DNA of 64,000 nt from Bolinopsis microptera (Eukaryota; Ctenophora; Tentaculata; Lobata; Bolinopsidae). The DNA is taken from NCBI RefSeq assembly GCF_026151205.1, contig NC_087078.1:16695118-16759117 (forward strand). The letters are read 5' to 3'. Numbering within the stretch: the first letter of the stretch is position 1; every line of letters starts with the position of its first letter. The notes below the pieces were generated by a model. The model had not been told where the DNA came from, did not search any database, and was given only the letters and a program-made list of their open reading frames with translations. Shown here in pieces: positions 1 to 64,000 of the stretch. The position numbers and the translations under genes were made by a program.

Positions 1-190
1 AATAAGCATATTCACAATACTTAGCAGACACATCTTCAGCATTATAATTAGGATCTGCCCAGTAGAAGTAGTGACGCATACTTTGACACACTTCACTGCT
101 TACCATATGTTATTTAGAACACAGTTAACTATTCAACACTGTTCAACACCCGTACAGTTAGCGTCACGGTAAGCATGTTTCACTGTTTTT
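1..190. other. Non-coding, nothing recognised
   Basis: AT-rich sequence with no convincing reading frame, RNA gene or repeat that I can see. Confidence 0.4.
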
Positions 191-191
191 A

Positions 192-373
192 TTATAAACC
201 CCTCCGGGATAGAATAAGATTCTGATAATCCCGGCTCCCGCTAAATAGATTCTGATAATTATTTGGTAGTCCCCAATTCCATTTCATATTTTCCATAATG
301 ATCTCATATAGCTATATTTAAGAGTAAAATGTCAAATTTGTTGGTCCTAGCACTAACCCGGAGGGGTTTATAA
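192..373. mobile_element. Short TIR element (MITE-like)
   Basis: A perfect 17-bp inverted repeat bounds this segment: TTATAAACCCCTCCGGG at 192-208 and its reverse complement at 357-373. The 182-bp interior has no coding potential and contains two direct copies of attctgataat. The outer ends begin with TTATAA, so TTAA- or TA-type target use is possible, but I see no clear target duplication. The family is unknown. Confidence 0.5.
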
Positions 374-403
374 CACATAACACCGGCACGCTTAAGTTAT
401 ATT

Positions 404-541
404 AAAATAACCCCTCGTGCTAAAGCACGTCGGGGTTATTTTCATAATAATCCCTCGTGCTTTGCACTCGAAATTATTATAAACTTTTCCCGCGCGTCGC
501 GGGAAAAATTGAAATATAATCCCTGCGCATGCCGGGGTTAT
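404..541. repeat. Cluster of four consecutive hairpins
   Basis: Four palindromes follow each other almost without gaps. Hairpin 1 pairs 404-414 with 432-442 (11 bp) plus CGTGC/GCACG inside. Hairpin 2 pairs 444-451 with 473-480 plus GTGC/GCAC inside. Hairpin 3 pairs 485-494 with 498-507 (10 bp, loop cgt). Hairpin 4 pairs 516-523 with 534-541. Three of the four share a taatccc/ggggtta arm theme, so they look like diverged copies of one fold-back unit. Confidence 0.6.
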
Positions 542-545
542 GTGT

Positions 546-2980
546 GTTGTAGTATCTAAGTGTTAAAAACTCAACACCTGTTTTTATGACCTAATAATGT
601 GGGGTTTTATGACAGAAATAAGTCTGAAAGTCGGAAAAATGCAATAATATTGCCGTGTTTGATGGAGTTTTCGGTAGTTTACCTGTCTGACTTAGCAAGA
701 CTGCTGTAACTGCAGGCCAGACCTGAGGCTACGTGCCAACCTTTCAGTGTCTCACTATAATTCCACACAAAACACTGTCTCATATTAACTGGTATTTTAT
801 CAGAACTTTTTGTTTTATCTCACGGTCACACCAGTGCAAATGGTTAGGGAAACTAGTTAGACGCCGTATCTACCTAACACCTGGATTGAAAATTACGGAG
901 TATCGCCGTATCTAGCTGAAACACCTCAAATATTTGGTTGCTTACTGTGAAATAGTTTGAATAGTTTCACACGAAAGCCTCTTATACTAGACTGCTCACT
1001 GCTAGCAACGAATAGTATTCTAACACTAGGCATTGTTTCAGATACGTTACGAAGTTCTAACTCTAGAAGTGAATGTAAGTAGATTTCAGATATCTACTGT
1101 AATATCTAGTATCTACTCTTCTATTATATCTGATATATTTACACTTTTTTTGACGTTCTTTATATATAATGTGTACTTACTCAATTTCTTGTTTGAGATA
1201 TCTCTGACATGATAGTGATAAGTACTGCGTAACAAGCTAAGAGCTCTAACTAAATTTCGACATTTCAACAACGCAGTCATTAGTCATGTCGCAGGAATTA
1301 TATAGGCTAAGTGGAATGAATTCCTATATATAACAATAACAGGTACGAGATTCCCAGACCTCAGATGTCAAATACTAAATTTCTTCTACTCTAAAAACTA
1401 TATTTCTTAAAATTACAATCCAGTTAAGATACTCAAGCTAACAAGCTTCATGTAATCATGTACACACACACACACACACTGTGTTTCTCCAGTGTCTCCA
1501 GTGTCAACATTTCAAGGTGTGTGTGCACCTCAACATTCTGCTATTGTTCCTTAATTACCAAGTTCGCGTGCTGTAGCGTCAAATTAATTATATCCCGTAC
1601 ACACCTCCAGCTCCTCTCTCTCTGTGCTGTTATAATACAGGTACTTGTGGTGAGGGACCCTCCAGCCTGTTCCATCAGCCGCTCCCTTGTCACACACATC
1701 TCCTAGGACACTAGTGAGAGTTTGCAGCTACTAGATTGCAACGTAGCACTCACATCTGGTACACTGTCCGCTGTACTTGGTACATTTTTCTCTGAAATCA
1801 GGCAAGCAGATTGCAAGAGGACGAGAAATTCTTCAATCACACCCGACCCTGGCCCTCTACATTCTTTTATAGTATAAACATTGTAGGAGCAGCTATTGGA
1901 TATCTTGTAGTTTGCACTCTAGACCTTATTCTAGCTAATTGATTTCGCGGATGGTTGAGAAGACAGCAATGCCCCGTGGCTATCATGTAAACTGAATCCT
2001 GAGTTCCATGATCCTTGCATGGTGGTGTCTAATTGGTGGTGTATAATTGGCTGCACGAGCACTGCCTCCCCATTGTTTAAAAGTAGAGTTCCTCTTATTA
2101 TTATTGTTAACAGTTAGTTACTGACTACAGTCCCCACAATCCACATGCATGATGTGCTGTAATCTAGGTCCTCATTATTGTGCGTCTGGTGGTTTCTTCA
2201 GACCTTAGTTAAATTAATTGGTTAATTAGGTAATTAAGCTGGGCGGAGATACCCATTGTCCCTAGTGTAATTTCACAGCAGAAGGAGGACAGTCAAAATT
2301 ACGAGTTTGTCCTAAACACCATGTGAATGAACTGTAAATGTTGTCGCACGTGCACATGCTGCCCGTATGAGCAGCCTAGCCTGTGGTTCAACATGCTCAT
2401 ATGCTGTAAAGTGTAGTGGGGTATTGATAATGTGAAGTGTGAAGTGATAAGAATACGTGATAAGAAGATAAGAGAATAGAAGTGATAAGAGGATAAAAAA
2501 GACATCATCTCATCGATTGGAAATATGTCATTATTAATTAAATTAGGTTTTTATGGCACAGGAAATATCTGATGGCTTATGTCACGGCGATTTGAATCAG
2601 CCGCATTTATTTAAATTCTTACTGATCAACTGATAAACTACTGTAACGATCGGCCCAGTCGACTGGGCCATAATATGTAAGAGATCATGTGCTAATTATT
2701 AGTTCCTGATAACAATTACACTGCTGGAGTGCTGGAGCGCAGCCTGCCTGTCTTGAGTCTTCCGATAAGAGCATGTTCATAAGCGTATCATATCTTGAGC
2801 ACTCAGATATTATACTGAGATATTATACTCAGATATTATACTTGAGTTCTCCTGCTCACTGCTCCATTTGTGACAACTGAACCACATTACTTCTAAACAG
2901 ACAACCTCCAATCTGTCACATGACTTTAAGTCCTCCTTATCTTTATGAGTTTGAGCCTAGTCAGGAGGGTGTAACCAGAC
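546..2980. other. Non-coding, low-complexity patches only
   Basis: I found no supported gene. There is a short (AC)n run near 1459-1478 and a short repeated agatattatact motif near 2810-2845. Reading frames here are short and have no recognisable composition or motifs. Confidence 0.4.
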
Positions 2981-3005
2981 AACTTACAGGTCTTGTGGTC
3001 TACCT

Positions 3006-3172
3006 ATCATGACACACACAGTCACACACGTGACACGCACAGTCACACACGTGACACACACAGTCACACACGTGACACACACAGTCACACACGTGACACG
3101 CACAGTCACACACGTGACACACACAGTCACACACGTGACACACACAGTCACGCACGTGTCATGACACACACG
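3006..3172. repeat. 21-bp minisatellite with one CACGTG per unit
   Basis: About seven and a half copies of a 21-bp unit (tgacacacacagtcacacacg). CACGTG occurs at 3027, 3048, 3069, 3090, 3111, 3132 and 3153, exactly 21 bp apart. The period is a multiple of three, so both strands show open frames with a seven-residue repeat; these are artefacts of the array. Confidence 0.9.
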
Positions 3173-3174
3173 CG

Positions 3175-5980
3175 CGTCCGGGATTAAGAGGGCGTGTTAT
3201 TTGACACGGTTTCAGACTACTTCATCACCCCTGGCCTGTTATTCTAAACTAGATAACATACATCTGTGGGTTTAAGTCTAAATTTGTAATTTTAATGTGC
3301 ATACACCCAGAACCATTCAGATGGAACCACTTTTAACATATATATGTGACAATGTGCTTTCAACAAGCTTTCAGGGTTGATAGATTGTTGAATGGGATTG
3401 AGTGTACAGTGTACAGTGTAGATTATCATATTAATCATCTGATTATACAACATCTGCTAATATCCCCAGGATATCATCCACTATCCTGGCTGTGTTTGGA
3501 GGCTAGATAGTATCCAATACTTACTAGTGTAGGTTGATAGTGGTTTTATCTCACAGGAAACTTGACACAGCTAAATAGGACTCACAGTGAGATTCTATAG
3601 AACTAGTTCTTTGCTGTAAGACGATTAGCACATGTCATTTGAAAGCTTCTGAAGAAGAAATTACGGTATCCCAATATATTTTTCTACAACCCCCACTTCC
3701 GCAGTCATGTATTTTTGTGAGAACTCATCTTCAAAATAGCTCCCAAACCTATTACATTGTTTCACATATGAACGTGTGAAAATATTACCTAATGTTATTG
3801 GTTGTGAAGGTATGATAAGTGCATATTATGTTCAATATAATATCCTACCACTAATATCACGTGACTCACATGTGACCTGACTGTGACTTTATTAAAGAAA
3901 CCGTGGGAGGGCCTCTTAGAACCGCATATGTTATACAAGAACAAATCGTGCATCTTGTACATTTTGTATTTTTATACAATTTATTCGTCATTTGATTACG
4001 GGTTATCAGGTTACATAAAAGATTTGAAATCATGATAAAACTCGTCTAGCCCTTGTCTAGGGGCTATACAAGGTGTATGTGTTATGAGGTAATTTGATGT
4101 GGGTGTGATAGGTTGGTACTTTCAAATTTCATTTTGGGTGCATATCCATAAATACGAATTTCTAGCTACATTCTTGGACTCATGTCTTAATACCATAGCT
4201 ATAATAAGATAATATGAAATTCGCATACTAAAAACCTGTCGTTTTAAATTTGAGGCGCTGATGCTAAGCAGGTGCTTAAGAGGTATTTTTGGTGTTTTGG
4301 AATTATTTTGGTGTTTGGAGGTATGCTATTAAAATAGGGTCAGAAACAACCACAAAAAATTGACCGATGACTTTTAAAGGTTGGCCCTTCAAGATCTTGA
4401 CTCTAGTGTCTCGGTCCTCAAAGAAGTGCATGTACAAATATGGCATGATTACAGTAGTATAATAGTACTTTTCGCGGTCCATTTCATAAGTTCCGGGCAC
4501 ATTTATAGAATCGTGTGGTTATGATGCTCGCTTTTGTGGACTAACGGCCGAGAAAGTTACATTTTTTACGAATTCGAAGTTTGTTATAGTCTGCTATTAT
4601 TTCTAATAGTCTACTATCATTATAACAAGTGCATAATTTAAACATGTATTCCATATTGTTGCGTACGGTACGGTAAGATGAATCACGAATTGTTCTTGGT
4701 GTGTAACAACAAAAATAAGTATTCCAAAATAACTAGTCATCGTGTGTGTTCATTTTCTCATCCGTAAACAATAATTACCTGACGATATTGACCCATGAAT
4801 TTCAGTAATAGGTCGCCAAGAGACTTTAAATTTAGTGAAAAAGCTTGGCAAAGACAAACTTTGTGGAGCGCGCGAAAACATTATACTAATGTAAATTATA
4901 AATTTCACATTTACCATGACAGAGAAGCGCGTGCCGGCCGCTTGCGCCCTTGATCTAGGCTGATCTGCTAAACAGACTCAGTACTCGATAAATAATGTCG
5001 TCAGAAATTTTAGCATAAAAGTATTTATTGCTGCAGGCTGCTTATAATTTAACCGACTGTAAATTAATCATCCAATGGTCTACTGCGCAGAAAGAATAAT
5101 TTAACGCGACGGATAACTTTCATAAACGGTTAAATGTATGACCAATGACGCAATAAAAACTTCAGGCGATTACCTCTTAAAGTTAAACTTCGGTAGTCAG
5201 TTCGAGTAGCAATTTCAATCAACAGTAAATAGTTAATAGAGACCATATGGATTGTAAAATAAAGTCTGTTTACATTTGGCTTAATTCGTCTTTCGGACCA
5301 GTTTGACAAGTCACCATGAACGCCTGAAAATATTTAGAAACTAATAACTATAGAAAAGAACTCACTTTATCAAATTACTTTGAAAATAATCACCCTCTAT
5401 CTTCAGATGAAACTGAGTACAAGTTGTATTACGGTAACGCCTGTGAACGTATAGATGGAGGTTCCCAAGTATCACCAGCTCCCTCCCCGATCGGTTAGTT
5501 TATTAAAGAATTTACTTAACTTAAGTTCGTTACGCTCAAATGTCAGTTTAAACCTCCGATTATTTGCATGTCTTTCTAGAATAAGCAGATAAATACCTCC
5601 TTGCTTGTGTTAAGTTTTAGAATGGCAGTTGATTTGGGGACTGGTCCGTAGTACCAGCCAATGTTTACTCAAAAGTAATATATAATTGAAATAAGTTAAA
5701 TATTCATCCCCGAGGGGCACGCAGATTATAATTGTGATGTTATCTATTAAAACTATTCGATTAAAATTTTATTGGTCGAGTCTACTAGCCCTGATCTGCA
5801 AACATATTTGATATTGGTAACTTTATGATGCTGCCTCACCGCAATTAGGTGTGTTATCAGTGTAGATATGCGCTATGTGGCAGTGAAATAAGGAATGTGC
5901 TGTTAGAATGGCAGGTGGTTTGAAATGTTGTCCTGATTCAGATTGTTTAATTTGAGCTGTATGAGTTTGGTTTTGAGTGA
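3175..5980. other. Non-coding, nothing recognised
   Basis: About 2.8 kb without a supported gene. Short open frames (for example 4303-4500 on the minus strand) have no recognisable motif or splice context. The lower end may include the 3' untranslated part of the adjacent LINE copy. Confidence 0.35.
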
Positions 5981-5987
5981 TTATTGA

Positions 5988-7285
5988 CTATGTTCTTTGT
6001 GATTTACGTAATCCAGGTAGGTTGTGGAGTAAAAATGGTGGCCATTCGTCGTTGCAGCCAGCACTTTGCAAGTCTAGTAGTACTTTTTTTGACGAATTCT
6101 TATATATGTTGATAGAAAATATACTGGATGGGCATGTAATGCGAGTGTTATGCTCTGAAATAGCGAGCATTGGGCCTTTATAAAAGATGCTAGATCTCAG
6201 GTCAGTCTGTGAGTAAATTGATAACCAGTCTAAGTTTTGTTCGTGTGACGTTCCTTGTTTGGGTGTGTTAGGAGGGAAAAGTTCTGAAATCGATTTAGGT
6301 AACAAACTAGACATATTTCGAACTTTGTGCAGTAAAATAAGTGCGTTTTTAACGATAACCCCTTGAACGGTTAAGACCTCGTGTTCTTTAAATGCTAGTT
6401 TTGTGTGTTCTGGCAGTTTTCCGTCCTTGTAGTAGTAGTTCACATTTCCGGCCATAACTGCCTTCATACCTTGTTTTTGTTTAGCAAAAAGAGATTCTAT
6501 AAGAGATTTTGAAGCAAATCCCCAGACAAGTGAGCAAAAGTTTAAATGGGACTGAACAAAACTTTGGAAAATCTGTAAACGGGCCTTCATTGGCAATTTA
6601 TGTTTTATCCTGTACATCACCCCAATAAATCTTGACATCTTGCTCCTCAGTGCTTTTATGTGGCTACTCCAGTTAAGCTTTTCATCTACAATTACACCAA
6701 GAAACCGGGCTTCAGTTTTACGTTCTAATACTGTATTTTCTATTTGTACTTTAATCAATGATGGTTCTATGCGCTTTTTCGAGAAAATCATATAACACGT
6801 CTTTTTTAGATTTAGTGCTAATCCGTTGCTATTAACCCACCGTGATAATGTTTCCGTTAGTTGGTTGACCCTTAGCATTAGTTCTTGGACATTGGAACCG
6901 TTAATAATGATATTTGCATCGTCTGCATAAAGTATGAATTTTACCATCATGTTAGAAATACCGGGAAGATCGTTGATGTATATGACGAAAAGTAAGGGAC
7001 CTAGTATGCTCCCTTGTGGAACACCATGCACAATAGGCTTGTGGGACGAATGTGAATTGTTTATTGCTACATATTGGCTTCTATCACTTAGGTATGACTC
7101 AAACCACTTTAGAGCTATTCCCCGGATGCCGTAGTGCTGTAATTTATTTAGCAGTGTAGCATGATCCAGGACGTCAAACGCTTTACTGTAATCTAATAAT
7201 AGCAGTAGTGAAATTTGGTTTTTGCTAAGAGAGTGTAAAATTGTACTTTGTGCATTAAGAAGAGCATGTTCACAGTTTATCTCTT
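5988..7285 (-). mobile_element. 5'-truncated LINE reverse transcriptase
   Basis: The minus-strand frame is open from about 7285 to a stop at 5988, roughly 430 codons. It carries reverse transcriptase palm signatures in order: LLDYSKAFDVLDH near 7150-7200, GVPQGSILGPLLF just below 7030, and the catalytic YADD in FILYADDA near 6925. A thumb-like section and a long C-terminal tail follow. No endonuclease or upstream RT fingers are present: above 7285 the frame meets stops at once, the pattern expected of 5' truncation on insertion. The motif style fits the Jockey/CR1-like clades, but I cannot assign a clade. No frameshift is visible in the remaining part, so the copy may be young. The first start codon offered in the frame (GTG at 7031) is an accident; the true frame extends above it. 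Confidence 0.85.
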
Positions 7286-7289
7286 ACTT

Positions 7290-10200
7290 TATCGCCTAAC
7301 AGCTATCCAATCAAGTTTCACACAAATCAAACCGAAATAGTTCATAGTCCATAACAAAGTGATAATGGAACATATTACCGTAGCATTGTTTTATTTGTTA
7401 ATAGTTGACACTTCCTCACAATGGTGTAGCCTTGAGGCTCCATCTGATTGGCCCGCCGACGTTATAAGAGGTGTTTTCCTAGTCATCAACAGCTTAATAA
7501 CCTGTTTCTACCAAACTGGAACATTTCCAATCACATATCCCACTTCTGATCCGTTTCCAATCATCAACAAGCAGTGTAACACGTTGGCGGTGTAACGTTT
7601 CCACGCCACAGAGAGTGCTTCCTTCCTAATTTGTATTCCGTTTTCTCAGTTTCCCGTCGGGCTTGTTTACAGCCCTACTTCTAGTACTCTGCTGATTTGC
7701 TTCTCCAGTCAACGTTCGTCATTACTAGCCTGCGGAGCTACCCTTGTTTCTTCTATAACATTCTTATGGTCCGTAAAACGTGCGGTTTGGGTTTATTTTA
7801 CTATTAACGTATATAATGCTGCACTCACTTTTTAACTGTCCATTGATCGAATTTCATGACATTTTCACAGCTTGCGGTGTTCTTATAATTTGTCTACCGA
7901 CTGGATCGTCCGTTCGGGCCAGATTCCATTATTTTCGCTATATTATAGTTAAATCTAGTCGGCAATATTAACACTTAAGTCAATTTACAAACCACCCACC
8001 AAGCCTTTGTCCCCTTATGACTTTATATTATATGTTATGTAATATCCGGATAAGAAAATTAATTGTGAGTCGCATTTTTGAGATGTTTTCAGTTCAAATT
8101 TCTTGATATTTCCGTACCAAGGGTTTTAATACTTTCAACACCACTATATAACAAATAATTTGAGAACATGAATATGATGTAGTTTTTGAAACGTTGAACT
8201 GTTTCCTTTACCTGAAAGGAGCATTTTTCCTTCGTCGCTTGTACAGACATTTTGAACTCTAAATATTATATATTATTTAAATAAATCTATTCGGCAATAT
8301 TGAAACTTAAGTGAATTTACAAATCACCCATCTTTGTCCCCATATGACGAAATTATATTATTAATACAGTTATGAGAGGAAAAAACGTAGGATTGTAGTT
8401 TGGTCATTTCCGTAAATACCTCAGTTGACCAAAATCATTTCCCGTTTATCACCTTTTTGACCGGCTTGCGACCGCAACAGTCATATAAGTTACAATTATT
8501 GCTATAATTTCAATCAGAGCTTCACTCATGAACAGGCTCCGCATAACCAAGTCATGCTCATACTTTTCTTGAATTAGGTTAAAAATAGTTGTCCTCGATT
8601 TCACGGAGATTCTTGTCGCGCCCCGATTGATTAAGTTATTACTGTCGTCCTGAAGGAAATAGGATTGAAAATAGAGAAGGCATGTATCACTTATCTCTTG
8701 GAGTCTAGTGTTTATCGCTAATCGTCGAGAGAGGTTTTGTCGATCGCTCCCCAGCTTCTTGACTTTATATAAGCCCTGTAGGCAGCGTTTCAGCACTTAT
8801 TTCAGCTTGTTTAAATGCTTTACGAACTCGTTTGATTGCATCGTCTGAAAGCTTGTATCAAGCTATTAGATACGAGAATTGAGGAAGCCATGAAGCCGTC
8901 TTGATTACCTGTAATGACGTTAAATAGCAACGGTCATTAAAATATTGAATTGGTCCGTCTAATGATTACCTCAAACGATATTTAACATTTGTTACCCCAT
9001 CAGCATCTTAGACTGCACGTTATTTACAATTCTGCTATTTGGTTCTTCCACTACCATCGGGACCTCTCCCTTAGCCTTATATAATGTAACCGTTATTTAT
9101 ATTTTGTCAAACCAGCTCTGATCAAGTTGTATCATATATATGCACGGTCACGTTCCTCAAGTACTACCACCACACATCACGCATAAACTTTATGTTACAG
9201 TGACGTCACACCCGCGTACGCAGTACACCAGCTCTTAAGCTGATATTATGTGAAGTAGTGAGGGAGCCCATCTACTGAAGTTGCCACTCGAGCCACTTGC
9301 TGGCTAGCCTGCTTGCTGACCGACTGAGAAATGCTTAGTATCGGCTCTACTGTAGCTATATTGGTATTGTTGCTTTGATTGTGGTTTACTACGTACTAGT
9401 GGTAATAATAAATACTGGAATATTCTTACATCCATTATAATTAATAGACTGTTAGACTAACAGCATATTAATTATAATGAGCTGTTAGTCCTCTAATTTC
9501 TATAAGTCTAAAGATACTGTGAAACAACATTAATTACTACTACAGTCTCTTTTATTTTAACTAACTTAGTCCGATCTACGCCATCCATATATCCTACATC
9601 ATATCCTACATTTCATCTACACCTGCACCCTACATATCTTACATTTACACTCTACGCTATATCTCCATATATCCTACATCAGGGCTGTGAGTTAACACTC
9701 TTAAGAGTTTGTCCCAACTTCCTTCTGCAACATAGACACATCAACTACTTTTCCACACTGTAACTTTACTGGCTTCTTTTTAATTGTCTGGTTCACTAAT
9801 AACCAATAGATAAACCCACCACACGGTTCCACAACCAACAAACCAGCTAGATATTCAGTCACGGGGTTAAGTCTGGATCGGAAGATGTTGTGAAGTTTAA
9901 TATTGGCTGTGTACTTTCTAATGTGCTGAGTAACTGGTCATGGTAATCGCTAACTTTTCCCCTGGCTTGATAACCCGTTTGGTATTGTCTGAGCTGATAC
10001 TTCTGAATTTAGCTTAAATATTTATTTCAGTTTGGGCAATTTATCTTTTCTGAGTTAGAATTTAGAAATGAATGAGTCAATAGACCCTGACCAGGGTTAA
10101 CTGACGCCTCATTGCTCAAATTGATGACAAATTGGTCTAGTCGTTCACGGGAAGATTCAATCATTTGATGAAAGACCATGCAATTTTTCTAAGAATCTTC

Positions 10201-13200
10201 TACTTGTAGTCAGATTTAAAAAATCGTATGATCACTTGCAGTGATCAAACTTCAAAGTAGTGAATTCAAATCTACAGAATGAATATGGTAATGAGAAGTT
10301 GATTGATCGGCAGTACAGTTATCACGTTTCCATCATCCAGTTGCTAAGGAGATTATAACATAACTTCTCCGCATTTTGTAAAATCTGTAAATTTAATATC
10401 TTTCGTTAGAATTCATACCTTTTAATATTCCACGTTAACACGCTTCGATGCTTATATTTTGATTTTTAATTCCCGCTAGATTTCGCATCATGCTTGATTT
10501 TGAGATTACGCCGTAATAAAATTACGGTTCAGGTCGCTGAGAATTTTCATTACGGTGTTATGCGCTGCGAATATTATATAATATATGGAAGAAACTTTCA
10601 CGCGTGTCATAAAGGAAACTCAAACTATGTGCCTTAAACCAATATCAATCCAACAACTTAATATATAGCCCCAACTGAAAAACAAATAACCCCTTAACAT
10701 TAACGGTCATATGGATTGGCATGAACCCAATCGGTATGTAGGTTTGTAGATTCCTTTAAAAGGCATGATTACCCCACACAACCACCCAGCTGATAGTGGT
10801 CCCCCTAATGGAAGATTTCTCCCCCAATCTGACTGTCAGGTAGCAAGCTGTAGGGGACAATGTTCTCAACCAATTAAGAAGCCATCACACAATACCCTAC
10901 AATACCCCATTAAATCACTTGTCTGTCATCGTTGGTATTAATCTGACTGCTGGAGTGTTCACCGTTCTTAATCCCATCCATCAGACAATGTTAATCTTAT
11001 GAAAATGCAGCTCGGGAGGGTTCAAATTTCGGAATTATGTCATGTTTATATCTGTACAATTGGTGGGCTAACTGCCCAATACCTGTACAATCATGATCGT
11101 ATTATATCAAACTGGCTGGCGTTTTCATTTGTCTAGTGTATGTTCAGAAGATTGATTTATCATATCCATCTCCGTCATGACATGACATCGTGCTCTATAA
11201 CTCGACAAATTATGCTTCTTGGTGAGCCTGCACTGCTCCCATGTCATGTTTGAAAATGTCCATGATACATACTGGACCTTCAAACAATCGTGGCTAAGTT
11301 CTCATTCAATTCTCATTCTCTCCGTTCTTGATGGAGATTTGAGGAGAATATCACACCTCCCGTACTCGTGCTCAACCTAAACACACTCTTGCTCAGTGTA
11401 ATCACGACAATTTTAAGAACTGTTTGTATCCATGTTACCGAATCTTTGCTTGACAGAAAGCACATTAAGTGTGTGTCCCTGGATGTTATTCAAAGAGCTT
11501 TCTTAAGACTATACCTTTGTCAAGCTCTATTTGTAAATTTTTCTAGGGCTTCCTTGGTATTTTTATTCTGCCATCTACTTGTTCTTTGTTTTCCTCGGAA
11601 CTCATCCCTCCCCCCTCCCTTTCTCCATGTAGCCTTAACCTTTTAAATTATTGAACCGACGATACATAGTATCGTCGTATAATATTCTCCATAATTAAAT
11701 TTAAAGTCGTAGCCACTTTTTAATAAAAATGATTAAATGATAGTCTCGGAACAAGGATTGTTAATTTCTTTCAGATTCGCAGGTAGCGTTAATAACACGG
11801 ATTCTTAACCGCAAAATAACAAAACAAACGCCGCGTAGCATAGCAGAAAACTTAAACTTCTATGTGTTAAATACTGAATATGATCGGAGAAATCATATCT
11901 AGATTTTAACTTCTTAATTTATAAATCTACAAAAGCTCTCATATGTTGTTGAACATTTTATATGCCTGGCACAACTTCAGTTTTCAGTTTTGTCGCATCA
12001 CAGATGCTCCAACTTCTCTTAAAATAAGCGAATTTTAAACACTCTCAAACTATCCCGTGATCAGTCTCTGAATTTAAATCACCATTAAAAGTATTAAGTA
12101 CCGGTCATCAACTCCCAGAATTACCATGTCATGTTAATTTTCAGTTTGCTCGCCCTGCTTGATTTATAATGCAGAACGTTTTAAATCACCGTACGTACTA
12201 CATGTGACAAGAACACAAACGCTGTTTCAAAAAAGCTATTTTTGAAAATTTAGATAAAGCTCTCAGGACGATACAAACAGTATGTCCATGTTGCTAAATG
12301 TGATCATTTTTAGTTTGATGTATTGGCCTTAGAGCACCGCAGTTTCAGCTTCTAACGTTTGGATTTGCAGAAACAATTGTAAATAATAAACTCGATTTTA
12401 AGTAGCTTCCTCAGCGCTGTGAATTTCTGCAGTTCTAAGGATTAAAATCTTTAAACACAACTTATTTTGTCGGATTAATGTTTGGTCGGACAGGCAAATT
12501 GGCACTTTATGAATAATTCGGTTAAACTTGTCTGCAGATCTCTATTCACTAGTCTAAGTGTTATCACGGTCAGGTTCCTGGCGTTTTATCGTTTTCATAC
12601 ACCGTACATGTGGTATCCATACTTCAATAGCATGTTTTTATGACATTTGTAATTCGTGAGTATGCAATTTCCCAATATAATCACCCCCAGCTCTAGTAGG
12701 GTGTGTGTGATCTATTTAATGTTCCCCTCCTCATCTAATGTCATTAAATCGTTACTTTTCATGGTTAATATACTATCTAATACGCTACTCTTCCAACCTT
12801 AAAGATCTATTAGTATTATCAAATTTGATCCGAAAGCCCCTCCTGAAACAATTTACATCAAACAACTTCTGCGCCTGGAAGTCTCCAAAATAACTAAAGA
12901 TTTCCAACTTTACCAAACTTTGCTGATGAAGTTCATTCTGACTTAAGTTCGTTGATGATCTAAAAGGGTCGATGATGAAAGGTACGTGGGAGTGGGGAGG
13001 GGTCCGTGTCTAGGGTTATTTAGGTCATGCTTCTTTCTCCCTGTCTATCTGTGATATAGTGTCACATTAATTTAAATTGATATCGCAAGTGCAGGTTTTT
13101 TGTTTTTTTTGTACATCCTTTTTTTAACTGGGTATTTATTATATGTTATAGGTCTTGATACGTGACTGTGGCCTGTGATATGACCAATAATATGTTCAGC

Positions 13201-13437
13201 TTCCCCCGACGTTCGGGAGATTATCTGTTTCGTTTCAATCTCACATTTCTTCTCAAATTAAGTTGATTTGATAAGTATTTCAACATTTCTGAAGATCAGT
13301 AACGATGATCTGTAAGTACTACCAGTATGCCATTGATAAGTGAAGTACGTTGGTTTTTTAAATAAATCGATTTAGTGTAGTTAAAGACACAATTTTCCAA
13401 AGAATTGGCACTCCCAAATGGGCGCTACAAATCAAGA
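7290..13437. other. Long non-coding stretch
   Basis: About 6 kb with no gene I can support. It includes the direct repeat pair at 7945-8365, a low-complexity tccatatatcctacat-rich patch at 9585-9685, and scattered AT-rich sequence. A 115-codon minus-strand frame at 8449-8796 with a hydrophobic C-terminus has no recognisable family and no clear exon borders. This may be intergenic or intronic sequence. Confidence 0.35.
7945..8365. repeat. Direct repeat pair of about 85 bp
   Basis: The segment near 7945-8035 (aaatctagtcggcaatatt, then acttaagtcaatttacaaac, then tttgtcccc-tatgac) recurs near 8280-8365 with scattered substitutions. The copies are about 335 bp apart in the same orientation, consistent with an old local duplication or two solo ends of a repeat family. 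Confidence 0.6.
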
Positions 13438-14622
13438 TGTAAGCAGTCGACACTTGCTTCCCGGTTCGAAGTTTATTTGCATTTAATTAAGGGTTTGGAC
13501 AATGGAAACGAGCGTGATAATAAAGGGTAAACAAAGTTAAACTATGAAACAATACAATGAATAATTCGACAACCTCTACTTCAAATCCTAATTAACCAGA
13601 CTCGTATCGCCCATAAACGCTCAGCGATCTAGTGCTGCAACATAAAACACGGATAGCACGGTCAACTCGCCTTGACCGTGCCTAATCTATGTGCCCTGAA
13701 ATAACCACTGTCGATTCTAAACCTCTAACGACACGTTCCATCCGTGCTCACCAGGCCCCAACCATAACTGGTCCTGGTCCCTTACACTAGTCTGGTATCA
13801 ACCATGACCCTCTATCGAATAGGGTGAGAATGCAAACAAGGGGTATAATAAAGGTGCCCAAGGTACTTAACTGAACAATGAATAATCGAATATTTGCTCA
13901 ACCAACGCTTAGTCACTTAGACTCATATTGCCTCAAATGCTATTCTACGGCCGCCAATCTTATACTTACCACTATAACCATCTACCTAACTAAACGACCT
14001 AACCTTAACCAGTTCTAGCTCCTACTCTTAGTCTAGCTTTACCTATCTAAGTCAACCAGCGCTGACTCCCGCTCTGCCGGAGCCCAGTGTTGTCAAGACA
14101 TCCCCTGGTGTCGGCCACAACCAAGCCTGATAACAGTAATTACGTAATGCTCCACTATTCTACGGCCGCCAATCTTATACTTACCACTATAACCACCTAC
14201 CTAACTAAACGACCTAACCTTAACAGGTTCTAGCTACAGAACCTGCCCGGTATCAAAATGACCCCCCTCTCGATCGGGTAAACTGGCACTCCTCTATCTC
14301 AAAAGGCTAATCGTATTTTCCTCTCGCCCCTGATTGTCTAAACAATCTACCATTTCCCGGGAATCTCAAACTATCCTGTCAATAGCCGCAACATTGTAAC
14401 ACTAGTATTTTGTAAACACTCCATAACTCAACCTCGTACTGACCCAAACATATGTTAAACTGACCTCTCTGCACTTAAACTGCAATAACTGTCGTATACT
14501 AATATATGCCCAAAATACTACCGTCACATACTGGACACCACGACCGCCTTATTATAATCATTACACTATCTACATATTACACAATATTACCCTAAATTCA
14601 TCTCCATTAATCACTGCTTACA
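13438..14622 (-). repeat. 3' LTR (element orientation)
   Basis: The 1185-bp repeat begins tgtaagcag and ends ctgcttaca, a perfect 9-bp terminal inversion with TG...CA ends. It matches 20957-22140 over its full length with one visible difference (c at the position where the other copy has t, in accatgaYcctcta). Inside the LTR an ~85-bp segment (ctattctacggccgccaatc onward) is present twice, near 13940 and 14155. Confidence 0.93.
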
Positions 14623-15005
14623 CAACTTTACAAAATATGTTCTTTCTTAGAACCTTACTATACTGGTACAATAATTTGATGGAAAATCTCTTACTATAGA
14701 CCATATCTCTTGCCCGGTCACGGCTTACACAACTTTACAAAATATGTTCTTTCTTAGAACCTTACTATCCTGGTACAATAATTTAATGGAAAATCTCTTA
14801 CTATAGACCATATCTCTTGCCCGGTCACGGCTTACACAACTTTACAAAATATGTTCTTTCTTAGAACCTTACTATACTGGTACAATAATTTTATGGAAAA
14901 TCTCTTACTATAGACCATATCTCTTGCCCGGTCACGGCTTACACAACTTTACAAAATATGTTCTCTCTTAGAACCTTACTATACTGGTACAATAATTTAA
15001 TAAAG
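14616..15005. repeat. 107-bp tandem array next to the LTR
   Basis: About 3.6 copies of a 107-bp unit starting gcttacacaactttacaaaa, at 14616, 14723, 14830 and 14937. The first copy overlaps the last bases of the LTR, so the array seems to have grown from the LTR/internal junction. No purine-rich tract is recognisable at this junction. Confidence 0.9.
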
Positions 15006-15030
15006 TTTCACAATATCCAAACTTAACGGC

Positions 15031-15405
15031 TTACTTTATCTGTCCATTTTCTCTTTCGCCTCTTCTTATCCCCGTCTCATTCTTCGTTGCGAACATCCTC
15101 ATCTGGATCCGGTCCCGAGTCTCCGTTTGTTGTTCAACATATCTTCTTCTGGCTCTCGCTCCAGGTCTCCGCTCCTCGTTCTGAATATTTTCCTCTGGAT
15201 CCCGTTCCACGTCTCTTGTCTCCTTCCAGATATCTTCTTCTGGATCTCGTTCCATGTCTCTTTTCTCCTTCCAGATATCTTCTTCTGGATCTCGTTTCAT
15301 GTCTCTTTTCTCCTTCCAGATATCTTCTTCTGGATCTTGTTCGATGTCTCTGTTCAGAATACAAGTTGATGTACTACGCATCTCAATCCTCGGGTTTAGT
15401 GTCAC
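15031..15405 (-). repeat. 48-bp array coding a 16-residue acidic-basic repeat
   Basis: The minus-strand frame (124 codons) contains about four copies of a 16-residue unit of the type RDPEEDIWKEKRDMK, from a 48-bp tandem repeat at about 15170-15355. Because the period is a multiple of three, other frames on both strands are also open. It lies in the retroelement downstream of the late-pol-like block. I see no evidence that it is translated as part of a known protein. Confidence 0.6.
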
Positions 15406-15659
15406 TGTCTCTCTTGTACTCCAGGTATGTTAACCATCTTCTCCTCACCGCCCCTGTTGGGTGATACTCTCCGATAGTTATTTATTAAGACTTTGTTTTA
15501 ATTTTCATTTCAATATCGACAGCTCTTTCAGTTCCAAGTAATTTCTGATTTATCTGATTTTTTGTGATCAATGATATTGCACTGTTATTTCGATATAACT
15601 ACTGTTATGTAAATCTTATGACTCATTCTGACTCTGTATCTCCTTCCAGCCTATCCGCA

Positions 15660-16090
15660 TTCTCCCGTAACTCGTCCCCGACCACTCTGTGTCTCCATTT
15701 TATCAGCTATCTGTGTCTCCATTCATCAGCTCTCGTCTCCGACCACTCTGTGTCTCCATTTATCAGCTATCTGTGTCTCCGTTTATCAGCTCTCGTCTCC
15801 GACTACACTGTGTCTCCTTTTATCAGCTCACGTCTCCGACCCGTCTATGTCTCCATTTATCAGCTCACGTCTCCGACTCGTCTGTGTTTCCAGTTATCAG
15901 CTCTCTGTGTCTCCATTTATCAGCTCTCGTCTCCGACCACTCTGTGTCTCTATTTATCCGCCTTCGTCTCCGACTACTACTCTGTGTCTCCATTTATCAG
16001 CCTTCGTCTCCGACCCGTCTATGTCTCCATTTATCAGCTCTCTGTGTCTCCATTTATCAGCTCTCTGTCTCCGATCGTACTGTGTCTCCA
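15660..16090. repeat. Minisatellite of tgtctccatttatcagct units
   Basis: About a dozen irregular copies of tgtctccatttatcagct(ctcgtctccgacc...) with unit lengths that vary by loss or gain of the second half. It lies inside the LTR element. The long open frames here on both strands are by-products of the repeat. Confidence 0.85.
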
Positions 16091-16099
16091 CAAAATGAT

Positions 16100-16470
16100 A
16101 AACTGATTACACACCTCACCATATCTCTCCTTTGGTATCATCACAGTATCCATACTAGACTCTGTGTTAAGAGAATCATGTGATTTTTTCTGCACTTGAC
16201 GCTCACTGAGACGCAATTGAATTGTTTTACCTTCTGGTTTTTTCACCAAGTTCCAGACGTTGATGTCTTCCTTCCTTACAGAATTTTCTTTCCATCCAGG
16301 TCCAATTACACTTGCTCTCTGCCACACATCGTTGGTATGATCTGCTGAGTTATACCTAATGACATCCTCACTCTTAAAGTCTAATACCTTATTCCTCTTG
16401 ACTACAACATCTACCCAGTCTTGATTCTCATCAGACGAGAAGCACTCTGAAATTCATCAGGCTCACTTGT
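16100..16470 (-). pseudogene. Late-pol-like block of the retroelement
   Basis: The minus-strand frame reads a stretch with W-x-x-A-x-V-I-G-P-G-W-K and D-I-N-V-W-N-L. It resembles the basic-aromatic spacer found next to integrase or RT in some invertebrate LTR retroelement polyproteins (inference from memory of the family). It follows an acidic Ser/Glu-rich segment (16507-16722) and the protease, with nothing resembling integrase or RT between or after, so pol seems internally deleted. The lower end runs into the minisatellite. Confidence 0.4.
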
Positions 16471-16506
16471 GTCTCTATTTTCATCACCGACACTTTCTGA
16501 CTTCAC

Positions 16507-16722
16507 TTAATCACCACTGGTCTCTACATTACCAGATTCTTCTATTGAAGTTTCAGTTTCACTCGAAACTTCCACTCCTTCTGCTGATGGTTCATTGCTT
16601 ACTTCCTCTGATTCATTCGGACAGAATTCATCTTCACTGTCACTATCACTATCAACAATCTCCTCTTTCCTTACACTCTCTTCCCTACCAGTTTGTTCAA
16701 TGGTATATTTCTCTGATTTCAT
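16507..16722 (-). pseudogene. Acidic Ser/Glu-rich segment after the protease
   Basis: A minus-strand frame of about 71 codons, rich in Glu, Ser and Asp (a DSDSDSEDEFCPNESEE-type stretch). It begins just after the protease frame stops at 16726. It looks like a linker region of the former polyprotein. It has no catalytic motif. Confidence 0.4.
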
Positions 16723-16725
16723 ATT

Positions 16726-17475
16726 TTACCATAACATGATATCTGCCACATAATGACCTGATTTGGTCACTTTCAGTTGTTGCCGTACTCCGCCAATCAT
16801 AATCTGATCATTCTCTATGTCTAATGATACCCCCAGTTGCTTCATGCTACATCTAGAAAACAAAAATGGTAATTCTCCTGGAACCACAAATGTTTCTAAC
16901 ATGAAATCTCTGTTACACAACTTGACGGGTAACATGACACATTTGATAGATTTAACCGCGTGTCCGTCTCCAAAACAAAAACTCAAGTTTCTCTCGACTT
17001 CGCTGACCTTTTTCTTCAACTCTTCAGGCATTGACTCTAAGAATGTGTTCAACCAAACATCACCACACACATTACTGGTTGTACCAGTGTCAATCAACAC
17101 CTTGTTCAATGTCTCATTGACTAACAGCACTGTCTCACAGTAGTCATTGTCAATTTTGTTTGATTCTTTACCATTCCTGCACGACTGATACATACACACT
17201 GAGCCCGAATCCTTCTTTCGAACATCATTAACATTGGGATTATGTTGACAATCTGCCCGGAAATGCTTATTCGAATCACAAATTGAACATCTTGCTACAT
17301 CGCCTGTTTTGTGACTGATAGCATTTAACTCATCTTTGTAGTCTGAGTTATTCCTTTCTTTTGAATTGAGCTGTTTGTCTCTTTCCCATGGTCTGCTGTC
17401 ATTTCCAGATCTCCCTCTGCCATTGGAGTAATTGTTATAACCGCCAGAAGAGAACGATTTCCTTCCTCCTTGTCC
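16726..17475 (-). pseudogene. Retroelement nucleocapsid knuckle plus aspartic protease
   Basis: The minus-strand frame is open from about 17475 to a stop at 16726. It reads in order: a Gly/Arg/Asn-rich segment; a CCHC knuckle (C-S-I-C-x4-H-x4-C, about 17247-17289); and a retropepsin-like domain with the catalytic DTG in VLIDTGTTSNV, near residue 37 counted from 17199. A later FGDG and a hydrophobic PFLFSR section fit the protease core. An in-frame TGA near 17476, where a Trp would fit, separates it from the upstream gag. The frame ends just after the protease instead of continuing into pol. A DTG protease followed by VCG occurs in several invertebrate LTR families. The protease itself appears intact, but the polyprotein is not. 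Confidence 0.75.
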
Positions 17476-17559
17476 TCAATTATTGTATCCTTGATAGAAT
17501 GTATATTCTCCGTTATCACCACTGATGTCAGTATCCTTTTTCATCAAACTGACCCCTAT

Positions 17560-18123
17560 GGTAATGCACATCCGATCCAGGTTCTACCTTAATCTTCACT
17601 GTGTCTAACTCCAGTCTGGATCTACGACAGAAAACAGCGTCACCGAAACACCTCTTCAAACATTCCTCAATTGCTTTACTTGTCAACTCTTGCTTTACTT
17701 GTCAACTCTTGAGTCCCCATTGCAGCTTTGATCAATATCTGTTGATCTTTGGTAAGGTTAGCCTGAGTTAACAACCTGTATGCCAACATACCATCATGAT
17801 AAATTTCTTTCTTGTCATTAAACAACTCTCCGATCCGGTTCAATCGTCTCTTGAACTCAGCGATATATTCTGTCATTTGCATTTGTTCCGGTCTAACAAA
17901 CTTTGCTAGATCATCAATACCTAGAAATATACTCTGAGTACATATAAATATACTCTAAGCGTGTTGCAAAATCTCTTGCCTTGAAATCCTGGATCCTCAA
18001 GACACACACTGCAGCCTGCTTAGTAGCTGCTATCGAAGTTCCCAACTCCCAGATGCCGACTTCACGTTTCCACTTCAAGTAATCCATCCCCTCTGTCGAC
18101 CAAGGTGGTTGGTCTCCTCCCAT
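17560..18123 (-). pseudogene. Second gag-like remnant
   Basis: Minus-strand frames at 17914-18123 and 17676-17882 read a gag N-terminal type (PPWSTEGMDYLKWKREVGIW, then an ARDFATRLE-type helix) and a following helical section (MTEYIAEFKRRLNRI). They are broken by frameshifts, one of them linked to a tandem duplication of gctttacttgtcaactctt near 17675-17710. It belongs with the knuckle and protease downstream. It is unlike the gag remnant at 18146-19183, which has its own knuckles, so two gag lineages are joined here. Confidence 0.6.
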
Positions 18124-18145
18124 GTCTTATCAGTTCTTCTACCTG

Positions 18146-19183
18146 CTACCAATGATAAATTTCTTTCGTCCATAGCTTTCTGTACAAGAGGATCTTGCCC
18201 TCTTTGAAGACCTCCTCGGCCACCGTGTCCTTGCGTACACTCCATTGCAATATGACCCTGTCTCCCGCATCCATAACAAGTGGGGGCTTTCTACATTCCT
18301 TTGCGAAATGTCCATGCTGTCCACAGGTGTAACCAGCACCGATGTCTCTTCTCGGCCGGTTCTCTTCCATCACTCGGTTTATCACTCCCTCATCCATCTC
18401 TATATCCTCCTCGATTTGAAACAAAAGTTCCTCCTCATTCTTCCCTGGTTTTAGGGCTACGACTCGCCAGGATCCCATCCAACTTAACTGCCCTCTTTAG
18501 CGCGGCCTCAAAATCTTGCACTCGTGACTTGATTAACTCGATCCCGATTTCATCCTTTAATACCCCAGCTGTAAATACATCTAGCCTGATGGTCTTCTTG
18601 ATCTCCTCCTCCTCCGGTGCATATGCCTCATCTGCCATGTCAGTGACTCTAGCTGCAAAATCCGAAATTGTCTCTTCCTCTTTCTGATGCATCTCAAGAA
18701 GTCTCTTCCTGCACCCGCCTTTGAATGCACATCACATAGCACCTCTGTCCTCCTCTCCAAACTCGCCTCTACATTTCTCTTCTCGTCCCGGGTTAATCGT
18801 AGGGTCTCCACTCTCCTCTGTGCCTTGGGGTCCAAGTACGTCATTATCATGTCCACCAAGTCTTCATCCAAGATGTCCGCAGCATTGGCAAATATTTTAA
18901 ACCCGCTCAGGAAGGTTCTAAAGCTGTGTTTCCCCAGCACAAACATCCGAGGTTTCATTAATGGGTATTTCTTACCCGCTGCTCTGTTTGCTTCTCTGAT
19001 TCTCCTCTTTTCGGTCTCCTTCTCCTGCCTAGCTTCTAGCTTACCCTCTCTGAATCCATCTCTTCTTAGCTGTGCTCCCTGCTGCCTCAATTCATCATAT
19101 TGAGTCCTTAACTCTTCGTTTGCTAGCTCAGCCTCCTGCCGCGCTCTCATCATTACCTCATTAGCTATCTTTATCTCTGCCAA
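18146..19183 (-). pseudogene. First gag-like remnant with two CCHC knuckles
   Basis: Three overlapping minus-strand frames (18581-19183, 18435-18692, 18146-18478) read successive parts of one gag-like protein. A charged coiled-coil N-terminus is followed by a capsid-like helical section (FRTFLSGFKIFANAADILDE) and a segment starting MHQKEEETISDFAARVTDM. Two zinc knuckles come last. The first has lost its first Cys (G-Y-T-C-x4-H-x4-C). The second, C-Y-G-C-x4-H-x4-C, is read only in another frame, the shift lying at a run of five C near 18282-18290. At least three frameshifts are needed, so it is not translatable as one protein. Confidence 0.65.
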
Positions 19184-19199
19184 TTCCTCTCTCGTTTGC

Positions 19200-19990
19200 T
19201 AGCTCAGCCTCCTGCCGCGCTCTCCTCATTACCTCATTAGCTATCTTTATCTCTGTCAATTCCTCTCTCAGTGCCGCTTCCCTGACTCAAATTATTTGTT
19301 ATATAGTAGTGTTGAAAGTATTAAAATACAATACAAACACTGTCTCTCTCTCTTCAACAGTTCCTCTCTCAGTGCCGCTTCCCTGACTCAAATTATTTGT
19401 TATATAGTAGTGTTGAAAGTATTAAAATAAAATACAAACACTGTCTCTCTCTCTCTCTCTCTCTCTTCAACAGTTCCTCTCTCAGTGCCGCTTCCCTGAC
19501 TCAAATTATCTGTTATATAGTAGTGTTGAAAGTATTAAACTAAAATACAAACACTGTCTCTCTCTCTTCAACAGTTCCTCTCTCAGTGCCGCTTCCCTGA
19601 CTCAAATTATTTGTTATATAGTAGTGTTGAAAGTATTAAAATAAAATACAAACACTGTCTCTCTCTTCAACAGTGTACTAATTAAAATACAAACACTGTC
19701 TCTCTCTTCAATAATGTACTAATTAAAATACAAACACTGTCTCTCTTCAACAGTTCCTCTCTCAGTGCCGCTTCCCTGACTCAAATTATTTGTTATATAG
19801 TAGTGTTGAAAGTATTAAAATAAAATACAAACACTGTCTCTCTCTTCAACAGTGTACTAATTAAAATACAAACACTGTCTCTCTCTTCAACACTGTACTA
19901 CTTACAATACAAACACTGTCTCTCTCTTCAACAATGTACTAATTACGATGCAAATATTATCCCGCTCTTTAACAGTGTACGAATTAAAAT
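19200..19990. repeat. Tandem arrays in the retroelement 5' leader
   Basis: Units of about 110-120 bp (cagttcctctctcagtgccg ... gttgaaagtattaaaataaa-atacaaacactgtctctct) repeat about five times. They are interspersed with a shorter ~45-bp subunit (cagtgtactaattaaaatacaaacactgtctctctctt). Each unit contains a CT run of variable length. The 19120-19270 section (ctagctcagcctcctgccgc) is also duplicated, linking the array to the start of gag. Confidence 0.85.
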
Positions 19991-19999
19991 GTAATAATT

Positions 20000-20935
20000 A
20001 AAATAACCAGTGTACAGGTCAAATGTAATAATTAAAGCTCTCGCTTATCAGCTCTCTATTGCTCGGTTTTTACTCTAATTGATAAATCAGTGTCTCACAC
20101 CGTCACTCCATGACTTAATCTCAGTCAGTTCCTCCTATTCAAATATTCGGACAGTCAATTCAACACTCTCTTCACAGAAAAGTAGTCCTAGTTTCTTTCA
20201 TCATAGAAAATACCATACCCTGGCACCCCTCAAATTTCAAAACCCCTTCAAAACGTTCCAAGTTTTCAAATTAATACACCGCTCTAATTCCCTACAAGTG
20301 ACGTCACCACTCTCCGAATAACCTCTCCTCAACCTCTAATGCTAGCATCACCCGGGTCTTATTTATATAATATCTCTTCCTTTATCTCTTCCTCTTTCTC
20401 TTCCTCTATCTCTTCCTCTATCTCTTCCTCTATCTCTTTCATGATATCACAATACGTAGCGCTACTAAAAGAAAACAAGTCTGACACACTACAGAACGGT
20501 TCAGCAGGCAGCCACTCCCACTGAGGCTCTGGTGGCTGAAAGTATGTCAAGTCTGCCGTCTTAAAACTTAAAATAAGACCCGGTTATCTCTGAATCAACT
20601 CATCAAAACACTCTCTCGAACCAATCCCTCAACGGACGGACATATACTCCTCAAAATAACTCCTCATAACCTGTGCCTCTCCGGTATCTAACCCCCTTTC
20701 CCTTCCATGTGAAAGAAACCCCAAAAATACCATTTAAACTCTACACTTCACCGAGCATTCATTTACTGCTCTTGCACCGCACTAGTCTAACAATGGTAAC
20801 TGACAACACTGTATAATATTACGTTTACGTACATATTTACAAATACTCCTGACCTCTGTCGACTCACTCTCACACACTAAATAGTCTCCATTACCTTAAT
20901 TAAAATACAAAACAAACTATCCTATAATAAAATAG
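20000..20935. other. Retroelement leader, non-coding
   Basis: Sequence between the array and the primer-binding site. It contains a short (ctcttcctctat)n-like microsatellite at 20380-20440. No gene is recognised; it is probably the 5' untranslated leader in element orientation. Confidence 0.4.
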
Positions 20936-20955
20936 GATCCTACCGTTCGCGCCAC
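20936..20955 (-). other. Putative primer-binding site
   Basis: On the minus strand the sequence next to the upper LTR reads tggcgcgaacggtaggatcc, one base from the LTR end. A TGG start beside the 5' LTR is the usual form of a tRNA primer-binding site. This fixes the element's orientation as minus. The tRNA is not identified. Confidence 0.6.
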
Positions 20956-20956
20956 T

Positions 20957-22140
20957 TGTAAGCAGTCGACACTTGCTTCCCGGTTCGAAGTTTATTTGCA
21001 TTTAATTAAGGGTTTGGACAATGGAAACGAGCGTGATAATAAAGGGTAAACAAAGTTAAACTATGAAACAATACAATGAATAATTCGACAACCTCTACTT
21101 CAAATCCTAATTAACCAGACTCGTATCGCCCATAAACGCTCAGCGATCTAGTGCTGCAACATAAAACACGGATAGCACGGTCAACTCGCCTTGACCGTGC
21201 CTAATCTATGTGCCCTGAAATAACCACTGTCGATTCTAAACCTCTAACGACACGTTCCATCCGTGCTCACCAGGCCCCAACCATAACTGGTCCTGGTCCC
21301 TTACACTAGTCTGGTATCAACCATGATCCTCTATCGAATAGGGTGAGAATGCAAACAAGGGGTATAATAAAGGTGCCCAAGGTACTTAACTGAACAATGA
21401 ATAATCGAATATTTGCTCAACCAACGCTTAGTCACTTAGACTCATATTGCCTCAAATGCTATTCTACGGCCGCCAATCTTATACTTACCACTATAACCAT
21501 CTACCTAACTAAACGACCTAACCTTAACCAGTTCTAGCTCCTACTCTTAGTCTAGCTTTACCTATCTAAGTCAACCAGCGCTGACTCCCGCTCTGCCGGA
21601 GCCCAGTGTTGTCAAGACATCCCCTGGTGTCGGCCACAACCAAGCCTGATAACAGTAATTACGTAATGCTCCACTATTCTACGGCCGCCAATCTTATACT
21701 TACCACTATAACCACCTACCTAACTAAACGACCTAACCTTAACAGGTTCTAGCTACAGAACCTGCCCGGTATCAAAATGACCCCCCTCTCGATCGGGTAA
21801 ACTGGCACTCCTCTATCTCAAAAGGCTAATCGTATTTTCCTCTCGCCCCTGATTGTCTAAACAATCTACCATTTCCCGGGAATCTCAAACTATCCTGTCA
21901 ATAGCCGCAACATTGTAACACTAGTATTTTGTAAACACTCCATAACTCAACCTCGTACTGACCCAAACATATGTTAAACTGACCTCTCTGCACTTAAACT
22001 GCAATAACTGTCGTATACTAATATATGCCCAAAATACTACCGTCACATACTGGACACCACGACCGCCTTATTATAATCATTACACTATCTACATATTACA
22101 CAATATTACCCTAAATTCATCTCCATTAATCACTGCTTAC
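20957..22140 (-). repeat. 5' LTR (element orientation)
   Basis: Matches 13438-14621 over 1184 bp with one visible substitution. It lacks the last A of the other LTR. Its outer edge lies only about 170 bp upstream of the start codon of the receptor gene at 22310, so it forms most of that gene's proximal upstream region. Confidence 0.93.
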
Positions 22141-22309
22141 CAACTTGTCAAATCCTGCTCTGAGTAGAATTCAGTAATTCTATATCAAACAATATTCCAA
22201 TGCTCGTACACTGTACAGTCAAACTGTACGTGTCTCCTTTTTGACATCTTTTCCTTGTGTTTTATCACGTTCCGAATCAAGAGGCAAATGAAAAGTTCTG
22301 ATATGCATT

Positions 22310-24552
22310 ATGGGTCTCCTTATCCTTCTATGGATCCTCTCAATATGCTATAGAATAACGTCTGGTATATCCTGTTGGCCAATTCTTGCCCCCAGCCAAC
22401 TCACAAGAACAGGTGTGATAGTACTCAATAATGCTACATCACTATACGGGATGATAACTCTTGAAAGTGAGGAGATACCTGATGGAGGAGTCTTGGAATT
22501 CCTCATTGATCGTGAAGATAGTCAAGGTAACGGTGGAAGATATGAGAACCTGGATGAAGAACAATATGACGTACTCTTGAGGATTGAGTTCACTCCAGAT
22601 AAAATAGTGATGTCGAACAGTATAATAGGGGAGGACTTGGTCGGGGAGCAGGAGTTTCTGCTGAATCCTAATCGGACAGAAGGTTCTCCAATATTCCTTC
22701 AATTACTGGGAAGGTTGGTTAATCCCTCTAGTTTATACTAATCAATATAGTACGGTGGATATTTTTCGAAAGCACCTCTTTCAATGGTCCTGCTTAGAAC
22801 TTAACTAGTCCATTTTTACTTTTAAAGCCTCGACATTTTTTGATATTCTTATTTTTTAGTGAGGGCAAAACAAGTATCAAGATCTTCGGAAATGCGCTGG
22901 AGGAAAAACTTGATAGTTATCAATTCTCAGAGAACTTTCTTCGTGACATGAAATTTCGAATGATATCCAAAACTTTTGAACTGAGTGTTTTAGATTTCTG
23001 CTCGACTTCCTACCCAGAGATTGTGTGCGAGCCAGATCTTTACCAAGGGTTAAATTCGGATGAATCTTTGACGTTTCATCACAGCGAATGTGTAGAGACA
23101 TTGGTCATTCACCCGGACGAAGAACGGTTATTGAAGTGTGTTGGCTATGGAGCTCCCGTCATGGGAGCAAGTTGGGACTTAGTAGGTAAGTTTGATTTGG
23201 TAGGTACTGATGCTGATATTGAAGTATCCCATAAGGGGTGTTATGCTTTTCAAACAACAAAGAAGCTGGTTAACAGTGGTGCTGAATCTCTTCAAGGCCA
23301 GGTAACGTGTGAAATTTGGAACAAGCACTTTCTATTTCCTCATCGGTACAAGGCAAAGAAATTTATCATCACGTTTGTAAAGAGAATTACGGAGAAGAAC
23401 ACTACTCCTTCAAAACTAACCACGTCTGATAAACCAACTAGTTCGAACGCAGAAGAGTTGGTTACAACTGAGGAGGGCAAAGCAACTGAAAAAGTAGAAC
23501 CAGTCATCAAGCCAACTGAGGAGAGAAAAGCGACTGAAAAAGTAGAATCAACCACCAAGCCAGCTCTGACTTCAAAGATTCAATCGATCACAACAATGGA
23601 CTCTGAGAACAGTGCAACTACTCGGTCAAGTGATAATAATCCTCTTACATCTCACAAGAGGAACTCTACCACCAGAAGAAGCAATATTACCCTTGCGCCG
23701 GCGGATTTATCCGTCAACACAATAGATAGGAACCCCGGTCTTTACCAACCCTCACCTGTAACAGTCTACATACTATCCTTGTTCCTGGTGTCCTGTGTAG
23801 TCGGAGTACTATGCTTTATGTCCGCTGCTATCTGCAGAAAGCGTCAAGGAATCTCACTGATTCAACTTGATAATCTTATATCTGAACAGTGCCGCAAAGA
23901 TTCTGTGCCTAAGATAGCTGTCCCCCCAGTTCCTAAGTGCTATGAAAGACAGAAGACAACATCCACTGTCATGTCCTGTTCTGTTGACGAGGATCCCGCA
24001 GTGGAACACATCTACCAAACCATTGATGAAGCCCACGATCCCGACTATTGTTATGCTTGGACTGTTCCTCCAGTGGTTCTGCAGAAATCTAAAGTGGACG
24101 TCCAACTGGTTCTGACGCCTACTTCTATTTCAAAGAGTAGGTCTGAAGGATACGGCCTTCAGTCTTCCGGAGAAGGTAAGCACTCGATCTTCAGCCAATC
24201 CACCTCAGGTGCATCAGCCTATCAGCGGACTTATTCCAACACTGGTATTTGCTCCTCGGAGGATCTGTCTCTGTCCGTACCTGCAATTTGTGTTGATGAC
24301 GTTGAGTTTTACGCCGAATCTGCAACCGGTCCATATCGTCCTGGTTCATGTGCTAGAAGCCGTGCTCAACGACAGTTCATCAAGTCGGAATACATATCAC
24401 TTGCAGCAGCAAAAGCTCAACCAGGAATCTTACATTTGACCGAAACCGAGGAAAGCATACAGATTTCGGTACCAGAAACTCGTTTAGATGTTGAAACTGT
24501 GGTCGAAACGGAGGATAATGTTGCAATTGATTTTGCAACGATTGATGAGTAA
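22310..24552 (+). CDS. Type I membrane receptor, Ig-like ectodomain, ITIM-like tail
   Basis: Two exons, 22310-22713 and 22860-24552. The intron is GT-AG, 146 bp, phase 2, and rebuilds a Ser codon. The predicted product is 698 residues. Residues 1 to about 20 are a hydrophobic signal peptide. Residues about 25-205 form a beta-rich domain, perhaps galectin/ConA-like (weak inference). Residues about 205-300 are Ig-like: Cys228, Trp240 and Cys285 have Ig spacing, with a G-x-P motif after the first Cys. Residues about 310-413 are a Thr/Ser/Lys-rich stalk with an imperfect GKATEKVE repeat. A single membrane segment lies near 435-461, followed by RKR and a ~235-residue tail. The tail has Tyr520 (EHIYQTI) and Tyr646 in S-E-Y-I-S-L, which fits the ITIM consensus. 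Ectodomain plus ITIM-like tail suggests a recognition or inhibitory receptor; the ligand is unknown. Alr-type allorecognition proteins share this general plan, but homology is not shown. Confidence 0.72.
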
Positions 24553-25114
24553 TAAGTGTCTTCCGTAGAACTGACCTTGGTCCTTGTTGATTGATTTAAA
24601 TTAGGACATAATGATTGATAATACTCTCAAGATTTAATTATCTAAGGGAGGTTCCATATGACTGTCAGAATTAACTTTAGATAAATCTTTGTGTTACAAG
24701 AACTGACTCTATCAGCGATGTATCCCCTTTTCGTGTTTGTTTTTGCGTTGTCTTTGTTATAAAATATTTAACTGTTGTATAAGAGTTGTTCACTAATATT
24801 CTTGATTTTTTTCCTTTTTGAAATTATTTGTATTTTCCATGCCATGACGTATTTTATTTATTGTTAAGTTTAAGTTATTAAGACAACTTAATCTTCTCTC
24901 CAACAACACTGTCCTTCTACAGAACTGTAACTCCTGATCTGAGAGTGTCAACTGAAGCAATTCCCATTCCCAAATCCCACTTTGAGAAGAAATATAATTC
25001 TGGTTTTGCCAAGTTTCATTGACGGAACACTCTCTTGTATCCCTTGCATGGGACACATTTGATTAGCTTTTCTAATTAACGTTAGAGGCAGGATTCCTAT
25101 TGTTCTTTTGTTAA
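24553..25114. other. Spacer between receptor copies
   Basis: 3' untranslated and intergenic sequence. No plus-strand ectodomain-like frame is visible between the two receptor copies, which matters for reading the second copy as ectodomain-less. Confidence 0.5.
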
Positions 25115-25219
25115 AAAATTAACATATCAACCGGACCCGATAATATATCATTATACGTACCAGATAGTGTCGTCGATCCTTGTCCTGATGAACCATGTTT
25201 TCCCTCCAAAGACCAAACC

Positions 25220-25993
25220 ATGCCTTTTGCGGGGTACATATTATGCTTCATCCTACTAACTGGTGTGATTTCAGCAATCTTTTCAATATTCACTGCTGCC
25301 TGTAGGAAACGTCATCAAGATCTCGCCCTGATTCAACTTGACAACCTAAAAGCTGAAAAATACCGCAAGGACTTACCTCCTAATATCCCTCTTCCTCCAG
25401 TTCCCAATTCTTACGGAAAACAGAAGGTAGCATCTACCATAGTTTATCCTGCTGCTGATGAGGATCCACCAGTCGAGCACATCTACCAACCCGTTGACAA
25501 TGACCAAGATCTCGACTACTGCTACGCTTGGAGTGTGGATGAGGAAGTCATCAAGAAATCTAAAGTGAAGGTCCGAATGGTTCTGACCCCTACTCCTGTT
25601 CCAAACAGTGGGTCTGAAGGATACGGTCGTCAGTCTTCCGCAGGTGCATCAGCCTATCAGCGGAATTATTCCAACACTGGTATTTGCTCCTCGGAGGATC
25701 TGTCGCTGCCCGTACCTGAAATTTGTGTTGATGATGTTGAGTTTGACGCCGAATCTGCAACCGGTCCATATCGTCCTCTTCGTCCTGGTTCATGTGCTAG
25801 AAGCCGTGCTCAACGACAGTTCCTCAAGTCGGAATACATATCACTTGCAGCTGCGACATCTAATTTAGATACCTCAAGATTAGCTGAACCCACCGAGGAG
25901 TATATATCACTTTCTGCGATAAAATATCACTTAGAAATCTCCCATATCTCAACACCGGTCGAAACTGACGAGAATGATATTGACTATTGTTGA
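25220..25993 (+). CDS. Tail-only paralogue of the receptor (TM plus cytoplasmic tail)
   Basis: A single open frame, 257 codons from ATG 25220; in-frame sequence stays open up to a stop at 25112 without an obvious splice acceptor. It reads a membrane segment (about residues 5-27), a basic stop-transfer (CRKRH) and a tail collinear with the receptor at 22310-24552, including QLDNLKAEKYRKD, EHIYQPV (Tyr89) and K-S-E-Y-I-S-L (Tyr206). A second E-Y-I-S-L follows (Tyr228). Differences from the upstream gene are substitutions and whole-codon indels, so the frame has been kept. The part at 25640-25850 is almost identical in DNA to 24205-24410, while the membrane part is much more diverged. It may be a 5'-truncated duplicate, a signal-anchor decoy, or a cassette of 3' exons used by splicing from elsewhere. 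Confidence 0.6.
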   Translation: MPFAGYILCFILLTGVISAIFSIFTAACRKRHQDLALIQLDNLKAEKYRKDLPPNIPLPPVPNSYGKQKVASTIVYPAADEDPPVEHIYQPVDNDQDLDYCYAWSVDEEVIKKSKVKVRMVLTPTPVPNSGSEGYGRQSSAGASAYQRNYSNTGICSSEDLSLPVPEICVDDVEFDAESATGPYRPLRPGSCARSRAQRQFLKSEYISLAAATSNLDTSRLAEPTEEYISLSAIKYHLEISHISTPVETDENDIDYC

Positions 25994-28088
25994 GGTCCAA
26001 GAAAAATGAAGATAAGTTATCAAGCTGCTTCACGGATCTCACCGAGCTTATTGGACATGATGATCATGGTCGTTACCTTGCTTTTTATTGATTTTAGAAC
26101 TTCTACGCTTTAACCTTGTGCCTTTTCAATTCTAAGGAAAGGAAAACATGTCATCATAACGTAAATACTTGCGAATTCTAGCATAGCTACTTATCATACC
26201 GTTCATTTGTAGTAAAATTAAAATTCCGGAATTTCACGAGTCATGGTTAATATTTTATGTTTATAATTTTGTTGGTAAATATTCACCCACATACTATCAT
26301 AATCGAGCTGGTTATTACGTGTTTCAGAATGAGAGAACGTGTCTTTTATAGAAGTTTTTCAATCTATATCATACGCGTACCTGGTGCCTCGTATTGGGAT
26401 CCTGGTCAGCCCCATATCATAAGTTGGAACTGGTCCTCTCAAGACTAGAATATTCTGTGTTGATTGCTTTTCAGAGCAGTCTCTATTCTCAATGTGTGGG
26501 CGAGGCCGACCAGGCTTTCTCCGAATTATCGTTTTAATTATTGTCTGTATTAATTTTAAGATGTCTGTATTACGTTATTTATTATTCTATTACGTTTTCT
26601 GTTAAATAGTTAAGCACGTCTCGTTTTAATGTCTTACTCTTTTACGAGAACGGAAGCAGTTTAAGTACCAATTACCATCGGGTCTTGGTTTAGACATCAT
26701 GTAATATCTGTCGACATTTCAGGAGTCATAATAAGCTCGTAGTCGTTATACAATGGATCTGGATTCTGGAAACCTAGCTACCGGTTTATCACATGCATAT
26801 TGCACAATGCACACCCTAGCCTCGCGTCGGTGTATCATCAATATAAATATAGATGTTTTATGGTCATTATCCATCTGCCACATCATTTATTCTCTCTCCC
26901 ATTCCTTCATCTCTCGCAAAGCTTGATTATTAAGTACCTTGTCCCATTTGCGTGGTTTAAATATTGCACGAGCGGTTGAAATTATGCATGCGGTTTGAAT
27001 TATTTTATGCCGATCACTACATGCTTAGTCGGTATAAATCTCTGATGTTATCTGGAATGTTTTAAACACATAAATTTAGAACCCCGGATCTTTTGCGTGG
27101 ACATTACAGCCGTGAACACTGAAACCGATAAGGCCGGTAATTTTCTGTGGTCCTTTAATTTCTGCCCTGTTTTTGTTCAGTATAACCTCCATTTAACATT
27201 CCAGTTTTGTGACTACATGCGAATTTTAACATCCTGTGCCCATTTCTCGTAAAAGAATTCTTTTCAAACCTAATCATTTTTAGGAATGTCGGCAATAATA
27301 AATGTAACCGTAACCTCAAACCTCTGCGACAATATGTGAGCTAATTATTAAAACATGTCTCATAATGTGAGAAAGTTGCTGTGATATACGCTTTTTGAAT
27401 TTTTTGATCTAATCTAAATACTTCAAGTCGTGGGGCTATTGTCTTTAAGAGCTTTATACCTGAAAAATTTCTCGGATGTTTAGAAATCTTGTGGTTTTTC
27501 TGCAGAAGTTTTCCTGTATCCGAGGTGTATAAAATTTCGAAAGTTTAAATATGTTCGTGTACTCAAGCTTAAGTACGTGTTCATAACGCATCATATCCTC
27601 TGGAGAATTACTAAACTTGAGGATGTCTCCCAGGAAATCTTTTCACATGCATGCAATGTTTGCTGGGGAATTTAAATCACTGGGAATTTAAATTCTCAAA
27701 ACATTTCCGTAACCATCGTTTTGGCATTGTTCATGCGCGTGGTCGATCCTAATAAGCATGTAATAGCTTGTTAACACATATCATAGAACTATCACTTGGG
27801 GTAGTTAGACTGTTTTAAACATGTTTTTAACATGTTTGTGTGTTAAATAGACCCCAAACAACCCACTCTCCCCTGTACTATAACCGCTCAACAACACTAC
27901 TACTTTACAGTGCAGTATTCTCACTCACTCACTCTCAACGTGCCTCTAGCAACAGTCTGAAAGCAGTCATCTTTCATCACATCTACTATTAGCTACAGCT
28001 GATAACGACCTCATCCAACTATTATTACTGACAACTCCTCCCTTCAATCATACATCATCATATTTTACCCGATCAGCCCGCTCAGGAT
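25994..28088. other. Non-coding, nothing recognised
   Basis: About 2.1 kb of AT-rich sequence with no supported exon. The lower end is presumably 3' untranslated sequence of the tail-only copy. Confidence 0.35.
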
Positions 28089-28438
<350 letters not shown>

Positions 28439-28439
28439 T

Positions 28440-29150
28440 CTGTTGCACAGTTTGTCACTTCACACCGAAACGTATAACCACTTCTCTTCTCTAACTTTTG
28501 TATATCGCTGGACAATTTCCATCTGGTTGCTATAATTGTCTGACAATTTCTCTAATTTCGGCGATGTCTCCGTGACACGCCGTACTGGCCCCTGAAATAA
28601 GTTTTAAGTGCCTCTGCTACCTGTCTCTACTCAACTTCATGCTGCAGATTAAGAGGGGTTCATTTGGGGGACGACTTTGTATTTTTGGCTGAAATGAATT
28701 ATTTCTGGTAATATTTTGATGGCTTTGGCAGCGATTTTACCGTGAACCAGCTGGTATAAATTAACATGGTTTATCCGTACGATAATTAGGATATTTTGTT
28801 ACATTTTGATAAGCTTAATAACGAGTACTAAAATTCTCACGTACCTGGCAACTGATGGGTACCAACTGCAGGTTTATTAAATTTAAATTAATTCACCATT
28901 TTAGCAACATAATTTTGTCGTTATATGATAACAAACGGTCGTGTTGGTTTTTGGGCGCGTACATACATGATACATCAATATTCAATACGTTATCGGTTAT
29001 TATACCCATCAGCGGTCCAAATCTGTCCGAATATATGTTTGAATCTGTCAGAAGGCTGGTCTGTCTAAATGACTAAATCCGTCAAAAGTCTGTTATACAA
29101 ATCTAACTTGACACATTGTGTCCAATATATTTGTGATTGTTGACATTTGT

Positions 29151-29188
<38 letters not shown>

Positions 29189-32100
29189 TTGTTTGGATAA
29201 CCATAATAGCTACACTCGGCCCACTTCATCTTCACTACCACTACCCAGCATGTACCCAGCACTTGTTTGCTTTTCAGCTCATTAAAAATCAGTACTTTTA
29301 AAACGGCAACACCTACTTTGTCTACAATAACAGGTTACAATATGTCAATTATCAAGTGTTGAAGGCTGCAATGTCCGCACCAACCCTCCATCCTTCCCAA
29401 CCAGCCCCTCAATAATGCGGCAGAAGTTTCTGAACTCATTCAAAAATATATTCCGACCAACTTATGGCATATTTTGTGTTTTACTGATGAACCACGGTTT
29501 TTGTTTCTTGTGAACAGTCTTGTTAAGAATGTGGTGAGATTCTGGTCTGTATTCCGTCTGAAATTGTCCTCATTTATCGGCTTTTAGTTCTTAAAAGTCG
29601 TCTTGTCACTCTCTCAAAACCGCTAATGTTATCACGATTAAAGCCTAATTTAGGATAACGCTTTATCGACTGTTGTGACGTTGTTTAGGGACACTTTTAA
29701 GCGATTTTGTCAGTTTAAAATTAGGCTCGAATTTGTCCGTTAATTTTTCCTTTCTGTGTACTGGCAGGCCCTGGACTCGTTTCTCAATTTAGTTTCCCTC
29801 GGGCACGTGAATAATTGGTATCAATGGCATGGTGATTGGTTCCTGAGCTGCGTATCCCAATATTTTCTTATCGCTCCTTCTCCCCGTCTACTTCTAGGCC
29901 CCCGAGCAGTAGTTCACCTCCTACATTTTTGTCTTATTCTGGTTCAGCTGTTAGGGTTCAAATAACCCGTACTGTCACGTAAATTCTCACGTGAATAGTG
30001 ATCACTTTTAAAGAGTTACTAGAGTGCAGTATAATGAGTAATATGACCGTATCTTGTCATCATAAAATTACCAAATAACTGCATTCCTGAGCGCTGAGTA
30101 GTCAAGATGGTGCTTTTACTTCTCCCTAACCAAATTAACTAATAGCGATTGCGTCACTTCTATTTGATCATACTTGATACGGTTCTATTTGATCTACTTC
30201 ACCGGTGATTTGATGATGAAATACAGAGGATTTGATGATGAAATACAGAGTGGGTTAAGGTAACCACCCCCGTCACGGTTATATATCATCGGGGGAGGTC
30301 GAGACAGATTCATTTCCCTGTAGCTATTGTCGGGGACGACACTCGACAGTCCGCATGGTATTTTGTACCCTAGTCGCTGATAGTTAGTACCGGTTTATTT
30401 CACGCCGTATTATATTGCTACTAAGTATCCCATTATCCTAGTGATATCTGAGTAGGAGGGGTCCACTGCAGACTTGCTTGATTCCTAAATAAGGGGCTAA
30501 AGAGTCTCCTCTAACCGATCAGCAGTAGTATTCTCTGTCACGTGACAATAACGCACTAATCACAGTGCACCATTTTCACGGCTCAAGATTAACCCTGGCG
30601 GAAACGCAACCAGACGTGAATATTGCGTCACGACATTGATACACAAGTGTCAATCTCTTAGTCTTAAAAAGTGTCAATCTGTTAAATTCAACACGCAGTT
30701 TTCTAACCCCATTCCTCATTGGTTGAAAAATGTGAACGGTGCTTCCTAATTGGTTGGTTCGAATCACGTGGCTAAAACCCGGGTCTAAACGCAGTGGAGT
30801 GTTACTTTGCTTTTCGTCATTAGTTGCCAGATAGTTAATCCAGTTGTGGATGAGTTGTCCTATAGATGTGGACTGTGTTTGCGTGGCTCATTTACGGCTC
30901 ATTTACCATCCTATCACACAGTATCTCACACATGCAGTAGTGGAGTGCTATATCAGTATATACGTCTGCCGTCTACATTTCACATCTCGCAACCATCGTC
31001 AAGAGCTCCAAATATAGTGATCTCGTGCGATCAGAACTTGGACATGACTTAATATATCGTTTATATTTATAGATTTTAGCACGTTTAAGACGACTCGATG
31101 ATCGTGGTCTACTACAGTTGGGGAGTTTGTGCACTTCAATCCTAAGTAGTGTACTAGATCTCTACAAGTACACAGTCTAGCGCCGCCACCTCTCTGAATT
31201 CTTGGCATGCCATCTCGCGGTGTTACATTTCCTAGTGGCTTCCTGACACTGACAGACAGTTTGGCGCCCGACCCCGTCAACTAGTCTTACTTGTGTGTTT
31301 TTGTTGTTGCCCTTTGTAATTTACCATGTTCTGCTCCATGTTACTAGTGGTTGTAATAGTAATATTATTAATCATGTGGATTAATAGTGATATAAGTCAT
31401 GTGTAGCTTGCAAATGCAATCTTATCCAGCCGATTATATACGCAAGTAACTGTTATTACACAAACTTGCCCTGAACTTGTGTGCCTAGTGATTAATGAGG
31501 GAGGTCATGCCCCGAGTTAGGGGACTTGTGAGACAGATGCCAGAGTGATGTAATATTGTTGCAGTCCTCAATCTGAGACAGGTCTCCGTTCAGTTTCAAC
31601 ACAATTCTCATTTCTCCGAACTCTAAATCTCAGTATTTATACGTGTGTGCGCTTGGCAGAGGAGCCTAGAAAAGTCGATTGTTCAGATCTGATATGGCTT
31701 TTTTTTGTTGTTTTCTGATGCCGGTTTCTTAAAACGCAGTGTACTGCGGAGCTTCAAATTAATTAACCTTTCTCACTTTAGCCACGAGCGGTGCTCTTAG
31801 ACAGCGTTTGTAGGTATACTCAGAGAGAGAATTGTTGGTATATTAGCACCCTAGGTATTGAGTTTTTAGGGCTGCTGCTTATTTAACATGATATCACTCT
31901 AAACTCCGCGGCTCTACCTCTAATGTGTCATGAGATATCCAAATAGTTGCTACTTGTATCCCATTTCATGTATTCATCGGACGGATTACAGAATGTCGGG
32001 CTGTTCCAAACAAGTGTCAATAATGATATTGGTATTACTGGACATTGTCAGTTGCCTGACCGTCGTTTCTCGTGTTCTTTACTTTATACGAAACCTTACA

Positions 32101-33849
32101 GTGGAGCAATTGGGCAAATTACAAATCCCTTATGTATTGAGTTGACTTTTGGCACATGGACGGTGGACGCGCCTTATTGGTTTTGCTGAGTGATATGAAA
32201 TTGAGATGTATAGGCGGAGCACTGAGATACTTTGTACCTGGTCCGGCTCAATGTGATTGAGTGTGATTTTCATGTGTGAATCACAGCCGCACAGCACTTA
32301 ATCGTGACGTCATCACGAAATGATGACGTCATATGTGACACTTTGGTCCTATGCTGTGATTTCATTCTCTCTGCTCTTTCTCCCCGCTAGATCTCATCAT
32401 TTTCACACTTGCACATTTAAACACGTTTTGTGCGATATGCTGCAAACTTAATTAGATTCTATACCTTTACAATGCCTTATCGATCTGAACCTAATTTTAG
32501 GGTGACCAGGCCCTAGCCCAGCCTTCATCCCCTCCCCTTGATAACATCATGGTACCTAATGTACTCTGATACTTGTTCTCCCCTCATTTTCTCTCGTTCC
32601 ATTCCTCGTTTTATCTACTCTGTGACTTAATTAGTATCGTAATGGGCGATAAAATAAACTGCATTATAATTAACACGCCGTACTGATTCCACCAAGACTC
32701 TAGTCTGTGTCAGAGATTCCTTGTTGCGTTCCACATCGCACATCACAACTTTTACTTAAACTTCGTTAACTAAACATATCAAACTTTTAACTTGACCTTG
32801 ATTGCTGCTCCGTCCCGGTAGTCGTTTATACTACTGCTCCTTCACAAAATCAACTATTCTGGAAAATGGGTGTTTAGCGAGCGGTTCAGGGTGGGATCCC
32901 TCACGCCGTTTGTCCTGCTATAAATTGTTTGTACTTTATTCTCCATGCGACAATCTCACCTTACATTTCGTTAGAACGAATCATGTTGTCACTTACTGCT
33001 TGCCGGCTTGGTAACTCAATGAAATTTCAATCTGTTTGACAAATTGTTACGTTTCGTTTTGAGGCTGGACTCTTGTTCTTGTGCTAGTAACAGTTCAAAG
33101 CTGTTGTTGGGCGTAGTTTCATGTTGCAAATTTAAGTTTTTAACGGGTTATCGGGAATGATTCGTACTTGGACTCACGAAATCTAATTTCCTGAAGTGTA
33201 ATGAATTGCTGCTATTAAACTTTAAACTATTGATCTCTATTTATAGGCCGTAAATATTTGTGTTTAAAATTTCTGCGACACTAAATGGATTAGCTGTAAG
33301 AATAATATAATCTTACAATTCTAAAGTCTTACTTTAATTAGTAACCATCACAAACTTTAAAACTTTGTTTTGTGGTGCGCCAACAATAATCTAAAACCTG
33401 GACCCCAAGGTCTCTTTTAATGACTGGCGATCAAGTTTTTTGCCGATTTTCTGGGAGTAAATTCGAGTTTACCACAAACTCACCATCCATTAATCTGTCT
33501 GAGCCTTGTATCCGCATGATCCACCTCAAGCTGCCTGTATGGTCTGTTAATTCTAGGATTCAAGTACATTTAATTTTATTAAAATTCCGCTTGGCACGGG
33601 CCCTAGTCTGTGAGTCATACAGAGACAGATCGCTCGAAATTCTGCTTAGAATTCTGTTCCCAATCCGGTCTGCTGTACTGTAGCCTGATGTCGTTTGTAG
33701 ACTTTACTATCTTTCATCACCGGTCAAGCACGAGTCACGACTGGTTCCTTTTTGATTACTGAAACCTAAGTCTAAAATTTGTACTTTGAAAGTAACTATG
33801 AATATTAACATTCCAAGTTTTAACTAATTTAACGATTTTACCTTTCCAG
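28440..33849. other. Long non-coding stretch upstream of the scaffold gene
   Basis: About 5.4 kb in which I cannot find coding exons. The first visible scaffold exon begins in mid-codon at 33850, so this stretch may hold the promoter, untranslated exons or introns of that gene. A paired CRE site is at 32305-32331. A tandemly repeated gaggatttgatgatgaaatacaga lies near 30212-30250. Confidence 0.35.
32305..32331. promoter_or_regulatory. Inverted pair of CRE (TGACGTCA) sites
   Basis: TGACGTCATCA at 32305-32315 and its exact reverse complement TGATGACGTCA at 32321-32331, separated by cgaaa. TGACGTCA is the consensus site of CREB/ATF bZIP dimers. Two full sites facing each other are unlikely by chance. 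The site lies about 1.5 kb upstream of the first visible scaffold exon. Confidence 0.5.
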
Positions 33850-36800
33850 ATCCCAGCAATGCTGATCTATATGATTTGAGAACCGTCAAAAGGTTTGTGA
33901 AGGAGATACTACACCTACCAAAAGAAGTATTTGCCAGAAAGTTAGCTTGGAAGTTTCCGCCAGTTGCCCTCGGAAAGTTTCACAAGTGGTTGCTCAGCAA
34001 GCTTCAAAGGTTCGACTGTGAAATCCCTCAAAACGCTACCAACTTCATATTCGACGCTTTTTCCCAGGTTTGTTCTATTTTTAGGGAATTCGTTCACTGC
34101 AAAAAGGCCGATAATTTGAAAACTTAAAATGACGACTCCCAAATGTTTTAACATTTTCCCAGCAACAACTTAACCTTCATTATATCTAGTCTTCAAGATA
34201 CCTTACCCTTCACATTTACTATCCAGAGTCTGTACCTATCACGTGCTATCTACGACTTGGTACATCTCATCAGAACACTAATGGCTATGGAACGTACCGG
34301 CCTCCCCACAACCACCAAACTCCCTCTCCAACCCGCTCCCGGAACCCAACAACCTCTCGTCCCCCTGCCCCACTCGCACGCTGAACTCCACAACCCTCAG
34401 ACCATGGCTACCTTCTTGGCGGAACTCAGTGAGATCAAGTCTCAGCTGGCACGAGCGAAGCAAGAGGGAGAACACGTGGTCGGCACTCAGGCTCACATCT
34501 CTCAACAGGTTTAATATTCAGACTTCCACTTCGATTAGGTCAGCCTTTTTTTACGGTCTATACTTGGATCAGTGGCATATTTAATATTTATATATAAAGT
34601 TTGTGTAATAATCATCCAGACTAACATTTTTTCGACTCAAGGACTTGTTGAACTGTAAATCCTGGTTGTTGTTTAGTTCATTGTTGGGTTGTGTAATCGT
34701 TTCTATCACATAGAACGAGGAGATAAAGGCACTGCGAGAACAGTTGATGAGCTACGAAGCCAGAATTTCAGCGCTTAGCAACAATGGTGCTCGCAGTAGG
34801 GATTCTGATCTGGGAAGCTTCTTCAAGGAAAACTTTAAAAGGATTAAAAAGAAGACGATGAAACGCAGACAGAGTTTGACCGGACAGGGCAAGTCGGACG
34901 GAAAGATAACAGTACGTGGCGGAGCTCCTATAGACGAGCAGAGCAAGGAGAACTGTCCTGAAAACGGATTCAAATCACCAGCAGTTTCTATCAGATCACA
35001 CGGCGAGGAGGAGGTTTCTTTAACTCACATCGATGTGGTCACGTCAACTCCCACTCTGCCGCGGGCGAACAATGGGAGTAACTCTGAGAAGGGATCTCAC
35101 AACGAGATCTTTGTTCACATGGGGGATCATGTCAGCGCCCATTCTATGCAGGTTCGACATTATTTTATCTAATTAATTGTTGGGAGTTCGGATATCGATG
35201 GATTCAAATCCCGACTGATGTTTTAAGAATATCCCTGTGCCGATAATTCACCATTGACAAAATCTTCATATTATCTAGCATGAGTTTCTTACCATTTCAT
35301 CATTCAGGTCCGCTCGGCAGATAGTCTAGCTCCACCAGAACAGTCACGTGACCGACTATACAGCTCCGATGACGACTACGTCCAGATGAACGGAGTACCA
35401 TCCCCTGGAGCAACCCTCACTCGAGCATCCCTCGCTCGAGCATTCGACCCTCTCAAAGAGGAAGAACCTGCAATCCGGCGGATTAGCAGAGATTACAAAC
35501 GATCATCAGTATCTTCTTCAAACAGCAAAGTTTCAATAGAATCACTGAAGCTGAAACACAAACAGACGATAATGATAGACAGTGATGAGTGTGACGTGCA
35601 GGACGAGAATGAAGATTATATGCAGATGAACCTGTCCGGAGACCAGGTTGTCAGAGATCAGTTCAGCTCGTACGAGGATGAGTGCGAGGATTACGTTGAA
35701 ACTGACGTTCTCCCCTCATCTCGGTTTGAGGAATATGTTGAAACAGATATTCTCCCTGCACCTCGACTATTTCAACAGCCACCTGCTCCTGTTCAATCTA
35801 AAGAAGAGAATGTGCAGAAAAAGGAAGAGAAGAAGGAGGATATTTGTGCTGGGAGTGATACAATATCCACTGCAACTCTTCAGGCTGATGTTAATGTTAC
35901 AGAGGAGAGACAAATTAATGCCGTAAGTTTATTTTTATTTAGAAACATGACAATTGGAATCATTCAAGAGTGCTAAACGACTATCTTTTCTGCAATCGCA
36001 CTAACTCTTCGCAAACTAAACTCTTCATAGTCCTACAATAGTTTCTTCATCACACACTCTCTTGTTCCGCTCAACTAACATTCATGGTGTTAAGATTCAG
36101 GAGAAGGAGATGTCACGTGATGTAGACAGTATCATGGTGGATATAGCGACCCTGCACCGGATGGAGCAGGATCTGATCAAACCCGCCCCTCCTCCACTGC
36201 ACCCTAAACCTACCCTGAGAAAGGGCATGTCACCCTTAACGTCTTCTGGTGAGTTTGTATTAATTACTTACTGGATATGAACCCTCCTGCAAGTGGTCCT
36301 AAATAATCCCCGTCCCCGAGTTAGCCGACCCTCCGATGAAAATCACTCTAATTTCTCGTCACATCACCAGATCCAACATTTACAGACTTGATGAAGACGT
36401 GTAAATTGCATTTTACGGCCCGTTCCATGATTAGGATATAACAATGAAATGAGATCAACTGTAACTGTGATATGTAGCAGCAGTACTGGGGAATCAAGTC
36501 AGACTGCAGGCTGATTAGTCCCCCGATCTATTGGCCCCTCTAGTTCTCCCCGTCTATTCAAATATCTATATCTCATTAAATTAGGCTAAACGTTCTAATT
36601 AATGAGGTTAGCAACATTCTCTAAATACCTCTTCTCTTCAGCTGTTATTGCATCACCAGCCCAGCCACACAGTGGTGGTATGGTAAAAGCTCACGAGGTC
36701 CCAATATACGCCAAAGTGGAGAGGATAACTAGTCCGCCGCTCCCTCGGATCAGGCCCTTCTCGTACGGTGAAGCAAGCATATCCAGCTACACCAGCCAAA

Positions 36801-39025
36801 ACGAGGTAGGTTAACCCACAGCAAAGTGTCATGGAGCAGCGAGATCAGCTAATTTGATAATTGTTTTATAATTAGTTGATTGTTTTGCATACCTTGATAG
36901 ACTGGTCCCAGCCTTTTCTTGTCGCACAATGTAAACGTGCCTTGTTACGGTCGGCTCACAAGTTTTGAAACTTTAAACTCGATATAGTTCCTGATGGATA
37001 TCCCTAATATCCTAACACATCTGCCTGTCTAATCTATAGCAAACGAATTAACCCCCGTCACACTGAGCCTGTGTTTTAAACATCCCCGAAACCTTTCAGT
37101 TGTCTCGTCACGAGGTGTGCTCCACCAAGACAAACCCCCGGAAGACAAGTCTCACAAGCAACGGCAGTAGTGTGGAACTCAAGAGTGACTATTCATCTGA
37201 TAGACCCAGTTCCTACAACACTTCCCACACCGCTAATAGTGATCACGGTGACAGGTGAGATTCTCTCCGCGGGTATTATAAAAAGCGGGTGTCAGGCTGA
37301 GAGAGAGGCTGTATAAGTTCGATCACCATCCTCGTGCTACCTGCCAACAATTTGTGATTCCTGACATTTTTAAAAGTGTTGTTGTATCCAGATACCTTAT
37401 GTCTGAGCTACAGTGCTGTATTTTCGTTTTGTTTTTTGCCGAGCTAATGAGCCCTCTGATTGTAGACATGCCAACACCCGGTTTATCATTCCAGGTTTTC
37501 AAGGATAAGCAGTGACGTAACCCCTGATGAAAACCACCGATTGAGCGTAATATCGGACGACAAATCAGACGGAGTCTTTGGGAGTCCCGTCAAGAACACC
37601 CGACTTGATCCCCTGACCTTGCCCCCTAACACACCTGCTCCTGAGAAACCTCCTAGAGGCATGGTGGCAGAAAAGCTCCTTCACAGTTCCTCCCTTCCCA
37701 CTCGCACTCTTAGTTTGTCTTCATCTGAGCGGCGGACTCGCAACACTAACAGCACCAGTGGACTGAATGTTTCTTTCGAAGTAATGGAGGAACTGGAGGA
37801 CTGCAAGGATCAGGAAGTGGGCTCAGATTTCTTCAGTAAAGGGAAGAAAGAAAAGAAACAAACGCCTTTCAAGAAGATGTTGAGTTTTGGTAAGGGTAAG
37901 AAAAAGAGGAGTTCCTCTTCCGGAGAACAGACTCTGGCAGCGGTCACACCCCGAGCTAGACAGCCAGAAGTGAGGAACATGGAAGGAAGAGTCTCGGTAG
38001 AAGATTTCAAACATTCGCCCCACTTCAGCGTTGAACGACCAGGTTCCAGACCAGGCTCTTTGAGCTCTCCTCTACTTCTCCACAGAAGCAGAGACAACAG
38101 TGGTGCTTCGTCTTCCTCTCACTCTTCAGGCGCTGCTAGCTCATCCGCACATTCCAGACACTCGACACATTCCGGCACGCACTCCACCGATAACCAGCTG
38201 GCAGATAATAGCCGGAACTCGGCCAGCATACATTCTGGAGAATTTGCGAGCCCGGTCAATGTGAGTCCTATTGGAGAACTTGATATCGAGCCAGAGATTG
38301 ACAATATTGATAATAGGCATACCTTTGATTTTGATATTAAAAGTGAACATAACTCGAACAGCAGTATTATTTACCCTGGTGAGGAGGTGCCTGATAACGA
38401 CATCGCTAACGACAATTCTAGAAAATCCTCCAAAGGGTTCTACGATGATATAGGAGTGTTCATCAATTTCAACGAACTTCCTGTGGCTAAGGAGCCCATC
38501 CTAGATCTAACCAATGAAACTATCATTGATTTGGACGGCGATATTATCAAAGATCTAGAAGAACTCAAGGTGCTAAGAGGTAAAAGTCTGCCCGCTGTGG
38601 TCAATGATCGTAAAACTCAGCCCACTGATCAAATCATTCTGGACAATGATCGTAAAACTCAGCCCACTGAGCAAATCATAGTGGACAATGATCGAATGAA
38701 TCAGAATGACAATATCTTCGAGAAGAAGGACGATCTGCAAATATTAAGAAGAGATTCTCCGTTACAGAAAAAGAAATTGGAGCGAATCATGGACAGTAAT
38801 CTTACCGCTAAGGTAAACTCCGAACTGAGGATTAATTTCGAGTGCAACATGATGGTTCAAGAGATCGAACGAATCGGCTCACCATCACTTCTCAATAAAA
38901 CAAGAGACAATGTGGATATCATCTCCAGTCCGAATAGAATGAAGAAAACTCCTAGTCCAACTTTTTCGGAGATTGATGCATTGTTAGGAAATATCACTGC
39001 CGAATTGGATAATTTAGAGTTTTGA
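33850..39025 (+). CDS. Coiled-coil scaffold with YxxM motifs (5' incomplete)
   Basis: Eight exons joined by GT-AG introns with matching phases: 33850-34067, 34227-34508, 34714-35151, 35308-35922, 36101-36248, 36642-36805, 37100-37254 and 37495-39025. They give 1182 residues; the first exon starts in mid-codon, so upstream exons are missing. Visible residues 1 to about 100 are helical and hydrophobic (TVKRFVKEI ... LYLSRAIYDLVHLI) and belong to a fold I do not recognise. About 130-200 is coiled coil crossing an exon border. Then come a basic patch (FKRIKKKTMKRR) and tyrosine motifs DDYVQMN (Tyr336), EDYMQMN (Tyr416), EDYVETD (Tyr441) and EEYVETD (Tyr455). YMQM and YVQM fit the consensus of PI3-kinase p85 SH2 ligands, so a docking role is inferred. 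The last exon is Ser-rich with a second Lys patch (KKMLSFGKGKKKR) and a 16-17-residue repeat around DRKTQPT. AATAAA lies at 39420. Confidence 0.75.
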
Positions 39026-39893
39026 TTTTTTTTGATGTGATAATTGTTTAGGATTAGCCACCATTTCTTTATCACGCTTTTTTTGCAGAATGAGCTGCAC
39101 ATTAATTTAAAAACCGATAAAATTTGTTTTAAAGCTGAACTGCTAGTAGTTGTTTTTTGTTTTGGCACAAATATTGACTTGTTGTTAGAAATTAAATCAC
39201 GCTATTCGTGTAAAAGAGTGATTTGTTTCCATTTGGTTTTGACATTTTGCTTTGAAAATTGTTGAAAATTATGTATTGTTATTTTCTTTCTTTTAATAGA
39301 GTAAGTCGCTTAAATAAGTAAAACATTTTGTCGAAGGCAAACCTAATTATAATAATTATGAAGAATTGTATAAAGTAGGGCTACACTCTACAGCTATCCT
39401 GATTCTAAAGTCTCGTATAAATAAACATAGCCAATATGATCAACTTTTTCGAATTTGTCTTCGATCTGAACAAAGTCTTTAACTCTAAACTTCTAAATGA
39501 TGACATATGAGGTGTGATTTATTTGCAAATAGCTGCTAGGAGTAGGAGTATTGTTCTCGTCTCTAAGCTCAGTAATTCCTTACATTTTTGAGTCCCGGAA
39601 GACCACTACACCGAGTGAAGGGTTGCAACATTTTGGCATAACTACAGGTAAATATTTGTCTCTGTGAAAATAAGCACGTAATTATGTAATCATGTTCTTT
39701 GACTCGTTCTGATTTTCCCGACGAATATTATAAACAAATTTACTACAGTATTAACACATTCTCGGCAATGCTGACGATCCTTTGTTGGCCGCCTAAACCG
39801 TTTTTTCTGGATTATTTGCGTCCTTGACCTGCTTTACTTTTCGAGACTGAGAATATATAGTATATCAGATTAAGAACACAGAAGCAAGAGAGT
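39026..39893. other. Convergent 3' ends of scaffold and tetraspanin
   Basis: The scaffold (plus) and tetraspanin (minus) genes meet tail to tail. A plus-strand AATAAA is at 39420-39425 and a minus-strand AATAAA (tttatt on plus) at 39518-39523, so the predicted transcript ends lie within about 100 bp of each other. No other gene is seen. Confidence 0.45.
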
Positions 39894-42800
39894 TTATCTT
39901 GAATATCCATTTTTCATAATATATATGAACTTATAGACTTGCAAACGTTCATCAGTAACTGTAAGCGAGTAAATAACAATTAGTGAACAATTAAAGTTAT
40001 ACAAATTAACCTGTGTTTGATAGTCCTCATGTTCCCTGTACCGTCGGTGTAGTGAAATGTTGAGGAATATCGCGATAACCTGTATGAACATGAACACGAG
40101 GGCCGCTGAGCCTGCTATCGTCAACCACTGCTGGGCGTAATCTTCCACGATATCGTAACAACCCTGGGGAAGTCAAGTTTAACAAGATAAACACGGTGTT
40201 CCTTAGTGCTGAAGATTAGGTCGATCATGAATCGTGATTATATAAGTGATTTGTACGGTCTCAAAAAGGGTGAACAGTGCGGCGGAATTTTAAAACTCTT
40301 ACAGTTCTATATGAAATTGGCCCAGAATTTAACATCTAATATTGCGAAAATACCTTAAGGTTAATGTTCCCTGGAGCCTTCTTGATGTCCTTCTTGTCTA
40401 TCACACCCTCTCCGCACTTTGCCTCCTTGGTCTTACAGCAAGAGTCAGGAAGCGACTAAATCGGGTACGATATTGGTTAGATACTGCCGTGTTATTGGGT
40501 TAGATACTGCCGTGTTATTGGGTTTAAGATACTGCCGTGTTATTGGGTTTAAGATACTGCCGTGTTATTGGGTTTAAGATACTGCCGTGTTATTGGGTTT
40601 AAGATACTGCCGTGTTATTGGGTTTAAGATACTGCCGTGTTATTGGGTTTAAGATACTGCCGTGTTATTGGGTTTAAGATACTGCCGTGTTATTGGGTTT
40701 AAGATACTGCCGTGTTATTGGGTTTGAGATACTGCCGTGTTATTGGGTTTAAGATACTGCCGTGTTATTGAGTTTGAGATACTGCCGTTTTATTGGGTTT
40801 AAGATACTGCCGTGTTATTGGGTTTAAGATACTGCCGTGTTATTGGGTTTAAGATACTGCCGTGTTATTGGGTTTGAGATACTGCCGTGTTATTGGGCTT
40901 AAGATACTGCCGTGTTATTGAGTTTGAGATACTGCCGTGTTATTGGGTTAGATACTGCCGTGTTATTGGGTTAGATACTGCCGTGTTATTGGGTTAGATA
41001 CTGCCGTGTTATTGGGTTTAAGATACTGCCGTGTTATTGGGTTTAAGATACTGCCGTGTTATTGGGTTTAAGATACTGCCGTGTTATTGGGTTTAAGATA
41101 CTGCCGTGTTATTGGGTTTAAGATACTGCCGTGTTATTGGGTTTAAGATACTGCCGTGTTATTGAGTTTGAGATACTGCCGTGTTATTGGATTTAAGATA
41201 CTGCCGTGTTATTGGGTTTAAGATACTGCCGTGTTATTGGGTTTAAGATACTGCCGTGTTATTGGGTTAGATACTGCCGTGTTATTGGGTTAGATACTGC
41301 CGTGTTATTGGGTTTAAGATACTGCCGTGTTATTGGGTTTAAGATACTGCCGTGTTATTGGGTTTAAGATACTGCCGTGTTATTGGGTTTGAGACTTTTT
41401 GATGTTCTGTATTAACTATCAGTATCACACATTACATCGACAGGTTGGACTGGTTGGTCGATACATAACTCAATTTGTTGACATGAAGATATGTTGATTG
41501 TTGATAATGATATTGAATTAGGATTCTATATTTACCCCAAACTTAGTGCTGAACCAGTTGGATGCGTTTGGTGTGGTGTAATCCTCCCAGCCGAACTGTC
41601 CACAACACTTGTGGTTCTCTTGAACATAGTCCCAGGAGTCCGTGAACTTGACGTTATCTCCTCCTTTTCCTGGTCGCGAGTATAGTAATTAGCAAGTGTG
41701 ATAATTTGACTAATATGAGGTTTGTTACGCTAAATACTCTAAATACTCTAAAAACCCCTGTTAATAGAATTAGAGATAATATGAGAATAGATAAAGTAAC
41801 TAAATCAACTGAAGAAAGGAATAGAATTAGACTAGATTTGTAACTAGCAAAACACAAAGAAATAAAGAACAAAGCCTAAGTATAATATCCAACACTAGAG
41901 TTAACAATTAACTATTGACATGCACGAACACTTATATTCTATAACTGCTACTATAAAAAATAGTATATAATAAATAGTATATAATACTATACAAATTGAC
42001 AGCTAACGTTTGCAAAGATCATTAAAATTTTTGGATCAGAATTTGTGCTTCTTAGAAATATAGCCATACTGTTATTAATATCCGTTAGATTCTCAAATTA
42101 TCAACGCATGATTCTGAAAACAGTTAAGTATCAATTTAATTAATAATCAATCAGTTAAGTATCAATTAAATGAATATTGCGTTAATTTAAGTACCGTAAA
42201 AGAGGAGTGAGTGTGTCATCCCATCCCGCATAAAGTAATGAATACTTGACTCAAATATGAACATGATAACCACAGCTGCAAACTGAGCTAGAAGCACAAT
42301 TATCATCGCAGCCAGGAACTAGGAGGATCAACGTTAATAATGTTAGCTATTTAGTTGGTACACTACAGTATACACATAGTGGGTTGCAGGAGGCTCACTT
42401 CCTGAGATGTCAGAAGATCTTTTATAGTTTTATCTTTTTATTGGTTTCCATAAAGTTTTAGAGATAATAGCAATTAGAGAATAGTGATACCAGGGGTGTA
42501 GGAATGATTTTCTTCATGGGGGGGCCTAATTCTAAATATTTTTTGGCGCTTCGCGCCACAGCATAAATTTTTTGGCGCTTCGCACCAAAGCCTTAATTTC
42601 GGGGGCCTCACGACAAATCGCGATTTTTTTTCAGTTCTCCACGTCATATTGCGCATTTTCCTTTAAATCTGAGGACCAAATATCACGTTTTCTATAATTA
42701 GTATATGAAACCAATCAGTGTCACTTCCACAACCTTCCAAATGTAGGTACTTCAAAAACCGAAAAAAATATTTTCGGCTCAGAATGATCAGGGTAGTATA

Positions 42801-43816
42801 GCAACAAAAGTAGTTTCCAAGAAAACTTTGAAAATTTTGGACTTACAAAATTTTCGGTCCGAGTCATTCTCGATACGTACCTCTGAAAGCAGAGCTCCCG
42901 CTTATGAGCTCGTATTGCGAAGGGGAGGCCTGCCTTCCGAGATCGCATTACAAAGGGGAACCATAGAGTCCAAATTCGTATATCGAACTTCGAAAACCGA
43001 AAAAAATATTTTTGACTCATAATGATCAGGGTAGCATGAAACATGAAGAAAAGTAGTTTCCAAGAAAACTTAGAAAATTGTTGACTTGGAAAATTTTTGA
43101 GTTAAACATTTTTTGACTTGGAAAATTTTCGGGAAAATTGTTTTTCCAAAAATTTTTAGAAACCTAAATTAAAAAGTTGGCCCTTTTTGGCCCCTTGCCC
43201 AGATTTCATGGGGGGGCGATGGCCCCCCCTGCCCCCCCGCTTCCTACACCCCTGAGTGATACATTATCGGAATCTATTTGAATGGACATTAATTAACGCT
43301 GGAAGCCGAGCGTTCATTTAAATGTCCCTTCAAATATCATCCGATAAGGTAACTAGTTGAAGTCCATTTACCCCGGACAGAAGAGAAGACCTCTTCTTAC
43401 AGACCCCACACAGACCAAAGAAAGCAGTGATAAGGAGTACCCCTCCAACCGCCACCAACACTATCATAAGTGGGGCCAGCTCGTCGTTGATACATGTCCC
43501 AATCTCCACTGTTTCTAGATACAAGTAGACTCCCACTCCCGTTAGAGCACCTCCGATCAGCTGGGGTTGTATAAGCATATTACAAACAAACAGCTCAATG
43601 GATCTGTTTTAACCCCTTGGCCTTCTGTAATTCGATTTTGATAAAATTAGAGCTGAGGTGTTCTCTTAGTCGTATCCTTCAAAAGAAGAACAAGTATCGA
43701 ATTCAGTAGGCATTTAAAGAATAAAATTAACATGAACGTAATAAACAAAGACTAACCCAAACGAGCAGTATCAGCAAATAAGCTATCTTGGACAAAGTGC
43801 CCTCCTGGATCTCCAT
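39894..43816 (-). CDS. Tetraspanin
   Basis: Six exons on the minus strand with consistent phases: 43757-43816 (start codon), 43372-43560, 42195-42318, 41536-41669, 40354-40455 and 40011-40163. The last may instead read through to a stop at 39894. Length is about 254 residues if spliced at 40011 with a further exon, or 292 with read-through; the family is usually 220-300. Four membrane segments are visible: TM1 across exons 1-2, TM2 at the end of exon 2, TM3 at the start of exon 3, TM4 in the last exon. The large extracellular loop carries the diagnostic CCG (N-H-K-C-C-G), a later P-D-S-C-C and a G-C-Y before TM4. Tetraspanins organise membrane microdomains and partner with receptors and integrins. 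No ligand can be inferred. Introns carry a minisatellite and a hAT-like insertion. Confidence 0.9.
40466..41395. repeat. 25-bp minisatellite in a tetraspanin intron
   Basis: About 37 copies of gttattgggtttaagatactgccgt, with 23-bp variants (gttattgggttagatactgccgt) grouped near 40480, 40950 and 41265. It fills most of the intron between the CCG exon and the PDSCC exon. Copies directly abut and have no unique spacers, so this is a satellite. Confidence 0.95.
42491..43254. mobile_element. Non-autonomous hAT-like element with 8-bp TSD
   Basis: A 764-bp insertion in tetraspanin intron 2. Ends are CAGGGGTGTAGGAA and its exact complement TTCCTACACCCCTG. It is flanked by identical 8-bp copies of agtgatac (42483-42490 and 43255-43262). 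CAGGGGTG-type ends with 8-bp duplications are characteristic of hAT transposons. The interior has G-rich and C-rich subterminal runs and no transposase frame, so it depends on a source elsewhere. Confidence 0.9.
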
Positions 43817-44700
43817 CCTCAAAATTGTCCTGTATTTCTCCGGAAACTTTAGTTTGTGTACCCCTGCACTCTGAAGCTTTCCCCGATCAAAGAACGATAT
43901 CCGAATTAAAAAACGTTAACAACACAAAATGTAAGCACACAGGCAGCAGTATTCAGTAGTGTAGCGAACAGATAGATAGATAGTAAGCTCGCAACACTTA
44001 CATTGTGTAAGCTTACAATCTCAATTTTCCATTTGAAAACTATTATTTTTGTACACTGGAGCATTGGTCATTGGTGACGTCAGATGTAGAATTTGAAGTG
44101 GGACAACTGGACTTTTTGGAAAAGCCTATTCTTTTTTACTTTTTATGCACGTACGGACCATAGTCCGAGAAAGGTGGAGTTAAGTTGTTAAGTTGTTAAG
44201 TTGTAAAGTTGTTAAGTTGTTAAGATATTAAGTTGTTAAGTTGTGCAGCTATACTAAACAGCTTGTTTTAAAGAGCCGAGGGCTTTGAAACCGGTTTATC
44301 GAGTACAATATAATATAAAAATAAACTGCAATCGTAACATTCATGTCGATACTAACTGAAATAATATAATCTGTAGTTTAAATAATAATACTTACTGTCA
44401 CTTAATTAAGATATATGATATAATAGAATAAACATCTCTTTTATTTCCACACTAATTCTCACACCAAGCTTTAATTCACACACCAAAACTTTAAATTTTA
44501 TCATATTACAAATGTCCTAAAATATACGTATCTTATCTTTAGTTAAAAAGTCACGGGGTGCAGCCGTTGAAACTAAAATAATTGATCACGCCGATGTTAT
44601 TTTATCAAAATCAGCTGAAAATTTGAAATATATGTTAATATTAATCGATACCAGTATGCAGTATACACTCCAAGCTGAGCCTCAACAGTCAACACTAACA
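43817..44700. other. Tetraspanin upstream region
   Basis: The 5' flank of the tetraspanin gene on the minus strand. It contains an 8-bp (ttaagttg)n array at 44172-44245. No gene is seen. Confidence 0.5.
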
Positions 44701-44703
44701 GAT

Positions 44704-45172
44704 GTCTGACGTCTGTCAAAAACTTATGAATATGATGACGGCTGCACCTATTATTAGGGGTCAGATCATATGACGTATAATTAGTGATGTGACGTATAAT
44801 TAGTGACGTGATCCACCAGCTACGATTTACAGAACATGTGAACTCTACCCTACATCTTTTTTTACCCCTTACTTTTGATTTAAATTAACAAGTCACATTT
44901 TTTCGTAGTATAATTAATCAAATCCCTTATGTGATATACGAGTCGAGCAGTCAAATCTTAAAGATCATGTTTACTTCTTAATGAACTGCCATGCTATGAT
45001 GTACATGTGAATTCTACCCTGTATATAGCCCATTTCTAGGTCAGTTAAATTCTACTGATGGATCACATCACTAATTATACGTCACTAATTAGTGACAAGA
45101 TCTGATCTCCCTGGCCCCCTAATAATGAGGGGGCCTGGAAGTCGGCCTCCCATGATGACAGACGTTCAGAAT
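44704..45172. mobile_element. Long inverted-repeat element (MITE-like)
   Basis: Arms of roughly 110 bp at about 44704-44815 and 45057-45172 are imperfect reverse complements. Shared blocks include gacgtataattagtgatgtga, tattattagggg and gatgacagacgt-type ends. The ~240-bp centre is AT-rich and non-coding. No target duplication could be fixed. It lies between the SRCR gene's 3' end and the tetraspanin promoter side. Confidence 0.55.
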
Positions 45173-45662
45173 CCCGGAGGCAGCGCCAAAATGAGTCACC
45201 GGGACCAATTTTCAAATATCAGTTTTCCTTGACCATTGACCGAAATGTCAATGCTTTTAAACAATTTTGTCGGAAGTGACAAATTAGTGAGTTTATTATA
45301 AACAAGTTGAGGTACTGTGCACTGGAAGCAAATTGGAGACAGATTTGGAAAATTTAAAATCTCTTAAAATTAAATGTCCCATTTTCAATTATAATTATTT
45401 GACCAAAACCCATAATCAATTTTATTAACAATGAATTTGAGATAATGATGACGTCCAGGGAATACTTTAAACTTCGTTGTCATTGTCGAATAAAAACTCA
45501 TGCATTTTACATTAAGGATGAAAAGAAACTAGAACATAACTGATTTTAAATTTCCTCGAATAAAACTTTCAACTAGCGGGTTTCCCGTTTCTAGTATTAC
45601 ATACTACGAGTTTCTACTACTTCTAACTATATATTAACTAAGAATATGTTCATGTTCCGAAA

Positions 45663-48600
45663 CTAAAACATACATATTGCACCATCATGAAACTGTATAA
45701 CAACTTGGCAGCAGTCCCCATTAAAAGTACCCTCACAAGCAGCTGTAGTACACTCATGTTTTGTGTAGTCCGCAGGGTCAGTCGTAACACGGCTACATGT
45801 TTTACCCTTTTCACAGGGATCTGGGTCGCAGGGAGTTCTGAAATTTAATAAAAACAACGTTAATTGCTGTTTTAACGATTTTATTTACAAAACTTAAATA
45901 TAAAACAAAAAATATTACGAAGAGTGATTGCAACTATTAGAAGTTAGATGAAATAAAAATTGTATAAGTCTCGAAATTTACAATAATCAACGCTATTCAA
46001 TAAAATGAATACTTGGTGTGTGGTGGTTATTGAATAACATGAATTACCTTAGTTCCCAAAAATTTGTGTGCCATTATATTGAGCACAATTTATTTGAGCC
46101 CGAAAAATTTGGGCAGAAAATTTGAACTCATTTGGGCGACCGAAAATTTGGGCACAAATTCTTCGAAAAATGAACGATTTTCCACTAAAATTTCAGTTAG
46201 ATATTTGCCTTAGTTCATTATTATTCCTTATTATTCCAGTCATTTTGCTTTCAATTTTAAGCATGTAGGTGGTAGTCTGAGTTGTTTCACATTATGAAAT
46301 TTACGATCTGCCCCGTTGTCGGGAGAATTCTTGCCTGTTCAGATAATCTATCAGGGTAAAACAAAGCGTTGTGAGCCCAAATTCAAGTTCCCATCCAGCT
46401 TCCAGGTTACCCATACCCACAACCATTGGTCTAATACCCTAACCAGTGTCCAGTTCTTGGAGAAAATCCTTCTTCCCCACATAGAATCAGTTCGAGCCTC
46501 CATCAACAACCCTGAGCAGAAAGCGCTACTGATATCAGATGTGTTTCGGGCCCAACACACACAGACACTAAAAGATCTGATGACAGCCAACAACTGCATC
46601 CTACAGAAAGTTCCAGCTAATATGACCCATCATCTACAGCCCCTGGACATATCTATCAATGGACTGGCTAAGAAATTCATGCGCAATAAGTACGAAGATT
46701 GGTACGCGAAAAACATAGTGTGTCAGCTCAATGGAGGAGTTTCATCAGACAATGTGAAAATTGATACCTGCTTGACAGTGATCCGTGAAGTACACGCTCG
46801 TTGGATCAACGAACTTTTTGTATATTTAAAAGGGAGGCCAGATGACATAAGGAAAGGCTTTGAGAGGTCGGGTATAACTGATGCTTGTAGATCAGACTTT
46901 ACGGTGGATGATAATCCATTTGCAGATATTGTTTAAATCTCTAGCCATCCGTACCTCTAGCCATTTGTTTTATTAGTAGCTGTTAGTTATTCCAGTTATT
47001 TCTATTCATTTAAAATATAAGCCTTTTTACTTGGTCAAGCCATGAATGACAGATTAGAAAACTAAAATTTCAAATATTATTTCACTTGGATATGAAGAAA
47101 AAGCCATCTTTCTATAGATTTCAGGGCCACAGGCCAAATGCCAAAAGTTTGGTTAGCAAAAAATTTAGCAGACGGAAAAGATTTATGCAATTAATTTGGT
47201 CTGCAAAAAATTTGGGCGAGAGGCCCGCTCAAATTTTTTGTCGCCCAAATTTTTGGGAATTAAGGTATATTGAATATCAATTTTCAATCACCACCATGTA
47301 TAAATCTTTACTTACGAGGTAAATTGTTCACATGTATCTCCTTCTGTTCCTTGTGGACAGTCACACTCCAGTTCAACATCTTTAACAGAACACTCGCCCC
47401 CATATGAACAGTATTTTTCAGGACAAGTAACCTCCTCACAGACGTTCAAATAATCTTCTTTCTAAAATTATATAGTGAATTGATGATTAGGCGAATTTAT
47501 TGAACTCAAATTTCGGACAGCACATCTTCGCAGTGTGGACTGCTGAAAAATTACCCACAAAGAAAATTAAAAACGAAATTTGTGGTGACTCTTCATTTCA
47601 CAAGGTCTCTCAAAAATACACTTAGTCTTACCAGCTTGTAACCTGCACTTGCATCGCATTCACATATATTGTTACTATTGCATTGTCCAAACGTACAATC
47701 ATCATCTTCAGCACACACTGAATGAAAATAAAATAACTTCTAAACGAGTGACCGATTTTAAGCTATTCGAATAAATTGGTAGCATTAAACTGTCAATCAC
47801 TAAATCAAAAGCATATATTTAATTTTATTATTGTATACATATTTTACTTTTAGTATTTTTTCACTTACCGTCACAATCTTCAAGGGTTTCGTCAAAATAC
47901 CCTGTGTTTAGACAGGTCAATGTTTGTACATCCACATCTTTAGGTCCTCCTGAGACATGATATCCATCTGTACATGTGACAGTGACCACATCGTCTACAT
48001 TATACGGTCCGTCCGCACTAGCAGCTTGATTGGAGAGAACAAACGCATCGCACTGAACAGATGTACTGGTACACAGTCTTGGATCAGTGTTAGACTTCTC
48101 ATAACCATCGTTACATAGGCACTCTCCGTATTCTGTGCATGTTCCACCTACACAGTCCGCTACATTATCAGCACAGGCTGAAGGATACAATTTTTATCAG
48201 AATATATTATAAAATATCTTAATTTAAATTTAATATCCAACAAACTAGGACAACTGAAATGTAACATAGTTCTCAAAATCTGTAAGCTTCAACAAACAAA
48301 AAAGTATTAATCTAATTCTAAAAGATATCGTACAAATAACGAATCAAAGAACTTTGTGAAAATCGGTTGGGGATATTAAATAGGATTCAGGTCGAAATCC
48401 AAAACAGAAGCATCAACTCATTCTTCATCGTATATGGGAAACAACAATATTTTCAAGGCCCTTTCGTGGATTGTCTTTATCAAATGCACTTACCCACACA
48501 GCTAGCTGTACCGATACCACCTACAGCGGGATCAGGAACAAAATTACCGGCGTTACACTCAATGTTTCCTTCGACATCATCTATTGATGTACCCCAGGAA

Positions 48601-51600
48601 ATGAAGTAGTTCATATTACAATATATTCTTGCTTTATCACCATCTGTGTAACTGAAAGCAAAGGGGGATATACTCCTCACGTTTATCCTTTCTATGTCGA
48701 AGCCGTCGCACTCTGGATTATCTGAAAATGCAACAGCGATTAAGAACCGGGCTTAACAAAAGCACTGATAGAGAAAATATGAACGAATTCTCATTGTCAA
48801 TTAATGAACAAATGGACAAAATAAAATGCTTCAAAAGGCTTTATAAAAGTTAACAATTTACGCTCCATCACGTCAAAGCAGTATCTTTTTCTTTAAAAAG
48901 AAGTTATTGAAAAAATAAATGTGCTCGAGTGAATAACAATAAACAGTTCTCTTTACAGGTTGGCTATAAAAAGTTCAGAATGTACAGTTTTGGTAGGACA
49001 CATCCACAGTCCACCACTCTGTTTTGAAGAAATGAATTAACGAGTGTGGAGTGCTATACGACACTTCCGCCCGCGAGGTGAGTAGGATATGGATTATTTC
49101 AAGCTTCACAGTTCCCAACCTTCGCATTCATAGCATCCAAAAGATTTCGGACAAAAGATGTTGCCTCAGGTTTAAGATGCAAAACAGGGCAAAATTACTG
49201 ATTAGGGGTCGTTCACATATTACGTAATCAATATTTTAGCAATTTTTACCCCCCCCCCCCCCTTCTGACAGCAATATTACGTAATCATGGCCTGACTCTC
49301 CCCCCCCCCCCCCCCCCCCCTTTTTGAATTTTTTCCTGGAAATCATTTTTCTTTACGTTTCATGCTACCTTACTGGGCCGCGCTCAGCCTGTCATTTCGC
49401 CGAATCTCTATTCTATATGTTTATGAACTTGATAGCCTGAGGTCCCCAGGTAAATGCTACCTGGCCTGATCATGATGAGCCGAAATTGTTGTTATGATAT
49501 CCGGCCAACTGCTAAGCACCTTTCAAACTACTTACTTTAGCAGACGGGTTAAAAAGGGGGGCCCCATGGCATAAAATGGAGAATTTTATGCCATTTTGAA
49601 ATTTAGAAATTTAAAAAACCAAATTTTTACAAATTTTTTACAAAATTAAAATAACTTTTAAACGAGTGACCGATTTTAAGCTATTCGAATAAATTGGTAC
49701 CATTAAAGTTTCATTCACCAAATTAAAAGCATATATTAATTGTTGTATACACTATAAGTATACATATTATACTTTTAGCATTTTTACTCACCGACACACG
49801 GCTTAAGGGTTGCGTTAAAATACCCTGTACTGCCACAGGTCAAAGTTTGTAGATTAACATCGTAAGGTCCTCCTGAGACATGATATCCAGCTGTACACGT
49901 GACAGTGACCACATCGTCTACATTATACGGTCCGTCCGCACTAGCTTCTTGATTGGAGAAAACAAACGCATCACACTGAATAATAGTACACAGTCTTGGA
50001 TCATCGTAAGACTTCTCATAACCAACGTTACATAGGCACTCTCCGTATTCTGTGCATGTTCCACCTACACAGTCCGCTACATTATCAGCACAGGCTGAAG
50101 GATACAATTTTTATCAGAATATATTATAAAATATCTTAATTTAAATTTAATATCCAACAAACTAGGACAACTGAAATGTAACATATTTCTCAAAATATTT
50201 AAGCTTCAACAAACAAAAAGGTATTAATCTAAAAGATATCGTACAAATAACGAATCGAAGGACTTTGCGAAAATCGGTTGGGGATATTAAATAGGATTCA
50301 GGTTGAAATCCAAAACAGAAGCATCAACTCATTCTTCATCGTATTTGGGAAACAACAATCTTTTCAAGGCCCTTTCATGGATTGTCTTTATCAAATGCAC
50401 TTACCCACACAGCTAGCTGTACCGATACCACCTACAGCGGGATCGGGAACAAAATTACCGGCGTTACACTCAATGTTTCCTTCGACATCATCTATTGATG
50501 TACCCCAGGAAATGAAGTAGTTCATAATACAATATATTCTTGCTTTATCACCATCTGTGTAACTGAAAGCAAAGGGGGATATACTCTTCACGTTTATCCT
50601 TTCTATGTCGAAGCCGTCGCACTCTGGATTATCTGAAAATGCAACAGCGATTAAGAACCGGGCTTAACAAAAGCACTGATAGAGAAAATATGAACGAATT
50701 CTCATTGTCAATTAATGAACAAATGGACAAAATAAAATGCTTCAAAAGGCTTTATAAAAGTTAACAATTTACGCTCCATCACGTCAAAGCAGTATCTTTT
50801 TCTTTAAAAAGAAGTTATTGAAAAAATAAATGTGCTCGAGTGAATAACAATAAACAGTTCTCTTTACAGGTTGGCTATAAAAAGTTCAGAATGTACAGTT
50901 TTGGTAGGACACATCCACAGTCCACCACTCTGTTTTGAAGAAATGAATTAACGAGTGTGGAGTGCTATACGACACTTCCGCCCGCGAGGTGAGTAGGATA
51001 TGGATTATTTCAAGCTTCACAGTTCCCAACCTTCGCATTCATAGCATCCAAAAGATTTCGGACAAAAGATGTTACCTCAGGTTTTTTACCCCCCTCCTCC
51101 GTAATCAACTGTAATCAAGACCCAACCCCCCCCCCCCCCTCCTGACAGCAATATTACGTAATCATGGCCTGAACCCCCCCCCCCTCCTTTTTGAATTTTA
51201 TGCCATTTTCAAATTTAAAAATCAAAAAACCCAATTTTTTACAAAATTTCGATTCGAATTTAGTAAAGGACGAAATAATTCAAATCAAATATTCATCTAG
51301 AATCTAAATATATCATTTCGAACACCTAAAAGACAATTTTTTGCCCTTTTATCGTATTTCGACCTAAACAAATTTGTAAACAAATTTGATTTTTTCAAAT
51401 ATCTTAAATTTGGTACTAAACGTATCTGTTGACACCATAGTTTTTTTTTCAAAAAAAAGAACAGACCTTAGCCAGTTAGCCCCGGTCCGATCCGGTAAAG
51501 AAATCTGCACCTATGCAGTGTAGATTGCACAAAATATGTTGTTTAGGCCTCTTATTAAAGCTTTAAAGTATTAATAACATAATATAATTGATTCGATTCA

Positions 51601-53221
51601 AACTTTACACGGTGTTATTCTATAATCCAAATCATATAAAGAGGGATTTCAAAACATAGCCTTACCACTGCAAGTGAGAAGAACATTTTCAAGTCGATCA
51701 CAGTTATGACTGGTGCGATAACTGCACGAGACCCAGGAGGAATCGGAGCATCTTACTTCATCTAGAACGATTTCATAGTTAAGACTATATCTATAGAAAG
51801 GATTATTATCATTGCCAACAGCCCGCCAACTTTTTGATCTGTTGAATCCCATTTCTATACAAATAGCATTTGCTGAGTTATCGCTGAATCCATCGTCACA
51901 TACTGTTCCCCCGTTGTAGAGGAGTAAACCCTCTGTTCCTGTAGCATGAACTTGGTCTCCAGACGAGTCTACCAGATGAAATGGACCATATGCTGAAAGA
52001 GATACGATGTTTTAGAATTTTCGACATGTCAAAAGAAACATATTACGATATTTGTATGTTATATGTGTTGACACCTGTTCTTTTATTTAAATTTTTTAAC
52101 AAATTTGTTTATCAAATATCTTAAATTTGGTACTAAAAGTTTTGCCTTTCCAAGCTGAAAACAATCCAGTAAAAATATTTCCGAAATTCAAAAGTTTCCG
52201 AAATTCATAAGTTTTCATGTTTTCTATCCCGATTTCGGAGTCCCCACCTTACTCTCGATATACGATCTTGGAGTCGAGGCTCCCCTTCGTTAAATTTGAT
52301 CTCGGAGGGCGGGCCTACCCTATGCCTATGCAATACGAGATCGGAAGCGGGGAGACTGCCTTTCAATGTTCGTATTGAGAATGACTCGGGCCGAAAATTT
52401 TAAACGTATTCCTGGAAACTACTTTTCTCTGCAGTTCATGTCACCCTAATCAATTTATTAGCCGAAAATATTTTTCAGGACATAGCCCTCGAGAATTTGT
52501 CCTGGAAATTAATGAAATTATCCGGCCAATCACCTTCTTAACTGCTTACTATAGTCAGATATCCGATCAATTTCTAAATTTTATCACTATCAGAGTGAAA
52601 TTGAGTGGAATTTCAATTAAAATATTGTCTAATTGTTATTATTCTAGAGGGTAAAAAAGAAAATGTTGATTACGTTATCAACGGCCAAACCCAAAGTATA
52701 AATTAAGTATAAAATTCTTAGATGTCTATTTAACTGAACCTTCATACAGTGGACCAACAACCATTAACGTTTACTCTTGTTTCATTTTAATTAGAAGAAT
52801 CGTAATAAATGAGATTAAAATCAGAAATAAAAAGGGATGATACTAACCTCCCGTTAGAGTCGAATCTTCATCAGCGGCGCATATTGTCCTGAAACAATTA
52901 AAATTTTATGTTAGCTAACTTTCGAGCACAGCGATCCTACATTTATTTTTCAAACATACGGTCCATTCTGAATCAGAATTAAGGTGATACAGCTTAAACG
53001 GTCGTTTAAAAATTGGGACTAATTTAAATGTGGGAAAATGATCATCATTATATCATCGTGAAGGTAATTAAATTGAGCAAGATAATAATACTAATTAATA
53101 TTATTGTATAATTTATTAATTAGTATTAATATTATTACTATAATTATACAATATAGGTAACTACTGTATTATGTATGAGAACTCACCCGAGAAGTATGAG
53201 TGTTGCCACTATTATCAGCAT
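45663..53221 (-). CDS. Secreted SRCR-CCP-EGF mosaic protein
   Basis: Ten minus-strand exons with matching phases: 53187-53221, 52848-52888, 51666-51992, 50405-50632, 49792-50094, 48494-48721, 47869-48177, 47632-47717, 47316-47461 and 45663-45837. They give 625 residues. Order: signal peptide (MLIIVATLILLG ... CAA), SRCR domain (GGTVCDDGFSD, then LDEVRCSD), CCP, EGF+CCP, CCP, EGF+CCP, EGF, EGF, and a short Cys-rich C-terminus ending QFHDGAICMF. No membrane segment is visible, so it is probably secreted. The SRCR and cassette exons are phase 1-1, which allows in-frame duplication; 50405-50632/49792-50094 and 48494-48721/47869-48177 are such duplicates. SRCR and sushi modules commonly act in microbial or self recognition, clotting or adhesion; the actual ligand is unknown. 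Confidence 0.82.
46048..47263 (+). mobile_element. Pogo/Tigger-like DNA transposon remnant
   Basis: A 1.2-kb insertion in the last intron of the SRCR gene. Ends ccttagttcccaaaaatttg and complement caaatttttgggaattaagg are flanked by TA on both sides. A frame at 46316-46936 (206 codons) reads the second half of a DDE domain of the CENP-B/Tigger/jerky type, with L-I-S-D (second acidic residue) and H-H-L-Q-P-L-D. The DNA-binding half and the first catalytic Asp are absent, so it is not autonomous. Both ends hold several extra aaaatttgggc motifs, possibly transposase sites. The homologous intron at about 58715 has a single TA and no insertion. Confidence 0.85.
47725..51095. repeat. Tandem duplication of a ~1.4-kb exon cassette
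   Basis: The unit at about 47725-49185 (EGF+CCP exon, intron, CCP exon, downstream intron) is repeated at about 49635-51095. Intron sequence matches as well as exons, so this was a DNA-level duplication. The join carries poly-C tracts (49247-49260, 49304-49320, 51128-51140, 51174-51184) and an attacgtaat-bearing segment typical of small transposon remnants. Confidence 0.85.
49200..49335. repeat. Poly-C tracts with ATTACGTAAT palindrome
   Basis: ggggtcgttcacatattacgtaat is followed by two C runs of 13-19 bases and a second attacgtaat. A shortened version lies at 51090-51190 in the partner duplicate. The ends resemble a common invertebrate MITE type (inference). Both lie in introns. Confidence 0.5.
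51190..51660. other. Intron sequence, nothing recognised
   Basis: AT-rich sequence between the SRCR exon and the duplicated cassette. No exon or element ends are recognised. Confidence 0.4.
52000..52845. other. Intron of the SRCR gene
   Basis: AT-rich intron with G/C-biased patches around 52250-52340 that resemble the segment at 42870-42960 of the hAT-like element (purine-rich gaggc/ggaggc and 'gatctcgga' stretches). A decayed relative of that repeat is possible. No exon is seen. Confidence 0.35.
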
Positions 53222-53990
53222 AATGTCGCCCTGTCTATTGAGATAGAGAAAAAGTTTGAAAACTGGTACTGTTGAATAAAATGGAAATGGTTTTAGAGGC
53301 ACCAGCCCGTTAAATTAAAGCTGTTTTCCGCTTCGTTTCTAGAATAATGCTCTAGCACGTGCAATTCTTAGAGCTAATGAAAACCCTTTCAATCTTGTTC
53401 CAGTCGAGCAAGTTAGAAAAAAAGTATAGTGGAGCTGCACATGCCGGCTTTACAAATTCACTCACCCATTGTTGTTATGAGTCCGGCTATTGAAACAGGC
53501 TTATGATCTAATACTTTTTTCGTCTGACTACTTAAGATCTATTTCAGACAATAATCCAGGGTACAGGTGTTTTACCTACCCGTGTTTCTTTATCGGCCAT
53601 CTGACTACGGTTTACGTATAGAATTTCTATTCCGCCCAATTTTTGCAGGTGCACTCTTTTTTTTGCTGTCTTTGTTAAAGCCAGAACAAGTCATAAATTT
53701 CTGGTTTACGAAGCGATTCGTCAATACGGCCACGGCAAAATTTAATTTCCCTGACTGAAGTTCTCTGCCACCAAACTTCTCCTTTAGGAACCAGAACAGA
53801 TGAGACATTTTAAATGCAGCATCGTCATTTGTGGTCGGATTGACCACCAGGGAAATAGCTGTGCATAACCACTTTCTGCCACTCACTGCATTGCTTAATA
53901 CGGTCATAGCAAGGATTATGTAATTAAAATCAAGAGAATTAAACATATTATTGGAGCTTTACTGATTCAAATTAATGAAAAACATTGTGT
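53222..53990. other. Upstream flank of the SRCR gene
   Basis: Presumed promoter region. A 113-codon minus-strand frame at 53605-53946 (FKMSHLFWFLKEKFGG) has no family I recognise and no clear exon borders; it could be a repeat fragment. Nothing else is supported. Confidence 0.3.
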
Positions 53991-54009
53991 ATCCGTTTCA
54001 GCGTCTCGT

Positions 54010-54445
54010 AGTAAATAAAGTAGTAAAACCAAGTGTACAAAACGGAACAATGGACGTCCTGTATTAGGAACTATAAACTCCGGATCAAACTATGAAGTAA
54101 TTTGTAAAACTAAACAGGGATTTACTTCATCTGGATCCCACTATTGGGCAACTATCATCATTGCCTACCTGCACTGAGAATCCTTGTGACAAACTGCCGA
54201 TACAAAAAACGGAAAAGTCATCCCAGAAACTGAAACAATAGAGTCAGGGACTGAGTATACAGTGCGCTTCTCTGAGGAATTCAAAATATCAGGACTTGCT
54301 ACAATCAGGTTCTCTGACAAGATCTATTTACGAAACAAATTGTTGAGGAGGATCTGAATGAAATCGGCGAGAAGCCTTTAGTTCCTCATCAACAGCTCAA
54401 ATTATATCATGAAACTATACTATATGAAACAAATTGTTGATTGGA
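54010..54445 (+). pseudogene. Decayed sushi/CCP domain relics
   Basis: Plus-strand fragments in shifting frames read CCP-like pieces: GSNYEVICKTKQGFTSSG, then C-D-K-L-P, KNGKVIPETETIESGTEYTV, and a C-terminal piece ending NEIGEKPLVPHQQLKLYHET. Two consecutive CCP repeats seem present without an intron and with stops and frameshifts. The strand is opposite to the neighbouring SRCR gene. It may be a broken multi-CCP exon or a processed copy. Confidence 0.5.
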
Positions 54446-54689
54446 CTCAAAAAGGATGAGATTCAGTGTCATATGTTTTAATCATGTGTATGCGATGATA
54501 TTTAGCCGCAAAATCATTGCAACAAAAAGTAATTTATTGATTCAAACCTGCATATCGTTATTTGCGTTATCAATAGCCTAACTATTTTTACTTACAGCTT
54601 AGCTTGAATTTATTTTAGACGCACAATCATTGCAAAAAGTGATTTATTGATTTAAACCTGCATATTTTAGGTTATTTGCGTGCATATAT

Positions 54690-55734
54690 CAGGGTGGGCC
54701 AAAAGTCAGTGGGCATACGTTGGCCTTAATAGCTCCGCCGTGTTTTATATTTGAGAGCTGTTGCTTTGCAGATGGCATACTGTACTTACTGGTTCAAGGA
54801 TTCCGTCGTCAAAATTTGAAAATTCGAATATTTTAGACCACGCCCATTCAATATCAAAACACCTATATTGTTTTCTCTGAATATGCTGAACGCCTAATGT
54901 TTTCAGATACGGTAGATTATTAAATGTTGCATATGATCTGAAAACATGAGGCAAAACGAATTAGAAATGACGAAGTTATCAAGCATTTTCTGTATCTCGT
55001 TAACAAAATTGACTGGGTGATTATGTGACACCGTGACACGACACTTTAATTGGGCACCCTTAACAATTCGCATAATGTTTAACGGGGTCACTTAATCTTG
55101 GTTTACTTAATCACGTGATTAGGTAAACCAATCACCTGATCACACGTTTTTTTTTAAATTTTTTAATCTAGACACTTATTTTACTTCGGTGTATTCCAAC
55201 AGCCACAATGTTACACAAGTGCAACCAGCCAATTACAGGAAGCCGAAGGATCTTTTTGGCCAGTGACGGTTAAGGTAGTGTGTACCATACTTTCTTCGTC
55301 CGAGACTTTGCTGCAATGTGCAGCTTCTCATTTAACCCTCACACCCGATTTCTCGAGTATTCGGCTGAGTAGACCGGGGGGCTGCATAGACCACTCATGA
55401 TCCTTAGCTGAACGTCGACGACGCTCACCCCACGACGATGAATAAACTCGTTATGCTTCATATCTCGGTCATCTGAGAAGCTACAGTTCTAATTTTTTCA
55501 GGACAAACGTAATTCGAATGGCCAAATACAATTCAATAAAATTTAGCTCGATCCGACTATCAAAACTATCAAATAAATGCAAAAATGAAAAAAATGAACT
55601 CGAATATTTTTCGATTTGACAAATTCCTCGAACCAGTGATGGTAGTAAGTCATACCAGAAAGAATTATTTCAACTAGGCACTCAGTCACTCAGTGACTGA
55701 GCTATTAAGGCCAACGTATGCCCACTGACTTTTG
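54690..55734. mobile_element. Mariner-like non-autonomous element, copy 1
   Basis: The left end cagggtgggccaaaagtcag (from 54690) continues tgggcatacgttggccttaa. The reverse complement of the inner ~35 bp occurs at about 55699-55734. The outermost ten bases of the right end have decayed. CAGGGTGGGCCA-type ends are common in Tc1/mariner elements. The ~1-kb interior has only a short frame (54745-54954, minus) shared with copy 2. Confidence 0.65.
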
Positions 55735-55739
55735 TACTA

Positions 55740-56095
55740 TAAGTATATAGGTTATTTGCCTTATCAATAACCAAACAATTTTTATTTAGCTTGAATTTAT
55801 TATATTTTTTGATGATGTAATTGATAAGTGAATTTATTTTGATTATTGGATTTATTTTATATGAGTAAATTTTGTATACATGATGTTGAAAAGTATGTTC
55901 AATTGCATGCCGAATTTTACTAATAATAGATGTGGATTCTGGTGTAGTGTATTACTAGACACAGATGTTATTGTTTGGTTATCATTAATTATTATTATGA
56001 GTATTTTAACTAATTATAATGAGTGTAATCATTAAATATTATCAGTATTTTAACTAATTATCTTACTATATATAAAGCGAGACGATATATATATA
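55740..56095. other. Spacer between mariner-like copies
   Basis: AT-rich, non-coding; nothing recognised. Confidence 0.4.
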
Positions 56096-56690
56096 CAGGG
56101 TGGGCCAAAAGTCAGTGTGCAAACGTTGGGTCTTATACCTCCGCTGAGTTTTATATTTGAGAGCTGTTGCTTTGCAGATGGCATACTGTACTTACTGGTT
56201 CGAGGATTCCGTCGTCAAAATTTGAAAATTCGAATATTTTAGACCACGCCCATTCAATATTAAAACACCTATATTGTTTTCTCTGAATATGCTGAACGCC
56301 TAATTTTTTCAGAGACGGTAGATTATCAAATGTTGCATATGATCTGAAAACATGAGGCAAAACGAATTAGAAATGACGAAGTTATCAAGCATTTTCTGTA
56401 TCTCGTTAACAAAATTGACTGGGTGATTATGTGACACCGTGACACGACACTTTAATTGGGCACCCTTAACAATTCCCATAATGTTTAACGGGGTAGTTAA
56501 CGGGGTCACCTTATCACGTGATTAGGTAAACCAATCACCTGATCACACGTAATGAACAAGCTTGTTATGCTTCATATCTCGGTCATCTGAGAAGCTAGAA
56601 CTCTCATTCTTTCAGGGCAAACGTAATTCGAATGGCCAAACACAATTCAATAACATTTAGCTTGATCCGATTATCCAAACTATCAAAAAA
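56096..56690. mobile_element. Mariner-like element, copy 2 (internally deleted, right end lost)
   Basis: Starts with the same cagggtgggccaaaagtcag end and is collinear with 54690-55580. It lacks about 300 bp corresponding to 55150-55440 and has no matching right terminal repeat; it fades at an (AT)n run near 56693-56706. Orientation is the same as copy 1. Confidence 0.65.
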
Positions 56691-56989
56691 ATATATATAT
56701 ATATATGGATGGATCCGTACCATTTTACTGACACCACGGCCTCAACTTTAACGCGACTTTCCGCAAAAACCGTAAAAGATATACAATTGAACATTTTTTG
56801 ACTGGGTCAAATGTTTTAATGGCCTTCAAATCAGCATGAAAAAATAAAAAATAGGCCAAGAAATAGAAGATTTAGAGCCCAAAATTTGGACCCCCAAGTG
56901 GTGTCAAAAACGCGAATTAAATAGGTAATATTTATTTTAGTCTCTTGAGTCTTGACACCATTTTACTTTTAGTGTTATACTTGACTTAC

Positions 56990-57600
56990 TTGACTTAAGG
57001 CGGGTAGTATTCCCGAAATCCATTGACAACAGTTCTCCACAGCTTTCTGTCCTCCATCAGTCTAGCTATCTCATCTACTGATTTCAGTCCAGTATCTGCT
57101 TTTAGGTTATCTAGTAGTGTTAAGTAAGGTCGCCCCCTGTTATTATGCCCATGACTCGGCTTCCAGAGAATCAGTTTGTTCAGTGTCAGCTCCGGATGTC
57201 GGTGAGCATGACCTGCAAGTCTGAGCCTTGAGCCTTCGTTGGGTTATCTTGGAGCTGACTTTGGGAAGATCACCGTACAGGCTGTGGTTAATGACATGGT
57301 CTCGATATTGATTGATGTTAAGGGCCATTCTTAACATTCGTGTATACTGTATAGCAACCATCAACGATCTTCTCTAGCCTTTTCGTCATAGTCCAAGTCT
57401 CGGAACCGTATAGAAGCACCGACTCGACTAGTGCTGTGAACACTCTGGTCTTGATAGACTTTCTAAGGTTAGATTTCCAAAGTTTTTTGAGAGTGCGGCA
57501 TGCTCCCCATGCTCTTCCTTTCCTAACCCTGATATCACTCTCACTGTCTCTGATTCTAGAACCAAGATAGGTAAAATCTTCCACGTTCTCTATTGTGTTG
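56990..57600 (-). pseudogene. LINE reverse transcriptase C-terminal relic
   Basis: The minus-strand frame at 57318-57584 reads F-T-Y-L-G-S-R-I, a V-R-K-G-R-A-W block, then LLYGSETWTMTKRLEK. The text continues in a shifted frame at 57143-57364 with MLRMALNINQYRDHV and LYGDLPKVSSKI, and then near 57000-57140. These are the conserved post-palm motifs of a widespread animal non-LTR family (L2/RTE-like, clade not fixed). At least two frameshifts and the missing catalytic part show a dead 3' fragment, unrelated to the LINE at 5988-7285. Confidence 0.75.
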
Positions 57601-57604
57601 TTAT

Positions 57605-58350
57605 ACGGGGTTATACGGGTTCCTGCTAGTTAATACAAGTCATCATACGTTTTAATCCCTGCAAAATTTCCTCCGTTTCTACGCAACCTACATAACCAGT
57701 GGATAATAATTTAAAATCACATCAGACACGAGTAAAAACTAGAGTTATTAACCTGGTTGACAGGTTCAATTAACTGATAAGATATCGGCTCCGGTAACCG
57801 CCCCCCCCCCCCCCCCCCTGCATGAAGTATGACCTAAAGGTTTGTGAATACGGGCCTTAAATCACCAATATTTGTAGTTAGAGTTCAGGAAATCTCGGCA
57901 GATTTTAATAATCAGGAATTACTAAGTGGAAAGGTCTGAAACTGAAAAACTTTAACCATACGATATTAGAGTTTCATAACTAAATACAATATAATACAGC
58001 CTTATCGATTTTCACAGAAACTGCACCAATGGCAGTATGGCACAGTCAAGATCGAACCGATATCTTGCAGTACTATAATTTTATTGATTTCAATGATGAA
58101 TCATGAAACCTCCTGTACCGTCAATTGCGCTAATCTAAACCTGAATTACCAGACCTCTTATTTTCTCTTCGTTGTAATTGTCGAATAAAACTCAAACATT
58201 TTACATTAAGGATGAAAAGAAACTAGAACATAACTGATTTTAAATGTCCTCAAATAAAACTTTCGACTAGCGGGTTTCCCGTTTCTAGTTTTATATACTA
58301 CGAGTTTCTACTCCTTCTAACTATATATTAACTAAGAATATGTTCATGTT
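57605..58350. other. Non-coding, nothing recognised
   Basis: Includes a poly-C run at about 57802-57819. From about 58180 it becomes homologous to the 3' flank of the SRCR gene (45480-45660), so the cassette duplication extends about 170 bp past the stop codon. Confidence 0.5.
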
Positions 58351-58356
58351 CCGAAA

Positions 58357-60165
58357 CTAAAACATACATATTGCACCATCATGAAACTGTATAACAACTT
58401 GGCAGCAGTCCCCATTAAAAGTACCCTCACAAGCAGCTGTAGTACACTCATGTTTTGTGTAGTCCGCAGGGTCAGTCATAACACGGCTACATGTTTCACC
58501 CTTTTCACAGGGATCTGGGTCGCAGGGAGTTCTGAAATTTAATAAAAACATCGTTAATTGCTGTTTACAAAACTTAAATATAAAACAAAAGATATTACGA
58601 ATATTGATTGCAACTATTAGAAGTTAAATGAAATAAAAATTGTGAGTCTCGAAATTTACAATAATCAACGCTATTCAATAAAATGAATACTTGGTGGTTA
58701 TTGAATAACATGAATTATACTGAATATCAATTTTCAATCACCACCATGTATAAATCTTTACTTACGAGGTAAATTGTTCACATGTATCTCCTTCTGTTCC
58801 TTGTGGACAGTCACACACCAGTTCAATATCTCTAACAGAACACTCGCCCCCATATGAGCAGTATTTTTCAGGACAAGTAACCTCCTCACAGACGTTCAAA
58901 TCATCTTCTCTCTAAAATTATATAGTAAATTGATGATTGGGCGAATTTATTGAACTCAAATTTTGGACAGCACATCTTCGCAGTGTGGACAGCTCAAAAA
59001 TTAAGAATGACATTTTTGGTGACTCTTCTGCATTTCACAGGGTCTCTCAAAATATACTTACCAGCTTGTAACCTGCACTTGCATCACATTCACATATATT
59101 GTAACTATTGCATGTCCCATCAGTACAATCATTATCGTCAGCACACACTGAATGAAGATAAAATAACTTTTAAACGAGTGACCGATTTTATGCTATTCGA
59201 ATTTCGAATAAATTGATACTACTACATACTAAAGTTTCATTCACCAAATTAAAAGCATATATTAATTGTTGTATACACTATAAATATACATATTATACTT
59301 TTAGCATTTTGTACTCACCGACACACGGTTCAAGGAGTGGGTCAAAATACCCTGTACTGCCACAGATCAAAGTTTGTACATTAACATCGTAAGGTCCTCC
59401 TGGGACATGATATCCAGCTGTACACGTGACAGTGACCACATCGTCTACATTATACGGTCCGTCCGCACTAGCTTCTTGATTGGAGAGAACAAACGCATCG
59501 CACTGAATAATAGTACACAGTCTTGGATCATCGTAAGACTTCTCATAACCATCGTTACATAGGCACTCTCCGTATTCTGTGCATGTTCCACCTACACAGT
59601 CCGCTACATTATCAGCACAGGCTGAAGGATACAATTTTTATCAGAATATATTATAAAATATCTTAATTTAAATTTAATATCCAACAAACTAGGACAACTG
59701 AAATGTAACATAGTTCTCAAAATCTGTAAGCTTCAACAAACAAAAAAGTATTAATCTAATTCTAAAAGATATCGTACAAATAACGAATCAAAGAACTTTG
59801 TGAAAATCGGTTGGGGATATTAAATAGGATTCAGGTCGAAATCCAAAACAGAAGCATCAACTCATTCTTCATCGTATATGGGAAACAACAATATTTTCAA
59901 GGCCCTTTCATGGATTGTCTTTATCAAATGCACTTACCCACACAGCTAGCTGTACCGATACCACCTACAGCGGGATCAGGAACAAAATTACCGGCGTCAC
60001 ACTCAATGTTTCCCTCGACATCATTTATTGATGTACCCCAGGAAATGAAGTAGTTCATATTACAATATATTCTTGCTTTATCACCATCTGTGTAACTGAA
60101 AGCATAGGGGGATATACTCCTCACGTTTATCCTTTCTATGTCGAAGCCGTCGCACTCTGGATTAT
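58357..60165 (-). CDS. Third CCP-EGF cassette with gene 3' end (5' exons missing)
   Basis: Five minus-strand exons with intact splice sites and phases: 59938-60165 (CCP), 59319-59621 (EGF+CCP), 59062-59147 (EGF), 58766-58911 (EGF) and 58357-58531 (C-terminus, ending ICMF). They are collinear with the last half of the SRCR-CCP-EGF gene and have no stop or frameshift. Only one cassette copy is present, and no signal peptide or SRCR exon is found inside the window. Homology stops abruptly at 60207. Above that point lie unrelated sequence and a large transposase-like frame on the other strand. The gene may continue beyond 64000 with the element sitting in an intron, or it may be a headless duplicate. 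Confidence 0.7.
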
Positions 60166-60207
60166 CTGAAAATGCAACAGCGATTAGGAACCGGGCCTAA
60201 CAAAAGC

Positions 60208-60932
60208 CGCTCTTACTAAATCGCTCGCCCAAATTTTAAGAAAATTCTTGTGAAAAGGCCTTTTAGGGATGAAATTGATCTTATTCGGTGTATTTTTGGA
60301 CGCTGATTCCGAATCAGCCCCCATGACGTAGGGTAAAAATGCTTCCCTGGAGAGTTATGGGCAAAAAAACCGTTTTGGTCACGTGACAGGCTAGTAAAAC
60401 ATGAATTCGATTGTTTAGGGCTCGGGTTAGGTTACCGGAAAAGTTACCGGCCAGCGGGCGCGCCACCAATATGATAGTTTCGATACAGCTGTAGACACCG
60501 CGCGTGTCTGTCAAGTATTTAGCCATTACAATTCATGTTTAGATTGCGCGCGCATAGGAATTCTGTCAAGAATAGTTAAATTTGACCACAAAATGCCATA
60601 AATGTATTCACAATGATTGGATAATGATGGTAAAAATTTAATCTTTAAAAGAATTTTTGAATTTTTAGTTTTCGTTCAACAAAACCGATTTTACAGTTCA
60701 AAAGCAGAATTTTCAACTTTTTAATAACAATCCCTTCACGCCGCGCCGATATGTGTTTCTGTACTAATTTGCGCTCTTATTTCGCGTTGGATACTTTTAC
60801 CTATAGATATGTCATTTTATAATTAGGATTGTTTCTGGGGCTCGCTTGCAATATATATATTCAACATTTTCTTTCCTATTTCCGTACATTTTGTATTTTC
60901 CTCGTTCGTGGTAATTAGTTTTTATTAGCACA
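60208..60932. other. Unrelated sequence from the duplication break to the large ORF
   Basis: Begins exactly where homology to the CCP cassette ends. It contains cgcccaaatttt near 60228, a CACGTGAC site at 60380 and a GC-rich patch near 60440-60550. It probably holds the end and 5' leader of the element encoding the ORF at 60933; no inverted repeat can be tested, since the other end lies outside the window. Confidence 0.4.
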
Positions 60933-63900
60933 ATGAGCAAACGATCACGTACCGAAATAGAAGTTCAATTTCTTAGCGACTGTGTATACTCTGCGTTAGT
61001 CAAATCTGGATACTCAAAGCTTCCTTTCTGTAAGTACATTTTGGCACATTTTGTATTGTCAGAATTTGACGGACGCGTAGAAGACCATGTGAATCAATTT
61101 CCCCATTATTTTGGTTACGTTCGTAATTACTTGGATTCGCGAAATTTTCGTCGAATTATTGGTCAAGCCAAGTGTATCGCCGATAATAAAGAGGTTTTAG
61201 ATTCTCTTAAGCAGACTTATAGGAGTGATCAAATTCGCATTTCACATGAAAACAGTAGGCCACAAGTAGAAGGCGTCCCTTGTAGTGTTTGTTTTAATAT
61301 GTCAAACAATGACGGAGGTGATAATTTGAAAAGTAGATGCAACAAAATTTTATCCGGATTTGCTAATAACGAGTTAGGTCGTGGAAAGAGTTTTAAGGAA
61401 ATCCATGAATGCATTTGCAGGACTTCCTACGAAATTCTTTCTAGCTACGATAAAAGTGTCGAAAATTTCGAAATATCTTTGAGCGAATTAAAAGTGGAAT
61501 TTGAGCGGTACAAATCGGAACTAACCATCAATGTTGCAAAATTCAATGATCATTTAACCGAGGCTAGTGCGCTTATCCACTATGGCAGTGGTCTTTCAGG
61601 AAGTCAGGTCGAGAATTTAGACCGTACTATATTTTGCACTGAATTTTCTAAAACAGACATCGAGCAACATCTGTCTAATCTACCAGATTATCGCCACATT
61701 AAGTCATCCGATCCAAATATTGAGCTTGGGGACCTGTTTAATGAATACTGTTCGCACGTCCTTACGTACCATTTCGAACCAAGTTTCTTTAAACTGGGTA
61801 CAAAATATAGTTTAACTGGCCCTAAAGGAGGGAAAAGATTGTCCGATTATGCACAATCTGTCTGCTTAAATTACCTTTTACTTCCGAGAAATCATGGTAT
61901 TTACAGTGAGTTAAGACCCATACTTGCTGTCCACAGTAATGCTCGGACACGCTACAAGCCCCACTCTCTAGTTGACGATCTTTATATCCCAAGAATTCCT
62001 CCAGCTAGTGTCGCTGATGAAAAAGTTGAAATACTAAGAGAACTCCAATCAATTTTGCTGGGGACTCCCCAGATACCACTTTTGTATGAAGGTTGGGATT
62101 TGGTTAAATCATGTCCTAAACAGGTAGCAGCTAACTCACGATTAGTTGACCTTATGTCAATTAGAGAACATTACCTAAGTTTCCAGTCTGGTAATAATTT
62201 CTTGAAGGCCAAACCAAAAGAGCATTACCAAAATTTGTCGATTGACGAGGTGAAATGCACCTTAAAGAGTTATAGTTTGATTTGTGAGAGCGACTTCCAA
62301 AAATACGACGAAAGTTTTCTTAGAAAAAAACTTGAAGAAGCTGAGTCTACAAGGAGCTTTGCAATGTGGTATGATCACGCCGTTATTTTAAACAGAAGTT
62401 ACATCCTTTTTGTCGTTTGGCCTTTATACAGCAAGTCCCTTTACCAATCAAATGATCTATGTGAAGGGGATTTACAAAAAGCTGTCGAGCAAATTTACAT
62501 CCATTACATAGCTATGTCTCCTTCGACAACCAAAAGCGAAGAGGCATTACAAGAATTTAGAACTAACCAGTTAGCTGCCTTTAAAGTTACAATTAAAACA
62601 AACTGCGGAATCGAATTCACGGACAGATTAAAATTTGTGAATGGCGATGCGCCTGTAAGGAGTGTTGAGAATGGTTCAAACAAGAGTGGACCGTATCGTA
62701 ATCCTACCTTATTAGAATGCTTCCCTATAGATCATTATGAATATTACGAAATTGTAAAATTTGAACACATGACATTCGACAAAACTACAAAACATGCTAA
62801 TAAAGGTGGGTTCTTCGAAAATCCTGAAAATCGCGGAAAATCGCTACAAGATTTAAAAGATAAACCCGCCTCAGCATTAGAACTAATGAAAATAAGATGG
62901 CCACATAAGCGTCTTGATAATATGAATAGCGAACAGATAAAAGAGTTTTTGAAAAATGACTTAGGGGGTATAAGGCGACCCCCTATTCTATTCATGGCTA
63001 CTCCTGATAAATCACCTGAAGAAATTGGTCTTGAAGGGGCTGAACTTTTGGGAAATGAATGTCTTCATGGTCTCAGAGGCGAAACCCTCAAATCATTCAA
63101 ACACATTCCAGGACCTCAAGGTGACGGACCATTAAAATTAGTACATGAGATTATATCCAATTGTTGTAATTTTGATTACGGATCAAAACACGAAAAATCT
63201 GGCGAGTCAGTTTTTAAGAATTTAATTGAAATTGTCCAGAAACTAGAAATGAAATTATTTCCAGACGGGTTGTCCTGTAATATTTGCGGGGATATTTTTA
63301 CTTTGTCAATTGTGACCAAATGTCCTAAATGCCTTTATTATACTTACTTCAGAGCACTTCTAGAAATTCATATATTTGGATACAAAGATGAGTCTAAACG
63401 GTCAGGTGCCTCCACATTGCTGCTTCATAATATAATTTTTGTATGGTTTAAAACTTTGAAAGAAATACAGATTACGATACCTACTGCTCTTAAAGTTATT
63501 AATTCTATTTACTTCCTCGGCATAGTTTACTACATGGGTCCAACATTCGAACTTACTAACTTTTTGTCAGTGCATGCCGGACGCATGGAAGATATTTTTC
63601 GGCAACTGAAGGTCTCTGCTCACAGTTTTACCAATCGAAAACACTTTCAAGAGAGTTTCCTGCTTAATGTCCTAAAACGTCAAGAAATCTCCAGATACTT
63701 TAAAACTGCAAACAATTTCAAAACTTATCGTAGCACAGTTTCTTCTGCCATCACTGCATTTCATCAAAGAAGTCCTATTCCTGACATTGTTTTTACCAAA
63801 GAATTTATAACGTCCAACATCCAAGACTTTGCAGGACACGTTTATCGCATTTCAAATTTTGTCGTTTCCAATACTAATGAACGATATATGAGTTTGTCCT

Positions 63901-64000
63901 CGGAAAACGACCTTAAATTCTTTTCCTCTAGAGAATGTCGCTCAGAAAACTGTCTGTCATCATGCCCACCATGTTTATCAAAGTTATTTCCTGATTTCCC
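60933..64000 (+). CDS. Very long intronless ORF, DDE-transposase-like, open at window end
   Basis: From ATG 60933 the frame stays open to 64000: 1022 codons with no stop, still open. Translation shows: an N-terminal Cys group (C117-x2-C120, C136, C160, C162) that could bind zinc; a helical section around residues 165-210; a central region rich in aromatic and charged residues; an L-H-G-L-R-G motif around His712; a zinc-ribbon-like C782-x2-C785-x11-C797-x2-C800; an H-A-G-R-M-E-D motif with Glu886 followed by T-N-R-K-H; and C-terminal cysteines 1002, 1007, 1011 and 1014. A LH-(D/G)-x-(K/R)-G motif, a zinc finger and a late Glu in (G)R-x-E-x-x-F are the arrangement I associate with large DDE transposases with an inserted zinc-binding domain. 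I cannot assign a family. No intron, lineage-type exon or gene neighbour supports a host gene; capture by the host cannot be excluded. Confidence 0.7.
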   Translation, partial: MSKRSRTEIEVQFLSDCVYSALVKSGYSKLPFCKYILAHFVLSEFDGRVEDHVNQFPHYFGYVRNYLDSRNFRRIIGQAKCIADNKEVLDSLKQTYRSDQIRISHENSRPQVEGVPCSVCFNMSNNDGGDNLKSRCNKILSGFANNELGRGKSFKEIHECICRTSYEILSSYDKSVENFEISLSELKVEFERYKSELTINVAKFNDHLTEASALIHYGSGLSGSQVENLDRTIFCTEFSKTDIEQHLSNLPDYRHIKSSDPNIELGDLFNEYCSHVLTYHFEPSFFKLGTKYSLTGPKGGKRLSDYAQSVCLNYLLLPRNHGIYSELRPILAVHSNARTRYKPHSLVDDLYIPRIPPASVADEKVEILRELQSILLGTPQIPLLYEGWDLVKSCPKQVAANSRLVDLMSIREHYLSFQSGNNFLKAKPKEHYQNLSIDEVKCTLKSYSLICESDFQKYDESFLRKKLEEAESTRSFAMWYDHAVILNRSYILFVVWPLYSKSLYQSNDLCEGDLQKAVEQIYIHYIAMSPSTTKSEEALQEFRTNQLAAFKVTIKTNCGIEFTDRLKFVNGDAPVRSVENGSNKSGPYRNPTLLECFPIDHYEYYEIVKFEHMTFDKTTKHANKGGFFENPENRGKSLQDLKDKPASALELMKIRWPHKRLDNMNSEQIKEFLKNDLGGIRRPPILFMATPDKSPEEIGLEGAELLGNECLHGLRGETLKSFKHIPGPQGDGPLKLVHEIISNCCNFDYGSKHEKSGESVFKNLIEIVQKLEMKLFPDGLSCNICGDIFTLSIVTKCPKCLYYTYFRALLEIHIFGYKDESKRSGASTLLLHNIIFVWFKTLKEIQITIPTALKVINSIYFLGIVYYMGPTFELTNFLSVHAGRMEDIFRQLKVSAHSFTNRKHFQESFLLNVLKRQEISRYFKTANNFKTYRSTVSSAITAFHQRSPIPDIVFTKEFITSNIQDFAGHVYRISNFVVSNTNERYMSLSSENDLKFFSSRECRSENCLSSCPPCLSKLFPDF

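Follow-up and report, generated by a model that had tools for sequence, protein, structure and literature searches.

What kind of gene occupies the right-hand end of a 64,000-nucleotide stretch of the Bolinopsis microptera genome (C7:16695118-16759117; hereafter the window), where a reading frame opens at position 60933 and runs off the end? We consider it very probable that the frame encodes the transposase of an autonomous cut-and-paste DNA transposon of ~7.94 kb, with short inverted ends beginning CCCAGGAAA.. and a 2-bp target-site duplication.

Within the window the frame stays open for 1022 codons. On the longer contig it continues to 1261 codons before a stop (L009:4050-7835, corresponding to 60933-64718 if the numbering of the window is carried on), giving an intronless, intact ORF of 3.8 kb. 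Such a length greatly exceeds chance expectation: the stop-to-stop frame spans 1028 codons here, against a maximum of 196 in 100 first-order Markov simulations of 64 kb each. A preliminary description of this DNA had singled out the frame as the longest uninterrupted one in the window and had quoted motifs from its translation. Both points stand, as the second-longest ORF is 570 aa, and His712, the CxxC pairs at 782-785 and 797-800, and Glu886 sit at the residues given. The same description took 60933..64000 as the unit of interest, which is right for the ORF but not for the element, which is larger and begins at 60437. The features of the window that concern this element are the following.

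60329..60431, forward strand: distinct repeat next to the element, identical at 97 of 103 aligned positions to the joined flanks of the row insertion at L057
60437..64000, forward strand: window part of the transposon body, which continues to C7:16763496, ~4.4 kb past the window
60933..64000, forward strand: putative transposase ORF with its ATG at 60933, the rest lying beyond the window; 1261 aa when complete
61281..61292, forward strand: N-terminal CxxC (CSVC, residues 117-120), also present in two diverged families
62646..62648, forward strand: candidate first catalytic residue, D572 (GDAPVR)
63057..63059, forward strand: candidate second catalytic residue, E709 (NECLH, then H712)
63276..63332, forward strand: CxxC-x11-CxxC, candidate zinc ribbon (residues 782-800)
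63588..63590, forward strand: candidate third catalytic residue, E886 (GRMED)
63936..63974, forward strand: C-terminal cysteine cluster (residues 1002-1014), with its last CxxC kept in two relatives

Elsewhere in the window, a reverse transcriptase fragment, probably non-LTR, lies on the reverse strand at 5988-7031 (RVT_1, E 4.8e-15), and a DDE_1 endonuclease fragment, probably pogo-like, on the forward strand at 46316-46936 (E 3.6e-10). Two forward-strand ORFs without a Pfam match, 22840-24552 and 25220-25993, look alike by eye in their C-terminal regions (GICSSEDLSL..CARSRAQRQF.KSEYISLAAA) and, judging from that likeness, are probably tandem gene duplicates. A 25-bp unit is repeated 37 times with 96% matches at 40479-41394. 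Between 14000 and 22000 the GC skew is strongly negative (-0.31 to -0.38), and tandem repeats are many.

A six-frame search of the 264.65-Mb genome with the 1022-aa query returned 24 matching pieces, three of them full length, free of stops and listed at 100% identity. These full-length copies lie on C7, C4 and C11, and the 1261-aa ORF is intact in each. Pairwise alignments over ~7.94 kb contain 22, 21 and 13 substitutions and 13, 9 and 20 gap columns; within the ORF, the codon differences (synonymous/nonsynonymous) number 2/3, 2/3 and 2/0. Selection is not measurable on the full copies, because there are only three and their differences are too few. C9 holds three further copies and C12 another, each broken by an interruption, a truncation or an internal deletion; in the C12 copy, ~8 kb of other sequence separates the first 572 bp from the remainder. 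Pieces at C5:14.00-14.01 Mb are 67-94% identical and contain stops.

A frame intact over 3.8 kb could also belong to a gene of the host or to a domesticated transposase kept by selection, but this is extremely improbable and we reject it: three contigs each carry a nearly identical copy, the ends of these copies agree while their flanks do not, and broken copies exist besides. Instead, the element has been recently mobile: it has near-identical copies elsewhere in the genome, their aligned ends match, and they are accompanied by 2-bp target duplications. The earlier suggestion of an intact, recently mobile element is thereby borne out.

The boundaries of the element are well marked. Similarity between the full copies begins and stops sharply at the same points, and the ends common to the copies, CCCAGGAAA...TTTCCTGGG, are short imperfect inverted repeats. 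The left end is CCCAGGAAAAGTTACCGG in five of the six copies read, the exception being the window copy, which is without the first four bases (CCCA) of the others and reads ...GGTTACC followed directly by GGAAAAG. Likewise, the right end is TTTCCTGGG in five of the six, and in the copy C9b it is altered to TTTCCGGCCTGGG. The copies in which both ends are unaltered (C4, C11, C12 and C9c) each have an identical dinucleotide on both sides, namely AT, GA, TC and TT. The window copy has no duplication at its flanks.

These ends are found far beyond the autonomous copies. A 17-base terminal pattern, allowing at most one mismatch, matched the genome 669 times (360 forward, 309 reverse), and the control matched once. 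From the mismatch-free matches among those listed, we sampled five stretches, 20 isolated-looking places, and 11 rows together with the far end of a twelfth. A non-autonomous derivative of ~365-368 bp keeps both ends; over its final 116 bp it shows 85% identity to the autonomous element's right end. Many derivatives stand in tandem rows, where a derivative and a spacer of 338-340 bp are repeated with a period of ~703. The junction from derivative to spacer, allowing at most three mismatches, occurs 116 times in the genome, against none for the control. Rows were recorded at the following places.

L032 and L057-L068: tandem rows
C2:3357222-3363542: tandem row
C13:7406606-7413667: tandem row
C7:11710669-11724764: tandem row with at least 20 derivative-spacer junctions

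All seven rows that were read at both outer ends start and finish with a derivative end. Two spacers of the same row differ by 0.5% on average (12 pairs), and two from separate rows by 2.8% (178 pairs), in a set of 20 spacers drawn from 12 rows. At L031 (C11:11945269) both the derivative and the spacer have a relative, ~71-72% identical and similarly arranged. The composite layout therefore seems old, because a diverged relative is found in a like arrangement.

Target-site duplication extends from the autonomous copies to the derivatives and to whole rows. Taking autonomous and derivative copies together, 20 boundary pairs were compared: 18 have the same 2 bp on either side and none the same 3 bp, whereas mispaired boundaries agree at 2 bp in 49 of 380 cases. 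By class, the same 2 bp flank eight of nine solitary copies, four of four autonomous copies, and six of the seven rows for which both outer ends were read, each row being bounded as a whole. The count falls to 18/21 when the window copy is entered as a miss. Further, L034 and L053 are not independent, because their flanks are identical, and leaving one out gives 17/19. Fourteen of the isolated-looking places were left out of the count, comprising four without a reachable right end, nine bordering row spacer and one with the wrong right end (L037), as were the rows L058, L059, L060, L062 and L065 (last end missed by the exact test). Before curation, the derivative count had been 5/16 against 30/240 mispaired; ten of those 16 were later dropped, being the nine that border spacer and L037. 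An empty-site comparison is available for the row at L057 in the repeat at 60329-60431, because that repeat is an unoccupied version with a single AT at the junction. Inverted ends common to the copies and a target duplication of constant length (2 bp) are both hallmarks of DDE cut-and-paste elements. Counting against this reading are the two pairs without a duplication (the solitary L038 and the C2 row), the unduplicated window copy with its four missing left-end bases, and the altered right end of C9b.

The rows are a hybrid of transposon and satellite. We read them as units of at least two derivatives that moved as one element via their outer ends, after which the rows grew or were homogenised in place. 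Judging from the common ends and the duplication length, the 60933 protein probably mobilises both the derivatives and the rows. Tandem rows of transposable elements and satellites derived from them have been reported elsewhere (PMC9659126, PMC12628747, PMC11899658) and, going by the abstracts of those papers, likewise consist of transposon-derived units in tandem. In the rows described here, it is the entire row that carries element ends at its margins and, in six of seven cases, has a 2-bp duplication around it.

The protein itself has relatives within the genome. Two further transposase families are 30-33% identical to it in protein sequence. One is represented by an open, intact ORF of 1352 aa at C12:5051887-5055942 (L018, reverse strand, position 1872 from its end), with a broken copy on C10 that is 98.5% identical over 4380 bp; the other, at C5:22254124, consists of two adjacent frames. 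The left end of the L018 family is seemingly CCCTGCGG, since by eye 33 of 43 pieces among those listed start within positions 65-76 of the query. Its right end was sought in vain, and many short left-end copies of this family are scattered in the genome. At L020:2659-5130, an N-terminal stretch (FPxxFG ... CSICF) appears by eye twice in tandem in the L020 transposase, and once in the two others.

Common to all three families are the N-terminal CxxC, WYDHA, GDxPVR, ExLH, CxxC-x11-CxxC, GRxED and the C-terminal CxxC. The spacing of E709 and E886, 177 residues in this protein, is 186 and 184 in the two other families. H712 is followed by G, where both relatives have D. Conserved D, E and E residues, the two E separated by a cysteine block, are what would be expected of an RNase-H-type DDE transposase. 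The second acidic residue of a DDE transposase is usually D, and E in that place is unusual. The RNase-H fold stays putative, because of that unusual E and because the sole structural model (residues 520-961, window protein alone) has a mean pLDDT of 37.5 and is without value as evidence. Consequently, the proposal of a transposase with an inserted zinc domain stands as far as the cysteine block is concerned, which is kept in two other families, but the model confirmed neither fold nor zinc binding.

Profile and sequence libraries do not recognise the protein as a transposase, which also counts against our reading. No significant Pfam match, Transposase_21 included, was found for the 60933 protein or its two relatives, and none came from NCBIfam (searched with the window protein), PDB sequences or PHROGs. 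For the libraries searched, the preliminary description was therefore right that the protein allows no assignment to a named superfamily. Weak matches include PF24820 at residues 398-438 (E 0.027). In one relative the CxxC block drew PF11756 (E 0.0016 and 8.8e-4, both short of that profile's cut-off) and the zinc-ribbon profile PF02150 (E 0.068), and the PDB gave the zinc finger 2ytt (E 0.9); a few others also fell below cut-off. A genome search with PF02992 gave no matches, which does not show absence, because the control genomes were equally silent. No transposase of this kind was found in the literature searched, which lay mostly outside subscription papers. A gene of a virus or of a Maverick/Polinton-like element, for which a long and intronless frame might speak, is exceedingly unlikely, given that a single long frame lies between the ends (the next longest open stretches are only 106 and 92 codons among unspliced frames), that the ends are short and the duplication 2 bp, and that scans of IMG/VR and phage records, which reach mainly close relatives, confirmed no relative. 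A scan of GTDB confirmed none either.

If the frame does encode such a transposase, the protein would bind the element ends through its N-terminal and cysteine-rich regions, and an RNase-H-like acidic triad of D572, E709 and E886 would cut them. The ends would then be joined to the two strands of the target at points 2 bp apart, with repair giving the 2-bp duplication. The same protein would probably also move the 365-bp derivatives, which retain the two ends, along with the composite rows that they form.

A bolder possibility, which we advance only tentatively, is that the element belongs to an undescribed eukaryotic transposase lineage with at least three families in this genome. Such a lineage would have a D-E-E triad, a compact four-cysteine zinc ribbon in place of C(2)C/H(3-4)H, and CACTA-like ends that have either converged or been kept, and it would move tandem rows as composites. 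If true, composite movement of rows of the 365-bp derivative would lead straight from a transposon to a dispersed satellite. Rows bounded by duplications make that step towards satellite DNA directly examinable, and intact, nearly identical copies make the element testable in the laboratory. Elements like this one may be tallied as unknown repeats, because annotation of animal transposons leans on profiles, and none of the libraries used here detects this transposase.

Among the alternatives, the one that survives best is that this is an ordinary member of CACTA/EnSpm, within the CMCT clade, too diverged for profiles to recognise; we give it somewhat less than an even chance. In the portions of PMC1636069 and PMC4298943 on which we draw, animal CACTA-related (TRC) elements have ends beginning CCC and 2-bp duplications. 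The end is CCCAGTCAAC in A. aegypti and CCCTAGTAGC.. in T. castaneum, and SmTRC1 of Schistosoma shows the 2-bp duplication in seven of 14 copies (PMC1636069). Spongebob/EnSpm-4N1_HM of Hydra has the end CCCAGCCAACATTGAC, with CCC and a 2-bp duplication (PMC4298943). The element described here shares the CCC ends (CCCAG in Aedes and Hydra), the length of the duplication, repeats 3′ of the ORF and shortened derivatives (PMC1636069, PMC4298943).

The protein agrees less well. Its ORF is 1261 aa, against 560 in SmTRC1, and of the two eumetazoan TRC motifs given in that portion of PMC1636069, D-G...W-P is not seen by eye, and D-x-L/M-H-x3-L-G is narrowly missed by E-x-L-H-x3-G, in which E replaces D. 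Neither motif is thus present as written, although the near miss does resemble TRC. Further, PF02992 (Transposase_21) is matched neither by the protein nor by its relatives, and a CxxC-x11-CxxC block is present. According to the partial text of PMC12730594, the CMCT clade, which includes RAG1, has C(2)C and H(3-4)H between the second and third acidic residues, 5′-CA..TG-3′ ends 'in most cases', and duplications of 2-5 bp. The element agrees in its duplication length and in having CxxC between the second and third acidic residues, but its ends are CC..GG. From E709 to E886 the 60933 protein has no H(3)H or H(4)H, and all three families have two CxxC 11 residues apart. Histidine pairs in the relatives fall at unshared places: in one, HAIVH before and HKCGH within the first CxxC; in the other, HDSKGH at ExLH. 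We have therefore likened the element to TRC in its working but have not filed it there, because the protein tests fail.

It is possible, though doubtful, that the element belongs to another catalogued superfamily, such as Academ, KDZ or PHIS, or to a large set of unannotated animal proteins. Unannotated proteins of cnidarians, sponges and lancelets presumably carry similar motifs in the same order (WxDHA, GDxPA, xPLHDLKGH), which would speak for this reading. Academ elements have 3-4 bp duplications and a helicase or XPG nuclease, against a 2-bp duplication and one long frame here, and Transib elements duplicate 5 bp. The H(3-4)H of Transib/RAG1, as given in that partial text of PMC12730594, is not conserved here, and the KDZ duplications cited there, 8 bp in Zisupton and 7 bp in Kyakuja, are longer than ours. 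The 2-bp length does fall within the 0-4 bp range of PHIS (Harbinger, ISL2EU and kin) as excerpted from PMC10045372, but no Pfam transposase domain was matched. The same excerpt gives piggyBac/IS1380 5′-CC..GG-3′ termini, as here, and a 4-bp duplication, unlike the 2 bp of varied sequence and the lack of a matching Pfam transposase domain here.

The claim of an undescribed system must accordingly be divided: it fails for the ends and duplication, which match TRC elements as far as PMC1636069 and PMC4298943 describe them, and it may hold for the protein, whose lineage we could not place. The mechanism is probably of an ordinary class, cut-and-paste in type, with ends and a duplication that work like those of animal CACTA-related (TRC/EnSpm) elements.
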